Assembly (NCBI GenBank): GCA_014190295.1 | Contig: BJGF01000008.1 | Span: forward strand, 1 to 33,854 | Source of the DNA: Actinomycetes bacterium | Lineage (GTDB): Bacteria > Actinomycetota > Acidimicrobiia > Acidimicrobiales > Ilumatobacteraceae | DNA: 33,854 nucleotides | Direction of reading: 5' to 3' | Shown here: in pieces, positions 1-33,854 of the stretch | How the letters are laid out: the number at the start of each line of letters is the position of its first letter | Numbering within the stretch: position 1 is the stretch's first letter | Notes under the pieces: model-generated | Told to the model about the DNA's origin: nothing | Database searches by the model: none | Seen by the model: the letters and a program-made list of their open reading frames with translations, nothing else | Made by a program: the position numbers and the translations under genes

Positions 1-198
1 GCACTCGAGCAAGACGCCGACGTCGTGATGTTTCTATATCGTGACGAAGTTTATAATCCTGACAACAAAGACGAGATTGGTGCAGCCGAATTAAATATTT
101 CAAAGCATCGCGCCGGCCCACTGGGCAAGGTTCGCTTGGCGTGGCTGGCGGCTTACACTCGTTTCGAAAACTTCGCAACAGATACAAATTCGAACTAG
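1..198 (+). CDS. dnaB: Replicative DNA helicase DnaB, C-terminal fragment
   Basis: Frame 1 is open from the first base and ends at TAG 196-198, giving the last 65 residues of a protein whose start lies outside the window. The fragment contains the DnaB RecA-like C-terminal signature: EQDADVVMFLYRDEVYNP, then an ISKHRAGPLGKVRLAW stretch, and ends TRFENFA before a short tail. These match the strand bearing the arginine-finger region and the final beta-hairpin of bacterial replicative helicases. DnaB unwinds DNA ahead of the fork as an ATP-driven hexamer. No intein or frameshift is visible in the part present. The assignment rests on recognition of a well-conserved C-terminus only. Confidence 0.9.
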   Translation, partial: ALEQDADVVMFLYRDEVYNPDNKDEIGAAELNISKHRAGPLGKVRLAWLAAYTRFENFATDTNSN

Positions 199-232
199 CA
201 ACTATTATTATTTACCTCATCGGATATCCGTA

Positions 233-436
233 ATGTTTCTTGGTGATGATCTTTTGGCGTGGCTGGTGATCGCACTCGGTGGTGCGATGTGTGCTGGCAA
301 TGTTGCCGCGCTGATTCGTCCACCTAAAAAACATCGTGACCAAAATGATTTATCAAAAGCGCCTGTTGTGAGAAGTTTGGTGATGGCCACGATCGGTGGC
401 TTCGCCGCCTTGTGGGCACTTGTGAGTTTGCTCTGA
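233..436 (+). CDS. Small two-helix membrane protein, function unknown
   Basis: A 67-residue protein with two predicted membrane helices (about residues 7-27 and 47-66) joined by a basic, hydrophilic loop containing RPPKKHRDQ. It starts at ATG 233, three bases after a 10-bp perfect palindrome (221-230), and no clear Shine-Dalgarno sequence is visible. It sits 34 nt downstream of dnaB on the same strand and could be read from the dnaB transcript. I do not recognise a named family. The helix-loop-helix layout with an internal basic loop is typical of small conserved actinobacterial inner-membrane proteins. No function is proposed. Confidence 0.7.
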   Translation: MFLGDDLLAWLVIALGGAMCAGNVAALIRPPKKHRDQNDLSKAPVVRSLVMATIGGFAALWALVSLL

Positions 437-448
437 AATAAATACCGA

Positions 449-468
449 ACTGGTAACTAGTTACCAGT
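449..468. repeat. Perfect 20-bp palindrome between convergent genes
   Basis: Bases 449-456 (ACTGGTAA) and 461-468 (TTACCAGT) are exact reverse complements around a CTAG centre. The element lies between the stop of the small membrane protein (436) and the arfB stop codon (461-463), and it includes the last arfB codons. There is no U-tract on either side, so it is not a standard intrinsic terminator. It could form an 8-bp hairpin in either transcript. Confidence 0.6.
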
Positions 469-874
469 CACTAGTTCGTCGAGATTCTTTTTTCTTGCTG
501 GCATGACGCTTGCTTTCAAGTCGTCGTTCAATAGACCCTCGAGTTGGTTTTGATTTTCTTCGTTTCGGACTCGCTGGTCTCGCGGCGTTGTCAATTATCT
601 CTGTCAGTTGCGCTAAACAAAGTTGGCGATTACGCCATTGACTTCTGCTGGTTTGACTAGTTACCCGAATCGTTTTTGTCAGTTTAATTTTGATTCGCCT
701 CAACAATATTTCCGACCCACCAATCGCATCAGTTTCGATAACCAACGTCGCCTTCGACGAGGTTTTATTTATGTGTTGTCCACCGGCGCCGCCTGAGCGG
801 GCAAAACTCCATTGCAAAGCAGCGCTTGGTACGACTAAGCCGCTGACGGTTCGCAGATCTTCGTCGGGTTTCAC
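461..874 (-). CDS. arfB: ArfB/YaeJ-type peptidyl-tRNA hydrolase (ribosome rescue)
   Basis: A 137-residue release-factor-like protein. The catalytic GGQ motif is at residues 31-33 within SGGAGGQHINKTSSKA, the hallmark of the ArfB/ICT1 family. The usual GPGGQ reads GAGGQ here. It is followed by a small domain and a long Lys/Arg-rich C-terminal tail (about residues 98-137), the part that in ArfB enters the empty mRNA channel. Known role of the family: hydrolysis of peptidyl-tRNA on ribosomes stalled without a stop codon. It lacks the codon-recognition domains of RF1/RF2, consistent with the short length. The start is GTG 874. An imperfect hairpin (874-894) lies directly before it and there is no Shine-Dalgarno sequence. 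The gene is 25 nt downstream of tRNA-Gly on the same strand and may be cotranscribed with it. Confidence 0.9.
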   Translation of the reverse strand: MKPDEDLRTVSGLVVPSAALQWSFARSGGAGGQHINKTSSKATLVIETDAIGGSEILLRRIKIKLTKTIRVTSQTSRSQWRNRQLCLAQLTEIIDNAARPASPKRRKSKPTRGSIERRLESKRHASKKKESRRTSDW

Positions 875-899
875 TTTGGCAAGTCTTGCCCAAGTTTTG

Positions 900-970
900 A
901 GCGGGTGACGGGAATCGGACCCGCGTATTCAGCTTGGGAAGCTGATGTTCTACCACTGAACTACACCCGC
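900..970 (-). tRNA. tRNA-Gly (anticodon CCC)
   Basis: The minus strand folds into a full cloverleaf: acceptor GCGGGTG/CACCCGC, D arm GTTC/GAAC, anticodon stem TCAGC/GCTGA with loop TTCCCAA (anticodon CCC), and a T arm with a TCCGATT loop. The discriminator is U (base 900), as usual for bacterial tRNA-Gly, and CCA is not encoded. The length is 71 nt. It decodes GGG. Confidence 0.95.
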
Positions 971-1050
971 AATTAGATAGTTGAGCGTACCAAGCCATGT
1001 TTATGCCCTAAATTTCAGAATTGCGAAGAATTTACTAGGGTTTGATAGTT

Positions 1051-1614
1051 GTGATTTTGTCAGATCGAAGTATCAAAGAGGCGTTAGACGCCAAGCGAAT
1101 CATTATTGATCCGCTGGATATGTCGTGCATTCAGCCGTCATCAATTGATGTCAAGGTCTCGAACTTGTTTCGCGTTTTTCGCAATCACACCGCAAGCACA
1201 ATTGATGTCAAGCGTGATCTCACCGAACTGACAGAGTTAGTTGAGACTCCACTTGACGGTGTGTTCATGTTGCACCCTGGCGAATTTGTGTTGGGTTCGA
1301 CTCTTGAAAGAATCGGGCTTGCCAATGATCTTGTTGGTCGTGTTGAAGGCAAAAGTTCTTTGGGTCGTTTAGGTCTCTTGATTCACTCGACGGCAGGTTT
1401 CATCGATGCCGGCTTCGATGGTCATATCACGCTCGAACTATCAAATGTCGCGAATTTGCCGATCACGATTTATCCGTCGATGAAAATTGGACAAGTTAGT
1501 TTCATGACGATGACGACACCAGCTGACAAGCCGTATGGCTCAGGTGCCAAAGGCTCAAAATATCAAGGCCAGCGCGGGCCAACACCGAGTCAATACTTCA
1601 AAAACTTTGAATAG
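1051..1614 (+). CDS. dcd: dCTP deaminase, probably the bifunctional deaminase/dUTPase type
   Basis: A 187-residue protein closely matching the mycobacterial dCTP deaminase in layout: the LSDRSI start, QPSSIDV, the LHPGEFVLG stretch, EGKSSLGRLGL, STAGFIDAGFDGHITLEL and the C-terminal GSKYQGQRGPTPS segment. GTG 1051 is preferred because AGGG at 1037-1040 is 10 nt upstream and the family begins M-x-LSDR. A TTG at 1042 would add three residues with no spacing for a ribosome-binding site. The enzyme converts dCTP to dUTP, and the actinobacterial type also yields dUMP, feeding dTMP synthesis. A separate dUTPase gene lies at 31676. The stop codon directly abuts that of the convergent Fe-S protein (1615). 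Confidence 0.93.
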   Translation: MILSDRSIKEALDAKRIIIDPLDMSCIQPSSIDVKVSNLFRVFRNHTASTIDVKRDLTELTELVETPLDGVFMLHPGEFVLGSTLERIGLANDLVGRVEGKSSLGRLGLLIHSTAGFIDAGFDGHITLELSNVANLPITIYPSMKIGQVSFMTMTTPADKPYGSGAKGSKYQGQRGPTPSQYFKNFE

Positions 1615-3894
1615 TTAACTGAAGCTAGTTGTACTGCTGGCTACGTTTGCCGCAGCCAGCGGCGCACCTTGGCTAGAGATAGAACGTTCGCCGTTTTCGA
1701 GAGCATCAAGCAAGTGAATTGCGATGTCACCAACTTTGATTTGCGATTCGTCTTTGCCGGCACCTTTGACGCCGTCGTCAAGCATGATGTAACAAAACGG
1801 GCATGCCGTAGCGATGCGAGTTGCCCCGGTGGCGATCGCTTCTCGAGCACGCTCATCGTTGACTTTGGTGCCGATATCTTCTTCCATCCACATTCTCGCG
1901 CCACCAGCACCACAACACATGCCCTTGGTGCCGTTACGTGGCATTTCGACAATTTCGATTCCTTTGATCGAGCCGACAACTTTTCGTGGGGCGATATAGA
2001 CATCATTGTGTCGACCGAGGTAACACGAATCGTGATAAGTGATGCGCTCTTCGAGTGTGGCGTTACTTACGTCAAGCCTTCCAGATTCAATTAAGTCTTC
2101 GAGCAACTGTGAGTGATGGATCACTTCGTAATTGCCACCAAGTTGCGGGTATTCGTTTTTCAGCGTGTTGAAACAGTGCGGGCATTGAGTAATAATTTTT
2201 TGCACACCCATCGTGTTGAGCATCTCGACATTTGGCATCGCCAACATTTGAAATAAGTATTCGTTGCCGCTGCGTCGCGCGCTGTCACCCGTGCACATTT
2301 CGCTTGGTCCAAGAATTGCAACATCAATACCCGCCCGCTTGAGCAACTTTGCCATCGACTGCGTTACTTTTTTATTTTTGTCGTCGAAACTTCCGGCACA
2401 GCCAACCCAGTAAAGATATTCACTTGCGAACGGTGCACCTGGGTCGAGTATTTGTACGTCTAAATCTTTGGCCCACTCACCGCGATCGGTTTGGCTCATC
2501 CCCCATGGGTTGCCTTGATTCTCCATTGCGCGGTAGGCGTTGCCCAATTGTGCCGGGAAGTTGCTCTCCATCAGCGACAAATATCTGCGCATGTCGAGAA
2601 TCTTGTCAAGAATCTCAATATTCACCGGGCAGATTTCATCGCATGCCTTGCAACTCGTGCATGACCAAATTTCTTCGGCGGTGATTCGCTCAAACAATAA
2701 GTTTGCGCCAATTTTGATTTCAGCGTCGGCACTCAGCGGTGCTGAAACTTTGCCGCCCGGAGCGTGTGCCGCAGTTGCCGCCATTACTTCGCCACTCTTG
2801 AGAATAATTTCTCGCGGATCAAGTGGCTTGCCTGTGGCATGGGCAGGGCAGACACTTGTGCAACGACCACACATTGTGCACGCGTCGAGATCAAGCAACT
2901 GCTTCCAGGTGAATTCTTCGATCACATGTACGCCAAATGATTCAAGAGAAGTTTCGGTGAGGTTTGGCATTGCCTTCATCGCGCCCTTCGGGCGTTCGCG
3001 ATCTTTGAGATACATATTTAACGGGGATGTGAACATGTGGCGCAACATAGTGATCGGCAGAATCGCCAAGAACACAATGAATGTCAAAACGTGTGCGACC
3101 CACCAACCTTGGTGCCAAGTTGTCAAAGTTGATGCGGTACTGCCGTTGACCAACTGCGCCAATCTATAACCAACAACGCTCCATTTTTCGTGGTCCAGGT
3201 TTACGCCAGCGGCTTGGCCTTGGGCGATACGAAACATCTCTGCGCCAAAACCAGTTACACCGATCGCCAACAGCACGCCAAGAATTAGCGCGTGCTCTGG
3301 TTTTGTTTTAATGCGAATGCGATACGGGCGCTGCACGTAGCGACGCAAAATCGCCCATACGACACCACCGGTGAAAACCAAACCAGCGACATCGCCGACT
3401 AATGCGTAGCCTCGATAAACGTCGCCATGAAGAAACTTAAGTTGCTCAGGCATCTGGTGATCAATTTCTAAAACTGTTGTTACGCCAAGCAGAACGAGAA
3501 AGCCGAAATAAATCATTGAATGCATTAAGCCAGCAGCGCTGTCTCGCAAGAGTGTGCGCATGTAAACACCTGAGCGATAGTCGGCCAATCGTCGCTTGAC
3601 ATTTTTTGTTGTCGTCTTGCGCTTGTCTGGTGCACCGCGCTCCCAGTTTCGAATGCGATCGGCAAACCGCAATGATCCCCAAATCAACATCACCGGAATC
3701 ACCGTGTAGAAAGCAACTCGCAATGCGGCAGGAATTCCACCAAACACTTCACGGTGGATCAGTGAAGTGTTTTCCCATCCAGTTAGTTGCGGAATGATGC
3801 CCGAGATCATCGTGAATGCACCGATGCCGACTCCGAAGGCGATTGAGAGTTGGTATGGCTTAAAGCGTTTTGTTACTGGGGCATCAGTTGACAT
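1615..3894 (-). CDS. Membrane-bound Fe-S oxidoreductase (heterodisulfide reductase HdrD-like)
   Basis: A 759-residue fusion of three parts. The N-terminal ~290 residues are a membrane domain resembling nitrate-reductase gamma/HdrE, with about five or six helices and histidines (for example H125 and H268) that could bind heme b. A bacterial two-cluster ferredoxin domain follows, with C339/C342/C345/C349 and C412/C415/C418/C422. The C-terminal half carries two cysteine-rich CCG-type domains (CPHCF, DSCYLGRH, MCCGAGGARMW, CPFCY). This is the organisation of the actinobacterial iron-sulfur-binding reductase family (compare Mycobacterium Rv0338c). Known features suggest electron transfer between membrane quinones and a cytosolic thiol or flavoprotein partner; the real substrate is unknown. 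It is the last gene of a minus-strand set with gpmA and a cyclic-nucleotide-binding protein. Start ATG 3894. Confidence 0.85.
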   Translation of the reverse strand: MSTDAPVTKRFKPYQLSIAFGVGIGAFTMISGIIPQLTGWENTSLIHREVFGGIPAALRVAFYTVIPVMLIWGSLRFADRIRNWERGAPDKRKTTTKNVKRRLADYRSGVYMRTLLRDSAAGLMHSMIYFGFLVLLGVTTVLEIDHQMPEQLKFLHGDVYRGYALVGDVAGLVFTGGVVWAILRRYVQRPYRIRIKTKPEHALILGVLLAIGVTGFGAEMFRIAQGQAAGVNLDHEKWSVVGYRLAQLVNGSTASTLTTWHQGWWVAHVLTFIVFLAILPITMLRHMFTSPLNMYLKDRERPKGAMKAMPNLTETSLESFGVHVIEEFTWKQLLDLDACTMCGRCTSVCPAHATGKPLDPREIILKSGEVMAATAAHAPGGKVSAPLSADAEIKIGANLLFERITAEEIWSCTSCKACDEICPVNIEILDKILDMRRYLSLMESNFPAQLGNAYRAMENQGNPWGMSQTDRGEWAKDLDVQILDPGAPFASEYLYWVGCAGSFDDKNKKVTQSMAKLLKRAGIDVAILGPSEMCTGDSARRSGNEYLFQMLAMPNVEMLNTMGVQKIITQCPHCFNTLKNEYPQLGGNYEVIHHSQLLEDLIESGRLDVSNATLEERITYHDSCYLGRHNDVYIAPRKVVGSIKGIEIVEMPRNGTKGMCCGAGGARMWMEEDIGTKVNDERAREAIATGATRIATACPFCYIMLDDGVKGAGKDESQIKVGDIAIHLLDALENGERSISSQGAPLAAANVASSTTSFS

Positions 3895-3944
3895 GTTTGC
3901 GTTTGGTTTCTCTCGTGAGATTGACGAATCTCAGACTACTTTTC

Positions 3945-4370
3945 TTAGCCGAAATACGCGCGATCCAGATCGCGAATACGCATGGATAGTGCCCCAAGCA
4001 ATTTGTGTGTTAGTGCAGGAACTTTGTCAATCACGCGAAGGAAGTTGCCGCGGCTAATAACAAGAACTTGGCATTCGGTATCACAAGTAACTGTTGCGGT
4101 TCGTGGCCCGTGATCAAGCAGAGACAACTCGCCGACTACTGAACCCGTGCTCAACGTGGCAACTTTTTTGCCACCGCGTTTGACCGTGGCCTTACCGCTC
4201 AAAATAATGAAAGCCTCTTTACCGGCCTCACCTTGTTTCGTCAATGTCGCACCTTTAGCCAGGGTCACGCGGTCACCAGCTTTAGCGATTCTTTCTAAAT
4301 CTTTCGATGAGCATGAAGAAAACAGCGGGGAATATCTCAGATGTTTTAATGAATTTTTGATGTCAGCCAT
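3945..4370 (-). CDS. Stand-alone cyclic-nucleotide-binding domain protein
   Basis: A 141-residue protein made of a single cNMP-binding beta-barrel of the Crp/PKA regulatory type. The phosphate-binding cassette is clear: GELSLLDHGPRTATV (about residues 90-104), with the conserved Glu and Arg that hold the cyclic phosphate and ribose. No helix-turn-helix follows, so it is unlikely to be a transcription factor of the Crp family. No kinase, channel or transporter domain is fused. It lies 17 nt downstream of gpmA and 50 nt upstream of the Fe-S oxidoreductase, all on the minus strand. A role sensing cAMP or cGMP for one of these neighbours is possible but is inference only. Start ATG 4370. Confidence 0.8.
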   Translation of the reverse strand: MADIKNSLKHLRYSPLFSSCSSKDLERIAKAGDRVTLAKGATLTKQGEAGKEAFIILSGKATVKRGGKKVATLSTGSVVGELSLLDHGPRTATVTCDTECQVLVISRGNFLRVIDKVPALTHKLLGALSMRIRDLDRAYFG

Positions 4371-4387
4371 ACTTCACATATTAGTGA

Positions 4388-5146
4388 CTATTGGTGGCCA
4401 ACTCTCTTGCTTTGGTCGGCTACGGCTTGCGCAGCTTTGGCGATTTCAATTGGGTCACCGAGATATTCGACAGTGGCAATAGTCATCTCAGTTGAGAATC
4501 GATATTTTCTCGGCACGCCAGTCGGAATATTGAACTCGGCGATCTGCTCAGGGCTCATCTTTTCAAGGTGCATTACCAATGCTCGTAACGAGTTGCCGTG
4601 CGCAGTTATCAGAACATTTTTATTTGCCATTAATTCAGGTACAACTTGCGAGTTAAAAAACGGCACGACTCGGGCAACTACATCTTTCAGACATTCGGTG
4701 CTTGGCAGATCGCTGGATGCAATGTGTTGGTATCGCGAATCATTGCGTGGGTGTTCTGGACTCGTCAACTCAACTGGTGGCGGGGCAATGTCGTAGCTAC
4801 GTCGCCAAAGGTTTGTTTGCTCTTGGCCGTATTTTTCGGTTGTCGCTTTTTTATCCAAACCTTGCAGCGCGCCGTAATGCCGTTCGTTGAGTAGCCAGTT
4901 CGAACGAACTTCAATTTGACTTTGTCCCAGTGCCGCAAGCGCAAGACGGTTTGTCTCAACGGCCCGAATCAAAAGCGAAGTGAAAACTAAATCAAATGTG
5001 ATTCCCGCCTGCTTCAGCGTCAGACCAGCCTGCGTAGCTTCGCGCTCCCCTTTTGTGGTTAGTGCGACGTCGTGCCAACCTGTAAACAAGTTCAATTCGT
5101 TCCAAGTGCTCTGACCGTGGCGGAGCAATACAAGCAAGCCCGTCAT
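4388..5146 (-). CDS. gpmA: 2,3-bisphosphoglycerate-dependent phosphoglycerate mutase
   Basis: A 252-residue glycolytic enzyme interconverting 3- and 2-phosphoglycerate. The histidine-phosphatase motif LLRHGQSTWN is at residues 7-16 (phosphorylated His10), followed by FTGWHDVALTTKG, NERHYGALQG, and the second catalytic His in TAHGNSLRALV. All are typical of the dPGM family. ATG 5146 is chosen because a GAGG Shine-Dalgarno lies about six bases upstream and the family begins just before RHG. The frame stays open to 5407, but that would overlap the divergent rbsK gene and adds no conserved sequence. It is the first gene of the minus-strand gpmA/cNMP-binding/Fe-S group. Confidence 0.95.
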   Translation of the reverse strand: MTGLLVLLRHGQSTWNELNLFTGWHDVALTTKGEREATQAGLTLKQAGITFDLVFTSLLIRAVETNRLALAALGQSQIEVRSNWLLNERHYGALQGLDKKATTEKYGQEQTNLWRRSYDIAPPPVELTSPEHPRNDSRYQHIASSDLPSTECLKDVVARVVPFFNSQVVPELMANKNVLITAHGNSLRALVMHLEKMSPEQIAEFNIPTGVPRKYRFSTEMTIATVEYLGDPIEIAKAAQAVADQSKRVGHQ

Positions 5147-5198
5147 TGATGCCTCACGCCCTAAATCGTATGCGCAAAAACGCTGTAACAATGGATGT

Positions 5199-6092
5199 AT
5201 GGCCTTGAGCAACGCGGCAAGTTTCGACGTCGTCGTCGTTGGTTCAGCCAACCTTGATCTTGTTGCACGCACGGCGCGTTTACCAAAACCCGGCGAGACC
5301 GTAACTGGTTCACATTTTTTCGAAGCGTGCGGTGGCAAAGGAGTTAACCAAGCAATTGCGGCGGCACGGTCGGGAGCAAAAACTGCATTCATCGGTGCGC
5401 TTGGCAATGATCATGCGGGCGAAACTTTGCTCGCAGCCCTCAACAACGATCACGTTGATACATCTGCCGTGCGCCGGGTTGCCGCACCAACTGGACGCGC
5501 ATTAATTGGCGTCAGCGATGATGGCGAGAATTCAATAATTGTTATTCCCGGAGCCAACCACGCAATCACGATTGATGATCTCGAAAAAAATAAATCGATA
5601 ATTTCTCAAGCCAAAGTTTTATTGTGTCAACTTGAAGTTCCTCTTGAAGTTGTGCAACGAGCATTTGAACTTGCGGGATCATCGACCGTACGAATTTTGA
5701 ATCCAGCACCGGCACAAGTTCTTGCACGCGAATTACTTTCACGAGTTGATGTGATCACCCCTAATGAACATGAAGTAGATCTTCTGGGTGGCACTGCCGA
5801 GTTATTGGCCCAAGGTGTTAAAACGATTGTCGTTACGCAAGGAGCAAAGGGTGCATTGTTGGTCAACGCTGATGGGGCGACGCAGGTTGGTCCGTTTAAA
5901 GTGACGCCAATCGACTCGACTGGGGCCGGCGATGCATTTTGCGGGATGTTGGCTGCTCGCCTGGCCAAGGGCGAAAATATGCACAATTCATTGCGTGCGG
6001 CGGTGATTTCAGGGGCTTTGGCAACAACAATTGAGGGCGCTGTGCCTTCAATACCCATATGGAGTATGGTTCAGAGCAAACTTGAGTCATAG
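5199..6092 (+). CDS. rbsK: Ribokinase-like PfkB-family sugar kinase
   Basis: A 297-residue PfkB-fold kinase. The N-terminal VVVVGSANLDLVA and GGKGVNQAIAAARSG segments bind the sugar. The C-terminal DSTGAGDAFCGML signature carries the catalytic Asp and the anion hole. The pattern GG(K)G-x-NQA is characteristic of ribokinase over other PfkB members, so ATP-dependent phosphorylation of ribose is the best guess, although no rbs transporter is nearby. The gene is divergent from gpmA (52-nt spacer). TAACAAT ends six bases before ATG 5199, and no Shine-Dalgarno sequence is seen, so a leaderless mRNA is possible. The last codons overlap the HspR operator of the following dnaK operon. Confidence 0.88.
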   Translation: MALSNAASFDVVVVGSANLDLVARTARLPKPGETVTGSHFFEACGGKGVNQAIAAARSGAKTAFIGALGNDHAGETLLAALNNDHVDTSAVRRVAAPTGRALIGVSDDGENSIIVIPGANHAITIDDLEKNKSIISQAKVLLCQLEVPLEVVQRAFELAGSSTVRILNPAPAQVLARELLSRVDVITPNEHEVDLLGGTAELLAQGVKTIVVTQGAKGALLVNADGATQVGPFKVTPIDSTGAGDAFCGMLAARLAKGENMHNSLRAAVISGALATTIEGAVPSIPIWSMVQSKLES

Positions 6093-6101
6093 TGACTAAG
6101 G
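6081..6101 (+). promoter_or_regulatory. HAIR-like operator for HspR, upstream of dnaK
   Basis: CTTGAGT (6081-6087), a 7-base spacer, then ACTAAGG (6095-6101). The established HspR-associated inverted repeat is CTTGAGT-N7-ACTCAAG, so the left half is perfect and the right half matches 5 of 7. It overlaps the rbsK stop codon and lies 17 bases before the predicted -35 of dnaK. The hspR gene itself ends this operon, which would give autoregulation. Confidence 0.75.
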
Positions 6102-6117
6102 TTTTATGCCCAAAAGG

Positions 6118-6146
6118 TTGTGAAGTCTAAAAAATAGTCTTATCCT
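6118..6146 (+). promoter_or_regulatory. Predicted dnaK operon promoter
   Basis: TTGTGA (6118-6123), a 17-base spacer, then TATCCT (6141-6146), a reasonable match to a vegetative -35/-10 pair. Transcription would start near 6153, right after the HAIR element and at the foot of the 5' hairpin. Confidence 0.5.
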
Positions 6147-6153
6147 GCTCTGT

Positions 6154-6179
6154 GCTTGCCGAAACCCCCTTCGGCAAGC
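6154..6179 (+). promoter_or_regulatory. Perfect 10-bp stem-loop at the predicted 5' end of the dnaK mRNA
   Basis: GCTTGCCGAA (6154-6163) pairs exactly with TTCGGCAAGC (6170-6179) around a six-base ACCCCC loop. It begins one or two bases after the predicted transcription start and is not followed by a U-tract, so it is better read as a 5'-terminal mRNA structure than as a terminator of rbsK. Confidence 0.6.
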
Positions 6180-6213
6180 GGTCATTTAGTTCAAACCAAA
6201 CGGAGATAAAAAA

Positions 6214-8049
6214 ATGTCAAAAGCAGTCGGTATCGACCTCGGTACAACCAACTCAGTTGTCTGTGTTCTTGAAGCAGGCGAGCCAGTAGTCGTACCAAAC
6301 TCAGAAGGTTCACGCACTACCCCATCGGTTGTCGCTTTCTCAAAAGGCGGAGACGTATTAGTCGGCGAAGTTGCCAAGCGTCAAGCGATCACCAACACCG
6401 AGCGAACATTTCGCAGCATCAAACGACACATGGGCTCAAATTGGACTTCAGCCGACATTGATGGCAAGAAATATACGCCACAAGAAATTAGTGCTCGTAC
6501 TTTGATGAAACTAAAGCGCGATGCCGAGGCATATCTCGGCACATCAGTTACTCAAGCAGTCATCACTGTGCCTGCATATTTCGACGACGCGCAACGCACT
6601 GCAACAAAAGAAGCTGGTCAAATTGCCGGACTCGAAGTTTTGCGAATCATTAACGAGCCAACAGCGGCAGCTTTGGCGTACGGCCTTCAAAAGGGCAGTG
6701 AAGACGAAACGATTCTCGTGTTCGACTTGGGCGGCGGAACATTCGACGTCAGTGTTCTTGAAATCGGTGACGGCGTGTTCGAAGTTAAGAGCACACATGG
6801 TGACACGCACTTGGGCGGTGACGACTGGGACCAAAAAGTAATCGACTGGTTGGTCAAAGAATTTAAATCAGCACACGGTGTCGACCTCGGCACTGATCGC
6901 ATGGCGTTGCAACGACTCAAAGAAGCTGCAGAAAAGGCCAAAATCGAGTTGTCGCAAGTTCAGCAAACGCAAATCAATTTGCCGTTCATCACCGCAACTC
7001 CGAGTGGTCCGTTACACCTTGATGTGTCGTTGTCTCGTTCAAAGTTTCAAGAAATGACAAATGATTTGCTTGAGCGTTGCCGCAAGCCGTTCGAGCAAGC
7101 GATCACAGATGCCGGCATTAACAAGAGCCAGATCAAACACGTAATTTTGGTCGGCGGTTCAACACGTATGCCTGCCGTGCTCGACCTTATTCAGTCGATG
7201 ACCGGCAAAGAGCCAAACCGTTCGGTTAACCCAGACGAAGTAGTTGCTGCGGGTGCAGCGATTCAGGCTGGTGTTTTGCGCGGTGATGTCAAAGACGTGT
7301 TGCTACTTGACGTAACACCGTTGTCGCTGGGTATTGAAACAAAGGGTGGCGTGATGACCAAACTCATCGAGCGCAACACAACAATTCCGACTCGGCGCAC
7401 TGAAGTGTTCTCGACGGCAGAAGATATGCAGCCGTCAGTAGAGATTCACGTGCTGCAAGGCGAGCGCGAGATGGCCAGTTACAACAAGACTTTGGGCAAG
7501 TTTCAACTTGTTGATCTGCCACCAGCCCCGCGAGGAATTCCGCAGATTGAAGTGACTTTCGATATTGATGCCAACGGCATTGTGCATGTATCTGCAAAGG
7601 ATCGCGGCACGAATAAAGAACAGTCAATGACGATTACCGGTCAGTCTTCGTTGTCGAAAGATGACATTAACAAGATGGTCAAAGATGCTGAAGCACACGC
7701 CGAAGAAGACAAGAAGCGTCGTGAAGAGGCTGAAGTTCGCAACAACGCTGATTCGCTTGTGTATCAAACCGAAAAAGTTCTGCGCGAGCAGGGTGAGAAG
7801 CTCACACCAGAAGACAAGACTGCAGTCGAAGGGCCGCTCGCAGATTTGCGTGCGGCGCTTAACGGCAGCGATACAGACACGATCAAGAACGCAACCGAAA
7901 AGTTGATGGCCGAAAGCCAGGCTTTCAGCCAGAAACTTTACGAAGCAGCATCGCGTGACGCGAACGCTGCTGGCACGTCTGCTTCTGGTCAAGAAACTAA
8001 CGGAAGCGATTCAGACATCGTTGATGCTGAAATTGTTGACGAGAAATAA
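6214..8049 (+). CDS. dnaK: Hsp70 chaperone DnaK
   Basis: A 611-residue Hsp70. The N-terminal nucleotide-binding domain has GIDLGTTNS, the [11 protein letters not shown] phosphate-binding loop and the [10 protein letters not shown] adenosine motif. The substrate-binding domain contains the [17 protein letters not shown] linker/start, and the charged C-terminus ends [13 protein letters not shown]. The length is normal for actinobacterial DnaK. DnaK binds unfolded polypeptides in an ATP cycle driven by the DnaJ and GrpE encoded just downstream. A GGAG Shine-Dalgarno precedes ATG 6214. Regulation is expected through the HAIR operator at 6081 and the HspR encoded at 9542. Confidence 0.99.
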
Positions 8050-8068
8050 TTTCGAGTCTTAAATCTTT

Positions 8069-8539
8069 ATGACTGACGAAAAAGCAGAGATACCCAGCGA
8101 AGAGCTGAGCGTTGAAGCACTCGTCGAACAACTGATAACCGAACGCGACGAATTCAAAGATATTGCCTTGCGTGTGCAAGCAGAGTTTGAGAATTATCGC
8201 AAGCGCTCGGCCGCACAGTTGATTGATGAGTCTGATCGCAATTCTGGTCGCCTTGTTGAGGGCTTGTTAGCAGTGCTTGATGCCTGCGAAGCCGCGATCG
8301 CCCACGACATGGCTGGCGTCGAACCGATTTTTAGTTCGATGTTGAATGCCTTACAAAAACAAGGTCTTGAAGTTTTAGATCTTGTCGATACGGTTTTTGA
8401 TCCAAGTGTTGCTGACGCGGTTGTGCATGAGCCTGCCGACGCAGATGGCGACGAGACCAAGATTGTTGAAGTGTTACGCACCGGCTATCGCTGGAAGGGC
8501 CGAGTTCTTCGCGCCGCAATGGTGAAGGTTAAGGGATAA
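8069..8539 (+). CDS. grpE: Nucleotide exchange factor GrpE
   Basis: A 156-residue protein. An acidic N-terminus is followed by the long helix with RVQAEFENYRKRS, the region of the GrpE dimer coiled coil. The C-terminal beta domain includes the VVHEPADADGDETKIVEVLRTGYRWKGRVLR segment matching the conserved GrpE ending (positions about 112-150). GrpE opens the DnaK nucleotide site to release ADP. It is at the short end of the family because the N-terminal disordered region is reduced. It lies 19 nt after dnaK and 15 nt before dnaJ. No strong ribosome-binding site is visible, so translation may depend on coupling. Confidence 0.95.
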   Translation: MTDEKAEIPSEELSVEALVEQLITERDEFKDIALRVQAEFENYRKRSAAQLIDESDRNSGRLVEGLLAVLDACEAAIAHDMAGVEPIFSSMLNALQKQGLEVLDLVDTVFDPSVADAVVHEPADADGDETKIVEVLRTGYRWKGRVLRAAMVKVKG

Positions 8540-8554
8540 TCCAGGTTTCGTGCA

Positions 8555-9532
8555 ATGACCGCACAGCGTGAGTGGTTCGAAAAAGATTATTACGCCGTGC
8601 TCGGCGTCGCCAAAGACGCAACCGATAAAGAGATAACAAAGACGTATCGAAAACTCGCCCGCAAATATCATCCTGATGCGAATCCAAACAACACCACTGC
8701 CGAAAATAAGTTCAAAGAAATTTCAGCTGCTTACGATGTTCTTGGTGACGAGTCTCGTCGCAAAGAATATGACGAAGTGCGTCGAGCGGGGCCATCTGCC
8801 TTTGGCATGAACGGCGCTCGTGGCGCTGGACATGCTGGACAGGGTGGCTTTAGTGGCGGTCAGCCATTTGACATGGGTGGCACCGACATCAGCGACTTGA
8901 TAAGTCAAATGTTTGGCGGTGGGCGAGGGCGCAGTGGTGTTGATCCGCGACGAGGCACCGACTTAGAGGCTTCACTTGATATCAGTTTTCTAGATGCATT
9001 TACCGGCACGACGACCTCATTGCGTTTATCAACCGACGGTGAATCTAAACCTCGCGAAATTAACGTGAGAATACCCGCAGGTGTTGACAATGGTCAGCGA
9101 ATTCGCATCAAAGGTCGTGGCGGACCTGGTCGTAGTGGTGCCCCAGCGGGTGACTTGCTGTTGACCTGCAATGTTGCATCACATGATCTGTTCGGTCGTG
9201 AAGGCAAAAACCTGACAGTGCAGTTGCCGATCACTTTTGCTGAGGCGGCACTCGGTGCGAACATTGAAGTGCCAACACTCGATGGTTCAACAGTTACTTT
9301 GCGCATCAAAGCCGGAACTCAAGCCGGCTCAAGACATCGAGTCAAGGGCAAGGGCATTAACGCCAGCAGCGACTCCGGCGATTTAATCGTCAGCGTTGAA
9401 GTAGTTGTGCCAAAAGATTTGACCGACAAACAAAAAAAACTTTTGCAACAATTTGACGACATCTGTGACGAGTCACCTCGTGGTCATTTATTTAGTTCAT
9501 CAACAAAAACTAGAAAAAGTCAAAAAGATTAG
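8555..9532 (+). CDS. dnaJ: J-domain co-chaperone without zinc finger (class II DnaJ/CbpA-like)
   Basis: A 325-residue Hsp40. The J domain occupies residues ~11-75 with the essential HPD at 39-41. A Gly/Phe-rich linker (about 85-125) is followed directly by the two beta-sandwich client-binding domains and the C-terminal dimer region. The four CxxCxGxG zinc repeats of class I DnaJ are absent, and only two scattered cysteines exist (LLTCNVA and DDICDE). This makes it a class II (CbpA/DnaJ2-like) protein even though it sits in the main dnaK operon. It should stimulate the DnaK ATPase and deliver clients. ATG 8555 follows a CCAGG sequence. Confidence 0.93.
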
Positions 9533-9541
9533 GGAGCAAAG

Positions 9542-9931
9542 ATGAAATACGAAACTCAAGCCGTTTATGTGATCTCAGTTGCCGCTGAGCTTGCTGGTAT
9601 GCATCCACAAACTTTGAGAATTTATGAGCGCCGTGGGTTAGTTCAACCAGCGCGCACAGCCGGCGGCAAACAACGTCGTTACAGCAATGCAGATATCTCT
9701 CAGTTGCTGCGCATTTCTGAATTGGCAGAACTTGGAATGAACCTTGAAGGCATTCGTCAAGTGATGGCACTCGAGATTCAGGTTGCACAACTCAAACAAG
9801 CAGTGGCACAGTTGCAAAATCAATTAGAGCGGGCGCTATCGAACACGCAAACTAAATATGGGCTTGTGCCATTGAATCAGACGACAATGTTTTTTGGTCG
9901 CAACGCCAGCATTTTGGATGAGGAGCGCTGA
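9542..9931 (+). CDS. hspR: Heat-shock repressor HspR (MerR family)
   Basis: A 129-residue MerR-type regulator. The N-terminal winged HTH (VISVAAELAGMHPQTLRIYERRGLV, residues ~9-34; wing GGKQRRYS) is the diagnostic HspR form. It is followed by a leucine/glutamine-rich coiled coil (about 72-100) and a short tail. In Streptomyces and Mycobacterium, HspR with DnaK as co-repressor binds HAIR sites and silences the dnaK operon. Here the gene is the last in dnaK-grpE-dnaJ-hspR, and a HAIR-like site precedes dnaK, so the whole loop is present. GGAG overlaps the dnaJ stop, and ATG is at 9542. Confidence 0.95.
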   Translation: MKYETQAVYVISVAAELAGMHPQTLRIYERRGLVQPARTAGGKQRRYSNADISQLLRISELAELGMNLEGIRQVMALEIQVAQLKQAVAQLQNQLERALSNTQTKYGLVPLNQTTMFFGRNASILDEER

Positions 9932-9989
9932 ATTTCAGCGACTAGACTTTTACCACGTCCCTAGAGTTCAATCTAATTAGGAGCGTTTG

Positions 9990-11261
9990 ATGCCTGTAAC
10001 TGTCGTCGTTGGAACCCAATGGGGAGACGAAGGCAAGGCAAAAATAATTGATCTACTCGCTGACTCGCATCAAATCGTCGCTCGTTATCAAGGTGGTCAT
10101 AACGCTGGGCACACAGTTGTTGTCGGTGACCAAAAATATGCGCTGCAACTTGTACCTAGCGGCGTTTTTTACAAACACGTCACTCCAATAATTGGTAATG
10201 GCGTAGTTGTTGATCTGCCGACTTTGTTCAACGAAATTGACACCCTTGAATCACGCGGAATCTCATGTCAGAGATTAAAAGTTTCGAGTCTTGCTCACTT
10301 AATTTTTCCGTGGCATCAAGCCCATGATGCAATCAGTGAATCCAATCTTGGTGAGAACAAGATCGGTACAACCCTCAAAGGAATCGGTCCGGCGTATGCC
10401 GACAAAGCCCGACGCGTTGGTATTCGTGTCGGAGATGTGCGCGACCCAAAGCGGTTCAGCGAACTCGTCCGTGGGCGAGCAGTCGCAGAACAAAAGATTT
10501 TGAACGCACTTGGTTCTGAAAAGCTCGATATTGATGCAATCGTGACGCGCTTTAGTGATCTCGGCGCACGCCTTTTGCCATATGTTGCCGACACCGTAAA
10601 TCTGTTGCATAATTCGCTGGAGCGCAACGAACAAGTGTTGCTTGAAGGCGCTCAAGCAACATTTTTAGATGTCGATCATGGCACTTATCCATTCGTGACT
10701 TCTTCTAATCCAACTGCTGGCGGAGCATGTGCCGGGTCTGGTCTTGGGCCTCGCGATATCACCCGCATTGTTGGCATCGCTAAGGCGTACACAACAAGAG
10801 TTGGTAGCGGACCGTTTCCATCAGAACTGATTGGCGCTCTTGGTGACAAGATTGTGGATATTGGTCACGAATTCGGAACCGTTACGGGTCGTCGTCGGCG
10901 ACCAGGTTGGCTAGATCTAGTGATGTTGCGCCACGCAGTGCGTTTAAATTCATTGACAGAAATTGCTCTGACGAAACTTGATGTCTTGGATACATTCGAA
11001 ACAGTGCGAGTATGCGTTGGGTATGAAATGAACGGCAAACTACTTTCTGGGTATCCAGATAATCCAGAATTGCTTAGCGCCGTGACACCGCAATACGTAG
11101 ACATTCAAGGTTGGAAGACAGATGTGCGCAAAGTGCGAAAATTCAGTGATCTTCCAACACAAGCACGAACTCTTGTTGAACTCGTCGAAAAACATGTCGG
11201 GGTTCCAGTGACAATGATCGGCGTTGGCCCAGAACGAAACGAATGTGTCGTGCGAACATGA
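9990..11261 (+). CDS. purA: Adenylosuccinate synthetase
   Basis: A 423-residue GTP-dependent enzyme joining IMP and aspartate in AMP synthesis. It has the family's GTQWGDEGK start with catalytic Asp13, NAGHT with catalytic His41, the GTTLKGIGPAYADK IMP loop, and the TSSNPTAGGACAGSGLGP segment. One striking change is that the usual invariant GDEGKGK phosphate loop reads GDEGKAK (Ala17). The start is ATG 9990, with AGGAG at 9979-9983 six bases ahead, in preference to TTG 9987. A possible promoter (TTTACC-N17-TCTAAT, 9949-9977) would start transcription almost at the ribosome-binding site and is therefore doubtful. It overlaps purB by four bases (ATGA). Confidence 0.96.
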   Translation: MPVTVVVGTQWGDEGKAKIIDLLADSHQIVARYQGGHNAGHTVVVGDQKYALQLVPSGVFYKHVTPIIGNGVVVDLPTLFNEIDTLESRGISCQRLKVSSLAHLIFPWHQAHDAISESNLGENKIGTTLKGIGPAYADKARRVGIRVGDVRDPKRFSELVRGRAVAEQKILNALGSEKLDIDAIVTRFSDLGARLLPYVADTVNLLHNSLERNEQVLLEGAQATFLDVDHGTYPFVTSSNPTAGGACAGSGLGPRDITRIVGIAKAYTTRVGSGPFPSELIGALGDKIVDIGHEFGTVTGRRRRPGWLDLVMLRHAVRLNSLTEIALTKLDVLDTFETVRVCVGYEMNGKLLSGYPDNPELLSAVTPQYVDIQGWKTDVRKVRKFSDLPTQARTLVELVEKHVGVPVTMIGVGPERNECVVRT

Positions 11262-12565
11262 TCGAGCGCTACAGCCTGCCTGAAATGTCAGAAATATTTT
11301 CTGATGAATCCAAGTTTCGTCGTTATTTAGAAATTGAATTACTCGCAACCTCAGCACATAGTGAACTCGGCATTGTGCCACGCGATCACGCACAAGTTTG
11401 TCGAGATCGAGCACCAAAAATCGACAGTGAATTTGTTTCAGCCGTAAGCGAGCGTGAACGTGTGACCGATCATGATGTTGCTGCATTTGTGGATGTCGTT
11501 CAACAACGCATCGGCATGCCAGCAGGCGCATGGATTCACCACGGGCTTACTAGTTCTGATGTTGTTGACACTGCTTGGTGTTGGATGTTGCGTGATGCCG
11601 CAGTCTTGATTGATCGCGCACTCGTAGATTTCTACGAAGTAGTCGTAGTGCTTGCTGAAAAACATCGCGACACCGTAATGATTGGACGCACGCACGGCAT
11701 TCATGCTGAGCCGACAACGTTTGGGGCAAAAGTTGCATTGTGGGCATTACAACTGCGCCGTGATCGTGAACGTCTAGCAACAGCGACACAAAGAATCGGT
11801 GTTTGTAAATTATCTGGGGCAGTAGGCACCTATTCGAATATTGATCCACAGATCGAACTGAGTGTTGCAAAAGCGCTCGGGTTAACGCCGGTGCCAGCAA
11901 CTCAGGTGATCGCTCGCGATCGACACGCCGAATATCTGTGGGCTTGCGCAAGCATTGGCACGACAATTGAGACGATTGCAGTTGAGTTGCGTCATTTGCA
12001 GCGCACAGAAGTTAATGAAGTACGCGAAGGTTTTGCGGCCGGCCAAAAAGGTAGTTCGGCAATGCCACACAAGCGCAATCCAATTTCGTCTGAAACTTTG
12101 ACCGGTTTGTCGCGTGTTTTGCGTGCCAACCTTCAGGTCGGTTTGCAAGACGTTGCTTTGTGGCACGAACGCGACATCTCGCACTCGTCGGCTGAAAGAA
12201 TCGTGTTGCCTGACTCGTCGATGCTTGCGTATTACATGTTGCGTCGGGCCACAAAACTAATCACAAATCTAGAAGTTGATTCTGCACGAATGGTTAAAAA
12301 TCTAAATTCGAGTCACGGCGTCATATTTTCACAGTCTGTATTGCTGGCACTTGTTGCTTCTGCAATGTCACGAGATGACGCCTACCGATTAGTTCAAGAA
12401 CTTGCAGCACGTGCAATAAGCGAGTCATGTCAATTTCGTGAACTTCTTGCGGCCGATAAAAGAATTACTTTGTCAGCAAAACAATTAGACGAAATATTTG
12501 ATCTCAAAAAATCTGTCAAACACACGGACCGCGTGTTTGACGCTCTAACCTCGGCCCAGCCTTAA
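11258..12565 (+). CDS. purB: Adenylosuccinate lyase
   Basis: A 435-residue fumarase/aspartase-superfamily lyase that cleaves adenylosuccinate to AMP and SAICAR to AICAR, following purA in the pathway. Conserved parts are the MIERYSLPEM start, HHGLTSSDVVDT (about residues 94-105), IGRTHGIHAEPTTFG with the catalytic His146, and the flexible signature loop GSSAMPHKRNP at 265-275. The start ATG 11258 overlaps the purA stop as ATGA, implying translational coupling; an upstream in-frame ATG at 11243 is less likely because the family begins MI-x-RY. No anomalies are seen. Confidence 0.97.
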   Translation: MIERYSLPEMSEIFSDESKFRRYLEIELLATSAHSELGIVPRDHAQVCRDRAPKIDSEFVSAVSERERVTDHDVAAFVDVVQQRIGMPAGAWIHHGLTSSDVVDTAWCWMLRDAAVLIDRALVDFYEVVVVLAEKHRDTVMIGRTHGIHAEPTTFGAKVALWALQLRRDRERLATATQRIGVCKLSGAVGTYSNIDPQIELSVAKALGLTPVPATQVIARDRHAEYLWACASIGTTIETIAVELRHLQRTEVNEVREGFAAGQKGSSAMPHKRNPISSETLTGLSRVLRANLQVGLQDVALWHERDISHSSAERIVLPDSSMLAYYMLRRATKLITNLEVDSARMVKNLNSSHGVIFSQSVLLALVASAMSRDDAYRLVQELAARAISESCQFRELLAADKRITLSAKQLDEIFDLKKSVKHTDRVFDALTSAQP

Positions 12566-12581
12566 TTTAGATTTACGAGCA

Positions 12582-13151
12582 ATGCCGACACTGCCTGCAC
12601 TCGACCCGGCAAGAGATGCATTACGCAAACATATTTTGCAACATTCACTCAAGACGGGTTCGTTCACACTTAAGTCAGGTCGCACCAGCAATTGGTTTTT
12701 AGATTCAAAACAAACCGCTTGTCGTAGTGATGGCATTTTGCTCGTCAGTGATGTCGCTCTGGTGATATTGCCGAGCGATATTGATGCAATCGGTGGTCTA
12801 ACGATGGGCGCTGACCCGGTTGCATTTGGTATCGCCGCGGTTGCAGCAACGCGGGGCAGAACTCTTCGCAGTTTCAGCGTGCGTAAAGAAGCCAAAGATC
12901 ACGGAGTAACTGGTCGAATCGCTGGTGCGCTACAACCAGGCGACCGTGTGGCGATTGTTGAAGACACAGTCACGCGCGGCACTTCGCTTTTTGAAGCCGT
13001 TGAAGTAGTCAAAGCATTCGGCGCAACGCCAGTGTTCATTACGGTCATAGTTGATCGCGGCGGCACTTGTGCGGCGATGGCCAGCGACGCAAAAATCATC
13101 TACCAACCGATGTTGACTGCACTCGACCTCGGTTACGAATACGGATCGTGA
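12582..13151 (+). CDS. pyrE: Orotate phosphoribosyltransferase
   Basis: A 189-residue type I phosphoribosyltransferase making OMP from orotate and PRPP in pyrimidine synthesis. It contains the FTLKSGRTSNWFLDSK N-terminal substrate segment (about residues 27-42), the IGGLTMGADPVAFGIA loop, the RKEAKDHG stretch with catalytic Lys, and the PRPP-binding motif VAIVEDTVTRGTSL (about 124-137). It lies 16 nt downstream of purB, linking purine and pyrimidine synthesis in one unit. No terminator is evident after it, only an AT-rich spacer before the opposing tRNA cluster. Confidence 0.95.
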   Translation: MPTLPALDPARDALRKHILQHSLKTGSFTLKSGRTSNWFLDSKQTACRSDGILLVSDVALVILPSDIDAIGGLTMGADPVAFGIAAVAATRGRTLRSFSVRKEAKDHGVTGRIAGALQPGDRVAIVEDTVTRGTSLFEAVEVVKAFGATPVFITVIVDRGGTCAAMASDAKIIYQPMLTALDLGYEYGS

Positions 13152-13226
13152 AAACTCAGCGGGCGAAGAGACAGTTTTAAAATTTGGTGCGCGAGCGTTT
13201 AATTTAAATTAATAGTAATTAAATTG

Positions 13227-13299
13227 TGGTCGGGACCGGCGTCGATCCGGTGACCCTGCGCTTTTCAGGCGCATGCTCTGCCTACTGAGCTACCCGACC
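13227..13299 (-). tRNA. tRNA-Phe (anticodon GAA)
   Basis: The minus strand gives a complete 73-nt cloverleaf: acceptor GGTCGGG/CCCGACC, anticodon stem TGCGC/GCGCA, loop CTGAAAA (anticodon GAA), T-arm ACCGG/CCGGT and discriminator A. It is the last of three tRNAs on this strand. Downstream of it lies an AT-rich 75-bp spacer with a 14-bp perfect AT palindrome (13199-13212), which could help end the transcript. Confidence 0.96.
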
Positions 13300-13323
13300 T
13301 TGAAGAGTGAGAACACTCCCCAG

Positions 13324-13397
13324 CGGTCCCGACGGGACTTGAACCCGCGACCTCCGCCTTGACAGGGCGGCGTGAACTCCAACTTCACCACGGGACC
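13324..13397 (-). tRNA. tRNA-Asp (anticodon GTC)
   Basis: A cloverleaf on the minus strand: acceptor GGTCCCG/CGGGACC, anticodon stem CCGCC/GGCGG, loop CTGTCAA (anticodon GTC), T-loop TTCAAGT, discriminator G, 74 nt, CCA not encoded. It is the middle member of the Glu-Asp-Phe cluster. Confidence 0.96.
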
Positions 13398-13427
13398 AGA
13401 TTCTGCTATTGCTGAAACTGATCTTTG

Positions 13428-13500
13428 CACCCCCAACGGGATTCGAACCCGTGCCGCCACCTTGAAAGGGTGGTGTCCTAGGCCACTAGACGATGGGGGC
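13428..13500 (-). tRNA. tRNA-Glu (anticodon TTC)
   Basis: A cloverleaf on the minus strand: acceptor GCCCCCA/TGGGGGT (first pair G-U), anticodon stem CCACC/GGTGG, loop CTTTCAA (anticodon TTC), T-loop TTCGAAT, discriminator G, 73 nt. It is first in the Glu-Asp-Phe order, an arrangement known from other actinobacteria. Confidence 0.96.
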
Positions 13501-13580
13501 ATGGAACTACTAACCGTTGAGAAAGCCCTTGAAATCTATCACCTCCAATTGATGAAAAACCTTGTAACTCGCTAAAAAAA

Positions 13581-14147
13581 TTAAAGAGCTTCACTTTGTG
13601 CCCCTACCGTCCATTCAAGGATCCAACCTAGGTATTCATAGAGTTCACGCTGTACTGGTTCTTCGTCGTCTTGCTCGATCTCTATAGAGTTAGTTTTTTC
13701 GTCGACCGACCCAGCACTCGTTTTGTCGGGGATATTTTGGGCGCCATAATCCGACTCAGCGATATCTAATGTGGTGCCGAGTACAAGTCTCAATGAATTG
13801 ATACTTCGAGCGAAGGCATCAATTTCTGCTTCAGAAAGTTCATCGTGTCGTGCAATTACGGACAAACTAATTTCGATCGATGAAAGCCGTGATGCGAGCA
13901 ATTCTTCTCGCATCAAACGTTGATACTCGGCGTCTTTTTTAGCATCGTTGTGATATGCCGTCGGAAATAATCTGCGCAGTGAAGCATCATCAGTTGTATT
14001 TAACAATGAGTCTCGAAGTTGTGTGATCAAATGTGTCAGAACTTCGCGATGGTCTTTTGGCAGCGCCAATTTGTATGCACCGTTTTTTGTCCGCACGACG
14101 GGGCCTTTTTTAATTGTCACAATGTCTCGTGCTCCATGGTTGCCCAT
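13581..14147 (-). CDS. DUF2017-family protein, ClpS partner gene
   Basis: A 188-residue, mostly alpha-helical soluble protein. It matches the actinobacterial DUF2017 family by its size, the [13 protein letters not shown] and [26 protein letters not shown] segments, and the final [10 protein letters not shown]. It always or nearly always sits next to clpS in this phylum, as here. The biochemical role is not established, and a link to ClpS/Clp proteolysis is inference from linkage. The ATG start at 14147 overlaps the 3' end of clpS by 31 nt. An acidic, Asp/Glu-rich stretch (about residues 145-170) looks disordered. The stop is followed on this strand by a T-rich run but without a convincing hairpin. 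Confidence 0.8.
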
Positions 14148-14428
14148 AAGCCGTGTTCGTGTAGTCGATAAACATCAAATTCGGCACGCTCGCGTGAACC
14201 ATTAGAAACAACAGCTCGACCTTTGTGGTGCACGTCCAACATCAGTTCGGTTGCTTTTTCAAGGCTGTAGCCGAAGAGTTTTTGAAATACGAAGGTCACA
14301 TATGACATCAAATTGATCGGATCATTCCAAACGATGACGATCCACGGTTTGTCAAACTTTGTCGCATCCCCAACATCTGGCTCCAAGACTTCAGCGGGGC
14401 GAGCATTGACAAGTTGAAAATATCCCAC
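14117..14428 (-). CDS. clpS: ATP-dependent Clp protease adaptor ClpS
   Basis: A 103-residue adaptor that hands N-degron substrates to the ClpC/ClpA unfoldase. The ClpS core is present: [17 protein letters not shown] (about residues 28-44; the NDP and M residues shape the N-end pocket), [20 protein letters not shown], then [17 protein letters not shown] and a final GLWATME. The GTG start at 14428 gives a ~25-residue extension before the core, which is normal for actinobacteria. It is the first gene of the clpS-DUF2017 pair and is divergent from ctaB. Confidence 0.95.
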
Positions 14429-14518
14429 ATCTCTATTGTGGCGTAGTTATGTGACTTTTATATCTGGCCAGCGATGATTCACGGTGCTTTCTAGTTGGGC
14501 TTTGGTCAATAATCATCG

Positions 14519-14524
14519 TACGAT
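14519..14524 (+). promoter_or_regulatory. -10-like box placing ctaB transcription start at its GTG codon
   Basis: TACGAT ends exactly six bases before GTG 14531, and no Shine-Dalgarno sequence intervenes. This predicts a leaderless ctaB mRNA. No good -35 is seen. Confidence 0.4.
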
Positions 14525-14530
14525 TGGCGC

Positions 14531-15454
14531 GTGCCACTCAACGTTCGCCCGGTTGTGCCCTCGCGGCTGTTTTCGCATGAGTCAAAGCGCTCACCGAAAA
14601 CTTTGATTGGTGGCTATATCGCATTAACCAAACCACGGATTATCGAACTTCTGCTGGTTACGACTGTCCCAACGATGGTGCTAGCAGCCGGCAAGTGGCC
14701 AGCCTGGTCACTTATCGGAGTTACTCTGCTCGGCGGCACTCTTGCGGCGGGCGGCGCAAACACAATGAATATGTATATCGATCGCGATATCGACAAACTT
14801 ATGAAGCGAACCCAACAGAGACCTCTTGTAACTGGATTGATCGCACCAAAAAATGCTCTCGTGTTTGCAGTGATTTTAGAAATTATTGCGTTCGCTATTT
14901 TGTGGGCGGGAGCAAATTTACTTTCTGCATTTCTGGCATTAAGCGCGACCGCCTTTTACGTTTTTATTTATTCACTCTGGCTGAAGCGAACAAGCAAACA
15001 AAATATTGTTATCGGTGGTGCGGCGGGGGCGGTGCCGACTCTCGTTGGTTGGGCAGCCGTAACAAATTCAGTGGGCTGGCCAGCAGTTTGGTTATTTATG
15101 ATTATATTTCTTTGGACACCGCCACATTTTTGGGCGCTGGCAATTCGTCATGCCGACGAGTATCGGGCTGCCAATGTGCCGATGTTGCCCGCCGTTGTTT
15201 CGATTGAGCGCACTGTTCGAACAATGGTCGGCTACACGATCGTGCTTGCTGGTGCCACATTCGTGTTAATGCCAGTCGCAAATCTCGGCTGGATTTACGG
15301 TTTCACCGCCATCGTTATGGGGCTTGGTTTTACGATTGGCACGGCCATGCTCGGCCGCAAACCGACTGAGGCCTGGTCGATGCGAGTATTTTCATTCTCA
15401 ATCACCTATGTGACTGTTCTGTTTGGTGCATTGATGATTGACGTGCTTATCTAG
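14531..15454 (+). CDS. ctaB: Protoheme IX farnesyltransferase (heme O synthase)
   Basis: A 307-residue UbiA-superfamily membrane prenyltransferase that adds a farnesyl group to heme b to make heme O for the aa3-type oxidase. The signature ALTKPRIIELLL precedes the first helix. The first Asp-rich motif is NMYIDRDIDKLMKRTQQRPLV (around residues 76-96; NxxxDxxxD). The second region contains WTPPHFWALAIRHADEYRAANVPMLPAV in two parts. About eight or nine helices are predicted. The GTG start at 14531 lacks a ribosome-binding site. It opens the oxidase locus, in line with its role in cofactor supply for CtaD. Confidence 0.96.
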   Translation: MPLNVRPVVPSRLFSHESKRSPKTLIGGYIALTKPRIIELLLVTTVPTMVLAAGKWPAWSLIGVTLLGGTLAAGGANTMNMYIDRDIDKLMKRTQQRPLVTGLIAPKNALVFAVILEIIAFAILWAGANLLSAFLALSATAFYVFIYSLWLKRTSKQNIVIGGAAGAVPTLVGWAAVTNSVGWPAVWLFMIIFLWTPPHFWALAIRHADEYRAANVPMLPAVVSIERTVRTMVGYTIVLAGATFVLMPVANLGWIYGFTAIVMGLGFTIGTAMLGRKPTEAWSMRVFSFSITYVTVLFGALMIDVLI

Positions 15455-15545
15455 CCGCTGCGCTAAAAAACAAGCCGCCAATGTGACTTCGTGCAATAAA
15501 GAAGTTTCCGAGCTAAACCTACTAACTGTTAGCGTTATCTGAGTT

Positions 15546-17039
15546 ATGACGGCCGTTGACACGATTTCGCCCACTAGTTCTGGCGCAGGAATTTTCGGTC
15601 TGGTTTCTGAATGGTTGATGACCACGAGTCACCGACGCATTGGTCGATTATTGGTTGCGTCATCTGTTTTTTGGATGCTCTTAGTGGTGTTGGTCGGCAC
15701 GCTTCTTTCGGTTGAGAGAATTAGTTCGACTTCTGATCTTGTTGATCCCACAAGCACGACACAGTTGTTTTCATTTTTTCGTGTTGGTTTGATCTTTGGA
15801 GTGATGGCACCAATGACATTAGGTCTGGCTTTAGCGGTAGTACCGATGCAAATTGGCAGCCAAGTACTCGCCTTTGCTCGTGCCGCACTTTTTGGTGTCT
15901 ATCTATGGATATTTGGCATGGTTATTGTCGGCGTCGCATATATCGGCAACGGTGGTCCTGGTGGTGGTGACCCACAAATGGTTGATTTGTTTCTGGTTGG
16001 CATGGCGTTAGTAGTCGCAGGATTGATAGTTGTTAGTGCGAGCATCGCAACCACGGTTCTCACGTCTCGCCGTGCTGGGATGACGCTAATCGATGCCCCG
16101 ATTTTTGTTTGGTCGTCACTCATCACGAGTATTTCATTAATTCTCACCTTGCCCGTGATGGCTGGTGCGTTAATTTATGTTGCAGTTGATCATTCGTATG
16201 CGAGGGCAACTTTTGGTGCAACAGACGGAATCAACAGTTGGGTTGGTTGGGCACTCACATCACCGCAGATATTTTTGTTGGCGATTTCAACTCTTGGCGT
16301 ACTTGCACAAATAGTCGGCACAATGACTCGGGGCAAACAACCATTACGTGGGGGATTGTTCGTCGGTGTCGGATTGATGAGCACTGCTCTTGTTGGAACG
16401 GTGACCCAGTCTTTTTATGCGGTGCAACTAGATGGTGAACTTGCAGATATCGCAAAAAGCTTGGTGCCGTTTTTGTTGTTCAACGCACTGCCAATTCTCG
16501 GAGTTTTAATTGTGCTCGGACTTTGCTTGTTGGCGATGAAGAACGAAAAAGCAAAACCTAGCGCTGCATTTGTCCCTGCTTTTTTCGGAGTCGGAATGGT
16601 TTCAACCGGCATGCTCGGCAATGCGTTACTTCGAATCAGTAATTTGAAACTTTCAAATACGGTTTTTGAAGAAGCGGTTCTTGTTTATGTTGGGTACGGG
16701 GTGATACTTAGTTCGTTAGGTGCGATTGCGTATTTTGGCCCAAGAATTTGGGGGCGTAAAATGCCAACGATTCCGGTCATTGGTCTTGGACTACTCGGTG
16801 CTCTCGGAATCGTTTTAGCCGCACTTCCTTATTACATCGCCGGGTTTACCGATCAACCTGCTTCTCGCACAACTGGTTCGTTGGGCGACAACAGCCAAAT
16901 CTGGAACTCAGTAGCAGCGCTCGGTCAAGCAATTTTCTTGCTAGTTACGGTTGCGTTCGTTGGTCTTGTAGTTAAGTCATCGCGTGACGGCGAGATCGCT
17001 GATGATGAAATTTTCGAGACTGCTCAGGCGAACGTATGA
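15546..17039 (+). CDS. Ligand-less paralogue of cytochrome oxidase subunit I
   Basis: A 497-residue protein with about 12 helices that aligns by eye with CtaD (20041). Shared landmarks are TTSHRRIGRLL (CtaD TVDHKKLGLMY), VPMQIGSQVLAFAR at 99-112 (IPLQIGARDVAFPR), RRAGMTLIDAPIFVW at 175-189 (MRAPGMTLMKMPIFTW), TSPQIF at 238-243 (GHPEVY) and YFGPRIWGRKM at 396-406. In this alignment all six His ligands are replaced: low-spin heme H92 by F78 and H407 by L379; CuB H270 by S239 and H319/H320 by Q288/S289; high-spin heme H405 by A377. The Tyr crosslinked to CuB becomes F243. It therefore cannot hold hemes or CuB in the normal way. The frame is intact and overlaps the next gene as ATGA. Subunit or assembly roles are inference. 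Confidence 0.8.
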   Translation: MTAVDTISPTSSGAGIFGLVSEWLMTTSHRRIGRLLVASSVFWMLLVVLVGTLLSVERISSTSDLVDPTSTTQLFSFFRVGLIFGVMAPMTLGLALAVVPMQIGSQVLAFARAALFGVYLWIFGMVIVGVAYIGNGGPGGGDPQMVDLFLVGMALVVAGLIVVSASIATTVLTSRRAGMTLIDAPIFVWSSLITSISLILTLPVMAGALIYVAVDHSYARATFGATDGINSWVGWALTSPQIFLLAISTLGVLAQIVGTMTRGKQPLRGGLFVGVGLMSTALVGTVTQSFYAVQLDGELADIAKSLVPFLLFNALPILGVLIVLGLCLLAMKNEKAKPSAAFVPAFFGVGMVSTGMLGNALLRISNLKLSNTVFEEAVLVYVGYGVILSSLGAIAYFGPRIWGRKMPTIPVIGLGLLGALGIVLAALPYYIAGFTDQPASRTTGSLGDNSQIWNSVAALGQAIFLLVTVAFVGLVVKSSRDGEIADDEIFETAQANV

Positions 17040-17650
17040 GCACAACCGCGCCTGCCCTTAATTCTGGCCCGAAAATCGCGATGCGTCGTCAGGCTTTGGT
17101 TTTGACGGGTTTATTTTCTGCAGCATCTGCGATGTTGATGGGCTCAATGCTTGCTATCTGGTTGCAGTTCAGGGCGAATGCTCCACTGCGAGAATCTTCA
17201 GACGGCAGCAAGATGTTGCGCGACTGGTTGCCAGAAAATATCAAGATTCCAGAAGTAGCGACAAACACGATGATGATGACGATTGTGATCACCTGCATCA
17301 TGGCTCAATGGGCGATTTATTCTTCGCGGCGAAGCGACTCAAATCACACTTCACTCGCTCTCGGGGTTGTTCTGCTCACAGAGATCGCAATGATCAATGC
17401 GCAAATCGCCGTTTACCTACAGATGAATATTGGTGTTCGCGATAGCAGTTACACGATGATGTTTTATTCAATAACGGCGACCATGACCGCATTAATGGTT
17501 ATTGGTTTGGGTTTCACTTTGCTGGCGATGTTCAGATCGTTTGCTAGTCGTGTTAGCGATCACGATCTGATTTGTGCACACGCTGTTTATTGGTATTCGC
17601 TCACTGTGATATTTGCAGCGATGTGGTTCGTCGTGTACGTACAAAAGTAG
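17036..17650 (+). CDS. Cytochrome oxidase subunit III-like membrane protein, divergent
   Basis: A 204-residue protein with five predicted helices, as in bacterial five-helix CtaE. Its helix order matches the true CtaE at 22026: FYSITATMTALMVIGLG corresponds to FYTLTGFHGVHVTVGI, and AHAVYWYSLTVIFAAMW to IGLYWHFVDIVWIIIF. The histidines, the membrane Glu region and the YWHFVD motif conserved in subunit III are lost (YWYSLT here). The loop after helix 1 is longer and polar. The start ATG 17036 overlaps the stop of the subunit-I paralogue (ATGA), implying coupled synthesis and a probable complex of the two. It belongs to the same apparently metal-free module. Confidence 0.72.
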   Translation: MSTTAPALNSGPKIAMRRQALVLTGLFSAASAMLMGSMLAIWLQFRANAPLRESSDGSKMLRDWLPENIKIPEVATNTMMMTIVITCIMAQWAIYSSRRSDSNHTSLALGVVLLTEIAMINAQIAVYLQMNIGVRDSSYTMMFYSITATMTALMVIGLGFTLLAMFRSFASRVSDHDLICAHAVYWYSLTVIFAAMWFVVYVQK

Positions 17651-17652
17651 GG

Positions 17653-18771
17653 ATGATGTTTTCGACCGGATTTAAATATTTCATGGGTGTGACGGTGCTT
17701 TCAGTTGTGGCACTGATCATGTCGCTGTTCGTACTCGATCAAGTTGCAATCGCCGGAGTTGCACTGAGTATGTTGGTTGTTGCGGCCGCACTTCTTGGCG
17801 GCATCGCTGTTGTCACACGTGATGGCAACAGACAATCTGGTGTCAATGAACAGTCCACCGATTTGGTTAGCCAAAGCATCTGGCCACTTGTTACCAGTAT
17901 CGGCGTGGTGTTTTTGGCTCTTGGGTTGGTTATATCTTCAGCGGTATTTTTTGGCGGAATAGTAATTCTGCTTGCAGCACTCGCAGAGTGGATGGTTCAG
18001 TCATGGAGTGAACGTGCTTCAAAAGATGCAAATTACAATGCGTCGGCACGCAAGCGGTTACTCAACCCAATCGAGTTTCCAGTTCTTGCTGCGCTCGGTC
18101 TTGGCATAGTCATATTTTCGTTTTCTCGAATCATGCTGACAGTCGACAAAACAACCGGTGCGTCATTATTCATCGTTTTTGGTTCGCTGGTTTTAATCGG
18201 TGGAATCTTATTTGCAATCAAGCCAGACATGAAGCGATCTCTTGGGGCGGCAATTTGTGTACTCGGTGCGGTCGGCATTGTTGCCGGCGGAATCGTCAGC
18301 GCGACATCAGGTGTTCGTGAAGAACTTGTTGTGGCAAAAGGTGAATCGCATATGGCACCAGAGTGTGGCGAAGAACGCTCTGAGCATTTTGATAAAAATG
18401 CGACAGGTACGTTGTCTTTGCGCAGTTCAGTAAGTGCAACTATCGAATTGTTGGATGGTCAGTTAACTGCACGCCTCGTTGGTTTTCAAGATCCACAAAA
18501 GTCTTTGACAATTTCACGTTCTGCGCCAACTAATTTAATTTTTCATAATTTAGATGCAAAAGATTATCGATTAGTTGCCGAACTTGGAACGCGAGCAGCC
18601 GCTGAGCCAGAGGGTGCAACCGAAAAAAATCTCGTTTGCACTCAACTTGCGGCACAAGGTTTCGAGCAACTGTTGCTACTTAAGATAGACAAGCCAGCCC
18701 CCGAAGGCACTTCATACCGGTTGGTAGTGCCTGGAGTTGAAGGCCAGAGCATCGAGTTGGTCGTGCCGTGA
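17653..18771 (+). CDS. Seven-helix membrane protein with subunit-IV-like helices and cupredoxin-like tail
   Basis: A 372-residue protein with about seven helices (residues 8-28, 31-54, 77-94, 96-116, 142-162, 169-189, 197-217) and an exported C-terminal domain (~225-372). Helices 3-4 (SIWP at 75-78 onward) resemble the extra C-terminal helices of the true CtaD (SYWP at 595-598 onward). Helices 1-2 recall actinobacterial CtaF. The tail has beta-strand spacing like a cupredoxin: SLTISRSAPTNLIFHNLDAKD, then CTQLAAQGFE, then SYRLVVPGVEGQSIELVVP. The His and Cys-x4-His copper ligands are missing. C238 and C329 might form a disulfide. The start is ATG 17653 (or 17656), two bases after the previous stop; the frame is open further upstream, but that overlaps the preceding gene. 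Its stop overlaps the ctaC start by four bases. The homologies are my reading and need profile searches. Confidence 0.65.
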   Translation: MMFSTGFKYFMGVTVLSVVALIMSLFVLDQVAIAGVALSMLVVAAALLGGIAVVTRDGNRQSGVNEQSTDLVSQSIWPLVTSIGVVFLALGLVISSAVFFGGIVILLAALAEWMVQSWSERASKDANYNASARKRLLNPIEFPVLAALGLGIVIFSFSRIMLTVDKTTGASLFIVFGSLVLIGGILFAIKPDMKRSLGAAICVLGAVGIVAGGIVSATSGVREELVVAKGESHMAPECGEERSEHFDKNATGTLSLRSSVSATIELLDGQLTARLVGFQDPQKSLTISRSAPTNLIFHNLDAKDYRLVAELGTRAAAEPEGATEKNLVCTQLAAQGFEQLLLLKIDKPAPEGTSYRLVVPGVEGQSIELVVP

Positions 18772-20018
18772 ATCACTCAGCAAAGCACCTTTATTTGAAG
18801 CACCTTGTGACTAGCGTTTTACGCATGGTCGGCAAGAAGTCTCGAACATTATTTGGCGTCTCTTTGTTGTCGTTTATTGCGGCAAGTTGCGCCAAGAACG
18901 CTCCGCAAGATACTTGGCAGCCAAAAGGGCCAAATGCAAAAATTATCGATGATCTACAGCAACCAGTTTTCGCAGTCGCTGGAGTCATCGGTTTAATCGT
19001 CGCAGTAGCGGTCATTTATTCTGTGTTGAAATACAAAGATCGTGGTCAGCCGATCCCAGAACAAACTCACGGCAAGCCAGCACTTGAAATAACTTTGACA
19101 ATTATTCCAGCATTAATTCTTGCGGTAGTCGCAGTGTTCACATTTGGGGCAATCTTCAAACTCGCCAAAACTGATGACACTGAAATGATTATCAACGTCA
19201 CCGGTCAGCAGTGGTGGTGGGAGTACGACTACCCAGTGCAAAACGATTTTGGCATCACCCAGCCAATCATTAGTTCTGGTCAACTCGTGTTGCCGGTCGG
19301 TACAAAAGTTTTGTTGCGTGAGACAAGCCGTGATGTGATCCACTCTTATTGGATTCCAGCACTGAACGGCAAACGCGATGCAGTGCCTGGGCGAATACAA
19401 ACACTTCGACTCGAGGCCGATGAACCAGGAATCTTTACTGGTCAATGCACCGAGTTTTGTGGTTTGTCACATGCCAACATGCGAATGGAAGCAGTTGCAT
19501 TGAGCAAAGCAGATTTTGCGAAGTGGGTCGCCAACCAACAAGCGGCATATGTTGCGCCCGCAAAAGACTCTCTTGCCCAACAGGGTGAAGCAGTATTTCT
19601 AAACCAATGCGTGCGTTGTCACCAAGTAAACGGTCTGATGCGTGCCGACGGCACCCCAGCAATCGCTGCGCCAGATGAAAATGTTTGGTCTGGTTCTGCA
19701 CCAAACTTGACGCATCTAATGTCTCGCAATACTTTTGCAGGCGCGAGTTTCGATTTACTTTCTAAGCAATGTCGGGACGAAGTATGGAACGCCCCGAGTG
19801 ACGTGATCGGCACCAAATATCTTGCTGGTGTTTCACAAGATTGTTTGAATCAGAAAGATTTGCGATCGTGGTTGCGAAATGCCCCGGAGATGTTGCCGAT
19901 GTACGCAAATCCAACTCAACTAGCAGCTACTGGTGGCAAGTATCGCGGCATGCCATATCTTGCTCTAAGCGAAGATGACATCAGCAAACTTGTTGCATAC
20001 CTTTTAACCTTGAAGTAA
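18768..20018 (+). CDS. ctaC: Cytochrome c oxidase subunit II fused to cytochrome c (caa3 type)
   Basis: A 416-residue lipoprotein-like subunit. The N-terminus has a lipobox (IAASC, lipidated Cys41), then two membrane helices (about 67-87 and 107-130) and the CuA cupredoxin domain with H192, C227, E229, C231, H235 and M238 (motif CTEFCGLSHANM). A C-terminal cytochrome c domain follows with CVRCH at 281-285, making this a caa3-type oxidase that takes electrons through its own c heme. The c domain has an insert containing two extra cysteines (C335 and C359). The axial Met is probably in GMPYL (M395). GTG 18768 overlaps the preceding stop, coupling it to the ligand-less module upstream. Confidence 0.95.
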   Translation: MNHSAKHLYLKHLVTSVLRMVGKKSRTLFGVSLLSFIAASCAKNAPQDTWQPKGPNAKIIDDLQQPVFAVAGVIGLIVAVAVIYSVLKYKDRGQPIPEQTHGKPALEITLTIIPALILAVVAVFTFGAIFKLAKTDDTEMIINVTGQQWWWEYDYPVQNDFGITQPIISSGQLVLPVGTKVLLRETSRDVIHSYWIPALNGKRDAVPGRIQTLRLEADEPGIFTGQCTEFCGLSHANMRMEAVALSKADFAKWVANQQAAYVAPAKDSLAQQGEAVFLNQCVRCHQVNGLMRADGTPAIAAPDENVWSGSAPNLTHLMSRNTFAGASFDLLSKQCRDEVWNAPSDVIGTKYLAGVSQDCLNQKDLRSWLRNAPEMLPMYANPTQLAATGGKYRGMPYLALSEDDISKLVAYLLTLK

Positions 20019-20040
20019 CACAAGAAACAGAGAACAATAT

Positions 20041-22029
20041 ATGGCAATTATGGAACGCGAAATAGAAGTGATCACTCCGATTACTGCTACACCAAGTTCA
20101 ACGTACGGCGTCCTCAAGCGTCCAGTTGCAGCCACAGGTTGGCGTGCGTGGGTGTTCACGGTTGACCACAAAAAACTCGGGTTGATGTACGGCGTTACAG
20201 CGATGTTCTTTTTTATCGTTGGCGGAGTTGAAGCTTTATTGATTCGACTTCAACTTGCAGCACCAAATGGCAAAGTTTTAAACGCAGATCTTTACAACCA
20301 AATGTTCACGATGCATGCGACAACAATGGTGTTCTTGTTTGTCATGCCGATGGCGGCCGGATTCGCGAACTATTTTATTCCGTTACAAATTGGTGCCCGT
20401 GACGTTGCGTTTCCGCGGATGAACGCACTTGGTTTTTGGTTGCTATTGTTCGGCGGAATCTTCATCAACTTGTCGTGGTTCCTTGGCGGGGCAGCAGATG
20501 GCGGTTGGTTTATGTACGCGCCAAACTCTGGGCCAGTATTCTCACCAACTCATGGAATCGACTTCTGGGCATTTGGTCTGCAGATTGCGGGCATTGCTTC
20601 ACTGACTGGTGCGATCAACTTAATTGTCACTGTTCTTAATATGCGAGCACCTGGCATGACTTTAATGAAGATGCCGATTTTCACTTGGATGATGACAGTT
20701 GTGCAGTTCTTATTGTTGTTCGCAGTGCCCGTAATCACCGTCGCTCTGTTCTTGCTTTCTTTTCAACGCAACTTTGGTGCGCGTTTCTTTGACGTCGCGG
20801 CCGGCGCAGACCCGTTGCTGTGGCAGCACTTATTTTGGATCTTCGGTCACCCAGAGGTTTACATTCTTGTGCTTCCGTCTTTTGGAATCGTCTCAGAGGT
20901 TCTGCCAGTGTTTTCTCGCAAACCGTTATTTGGTTATCCGTTCGTTGTTTTCTCCGGCGCAGCGATTGGTTTTGTCGGTTGGGGAGTTTGGGCTCACCAC
21001 ATGTTCGCCTCTGGTCTAGGACCAGTATCAGTAGCCGTGTTTTCGCTAACAACCATGGCTATTGCGGTGCCGACTGGTGTCAAGATCATCAACTGGACGC
21101 TGACCATGTGGGGAGGAAAATTAGTTTTCTCGACCGCGATGAAGTTTTCAATTGGGTTGATCGTGTTATTTACAGTTGGTGGTCTTTCTGGTGTAACTCA
21201 CTCAGTTGCTCCATCAGACACGCAACAAACTGACACTTATTACATTGTCGCCCACTTTCATTACGTGTTGTTCGGCGGTGGCGTACTCGGAATCTTCTCT
21301 GGTCTTTATTACTGGTGGCCAAAAATGTTCGGCAAGATGCTCAATGAGCGCCTTGGCAACTGGAACTTCTGGTTAATGGTGATCGGCATGAATTTAACTT
21401 TCGGTCCGATGCATATTTTGGGTCTACAAGGACAGCCTCGCCGGATGTACCAGTTCACAAATGCTCGATCCGGTGAAGGTCTGTTTAATTTTGCATTTTG
21501 GAACCTCGTGGCATCCATTGGCTCGTTCGTACTCGCCGTTGGTATCTTGCTGTTTTTGATCAACGTGGTTATCACCGCACGAAATCCGACTAAGTCTCCG
21601 CTTGATCCGTGGAACGCGCGAAGTCTTGAATGGATGACGAGCAACCCACCCAAAGAACATAATTTTGATGTAATCCCAACCGTGCATCACCTTGATGAGT
21701 TTTTCCATCGTAAATACGAAGAAGATTCAGCAACGCACACGATGCGACAGATTGCAACAGCCGAAGAAATTATGGCCGAACAAGAACGTAACGCAGATGC
21801 GCATATTCATATGCCGTCACCTTCTTACTGGCCAGTAGTTTTGGCATTTGGTTTGCCGGTAATCACATTCGGGATGATTTTCTCGCATCTAATCGCCGTA
21901 TTTGGTGCGATCATCGTGTTCTTTGCTGCATTTGGATGGGCGCTTGAACCGAGTACGGCCCCAGCATCTGATTTCGAAACAAACAATTCGGCACCCGGAA
22001 AAGCGTTGGAGAGTGTAGGTAAATCATGA
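20041..22029 (+). CDS. ctaD: Cytochrome c oxidase subunit I with C-terminal extension
   Basis: A 662-residue A-type heme-copper oxidase core. All ligands are present: heme a H92 and H407, heme a3 H405, CuB H270, H319 and H320, with Y274 in GHPEVY. Glu272 is in the place of the proton-channel glutamate, and GQPRRMY carries the propionate arginines. Beyond the standard 12 helices there is a ~110-residue tail: a His/Asp-rich cytoplasmic stretch (HHLDEFFHRK) followed by two more helices (about 596-635), giving a fused subunit-IV-like end. It reduces O2 to water and pumps protons. ATG 20041 has only a weak GAGAA upstream. The stop overlaps ctaE as ATGA. Confidence 0.98.
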   Translation: MAIMEREIEVITPITATPSSTYGVLKRPVAATGWRAWVFTVDHKKLGLMYGVTAMFFFIVGGVEALLIRLQLAAPNGKVLNADLYNQMFTMHATTMVFLFVMPMAAGFANYFIPLQIGARDVAFPRMNALGFWLLLFGGIFINLSWFLGGAADGGWFMYAPNSGPVFSPTHGIDFWAFGLQIAGIASLTGAINLIVTVLNMRAPGMTLMKMPIFTWMMTVVQFLLLFAVPVITVALFLLSFQRNFGARFFDVAAGADPLLWQHLFWIFGHPEVYILVLPSFGIVSEVLPVFSRKPLFGYPFVVFSGAAIGFVGWGVWAHHMFASGLGPVSVAVFSLTTMAIAVPTGVKIINWTLTMWGGKLVFSTAMKFSIGLIVLFTVGGLSGVTHSVAPSDTQQTDTYYIVAHFHYVLFGGGVLGIFSGLYYWWPKMFGKMLNERLGNWNFWLMVIGMNLTFGPMHILGLQGQPRRMYQFTNARSGEGLFNFAFWNLVASIGSFVLAVGILLFLINVVITARNPTKSPLDPWNARSLEWMTSNPPKEHNFDVIPTVHHLDEFFHRKYEEDSATHTMRQIATAEEIMAEQERNADAHIHMPSPSYWPVVLAFGLPVITFGMIFSHLIAVFGAIIVFFAAFGWALEPSTAPASDFETNNSAPGKALESVGKS

Positions 22030-22616
22030 CCGACATAACCGCACACGGTCACGCTTCAAGTACTGGCATCTCAAATGTCAAGTTAGGAATGTGGACATTT
22101 TTGGGGTCAGAGTGTTTATTGTTCGGTGGCTTGATCTCGACGTACATGCTTTATCGCGGTCGAGTTACTGGTGGTCCGCGACCATCACAGATTTTTGATA
22201 TTCCGTTTACGTCTGTCAGCAGTTTTGTGTTGTTGATGTCTTCGTTGACGATGGTTTTGGCAGTAAGCGCAGCACACAAAAGTGAAGATCGCAAAACTAA
22301 TCTCTGGCTTACGGTTACTGCACTTTTAGGTGCAACATTCGTGGGTGGCCAGGTGTATGAGTTCACCGCGTTTTACAACGAAGGTCTCGGCTTTTCGACA
22401 AGTTTGTTTGGTTCAAGTTTCTACACCCTGACCGGGTTTCACGGTGTGCACGTCACAGTCGGAATCATCATGTTGATGTCACTTGTTGGCATCTTTAAGC
22501 GCAGCAAAGTATCGGGCAATAAAGCCGAAGTTGTAGAGATGATCGGTCTTTATTGGCACTTCGTTGACATCGTTTGGATCATCATCTTTACGCTCGTCTA
22601 TCTGATTCCAGTCTGA
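22026..22616 (+). CDS. ctaE: Cytochrome c oxidase subunit III
   Basis: A 196-residue five-helix subunit III. Conserved features are LGMWTFLGSECLLFGGL in helix 1, GQVYEF with the membrane Glu, FYTLTGFHGVHVTVGI, and the terminal YWHFVDIVWIIIF. It stabilises the CtaD core and proton uptake. Its start overlaps the ctaD stop by four bases, and the subunit IV gene begins two bases after its stop. Comparison with the protein at 17036 shows which conserved residues that paralogue has lost. Confidence 0.97.
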   Translation: MTDITAHGHASSTGISNVKLGMWTFLGSECLLFGGLISTYMLYRGRVTGGPRPSQIFDIPFTSVSSFVLLMSSLTMVLAVSAAHKSEDRKTNLWLTVTALLGATFVGGQVYEFTAFYNEGLGFSTSLFGSSFYTLTGFHGVHVTVGIIMLMSLVGIFKRSKVSGNKAEVVEMIGLYWHFVDIVWIIIFTLVYLIPV

Positions 22617-22618
22617 TC

Positions 22619-22942
22619 ATGACTACAGAAACAACACACACTTCACCGAGCGTTGAGCATGTTGAGAATCACGGCATGAGCAACGCTGGCTATATTCGAA
22701 TTGCCGCGATCCTGGCAGCGATTACCGCTCTCGAAGTTTCGACCGTCTACGTTGATTTTGGTCCACTATTTTTGCCAGCACTTTTGATCATGATGGTCGT
22801 CAAATTTATTATGGTTGTCAGTTACTTCATGCATTTGAAATTTGACAATAAATTATTCAGTTTTATGTTTTATGCGGGGCTTGTTTTGGCAGTTGGTGTT
22901 TATGCTGCATTTCTCGCAACATTCAAATTTTTTATTCAATAA
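22619..22942 (+). CDS. Prokaryotic cytochrome c oxidase subunit IV (COX4_pro type)
   Basis: A 107-residue protein with three helices and the family motif VVKFIMVVSYFMHLKFD (about residues 59-75), characteristic of the caa3/bo3 subunit IV. The short soluble N-terminus is rich in Thr, Glu and His. ATG 22619 follows the ctaE stop directly. It is a small structural subunit of the oxidase and is distinct from the actinobacterial CtaF-like helices in the protein at 17653. Confidence 0.9.
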   Translation: MTTETTHTSPSVEHVENHGMSNAGYIRIAAILAAITALEVSTVYVDFGPLFLPALLIMMVVKFIMVVSYFMHLKFDNKLFSFMFYAGLVLAVGVYAAFLATFKFFIQ

Positions 22943-22960
22943 CCAATCGAAAGAAAATTT

Positions 22961-23803
22961 GTGATCGCTGATTCAGTGGATCTGGTCGCGAACCCGTGGA
23001 GGTTTCAGACACACCTCGAAGTATGGCTATTGGTGGGTGCTGTGTTAGCCGCCTATATCTATGCCGTTCGCGTAATCGGACCAGTTGTGGTTAAATCTGG
23101 GCCCATAACAACCCGCAAGCAAAGGATCGCGTTTGTTGTTGCAATTTTGATGCTGTGGCTTGCTTCAGATTGGCCGGTACACGATATTGCCGAAGAATAT
23201 TTATATTCGATGCACATGTTTCAACATATGGTGCTGTCGTATTTAATGCCCCCATTGGCTTTGATTGCAATACCGAAGTGGCTTTTTGACTCGATATTTG
23301 GATACGGGCGGGCTCGAAAGATTGTTTCGTTCTTATCAAAACCTGTGATTGCTGGTGTCGCATTTAATTTGATCGTGATGGTCACGCATATTCCTGATGT
23401 CGTAAATCGCAGTGTCTCGAATGGCCCGATGCATTACGGCTTGCATATTGCACTGGTATCAACGGCGCTACTTGTTTGGATGCCGATCTGTGGCCCTGAA
23501 CGCCGAATGCATTTGCAATCAGGCGGAAAAATGATCTACTTATTTTTGTTGTCGGTGGTGCCAACAGTGCCTGCAGCATGGTTGACATTTGCTGAAGGGT
23601 CGGTTTATAAGCACTACGACATCGCAGTTCGTGTTTGGGGGATGTCGGTGACTACTGATCAACAAGTAGCCGGGGCAATCATGAAAACTGGTGGCTCGGT
23701 TTTTCTGTGGTCGATAATTATCTACATCTTTTTCAAACGTTTTACGCCGGCGTTTTCTGGTGATCGTTCGTATCTGCGTCGCAAAACTAGTCAGACCACC
23801 TGA
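22961..23803 (+). CDS. ctaG: CtaG-type cytochrome c oxidase assembly factor
   Basis: A 280-residue membrane protein with about seven helices of the Caa3_CtaG family. Recognisable parts are SDWPVHDIAEEYLYSMHMFQHMVLSYLMPPL (about residues 67-98, in two pieces here), with conserved histidines, and later VVNRSVSNGPMHYGLH and MPICGP. The Bacillus CtaG is needed for active caa3 oxidase, probably by delivering copper to CuB; the membrane His/Met cluster fits that. The GTG start at 22961 follows AAGAAA. Its 3' end overlaps the convergent ABC permease by 17 nt. Confidence 0.9.
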   Translation: MIADSVDLVANPWRFQTHLEVWLLVGAVLAAYIYAVRVIGPVVVKSGPITTRKQRIAFVVAILMLWLASDWPVHDIAEEYLYSMHMFQHMVLSYLMPPLALIAIPKWLFDSIFGYGRARKIVSFLSKPVIAGVAFNLIVMVTHIPDVVNRSVSNGPMHYGLHIALVSTALLVWMPICGPERRMHLQSGGKMIYLFLLSVVPTVPAAWLTFAEGSVYKHYDIAVRVWGMSVTTDQQVAGAIMKTGGSVFLWSIIIYIFFKRFTPAFSGDRSYLRRKTSQTT

Positions 23804-24512
23804 AATAAATTGTGGCTGTGGCACATGTTGCAACAGACCAAACCAAAAGCACAACAATTGATTTAGCAATTAATTCATAACCATTGAACGCAGAGCGAAG
23901 TAGTTCACTCAGTGCACTGCTGGGTAGCCACTCAGCCAAAGACTTAACACCTTTTGGTAGTTCATCATTCGGCACGATTATTCCACCAAGCAATAACAGC
24001 ACGAGATATAAGCCGTTTTGTGCTGCGAGGTTGACTTCGGCACGTAGACGACCAGCAAGTGTTAAACCAATTCCGGCAAAACAAGTTGTGCCAAGTACAA
24101 CCGCCGCGACAGCGGCTAACCAATTCGTGTCGACTGGTCGCCAGCCCGATGCAATACCGACCACGACGAGTAGTGCTAGTTGTGCAGACTCGACAATGCA
24201 AGTGGCGACTACTTTGGCCAAAACAAGTCGTTTCGTGCCAAGTGGCGTCGTGCCGAGTCGCTTGAGCACACCATAACTGCGCTCGAAACCCGTAGTGATG
24301 CCAAGGCTGACCATCGCCGTTGACATCACGGCGAGGGCCAAAATTCCGGGGACTAGAAATGCCACGGCAGTCAAGCCTTGTGTCGGCAAAATATCGATCT
24401 GAGAAAAAAAGACCATTAGCAACACAGGGATTCCGACAAGAAGCAGTAACTGCTCACCATTGCGAGCCATCACAGTTAGTTCTTGACGAAGTTGTGAGCG
24501 AAAAATATTCAC
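23787..24512 (-). CDS. ABC-2 type transporter permease
   Basis: A 241-residue integral membrane protein with six predicted helices and the ABC-2 family layout: an N-terminal amphipathic segment, LLLLVGIPVLLMVFF as helix 1, a FERSYGVLKRLGTTPLG cytoplasmic coupling loop (about 78-94), and LLLLGGIIVPNDELP before helix 6. It pairs with the ATPase encoded upstream, and its ATG overlaps that stop as ATGA. The substrate is unknown; such pairs often export lipids, hemes or drugs. Related ABC-2 exporters lie near ctaA/ctaB in other actinobacteria, so a link to oxidase maturation is conceivable but unproven. Confidence 0.88.
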   Translation of the reverse strand: MNIFRSQLRQELTVMARNGEQLLLLVGIPVLLMVFFSQIDILPTQGLTAVAFLVPGILALAVMSTAMVSLGITTGFERSYGVLKRLGTTPLGTKRLVLAKVVATCIVESAQLALLVVVGIASGWRPVDTNWLAAVAAVVLGTTCFAGIGLTLAGRLRAEVNLAAQNGLYLVLLLLGGIIVPNDELPKGVKSLAEWLPSSALSELLRSAFNGYELIAKSIVVLLVWSVATCATATIYFRWSD

Positions 24513-25441
24513 GATTTGCTCTGTTCAGACACGTCAATTAATTCTCGATATATATCTTCGAGCCGTGGCGTGCCAGATCGCAAGTCATCGAGAACGAACT
24601 TGTTTTCAGCGAACCAGTTGCTCAACCGTGAAATAAAGTTTGCATCAGAGTTTGCATACAGACGTAACTCAGTTTGATTTTGATCGACACGACAATTCAT
24701 GTGCATTGCTAGTGCTGCAAGATCAATTTTGCTAGATGTGCGCAATGTGACTGCTTGGTTGTCGCCATATAAATCTTTAAGGGAAGAGTTGGCGATCAAT
24801 CTTCCGCGCTGAAACATTACGACGTGATCGGCTACTCGTTGCGCTTCGTCTAATTCGTGAGTTGCAAGAATCACCGCACAGCCAGAGTCGGCTAAGTTGC
24901 GCACGATTCCACGAATTAAATCACGACCGACTATGTCGACGCCCGACGTTGGTTCATCAAGAAAAGCAACTTCTGGTCTTGCTGCCAGCGCAAGGGCCAA
25001 CGAAAGTCTCTGTTTTTCACCACCCGAAAGTTTGCGCCAAGTTGCTTTTCGTTTCGAACCTAGATCAACTGCTTCAAGAAGATCATCGGCGCGCTCACGA
25101 TTGCCAAATAAGTTGCAGTAGTGCTCGAGCACTTCGCCGACACGACCACTTGGGTAGACGCCACCATCTTGCAGCATCACTCCAATACGCGAATTCATTT
25201 CAAGTCGATTGTTTTGCGGGTCAAGACCGAGCACCGACACAGTGCCGCTAGTGGCTCGGCGAACCCCACTGCAGACTTCCATTGCGGTGGTTTTACCTGC
25301 TCCATTCGGGCCAATTACTGCAGTTACTGAACCAGCCTCAGCATCAAAAGAAATGTCAGCCACTGCGTGAATTTCTGCGTAGTCAACAACAAGGTTGCGA
25401 ACGCTTAGCGCGACAGTGTTCGGCTCGGTGCTCGCATTCAT
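24509..25441 (-). CDS. ABC transporter ATP-binding protein (ABC-2 exporter)
   Basis: A 310-residue ATPase. The Walker A motif is GPNGAGKTT, the Q-loop follows in VMLQDGG, the signature is LSGGEKQR and Walker B is VAFLDEPTSGVD, with the switch His in ATHELDEA. After the ATPase core comes a ~75-residue C-terminal regulatory domain, as in CcmA/DrrA-like exporters. ATG 25441 is chosen over an in-frame TTG at 25459. TACTCT ends seven bases before ATG 25441 on this strand, suggesting a leaderless start. It is divergent from serS with a 59-bp spacer. Confidence 0.92.
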   Translation of the reverse strand: MNASTEPNTVALSVRNLVVDYAEIHAVADISFDAEAGSVTAVIGPNGAGKTTAMEVCSGVRRATSGTVSVLGLDPQNNRLEMNSRIGVMLQDGGVYPSGRVGEVLEHYCNLFGNRERADDLLEAVDLGSKRKATWRKLSGGEKQRLSLALALAARPEVAFLDEPTSGVDIVGRDLIRGIVRNLADSGCAVILATHELDEAQRVADHVVMFQRGRLIANSSLKDLYGDNQAVTLRTSSKIDLAALAMHMNCRVDQNQTELRLYANSDANFISRLSNWFAENKFVLDDLRSGTPRLEDIYRELIDVSEQSKS

Positions 25442-25448
25442 CACCTTT

Positions 25449-25454
25449 AGAGTA
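25449..25454 (-). promoter_or_regulatory. -10-like box seven bases before the ABC ATPase ATG
   Basis: TACTCT on the minus strand, a 7-base gap, then ATG 25441. The short AAGG between them is too near the ATG to act as a normal Shine-Dalgarno sequence. Confidence 0.4.
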
Positions 25455-25488
25455 CGCAATTCGCAGGGCTACTAAGACATCTGACGGC

Positions 25489-25494
25489 TAATCT
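25489..25494 (+). promoter_or_regulatory. -10-like box six bases before the serS GTG
   Basis: TAATCT ends at 25494, and GTG begins at 25501. There is no ribosome-binding site between them, so a leaderless serS mRNA is predicted. Confidence 0.45.
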
Positions 25495-25500
25495 AACTGT

Positions 25501-26796
25501 GTGATTGATATCCGTTTACTTCGCTCAGAGCCTGAGTTGGTCAAAGCGGCGATGGCTCGTCGTATGAAACCAGCATTGTTAGGTGAACTTGAACATGCCG
25601 AGTCACTTGACGCGCGGTTGCGTGAAATCACCACTGAGCGCGACTCAATTCGTGCACAGGTGAATGGATTATCAAAAGATGTAGCGACGATGCGTCGCAC
25701 AAAAGATGACTCAGGTGCCGAAGCGTTGATGGCCAAGAGTCGTTCGCTCGGTGAAACAGAGAAGAAATTAGCCAGCGAATATGACGAAGCAAGTTCTGCG
25801 TTGCGCGAAGTGCTGTTGCTAATTCCGAATCTTCCACACCCGCAAGTTAGTGATGGCAATAACGACAAAGACAACAAAGTTGTCAAGGGCCCGTTGCAGA
25901 TGCCAAAAGAATTCGCCAAGCATCAACGTGTTCCTCACTGGGAGACAGGCACTGCGCTCGGCATTCTCGACAACGAGCGCGCAACAAAAATCAGTGGTTC
26001 GATGTTCACAATGCAACGCGGTCTGGGGGCAACGATGGCTCGAGCATTGTGTCAACTCGCACTAGATCGAAATGCTGACGCATTCGAAGAGATTCGTCCG
26101 CCAAGTTTGGTTTTGACCAGCACACTGACAGCCACGGGTCAGTTGCCAAAGTTTGCTGATGATGCTTTTGCTATCGAGCGCGATGATCTTTGGTGCATTC
26201 CAACTGCAGAAGTGCCGCTCACAAGTTTGCATGCATCCGAAACACTTAATGCCCAAGATCTGCCGCTTCGATACATGGCACACACCTCGTGTTTTCGCCG
26301 TGAGGCGGGTTCGGCAGGTCGCGACACGCGAGGAATGCTGCGCACCCACGAGTTTGACAAAGTAGAAATTCTTGCTGTTACTACGGCGCAACAAGCACCA
26401 GAGATGCTGATTGAACTCACGAATCGCGTTGAAGCGACGATCGCTGCACTTGGTTTGCCATACCGAGTACTTGAGATTTGTACCGGAGATCTTGGCCAGT
26501 CGCATCATCGCAGTTTTGATATCGAGGTTTATGCCCCAGGTTGCGACCAATGGCTAGAAGTAAGTTCGATTAGTTGGTTCAGTGACTATCAAGCACGTCG
26601 CGCCGATATTCGCTGCAAACATGCTGGCGCCAAGGGAAGCGAAATCGCTCATACTTTAAATGCATCAGCATTGGCTGTGCCGCGTGTGTGGGCTGCAATT
26701 CTTGAAAACTTTCGTCAACCAGATGGCTCGGTTGTGATTCCTGAAGTGCTTCAACCATATATGCGTGGTGCCAAAGTTATTTCAGCAAAATCATGA
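25501..26796 (+). CDS. serS: Seryl-tRNA synthetase
   Basis: A 431-residue class II synthetase. The N-terminal long antiparallel coiled coil (about residues 28-105) grips the long variable arm of tRNA-Ser. The catalytic core has TAEVPLTSLHA, motif 2 (FRREAGSAGRDTRGMLRTHEF, about 263-283, in parts) and motif 3 region (WLEVSSISWFSDYQARR), ending with HTLNASALAVPR and VIPEVLQPYM. The GTG start at 25501 is the first codon of the family's M-I-D-I-R-L-L-R start. It overlaps pdxH as ATGA at 26793-26796. Confidence 0.97.
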   Translation: MIDIRLLRSEPELVKAAMARRMKPALLGELEHAESLDARLREITTERDSIRAQVNGLSKDVATMRRTKDDSGAEALMAKSRSLGETEKKLASEYDEASSALREVLLLIPNLPHPQVSDGNNDKDNKVVKGPLQMPKEFAKHQRVPHWETGTALGILDNERATKISGSMFTMQRGLGATMARALCQLALDRNADAFEEIRPPSLVLTSTLTATGQLPKFADDAFAIERDDLWCIPTAEVPLTSLHASETLNAQDLPLRYMAHTSCFRREAGSAGRDTRGMLRTHEFDKVEILAVTTAQQAPEMLIELTNRVEATIAALGLPYRVLEICTGDLGQSHHRSFDIEVYAPGCDQWLEVSSISWFSDYQARRADIRCKHAGAKGSEIAHTLNASALAVPRVWAAILENFRQPDGSVVIPEVLQPYMRGAKVISAKS

Positions 26797-27434
26797 GTCT
26801 GCGTGATCGACGTGTGCAATATGAAACTGCTGGTTTAGATCGAATTGATCTGAATTTAGATCCAATAGTGCAATGGAATCTTTGGTATGAAGAGGCCGCA
26901 AGTGCTGGAGTCGCCGAACCAAACGCAATGACCGTGTCGACAATCGATAAAGATTCAGCACCAGATTCACGTATAGTTCTGGCGCGCAGCGTCGACACTG
27001 ATGGTTTCGTGTTTTATACAAATTATGACAGTGCAAAAAGTTTGCAACTACTCGCCAGTCCAGTTGCCAGCGCGGTTTTTGCATGGCTTGACTTGCACCG
27101 ACAAGTTCGCGTGCGGGGCACCGTGCACCAAGTTTCGGCGCAACAAAGTGATGACTATTTTGCTTCTCGTCCGCGCGAATCTCAACTCGGGGCGTGGGCT
27201 TCTCCGCAATCGCGAGTAATACCGGACCGTAATTTTATTGAAGCACGATTGGTTGAAGCCCGCGAAAAATTTGCCGATCGTGCAGTTACACGGCCAGATA
27301 CTTGGGGCGGTTGGTGTATCGTGCCCGTCTCAGTTGAGTTTTGGCAAGGTCGACCAAGTCGTTTACACGACCGCTTTGTTTACTCGCGCGAGAAAAATAA
27401 TTCACAGTGGAAGATTGAGCGTCTGGCGCCTTAA
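26793..27434 (+). CDS. pdxH: Pyridoxamine/pyridoxine 5'-phosphate oxidase
   Basis: A 213-residue FMN enzyme making pyridoxal phosphate. Conserved segments are RRVQYETAGLDRIDLNLDP, the EPNAMTVSTIDKDSAPDSRIVLAR FMN region (about 42-65), GFVFYTNYDSAKS, the RQVRVRGTV strand, YFASRPRESQLGAWASPQS, and the C-terminal SVEFWQGRPSRLHDRF substrate loop. The start codon overlaps the serS stop. Its TAA is directly followed by the stop of the convergent gene at 27435, with no spacer. Confidence 0.96.
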   Translation: MSLRDRRVQYETAGLDRIDLNLDPIVQWNLWYEEAASAGVAEPNAMTVSTIDKDSAPDSRIVLARSVDTDGFVFYTNYDSAKSLQLLASPVASAVFAWLDLHRQVRVRGTVHQVSAQQSDDYFASRPRESQLGAWASPQSRVIPDRNFIEARLVEAREKFADRAVTRPDTWGGWCIVPVSVEFWQGRPSRLHDRFVYSREKNNSQWKIERLAP

Positions 27435-28040
27435 TTATTTTTGATTTTGCCAGGTTGTTGCACTTGATGCGAGTGCCGTTATCAAAGACTCTGTGTGGGG
27501 GGTTAAGCCGTCACCAACCCAGTCTTTCCAGAATCTACCGACGCCGCGCACTCTCGGTGGAAGTTCAATTTGTACGCCACCCAAGCGTGGAAGATTTACA
27601 GGGTTATCATCGTGCAGACCGCGTAGGTCGCTCGGGATTGTCTCTAGATCATCACAAATCTCGTACATCGGCAGATGCTGCCTTAGGTGCGTGCTTAAAT
27701 GCCCGGCCAAATTTCGGTTCCGGCCACCTAAAAGTAGCGAAGTAAAAAACCCATCCCGACCAAATCCATGAATCGTCACGACAATGTCTACGTGATTGAT
27801 GAAGCTTTGCAGCGAAGTCGAAAAGTTTGGTGAAATTTCGTGTGATGGCACATGCCATTTCAAACCACGTGGCTGATGCACTCCATAATAAGAAGAATTT
27901 GACTTAGCAGCGGCTTGTTGAGCGATGACATCGGTCAGGTGCTCTAATCCGCCGCCGTGATATGCCATAAAGCCAAATTTGCTGCGCAACTCCAAGACTT
28001 CTTTGACTTCTGGGTGTGCCAGAAGTTTGGCGAACATCAT
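27435..28040 (-). CDS. Poly-gamma-glutamate hydrolase-like protein (DUF867/YjqB type)
   Basis: A 201-residue protein. The N-terminal FMAYHGGGLEHLTDVIAQQ (residues ~24-42) with His and Glu, followed by SSYYGVHQP and later VVTIHGFG, resembles the zinc-binding layout of the YjqB/phage PGA hydrolase family (HGGG-x-E...H). Family members cleave poly-gamma-glutamate; here no capsule gene is nearby, so the substrate could be another glutamyl polymer. There is no signal peptide, suggesting a cytoplasmic site. The ATG at 28040 overlaps the ccdA stop (ATGA). It ends the whiB7-tlpA-ccdA strand run. The family call is moderately sure and the activity less so. Confidence 0.65.
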   Translation of the reverse strand: MMFAKLLAHPEVKEVLELRSKFGFMAYHGGGLEHLTDVIAQQAAAKSNSSYYGVHQPRGLKWHVPSHEISPNFSTSLQSFINHVDIVVTIHGFGRDGFFTSLLLGGRNRNLAGHLSTHLRQHLPMYEICDDLETIPSDLRGLHDDNPVNLPRLGGVQIELPPRVRGVGRFWKDWVGDGLTPHTESLITALASSATTWQNQK

Positions 28041-28885
28041 TTTGTCGCCGCAATTTTTGTTCGCCGACCAAATAAAACCCCGACAGCAACCAACAGCGAC
28101 AACACAATTGCCAGTCGCAAAGCACCCTGATTCTGCAAAAATGATGCAACTTTTGTTTGGTACCGCTCAATTTTCGAGACAAATCCCGCTGAAGAACTTT
28201 CATTGATGGCGGCGTACCAGTACCAAATTAAATAAATACCAGTCAGCATCACAAAGACCGCACCGAGGCGCTCAATGATGGACAGTCGATTTTTTATTAA
28301 TCCGACTAATCCAGTTTTGGCAAAAGCCAAACTCACGGTCAGTGCTGTAACTAACAGCGACATGCCAAGGCCATAAAGCAGAATGCTGATTACACCAGAG
28401 ATAAAACCATGCAGCGCAATTGAGCCGAATACAGCAGTTGTTAAAAATCCGATCGTGCACCCAATTGATGCGACTGCATAGGCGACGCCGTAAATCGCCA
28501 TCGCTCGGAAAGTTTTTGTTTGTACGCCGCCAATTTGTGGCAATGCAAATTTTGGGGTCCAACCGGTGATCATGCGCGCACCGACCATGAACAATCCAAC
28601 GCCAATTAAAAACGACGCATATTTTGCGTTGAGTTCTATCCACTGAGTAAATAGCCGTGAGATTATTCCAATCACAAAAAACACAGCAATGAACCCGATC
28701 GAAACCCCAGAACTAACAATCAGTGCTCGACGGACTCTTTGGTTTGCCGATGTCCCGGTTTCTTCAGGCGTGCCAAGAAAAAATAAAAGATAAGTCGGCA
28801 ACAACACAAAACCACACGGGTTCACGGCCGCCAGCACCCCCAAAACAAATGAGTAGGCAAAGTTGCCTTGTAGTGCGATGATCAT
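28037..28885 (-). CDS. ccdA: CcdA-type thiol-disulfide transmembrane protein
   Basis: A 282-residue membrane protein with about seven helices. The two helix-buried cysteines of the CcdA/DsbD core are present: C24 in AAVNPCGFVLLP and C143 in ASIGCTIGFL. A loop-rich C-terminal extension with one extra helix ends in a basic tail. It carries reductant from cytoplasmic thioredoxin across the membrane to the TlpA-like protein encoded immediately upstream (ATGA overlap). Such a pair keeps apocytochrome c cysteines reduced, which fits the cytochrome c domain of CtaC in this window. Not all organisms use it solely for cytochromes. Confidence 0.92.
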   Translation of the reverse strand: MIIALQGNFAYSFVLGVLAAVNPCGFVLLPTYLLFFLGTPEETGTSANQRVRRALIVSSGVSIGFIAVFFVIGIISRLFTQWIELNAKYASFLIGVGLFMVGARMITGWTPKFALPQIGGVQTKTFRAMAIYGVAYAVASIGCTIGFLTTAVFGSIALHGFISGVISILLYGLGMSLLVTALTVSLAFAKTGLVGLIKNRLSIIERLGAVFVMLTGIYLIWYWYAAINESSSAGFVSKIERYQTKVASFLQNQGALRLAIVLSLLVAVGVLFGRRTKIAATK

Positions 28886-29457
28886 CCCAACAACTCTGTC
28901 ACGAGTGCCGTGAGTTTGTCTGTACTCAGTTCGCCAGCGATTTGGGCAACTATCAGTCCTTGCGCGTTGACCGCCAAAGTCACAGGGGCAGTGCTGATGC
29001 CACTTGAACTAATAAAAGCGCCATTTAAATCTAGAAATATTTCGAAGTTAACCCCATATTTAGTAGCAAAATCTTTTGCTACTTTGGCCGAGTCTTTAAT
29101 ATTGACGCCTATAAAACGTACTTTGTCGCCGTATTGTTCGGCGGCGCTGGCCAAAACCGGAAGTTCTCGGCGGCATGGCTCACATGTTGAATACCAAATA
29201 TTGATGATCGTTGGCGCACCGAGAAATGAATCCGTTGAGGCAGTCGTGCCATCAACATTCGTCAACTCGACTTTTGCCAACTGTAAACCCGTGTTGTCTT
29301 TGTTGGTCGCTATTTCGTTACTTAAAGCGGCACTGTCATTGGTCAAGTTATATGTCTGTGTGGCATCACGGTTGAGCCATCGCCCAAGAATCAACGCAGA
29401 AATCAAGATAAATGCGACACTGGCGATTCTTATTAACAAACGAGTTCTGGCAGGCAC
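28882..29457 (-). CDS. TlpA/ResA-like membrane-anchored thioredoxin
   Basis: A 191-residue protein with an N-terminal signal anchor (about residues 8-25), a polar stalk, and a thioredoxin-fold domain with the redox pair CEPC at 92-95 in IWYSTCEPCRRELP. The fold continues with FIGVNIKD and the cis-Pro segment STAPVTLAVN. The CEPC form is typical of ResA/TlpA proteins that reduce apocytochrome c haem-binding cysteines outside the membrane. Its partner CcdA overlaps downstream by four bases. It begins 56 nt after the whiB7-like stop on the same strand and may share that transcript. Confidence 0.92.
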   Translation of the reverse strand: MPARTRLLIRIASVAFILISALILGRWLNRDATQTYNLTNDSAALSNEIATNKDNTGLQLAKVELTNVDGTTASTDSFLGAPTIINIWYSTCEPCRRELPVLASAAEQYGDKVRFIGVNIKDSAKVAKDFATKYGVNFEIFLDLNGAFISSSGISTAPVTLAVNAQGLIVAQIAGELSTDKLTALVTELLG

Positions 29458-29513
29458 GAGAGCAGGCTAGCGACTGCTTTCGAACCCACCAGAAGACGCA
29501 TTTAATCGCGCAG

Positions 29514-29888
29514 TTAAGCAACCCAGTGCTCGGGGAGAGGCACTTCTTGGATTGTTAACACCGCACAAGGCTTCGTAACCGGACGACCCCGTGGTCGTTT
29601 TGTTGAACGAATTCGCCCGTCTTCGATTAGCTCGCCGCCCCACACACCCCACGGTTCACTGCGAGATAATGCGCCAGCAAGACAATCAGCCTTGCTCGTG
29701 CACTTGGCACAAATCGCCTTGGCTCGCGCCATGTCAACGAACTCTTCTGAGAAGAACAAGTATGACAATGTTCCGTTGCCGTCGTTGCATCGCATCGCTG
29801 ACAGTATGAATTGTGGATTGTCGTCAATTGCGAATTTAAAGTTTTCGCCAATTTCATTTTCGGCGAATCGTGTTTCTAACATTGTCAT
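29514..29888 (-). CDS. whiB7: WhiB7-like Fe-S transcription factor
   Basis: A 124-residue Wbl protein. The four cluster cysteines are C34, C60, C63 and C69 (C-Xn-CxxC-x5-C). The turn EPWGVWGGE (78-86) and a basic AT-hook-like KRPRGRP (97-103) match the mycobacterial WhiB7 form, where the hook reads RGRPR. WhiB7 binds the sigma-A subunit through its cluster and activates intrinsic antibiotic-resistance genes at AT-rich promoters. Compared with WhiB7 it has a longer N-terminus and a ~20-residue C-terminal tail with an extra Cys108. AAGGA precedes ATG 29888. The long leader upstream contains a terminator, described separately. Assignment to WhiB7 rather than another Wbl rests on the hook and EPWGVWGGE. 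Confidence 0.85.
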   Translation of the reverse strand: MTMLETRFAENEIGENFKFAIDDNPQFILSAMRCNDGNGTLSYLFFSEEFVDMARAKAICAKCTSKADCLAGALSRSEPWGVWGGELIEDGRIRSTKRPRGRPVTKPCAVLTIQEVPLPEHWVA

Positions 29889-29946
29889 ATCATTTCCTTT
29901 CGTTTGTTGTTGGTTATTTATTTTTAGCTAAGTAGCTTCACCCCGG

Positions 29947-29984
29947 AAAAACAAAAAGACCGCCGGGTTTTCACCCGACGGTCT
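29947..29984 (-). terminator. Intrinsic terminator within the whiB7 leader (attenuator)
   Basis: On the minus strand, AGACCGTCGGGT pairs with ACCCGGCGGTCT across a GAAA tetraloop. It forms a 12-bp stem with one G-U pair, followed by TTTTGTTTTT. The G-U becomes a C-A mismatch in the plus strand, so the structure is tuned for minus-strand RNA. It ends about 58 nt before the whiB7 ATG, and no other minus-strand gene lies upstream that it could terminate. Confidence 0.85.
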
Positions 29985-30015
29985 CGTGGATTTCTCCGAC
30001 GTGAAATCTTTTACG

Positions 30016-30132
30016 TCAGATGCATCCCGAGGTGTCGGGTTGGCTGTTTGGTTGAATAATCAACGAAACTTTTCGCCGCGTTAAACCAGCGAGATTTGCT
30101 GGCTGTACGCACGAATTTAATCGTGCGCACAT
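30016..30132 (-). CDS. Possible leader peptide ORF of whiB7
   Basis: A 38-codon frame from ATG 30132 to TGA 30016, beginning MCARLNSC and ending SQPDTSGCI. It has no Shine-Dalgarno sequence and no recognisable homology. Its codons for Gln-Pro-Asp-Thr run through the ACCCGAC anti-terminator segment, so a translating ribosome would mask that segment and favour the terminator, whereas a ribosome stalled earlier would free it. A longer start in the same frame (30237) and an overlapping 62-codon frame (30199-30011) are alternatives. The evidence is positional only. Confidence 0.35.
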   Translation of the reverse strand: MCARLNSCVQPANLAGLTRRKVSLIIQPNSQPDTSGCI

Positions 30133-30284
30133 TAAACGAACGCGTATTAATCGCGCGTGCGTCGGCTGTTGCCAATGGATGAAAAACTGATAAGAACATG
30201 AACCATCAAGGCAACCATGTTTGACCGCCATTTCCAAGCGATTTAATTTTGATCTGTTGTATCCCCATCAGACCCAATACTGGA

Positions 30285-30290
30285 TAGGGT
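30285..30290 (+). promoter_or_regulatory. -10-like box six bases before the thioesterase ATG
   Basis: TAGGGT ends at 30290, and ATG begins at 30297. AGGG within it could instead act as a Shine-Dalgarno sequence, so the leaderless reading is less certain here than for serS. Confidence 0.3.
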
Positions 30291-30296
30291 TTCAGC

Positions 30297-31064
30297 ATGT
30301 CAGACACAGGGCGGTCAACTGGCCTGCCAAGCCCCGTTCCGCAATCGGGACGAATGTTTTCAACCAGTCGCAAAGTGCGTCTTGGGGACGTCACACCCAA
30401 GGGTCGACTGAGACTTGATGCCGCGGCACGATATTTACAAGACATTGCCACAGATGATTCTTTAGATGGCAACTACAGCGAACCCCATTCATGGGTTGTG
30501 CGGCGCACCGAAATGTGGGTGACTACGTTTCCTAAATATTTAGACGAGATCGCTTTAACCACTTGGTGTGGGGCACTCGGGTCGCACTGGGCAGAGCGTC
30601 GCACGCAAATCAGATGCGGCGAAACTGTCGCTATTGAAACAGCAGCACTGTGGGTACGAGTTGATTTTAAAACTATGAAGCCTGTTGCGTTGGCAAAAGA
30701 CCTTGTCGAACTTCTTTCCTCGGCCACGAATGGCCGAAAAATTTCATCGCGCCTAGAAATCGGCAAAAATCTTCCAAATTTAAATACCAACGATGCAATC
30801 GTCAAAGATTGGCCGATTCGGTTTAGTGACATGGATGCAGTTGGCCATCTAAATAATGCCGCTTATTGGGAAGTCCTTGAAGAATATCTCGGCGCAAACT
30901 CTGGCAAGCGCGCACCTTTGCATGCAACTATCGAACATCACGGTGCAGTTGACCCAGGTGACAAAGTGCGAATCGTCACGCAAAACTTAGATGGTCGAGT
31001 TATTTTGCGACATGTTCTGCAAGACGACGAAGTCGCAGCAGTGACCCAACTTATTTTGGGGTAG
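30297..31064 (+). CDS. Acyl-ACP thioesterase-family protein
   Basis: A 255-residue double hotdog-fold protein. The first half has RKVRLGDVTPKGRLRLDAAARYLQDIATD (about residues 24-53, in parts) and WVVRRTEMWV, as in plant Fat and bacterial acyl-ACP thioesterases. The second hotdog has RFSDMDAVGHLNNAAYWEVLEE (about 176-197), the usual D-x-N/H-HxNN-x-YW active-site pattern. It likely releases fatty acids from acyl carrier protein or CoA. It starts at ATG 30297, or possibly ATG 30351 (MFSTSRK). It is divergent from whiB7, and its 3' end overlaps orn by 14 nt. Confidence 0.85.
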   Translation: MSDTGRSTGLPSPVPQSGRMFSTSRKVRLGDVTPKGRLRLDAAARYLQDIATDDSLDGNYSEPHSWVVRRTEMWVTTFPKYLDEIALTTWCGALGSHWAERRTQIRCGETVAIETAALWVRVDFKTMKPVALAKDLVELLSSATNGRKISSRLEIGKNLPNLNTNDAIVKDWPIRFSDMDAVGHLNNAAYWEVLEEYLGANSGKRAPLHATIEHHGAVDPGDKVRIVTQNLDGRVILRHVLQDDEVAAVTQLILG

Positions 31065-31602
31065 GTAGATTTTCTTTAAAAACTTGTTCGCGATAAAACT
31101 TTAATTCACGAATGCTTTCACGCACATCGTCTAGCGCCCGATGTGCCCCAGATTTAGTTGGTCGAGTAATTTCGAGTCCCGGGTACCAACGCTTGACAAG
31201 TTCTTTGATCGTCGAAACGTCGACACTTCGATAATGCAAATGATTTTCGATATCCGGAAAATATTTTGCCAGAAATCTACGATCCGTGCCAATTGAATTG
31301 CCGCACAGCGGAATTGTCCTTGGCTCAGGAATATGTTGTTTAATAAATTCGAGTGTTTGTAAACCTGCTTGTTCAAGAGTCACGGTTGATGCGCGAATTG
31401 CAGTCAGCAAACCAGAAGTCGTGTGCATCTCAACGACAAATGGGTCCATCGCAGCGAGCAAAGCCTCGGGTTGACTGATAACTAGATCCGGTCCTTCGGC
31501 GATGATATTTAGTTCATCATCCGTGATCAAAGTGGCGATTTCGACGATCACCTCGGTGGCTGGGTCGAGGCCGGTCATCTCGAGATCCATCCACACAAGC
31601 AC
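31051..31602 (-). CDS. orn: Oligoribonuclease
   Basis: A 183-residue DEDDh exonuclease that finishes RNA decay by cutting di- to penta-ribonucleotides, including pGpG. Catalytic residues are visible: D6 and E8 in WMDLEMTGLD, the Asp in SIGTDRRFLAKYFP, and the His/Asp pair in SGAHRALDDVRESI; the YRSVDVSTIKEL segment is typical. The start GTG 31602 is chosen since the family begins just before (I/V)WxDLEMTGLD; the frame is open to 31788 without conserved residues. TAGATT on this strand ends seven bases before the GTG, with no Shine-Dalgarno. It is divergent from dut and convergent with the thioesterase gene. Confidence 0.95.
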   Translation of the reverse strand: MLVWMDLEMTGLDPATEVIVEIATLITDDELNIIAEGPDLVISQPEALLAAMDPFVVEMHTTSGLLTAIRASTVTLEQAGLQTLEFIKQHIPEPRTIPLCGNSIGTDRRFLAKYFPDIENHLHYRSVDVSTIKELVKRWYPGLEITRPTKSGAHRALDDVRESIRELKFYREQVFKENLPTPK

Positions 31603-31609
31603 GCCAAGC

Positions 31610-31615
31610 AATCTA
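31610..31615 (-). promoter_or_regulatory. -10-like box seven bases before the orn GTG
   Basis: TAGATT on the minus strand, then GCTTGGC, then GTG 31602. It implies a leaderless orn mRNA. Confidence 0.4.
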
Positions 31616-31662
31616 TTAGTTTCTGCGTCACACAGCACTTTTGGGCAGGCATCGTTGGGCTC

Positions 31663-31668
31663 TATCGT
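31663..31668 (+). promoter_or_regulatory. -10-like box seven bases before the dut GTG
   Basis: TATCGT (31663-31668), a 7-base gap, then GTG 31676. TTGGGC at 31641-31646 is a possible -35 with 16-base spacing. The orn and dut promoters are packed back to back in a 73-bp interval. Confidence 0.45.
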
Positions 31669-31675
31669 CTTAGGT

Positions 31676-32146
31676 GTGGCAAATAAAGAGTTGAACAACG
31701 AAGATGGCAGCCAAATTATCGTTCCTCTCCAGCGTCTTGATTTAGCGCTACCGTTGCCCGCACCGGCCCACGCTGGAGACGCCGGCATCGATCTTTATGC
31801 ACGCGTAGACGCAGTGTTGCCCGCTCGTGGTGGGCGATTACTCGTACCAACCGGGGTTGCAGTGGCGATTCCTGTTGGGTTTTTTGGACAAGTAGTTCCG
31901 CGCAGTGGACTCGCATTAAAACACGGTGTCACACTTGTCAACACACCTGGAATCATCGACAGTGGTTATCGTGGCGAACTTCAGGTGATCATGATCAATA
32001 CTGATCCAAATACCGATTACCAAATTTCGCGCGGTGATCGAATCGCGCAGTTAATAATTCAAGAACTTGTGACAACTGCATGGAAGGTGGTCGAAGAACT
32101 TGAAGGCCACGATCGTGGTGGCGGATTCGGCCATTCGGGTCGTTGA
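31676..32146 (+). CDS. dut: dUTP diphosphatase (trimeric dUTPase)
   Basis: A 156-residue enzyme turning dUTP into dUMP. All five family motifs are present in order: AGDAGIDLYA (33-42), PRSGLALKHG (75-84), NTPGIIDSGYRGE (89-101, catalytic Asp95), RGDRIAQLII (119-128) and RGGGFGHSG (147-155). The start is taken as GTG 31676; a TTG at 31691 is the next option, and the frame further upstream overlaps orn. A dcd gene that may also have dUTPase activity is present at 1051. Its stop lies 7 nt from that of the convergent CoA-transferase gene. Confidence 0.95.
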   Translation: MANKELNNEDGSQIIVPLQRLDLALPLPAPAHAGDAGIDLYARVDAVLPARGGRLLVPTGVAVAIPVGFFGQVVPRSGLALKHGVTLVNTPGIIDSGYRGELQVIMINTDPNTDYQISRGDRIAQLIIQELVTTAWKVVEELEGHDRGGGFGHSGR

Positions 32147-32153
32147 CCGAGTC

Positions 32154-33365
32154 TTACTTACTCGGTCCGCGTTGCGACAAAATATCTCGCTGATATAAAT
32201 CTTCAATTTGTGATTCTGATAATCCAAGTAGTTCGCTAAAAACTTCTGCGTTGTCTTCGCCGCGATATTTAGCCACACCGCGAGTTGAAGTATCCGAGCC
32301 GGAAAAAATCCATGGCGAGTTCGGCAGTTGCACTTTGCCTGTTCCTCGGTCGCTGATTTCAACGAACGCATTTCGTTCTTTTGCCCAGTCGGTTTGTGCA
32401 ACTTCGCTGACGCTACGAAGTCGTCCCATTGCTAATTTGTGTTTTGCCAGTCGTGTTTCAAGTTCGTCGACCGTCGGCACGGTTGATGCCCAAAGTTTTA
32501 TTATTTCCATCAACTGTTTAAAATTCGCAAGTCGTGTCTCGACGGTTTTAAATCTTGAATCTTCAAGCAATTCTGGCGCTTGCATTGCGGCAACGAAGTA
32601 GTCGAAAGTTCCACGCTCTGCAGGGTGGCCACTGACTACGGCGGTCACTCCATCTTTGGTTGTCAGCACCGGATAATCTTGCGGTTGAAACGAACGAATT
32701 GCATCTGGCGAAACAGGTTGATCCCAAAGCGCGTCGTGCGCATGTTCGTTGACATACAACAGTGTTTGCGCCATTGACAGATCTATATATTGCCCAACAC
32801 CTGTCTGCTCGCGTTGATAGAGCGCCGCCAAAATTGCCGCCGCACATTCAACAGCCGTATAAACATCGCCGTGGCTAAATGGGTCGTTGGCATATTCGCC
32901 GCCGCGGGCGTCACCTTGGTGTTTGGTCAATCCCATTTCGGCATTTACAACTGGCGCATACGCTCGACGGTCTGTCCATGGGCCAGTGTTGCCATAGCCG
33001 GTTATTGATGCATAAATAATTTTTGGATTCACGGTGCGAAGTGTTGTTTGGTCCAGCCCCATGCGTTTCATCACTCCGGGGCGAAAGTTTTCGATTATCA
33101 CGTCGCATTTTTCTACGAGTTTTATAACTAGTGCGACTGCTTCAGGGTTGCTGAGATCCAATGAAATATTGCGTTTGCCGACATTTTGTTGAATGAAATA
33201 AGTTGCATTTGAATTTACTCGTGGACTTGAAAATCTCGTTAAGTCTCCACTTGGTTGTTCGACTTTTATGACGTCGGCGCCAAGATCGCAAAGCATTCGG
33301 GTCGCATGTGGCCCGGACAACACTCGAGTGAAGTCAAGTACGCGGACCCCATCTAGTGGGCGCAT
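32154..33365 (-). CDS. Family III CoA-transferase (CaiB/BaiF)
   Basis: A 403-residue enzyme of the interlocked-dimer CoA-transferase family. It has the N-terminal LDGVRVLDFTRVLSGPHATRMLCDLGADVIKVE signature (residues ~4-36, in parts), IIENFRPGVMKRMGLD, ITGYGNTGPW, and the catalytic Asp167 in FSHGDVYTAV, followed by REQTGVGQYIDLSMAQT. Family members move CoA between carboxylic acids such as carnitine, formate/oxalate or 2-methyl-branched acids. The specificity cannot be read from sequence alone. It starts five bases after the M20 gene stop on the same strand, so the two are probably cotranscribed. Confidence 0.93.
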   Translation of the reverse strand: MRPLDGVRVLDFTRVLSGPHATRMLCDLGADVIKVEQPSGDLTRFSSPRVNSNATYFIQQNVGKRNISLDLSNPEAVALVIKLVEKCDVIIENFRPGVMKRMGLDQTTLRTVNPKIIYASITGYGNTGPWTDRRAYAPVVNAEMGLTKHQGDARGGEYANDPFSHGDVYTAVECAAAILAALYQREQTGVGQYIDLSMAQTLLYVNEHAHDALWDQPVSPDAIRSFQPQDYPVLTTKDGVTAVVSGHPAERGTFDYFVAAMQAPELLEDSRFKTVETRLANFKQLMEIIKLWASTVPTVDELETRLAKHKLAMGRLRSVSEVAQTDWAKERNAFVEISDRGTGKVQLPNSPWIFSGSDTSTRGVAKYRGEDNAEVFSELLGLSESQIEDLYQRDILSQRGPSK

Positions 33366-33370
33366 CGTAA

Positions 33371-33854
33371 TTAGTTCAGCGTCACGCCGAGTGTGCGTAA
33401 AGCCAGAGATGAGTAAAGCGCAACACCATGAGCCATTGCCGCTTCATCAAACATCACACGGTTCGAATGGTTTGGTGCGGCAGTTGCAGGGTTCACGCCC
33501 TCTGGTGTGCCACCGAGAAACACCATTGCGCCAGGAATTTGATTGAGAACATAACTGAAGTCTTCGGCGCCCATGACTGGCGAAGGCATATGCACGGCTT
33601 TACCTTCGCCCAAAAGCGATTCAGCAACATCTAATGCAAAGTCGACGCTCGGTGCGTCGTTGACGGTAACCGGGTAGCCAAGTTTGATTTCAACTGATGC
33701 CTGCATCTCGTATGTCGCGGCGATGCCCTCGGCAACTCGACGAATTGAATCATGAACTTTGTTCCGAGTTTTTTCACTGACTGCACGAATTGTTCCTTCA
33801 ATTTTCGCCGTCTCAGGAATCACGTTAGTTGTCGTGCCAGCAATCAACTTCGTA
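33371..33854 (-). CDS. M20-family amidohydrolase, C-terminal part (5' end outside window)
   Basis: The minus frame is open to the window edge, giving the last ~160 residues. It contains TKLIAGTTTNVIPETAKIEG (end of the dimerisation domain; the start is cut off), then TIRAVSEKTRN, the metal-site segment PVMGAEDFSYVLNQIPGAMVFLGG, and the terminal NHSNRVMFDEAAMAHGVAL with the conserved His. This is the pattern of IAA-amino-acid/hippurate hydrolases (M20D), which remove acyl groups from N-acyl amino acids. It lies directly upstream of the CoA-transferase gene. Confidence 0.9.
   Translation of the reverse strand, partial: TKLIAGTTTNVIPETAKIEGTIRAVSEKTRNKVHDSIRRVAEGIAATYEMQASVEIKLGYPVTVNDAPSVDFALDVAESLLGEGKAVHMPSPVMGAEDFSYVLNQIPGAMVFLGGTPEGVNPATAAPNHSNRVMFDEAAMAHGVALYSSLALRTLGVTLN

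Follow-up and report, generated by a model that had tools for sequence, protein, structure and literature searches.

The closest described relatives of the genes reported here encode the A-type oxygen reductases (aa3 and caa3). Cofactor-less paralogues in respiratory enzymes are already known from cytochrome bd, where the paralogous subunit CydB/CydA' lacks cofactors and has been retained for structure. That case is a single pseudo-subunit within one enzyme, whereas the locus described below carries a whole three-gene heme-copper set. Blue copper proteins tied to oxidase operons have also been described, in the form of the membrane-anchored cupredoxins 'Cup' of COX gene clusters (PMC8239418), which in these respects resemble the relatives of one of our genes, shX. 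Both 'Cup' and the three-segment (3TM) membrane cupredoxin encoded after ctaG in other orders of Acidimicrobiia are, unlike shX, stand-alone proteins with an intact copper motif and without oxidase-like partner subunits. A literature search on cofactor-less subunit I, on oxidases of Ilumatobacter and Acidimicrobiia and on heme-copper pseudoenzymes found no description of such a set, with most subscription papers lying outside its coverage. As far as can be told, a whole cofactor-less heme-copper set with intermediates is new.

Gene order at the caa3 locus

The window, by which we mean the whole stretch of DNA analysed (33,854 nucleotides), is part of a 1.77-Mb draft genome. Three genes at 15546-18771, between ctaB and ctaC, are named here shI, shIII and shX and are referred to together as the shadow module (Table 1). 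The junctions reported in an initial annotation of the locus were borne out, with an ATGA overlap between shI and shIII, a 2-nt gap between shIII and shX, and a GTGA overlap between shX and ctaC. Across the genomes of the order the arrangement ctaB-shI-shIII-shX-ctaC-D-E-F-G was fixed wherever contigs were complete enough to allow its survey, and both the frames and their order were found again in dozens of genomes. In public records the relatives are mainly MAGs of Ilumatobacteraceae and Acidimicrobiaceae, some of them labelled Ferrithrix; the window is inferred from them to come from a freshwater member of the Acidimicrobiales, the order across which the set is conserved. Such wide recurrence under purifying selection (see below) makes the shadow module more than a product of chance. 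The window also encodes, on the opposite strand, a large membrane FeS protein (Table 1).

Table 1. Coordinates of the genes and residues discussed in the text; positions are those of the window unless preceded by the handle of another locus
Feature	Coordinates	Strand	Description	Basis
Membrane FeS protein	1618-3894	-	two CCG stretches, 4Fe-4S motifs, nitrate-reductase-gamma-like part	
ctaB	14531..15454	+	heme O synthase (UbiA family); opens the conserved gene order, position constant in all complete loci	Pfam UbiA 8e-62
shI	15546..17039	+	COX1 (subunit-I) paralogue, 497 aa, 0/6 ligand His	Pfam COX1 99.4 bits
shIII	17036..17650	+	COX3 (subunit-III) paralogue, 204 aa	family-profile match to CtaE and PDB COX3 chains
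shX	17653..18771	+	subunit-IV-like hairpin, three more membrane segments and C-terminal domain, 372 aa	family-profile match to PDB
shX Cys238 codon	18364-18366	+		
shX Cys329 codon	18637-18639	+		
ctaC	18768..20018	+	true subunit II, CuA motif (CTEFCGLSHANM), fused cytochrome c (CVRCH)	Pfam COX2 4e-23, Cytochrom_C 6e-9; motifs read directly
ctaD	20041..22029	+	true caa3 subunit I, 6/6 His present	Pfam COX1 520 bits; ligand table
ctaE	22026..22616	+	true subunit III	Pfam COX3 6e-20
ctaF	22619..22942	+	subunit IV	Pfam COX4_pro 1.6e-11
ctaG	22961..23803	+	caa3 assembly factor	Pfam Caa3_CtaG 3e-38
Membrane cupredoxin	L114:5911-6684	+	three membrane segments; ends caa3 operon	
CcoN-like protein with cupredoxin	L113:6093-8237	-	715 aa, directly upstream of ctaC	
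CcoN-like protein with cytochrome c domain	L198:988-3066	-	ligand-less; cytochrome c domain FixO-like	
CcoN-like protein with cytochrome c domain	L200:1150-3399	+	ligand-less	
A-type subunit II with cupredoxin	L180:2813-4129	+	COX2 domain followed by an additional type-1 copper cupredoxin at the C-terminus, in place of cytochrome c	

Subunit I without its ligands

The three genes had been annotated as counterparts of oxidase subunits devoid of redox ligands, and profile matches together with a table of ligand positions support that description, placing the shadow proteins inside and not outside the heme-copper oxidase families. The match of shI to Pfam COX1 spans profile positions 1-435 of 436, i.e. 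the whole length, and matches to actinobacterial COX1 structures reach E values down to 2e-20. By homology, therefore, shI is a member of the heme-copper oxidase superfamily (subunit I family, PF00115). The CuB ligand positions are occupied by S239, Q288 and S289, and those of the heme ligands by F78, V378 and V380, leaving no histidine for CuB, for the low-spin pair or for heme a3. The initial annotation had likewise found all six histidines changed and had listed the first four of these replacements (F78, S239, Q288 and S289) correctly; its last two, A377 and L379, differ from our V378 and V380 by a one-residue shift of the alignment, and no histidine stands in either register. Nor have the ligands moved elsewhere, as the only histidines of shI, H29 and H216, are both off the ligand positions. 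The CuB-linked tyrosine is F243, as annotated, and the D, N, K and E (E242-type) positions are replaced by V107, L96, V323 and Q241, respectively.

No CuA-bearing subunit II was found inside the module, the sole COX2 being that of ctaC, with ctaD directly after it. Judged against what a functional A-type heme-copper oxygen reductase must have (CuB histidines, heme histidines, the tyrosine, D and K channels, and a CuA subunit of its own), the module of the window fails. AlphaFold models of shI and shX, for which the input was the window and a few close loci only, were of too low confidence to be used (mean pLDDT 40 and 36, the higher value being that of shX).

shIII and the composite protein shX

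As a single sequence shIII scored 21.5 bits against Pfam COX3, which is under the Pfam cut-off. It aligned to the CtaE family by hhalign at 99.0% (E 2.9e-18), and the shIII family profile matched PDB COX3 chains at 3.7e-24; on profile evidence shIII is a subunit III (COX3).

The shX protein of the window, taken alone, was assigned to no Pfam family. When its family profile was compared with PDB, an actinobacterial oxidase subunit 4 was matched at the N-terminus (first third; 5.6e-6) and auracyanin, a blue copper protein, at the C-terminus (5.8e-5). Cupredoxin_1 of Pfam was matched on the end of shX in the five heme-bearing relatives scanned, one of them under the curated cut-off, and the copper motif Cys-x2-His-x2-4-Met is present in 14 relatives. 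That motif is absent from the shX of the window, whose end reads YRLVVPGVEGQSIELVVP, and the strands modelled in this region (pLDDT 40) are of low confidence only. Assignment of the window's C-terminal domain as a cupredoxin is thus weak, resting on position and slight sequence similarity. For the module as a whole, the profiles describe an oxidase-like set of subunits I, III and IV in which a cupredoxin-like domain replaces subunit II. Common ancestry with the A-type oxygen reductases is accordingly seen in I, III and IV alike, from profile and PDB sequence matches, and the same set of subunits is represented.

In other orders of the class ctaG is often followed by a three-segment membrane cupredoxin gene. 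The three segments and cupredoxin region that make up the second part of shX match this gene, suggesting that a subunit IV and a cupredoxin of this type may have been fused to give shX. Genes of this kind end the caa3 operon in many Acidimicrobiia (that of L114 is given in Table 1).

In the family of the window, shX retains a ligand-less C-terminal domain with two conserved cysteines. These residues, Cys238 and Cys329, show no variation among close relatives and reappear in the wider family, and it could be argued from them that the window lineage is still redox-active or ligand-sensing through unconventional ligands, such as conserved Cys or His of shX. Against this, shI of the window has no histidine at a ligand position and only two histidines and one cysteine in total, and two extracytoplasmic cysteines would equally suit a disulfide, which Cys238 and Cys329 possibly form. 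We consider a surviving redox or sensing function to have only a slim chance of being correct.

Relatives and the order of cofactor loss

We compared 157 subunit-I sequences from the order, the class and the phylum, comprising 66 shadow proteins and 91 oxidases. All of the oxidases (91/91) keep the six histidines, apart from positions cut by contig ends, whereas the CuB set was kept in none of the 66 shadow proteins, which form one clade with full support (FastTree, and also under a site-mixture model). The low-spin heme pair was retained in 16 of the 66 and absent from the other 50. Ten of the 16 have all three heme histidines, usually with Arg-Ala-Gly at the CuB ligand positions, and six have the low-spin pair only. 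Absence of CuB ligands from every member and of a CuA subunit II from the module sets the shadow clade apart from the A-type oxygen reductases, and the window lineage differs from them further in lacking heme ligands, D/K channel residues and the CuB-linked tyrosine.

On a 56-row tree the minimum number of changes was one for the CuB set, one for the low-spin pair and six for the a3 histidine. Of the 16 operons that keep the heme pair, 14 have the type-1 copper motif C-x2-H-x2-4-M on shX, as against 0 of the 40 complete operons that lack the pair. In many middle-clade genomes shX has no Cupredoxin_1-type domain. These copper and heme-pair counts come from related sequences and hence represent few independent events. 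As read from ligand positions, which are also our only guide to ancestral heme content, the order of loss was CuB first, then heme a3 repeatedly, then copper and low-spin heme, and in the window lineage every cofactor ligand is gone. The term 'metal-free', applied to the module in the initial annotation, accordingly holds for the window and not for the family as a whole, since distant relatives hold heme and blue-copper ligands.

Origin of the clade

A duplication of the adjacent ctaD was tried as the source of shI and rejected, since the shadow sequences do not fall within the caa3 clade, which is itself fully supported in the tree. Constraining shadow and caa3 sequences to group together was 27 log-likelihood units worse (AU p 0.047), and a sister relationship to caa3 is therefore rejected only marginally. 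The module appears to belong to a separate A-type lineage rather than to be a decayed copy of ctaD. Its nearest neighbours in the tree are oxidases from elsewhere in the phylum, a weak placement (support 57). Two of these (L180 and L181) have a cupredoxin-like end on the gene preceding subunit I, confirmed by Pfam for L180 (Table 1). They resemble the shadow sets in combining a blue-copper domain with a subunit I of the A type, and share the C-terminal tail LEW...SPPP..NFD with heme-bearing shadows; unlike the shadows, they have all six histidines, and a CuA-type COX2 domain is present in subunit II of L180.

Linkage to caa3 and selection on the module

Coupling of the module to the caa3 genes, as first proposed, is upheld by the conserved gene order and by co-occurrence. 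The shadow set was found only with a caa3-type ctaD, and caa3 was missing from every order genome checked in which the set was missing. Those without shX have only other A-type oxidases, which score 470-520 bits against the window's CtaD as compared with more than 910 for caa3; one of them gave no match at all. Two apparent exceptions, G017 and G060, carry the shadow module at contig ends. In other orders of the class caa3 is present without the module.

An independent non-redox membrane complex, e.g. a transporter or channel that uses the oxidase fold and is unrelated to caa3 function, might be supposed from the strong divergence of the proteins and from the swapping of proton-channel and ligand residues for recurring others, such as Gln at former metal positions. 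However, none of the order genomes checked has the module without caa3, and its position in the operon is constant, making such a complex rather improbable. A role as stand-in for the bc complex was rejected, a bc/b6-type cytochrome b gene being present in the window's genome and in all shadow-bearing genomes checked. NrfD-type genes were not common to the shadow-bearing genomes checked.

The same linkage could be read as that of an assembly factor, a template or holding site aiding insertion of heme A or copper into CtaD or CtaC and then leaving the mature enzyme. The module lies between ctaB and ctaC with ctaG downstream, it is strictly linked to caa3, and in many copper-type operons a TlpA/redoxin-like gene adjoins it (next to shX in 8 of 14, as against 1 of 37 other operons). 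Retention of counterparts of subunits I, III and IV would nevertheless be less expected of a chaperone than of a stoichiometric complex; CtaB and CtaG, the usual factors, are both encoded at the locus, and caa3 is built without the module in other orders. We regard the assembly role as unlikely, without dismissing it.

In comparisons of the window with species whose shI is 77-95% identical, dN/dS was 0.07-0.11 for shI, 0.07-0.12 for shIII and mostly 0.08-0.10 for shX, with one close pair at 0.25, as against 0.03-0.06 for ctaC, ctaD and ctaE. The shadow module is under purifying selection and is constrained less than the enzyme. The initial annotation had held that selection keeps the frames and that decay is unlikely, and values mostly near 0.1 and the open frames of the homologues are in keeping with this. 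Decaying pseudogenes whose loss is pending would account for the long branches, the loss of all ligands and a stop in shI of one genome (G001). With dN/dS mostly about 0.1 across three adjacent genes, frames open in dozens of genomes and translational coupling retained, such decay is very unlikely and hardly tenable.

A proposed role beside caa3

The reading that we prefer, at a probability of roughly 0.55, is that the module derives from a copper-to-heme electron-entry complex docked to caa3 and is now a redox-dead accessory or scaffold complex. The ancestor would have been an electron-carrying complex with a surface type-1 copper, a low-spin heme held by two histidines and another heme with a proximal histidine. 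Already without CuB, it would not have reduced O2 by the usual heme-copper chemistry. Most likely it docked to the caa3 of the same operon and passed electrons towards it, giving an extra route of entry in addition to that through the cytochrome c domain of CtaC. Type-1 copper and bis-His heme, combined in one complex that always stands beside caa3, are best read as such an entry path, one not itself reducing oxygen. In the family of the window this donor route would have become unnecessary, with loss of the copper and both hemes, and the protein shell may have been kept since assembly, stability or supercomplex geometry of caa3 came to depend on it. What would remain today is a redox-dead, oxidase-shaped membrane complex of subunits I and III with a subunit IV fused to a former cupredoxin.

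As the set is still kept after cofactor loss, its remaining role is probably structural, and we infer that it lies in the stability, assembly or placement of caa3. Ancestral electron transfer and contact with caa3 are likewise inferred, whereas homology, the missing ligands, a single origin, the sequence of losses, the operon linkage, the co-occurrence and the purifying selection are established by the analyses above. Operon linkage and co-occurrence are no proof of physical contact, and there are no expression, protein or interaction data. Against an accessory role stands the caa3 of other orders of the class, which works with no such module.

In another order, a 715-aa protein encoded at L113 joins a ligand-less cbb3-type (CcoN-like) subunit I to a membrane part of three segments and a cupredoxin with a type-1 copper motif (CDVHPTM). 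The shadow module seems to have in it a counterpart of independent origin, and this cbb3-type parallel makes docking to caa3 more likely. Ligand-less CcoN-like proteins were also seen fused to a cytochrome c domain (L198 and L200), and as separate proteins in several further genomes of the class, none of them beside caa3.

Implications

We put forward more tentatively, at slightly less than even odds, that the clade is a new heme-copper branch that never reduces oxygen, that its heme-bearing members serve for electron entry (from blue copper through heme to caa3) and those of the window's family as a purely structural partner, and that it offers living intermediates between an enzyme complex and a scaffold. 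A comparable complex may have emerged on two occasions, from an A-type subunit I and from one of the cbb3 type. Metal ligands are what defines the members of the heme-copper superfamily, and a conserved clade without CuB represents the oxidase fold used without its chemistry. With living intermediates ranging from two-heme to cofactor-free forms, the order of cofactor loss is open to direct study, and the series predicts heme spectra in the basal forms and none in Ilumatobacteraceae. Matches to PF00115 in Acidimicrobiia are not all oxidases, and counts of terminal oxidases based on annotation may be too high there. The carriers are a group of soil and water bacteria, in which the shadow set suggests that an enzyme-shaped part has been kept for a non-chemical use.

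Follow-up and report, generated by a model that had tools for sequence, protein, structure and literature searches.

A predicted uORF-dependent transcription attenuator upstream of whiB7 in Ilumatobacteraceae and other Acidimicrobiia

The whiB7 gene of the window, i.e., the whole stretch of DNA analysed here (33,854 nucleotides), is very probably controlled by a uORF-dependent transcription attenuator. By sequence comparison, all the parts such a device would need are conserved, namely a WhiB7-type promoter, a uORF with a hairpin across its stop codon, an antiterminator strand and an intrinsic terminator. The window corresponds to contig 8 of a 1.77-Mb genome of Ilumatobacteraceae (Acidimicrobiia), whose closest named relatives are metagenome-assembled Ilumatobacteraceae/acIV. 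A preliminary description of this DNA had pointed to the terminator and to a complementary segment upstream of it; to these we add the promoter, the uORF with the hairpin at its stop codon, and the extent of the pairing, about 10 bp.

The whiB7 gene and its leader in the window

The features considered are the following.
29514-29888, minus strand: whiB7, 124 aa, with C34, C60-x2-C63-x5-C69, an EPWGVWGG turn and an RPRGRP AT-hook
29895-29900, minus strand: putative Shine-Dalgarno sequence of whiB7, AAAGGA
29945-29985, minus strand: intrinsic terminator, a 13-bp stem with GAAA loop (29985-29956) followed by a U-rich tract
29973-29985, minus strand: terminator 5' arm, GAGACCGTCGGGT, common to terminator and antiterminator
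29995-30020, minus strand: stop-codon hairpin, TCTGACGT/ACGTCGGA, across the uORF stop, forming the inner part of the antiterminator fold (from covariation and MFE)
30011-30199, minus strand: uORF of 62 codons, MFLSVFHPL...STKQPTRHLGMHLT and stop (from the ORF list and coding constraint)
30029-30040, minus strand: antiterminator strand, ACCCGACACCTC, which encodes residues T-R-H-L of the uORF and pairs with GAG..GTCGGGT in the 5' arm of the terminator
30209-30244, minus strand: WhiB7-type promoter, AAATCGC-TTGGAA (-35), 17 bp, TTGCCT (-10-like), with an AT-rich block on the 5' side
30297-31064, plus strand: acyl-ACP thioesterase gene, neighbour of whiB7 and divergent to it

The product encoded at 29514-29888 matches PF02467 (WhiB domain, 43.8 bits) and has M. 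tuberculosis WhiB7 as its best PDB relative (67 bits), followed by WhiB1 (27.9 bits). The features that define the WhiB7 (WblC) subfamily are all present (four Fe-S cysteines, the GVWGG turn with EPW and the C-terminal RGRP AT-hook) and, judged on its sequence, the protein is WhiB7, encoded by one of the six WhiB genes of this genome. The AAAGGA motif, 6 nt 5' of the ATG, is likely its Shine-Dalgarno sequence. With the thioesterase gene on the plus strand, the earlier statement that upstream of the terminator no minus-strand gene is left to terminate holds with one exception, since the ORF list of the window does contain the 62-codon uORF there. In an Rfam scan of the window only four tRNAs reached the gathering score, and the leader matched no curated RNA family; three consecutive tRNA genes lie at 13227-13500, minus strand.

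Read on the minus strand, the terminator consists of GAGACCGTCGGGT-GAAA-ACCCGGCGGTCTT followed by TTTGTTTTTC, with a folding energy of -24.3 kcal/mol. The GAAA-capped stem and the U-rich run facing whiB7 are thus real, the stem having 13 pairs and not the 12 first counted. Likewise, ACCCGAC (30040-30034) is exactly complementary to GTCGGGT (29979-29973) as had been proposed, with 54 and not 55 nt between them, and the conserved pairing is longer, about 10 bp, involving CCCGAC plus CCTC against the whole terminator 5' arm. In the window sequence alone, this complementarity is marginal, near chance: a perfect 7-mer complement of the terminator arm in the upstream 72 nt had P = 0.043 by dinucleotide shuffles, and the duplex energy P of about 0.06-0.07. 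Since a match of this kind is expected in about 4-7% of shuffles, the case depends on the relatives.

The promoter of the window agrees with the family motif at 18 of 18 positions, shuffled controls reaching 13 at most, and the motif score is at least 15 in 52 of 70 leaders (shuffled maxima, 13 or lower). The family pattern reads AAATCG[C/G]TTG-18 nt-GGTT[G/T]CCT and its strict form occurs in the window genome at a single site, that of whiB7. A generic sigma-70 scan did not detect any leader promoter, whereas the comparative motif did. The AT-rich block before the -35 is the known WhiB7 target (PMC3905903), and the promoter motif is conserved in the family leaders, dependence on WhiB7 being predicted. 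A search for a WhiB7 regulon with a looser promoter pattern (TANNNT) returned 3 matches against 7 in a reversed control, and no regulon is named. The uORF ATG (30199) lies 9 nt past the -10-like element in the window, and 7-11 nt past it in 32 of the 52 leaders with a clear promoter; because of this short distance, the mRNA 5' end may almost coincide with the uORF start (near-leaderless translation) in the window as in many other Ilumatobacteraceae.

Conservation and covariation of the leader

Leaders were collected from the 101 family genomes in which the WhiB7 protein was searched for, as well as from other records. Among the latter, L039, L042 and L047 are titled Ferrithrix thermotolerans and Bifidobacterium breve, and carry whiB7 genes 85-91% identical to that of the window, so that these titles look wrong. 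The order of the parts, i.e., promoter, uORF, antiterminator strand, stop hairpin and terminator, is the same in nearly all terminator-bearing leaders. The antiterminator strand, typically CCCG[A/G]C-x-CCTC, lies inside the last 15 codons of the uORF, the stop codon is covered by a hairpin such as GACGUAA...ACGUC, and the terminator, GAGGCCG[C/U]CGGG...CCCGGCGGCCUUU, is found about 19-31 nt past the uORF stop codon. The duplex/complement test gave P < 0.05 in 48 of 70 family leaders, with about 3.5 expected and the leaders non-independent.

In a MAFFT alignment of 63 family leaders (A1), pairs form in 90.5% of the cells of the antiterminator helix and in 84.7% of those of the stop hairpin, four of whose seven pairs show double changes. 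The two together reach 88%, against 23-43% when the structure is slid, and the terminator reaches 96.9%, the second set of slid controls giving 27-51%. Columns 25:93 of the antiterminator are G-C in 52 leaders, A-U in 11 and broken in none, while columns 26:92 are GC in 27, AU in 22 and broken in 14, and columns 44:69 are CG in 31, UA in 14 and UG in 11. In leaders with U at column 92, a U-G at 92:111 is usually accepted in the terminator (20 leaders), but opposite this U the antiterminator has A in 22 of 23, so that it is the antiterminator that retains a Watson-Crick pair. Mapped on the WhiB7 protein tree, these states changed at least 4 times at 25:93 and at least 12 times at 26:92. Both sides change together in all three independent supported pairs at 25:93, which are too few for the sign test to be significant. 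Covariation analysis of related leaders, proposed earlier as a check, thus found compensatory changes at 25:93 and 26:92 and conservation of both pairings. Because of these changes, and of the 48 leaders at P < 0.05, we regard the antiterminator complementarity as solid on comparative grounds, that is, conserved and real beyond chance.

The same data bear on the possibility that the terminator acts as a constitutive partial brake, the upstream complementarity being an accident of G+C-rich coding sequence. The near-chance values in the window (P 0.04-0.07) and the only moderate P obtained in many G+C-rich leaders are what such a brake would give, but it would leave unexplained the compensatory changes of the antiterminator helix, seen again in held-out families, as well as why a further hairpin, across the uORF stop, is conserved; we consider it very unlikely.

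Beyond the family, 148 genomes of the class were scanned with a covariance model of the antiterminator and stop hairpin (R1). This model returned 50 matches, 46 of which, from 19 families, are located directly upstream of a WhiB7-grade gene on the same strand, 53-293 nt 5' of the part of whiB7 that was matched. In the held-out families (16 leaders), 81.3% of cells are paired and nine pairs show double changes, in an alignment fitted to R1, which favours pairing, slid versions of it reaching only 28-48%. The held-out stop hairpin has double changes at all of its seven pairs, and pair 21:110, equivalent to A1 pair 26:92, is GC in 8 and AU in 5. These comparisons support conservation, with covariation, of the terminator/antiterminator pair facing whiB7 in Ilumatobacteraceae as well as 18 further Acidimicrobiia families. 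The earlier suggestion that the attenuator logic extends outside Mycobacterium and Streptomyces is therefore supported, by the covarying pair in these 19 families and by the coding constraint on the uORF seen within the genus.

Two weak R1 matches (E about 1e-4 to 1e-3) at G000:C1:108-191 and G005:C71:8786-8900, both on the minus strand, do not lie upstream of whiB7 and are probably terminator-like chance matches. A WhiB7-grade gene is absent from genera g9 and g57 and family f4, small-genome Acidimicrobiia, and R1 had no match in those sampled members that could be checked; whiB7 and its leader were apparently lost jointly in these lineages. Tandem whiB7-like pairs occur in several Ilumatobacteraceae (L066, L068, L077, L079, L081, L088), with the attenuator preceding one copy only. 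No attenuator is present in genus g13 (L084, L094, L097, L101), nor before certain first copies of tandem pairs (L061, L081); there, the gene comes after an ORF resembling an oxidoreductase (...AHRHMEAD.NVGKIL...).

The uORF and the predicted operation of the switch

The uORFs of ten leaders of the genus span 48-70 codons, every length difference being of whole codons, and those of the family about 46-105 codons. In the N-terminal part, 48% of the single-base differences among the ten genus leaders are synonymous versus 25% expected, and in the last 12 codons 27% versus 28%, both from pairwise counts that are non-independent. Translation of the uORF under coding constraint is supported at the sequence level. 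The value at expectation in the last 12 codons fits RNA pairing, and not a peptide, being kept there and, as this end is without synonymous excess, the conserved ARHLG peptide is probably merely the antiterminator strand read in frame. Lys-Arg codons (TKR/NKR) are frequent in family uORFs right 5' of the antiterminator strand (A1 columns 8-12; about 30050-30045 in the window), and NKR is also present in the uORF of the Nanopelagicales leader L050.

Such codons could suit an amino-acid-specific attenuation, in which the uORF would sense one charged tRNA as in trp or ilvB leaders, the more so as uORF-controlled whiB7/wblC reportedly responds to amino-acid starvation too (PMC11550727). We consider this unlikely, since the 62-codon uORF of the window does not contain any run of codons for one amino acid and the N-terminal part is free to vary in composition as well as in length across the 48-70 codons of the genus.

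Folding predictions agree with two alternative states. With RNA polymerase just past the terminator 5' arm, the MFE structure (-33.8 kcal/mol) is the complete antiterminator with the stop hairpin inside it, and masking of the stop-codon region, as by a ribosome, leads to the terminator as the predicted fold. Once the whole terminator is made, the terminator state is at -42.2 versus -36.5 with the antiterminator forced. As the finished terminator state is thermodynamically better, in this model the switch must be kinetic, with the antiterminator winning kinetically. That terminator and antiterminator are mutually exclusive, as first proposed from the complementarity, is thus sustained by the predicted folds and by the covariation in A1 and in the held-out families.

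In the attenuator we propose, ribosomes translating freely to the uORF stop would open the stop-codon hairpin and prevent any pairing that spans it, leaving the terminator 5' arm to pair with its own 3' arm, so that RNA polymerase would stop. If ribosomes stalled early or were unable to start, the antiterminator strand and the stop hairpin would fold with the terminator 5' arm once this is made, a fold that would exclude the terminator and allow transcription of whiB7, whose product would then boost its own promoter. The signal would be a general translation arrest, caused by ribosome-targeting drugs or perhaps by amino-acid shortage. The direction of the response, from arrest to read-through, is inferred from PMC11550727, PMC4128351 and the anatomy of the leader.

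Leader folds could instead, or in addition, act on translation by hiding the whiB7 ribosome-binding site, and uORF systems of such a type do exist. Yet, the conserved helices end at the U-tract, about 45 nt 5' of the whiB7 Shine-Dalgarno, whose A-rich surroundings are not part of any conserved fold, making control at this level highly improbable. A further-reaching reading, which we put forward tentatively and with more doubt than confidence, is that the leader represents an undescribed Acidimicrobiia-wide RNA class in which the stop-codon hairpin senses the ribosome and, the uORF being near-leaderless in many members, the switch would read leaderless initiation and respond to a drug range unlike the mycobacterial one.

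Relation to known attenuators

The uORF-dependent attenuators of whiB7/wblC in Mycobacterium and Streptomyces were reportedly treated by Lee et al. 2022 (10.1111/mmi.14834, cited here after the review PMC11550727). In the literature searched, which did not cover that work, no earlier description of a whiB7 attenuator in Acidimicrobiia was found. Attenuation of whiB7/wblC by a uORF, with the same mechanism, is described for Streptomyces and Mycobacterium (review PMC11550727) and, in M. bovis and M. marinum, it was observed where a uORF and a terminator together precede whiB7 (Dinan et al. 2014, PMC4128351). Our comparisons support the view that the attenuator of the window is this known one, here extended to Acidimicrobiia, a class distinct from those of Mycobacterium and Streptomyces. 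Shared with the latter are the orthologous gene, the WhiB7-type promoter with an AT-rich block before the -35, the uORF 3' end just before an intrinsic terminator and an antiterminator complementary to the terminator 5' arm. On the contrary, helix and uORF sequences are not alignable, R1 misses the Mycobacterium and Streptomyces leaders, and the uORF starts about 9 nt past the -10-like element in many Ilumatobacteraceae, while it is preceded by a Shine-Dalgarno in the Mycobacterium-like leader.

The same order of uORF end, complementary segment and terminator is found in Mycobacterium-like (L149), Streptomyces-like (L154-L158) and Nanopelagicales (L050, L052) leaders, the Mycobacterium-like and Streptomyces-like labels within L149-L168 being assignments by judgement, partly from layout. 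In L149, uORF TCCGTGG pairs with terminator CCACGGA and GAGCTTCATCTAGGAAAGCTC folds over the stop codon; this leader also carries the shared promoter words AAAATCGCTTG, in agreement with common descent. In these other classes, single-leader tests of duplex energy and pairing were mostly not significant, and R1 searched in the rest of the phylum gave a few matches with E from 1e-6 to 1e-3, which were treated as chance, as none of them fell at any of the WhiB7-grade genes listed. Deeper homology to the Mycobacterium and Streptomyces leaders is hence plausible from layout, not from alignable sequence. The ancient control circuit suggested in the preliminary description stays plausible on the shared order of parts, but R1 found nothing convincing outside the class.

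These findings would place translation-sensing control of a resistance regulator in freshwater bacteria that are uncultured, partly genome-reduced and not known to produce antibiotics or to cause disease, and would support an origin of the circuit before Acidimicrobiia split from Mycobacterium and Streptomyces. The antiterminator with its stop-codon hairpin is a covariation-supported structure without an Rfam match here, which can serve in searches for further switches of this kind and in tests of how they work.

More distant parallels are offered by the ilvB leader of M. tuberculosis (PMC13236596) and by trp-type attenuators, which likewise combine a leader peptide with mutually exclusive terminator and antiterminator, but sense specific amino acids through regulatory codon runs of which the uORF of the window has none. 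In the antibiotic-responsive uORF attenuators of ABC-F genes of Firmicutes, e.g., that of vmlR (PMC9226507), ribosome arrest on the uORF also prevents the terminator from forming; genes and structures are unrelated to ours, and the gene controlled in the window would be a self-activating transcription factor.
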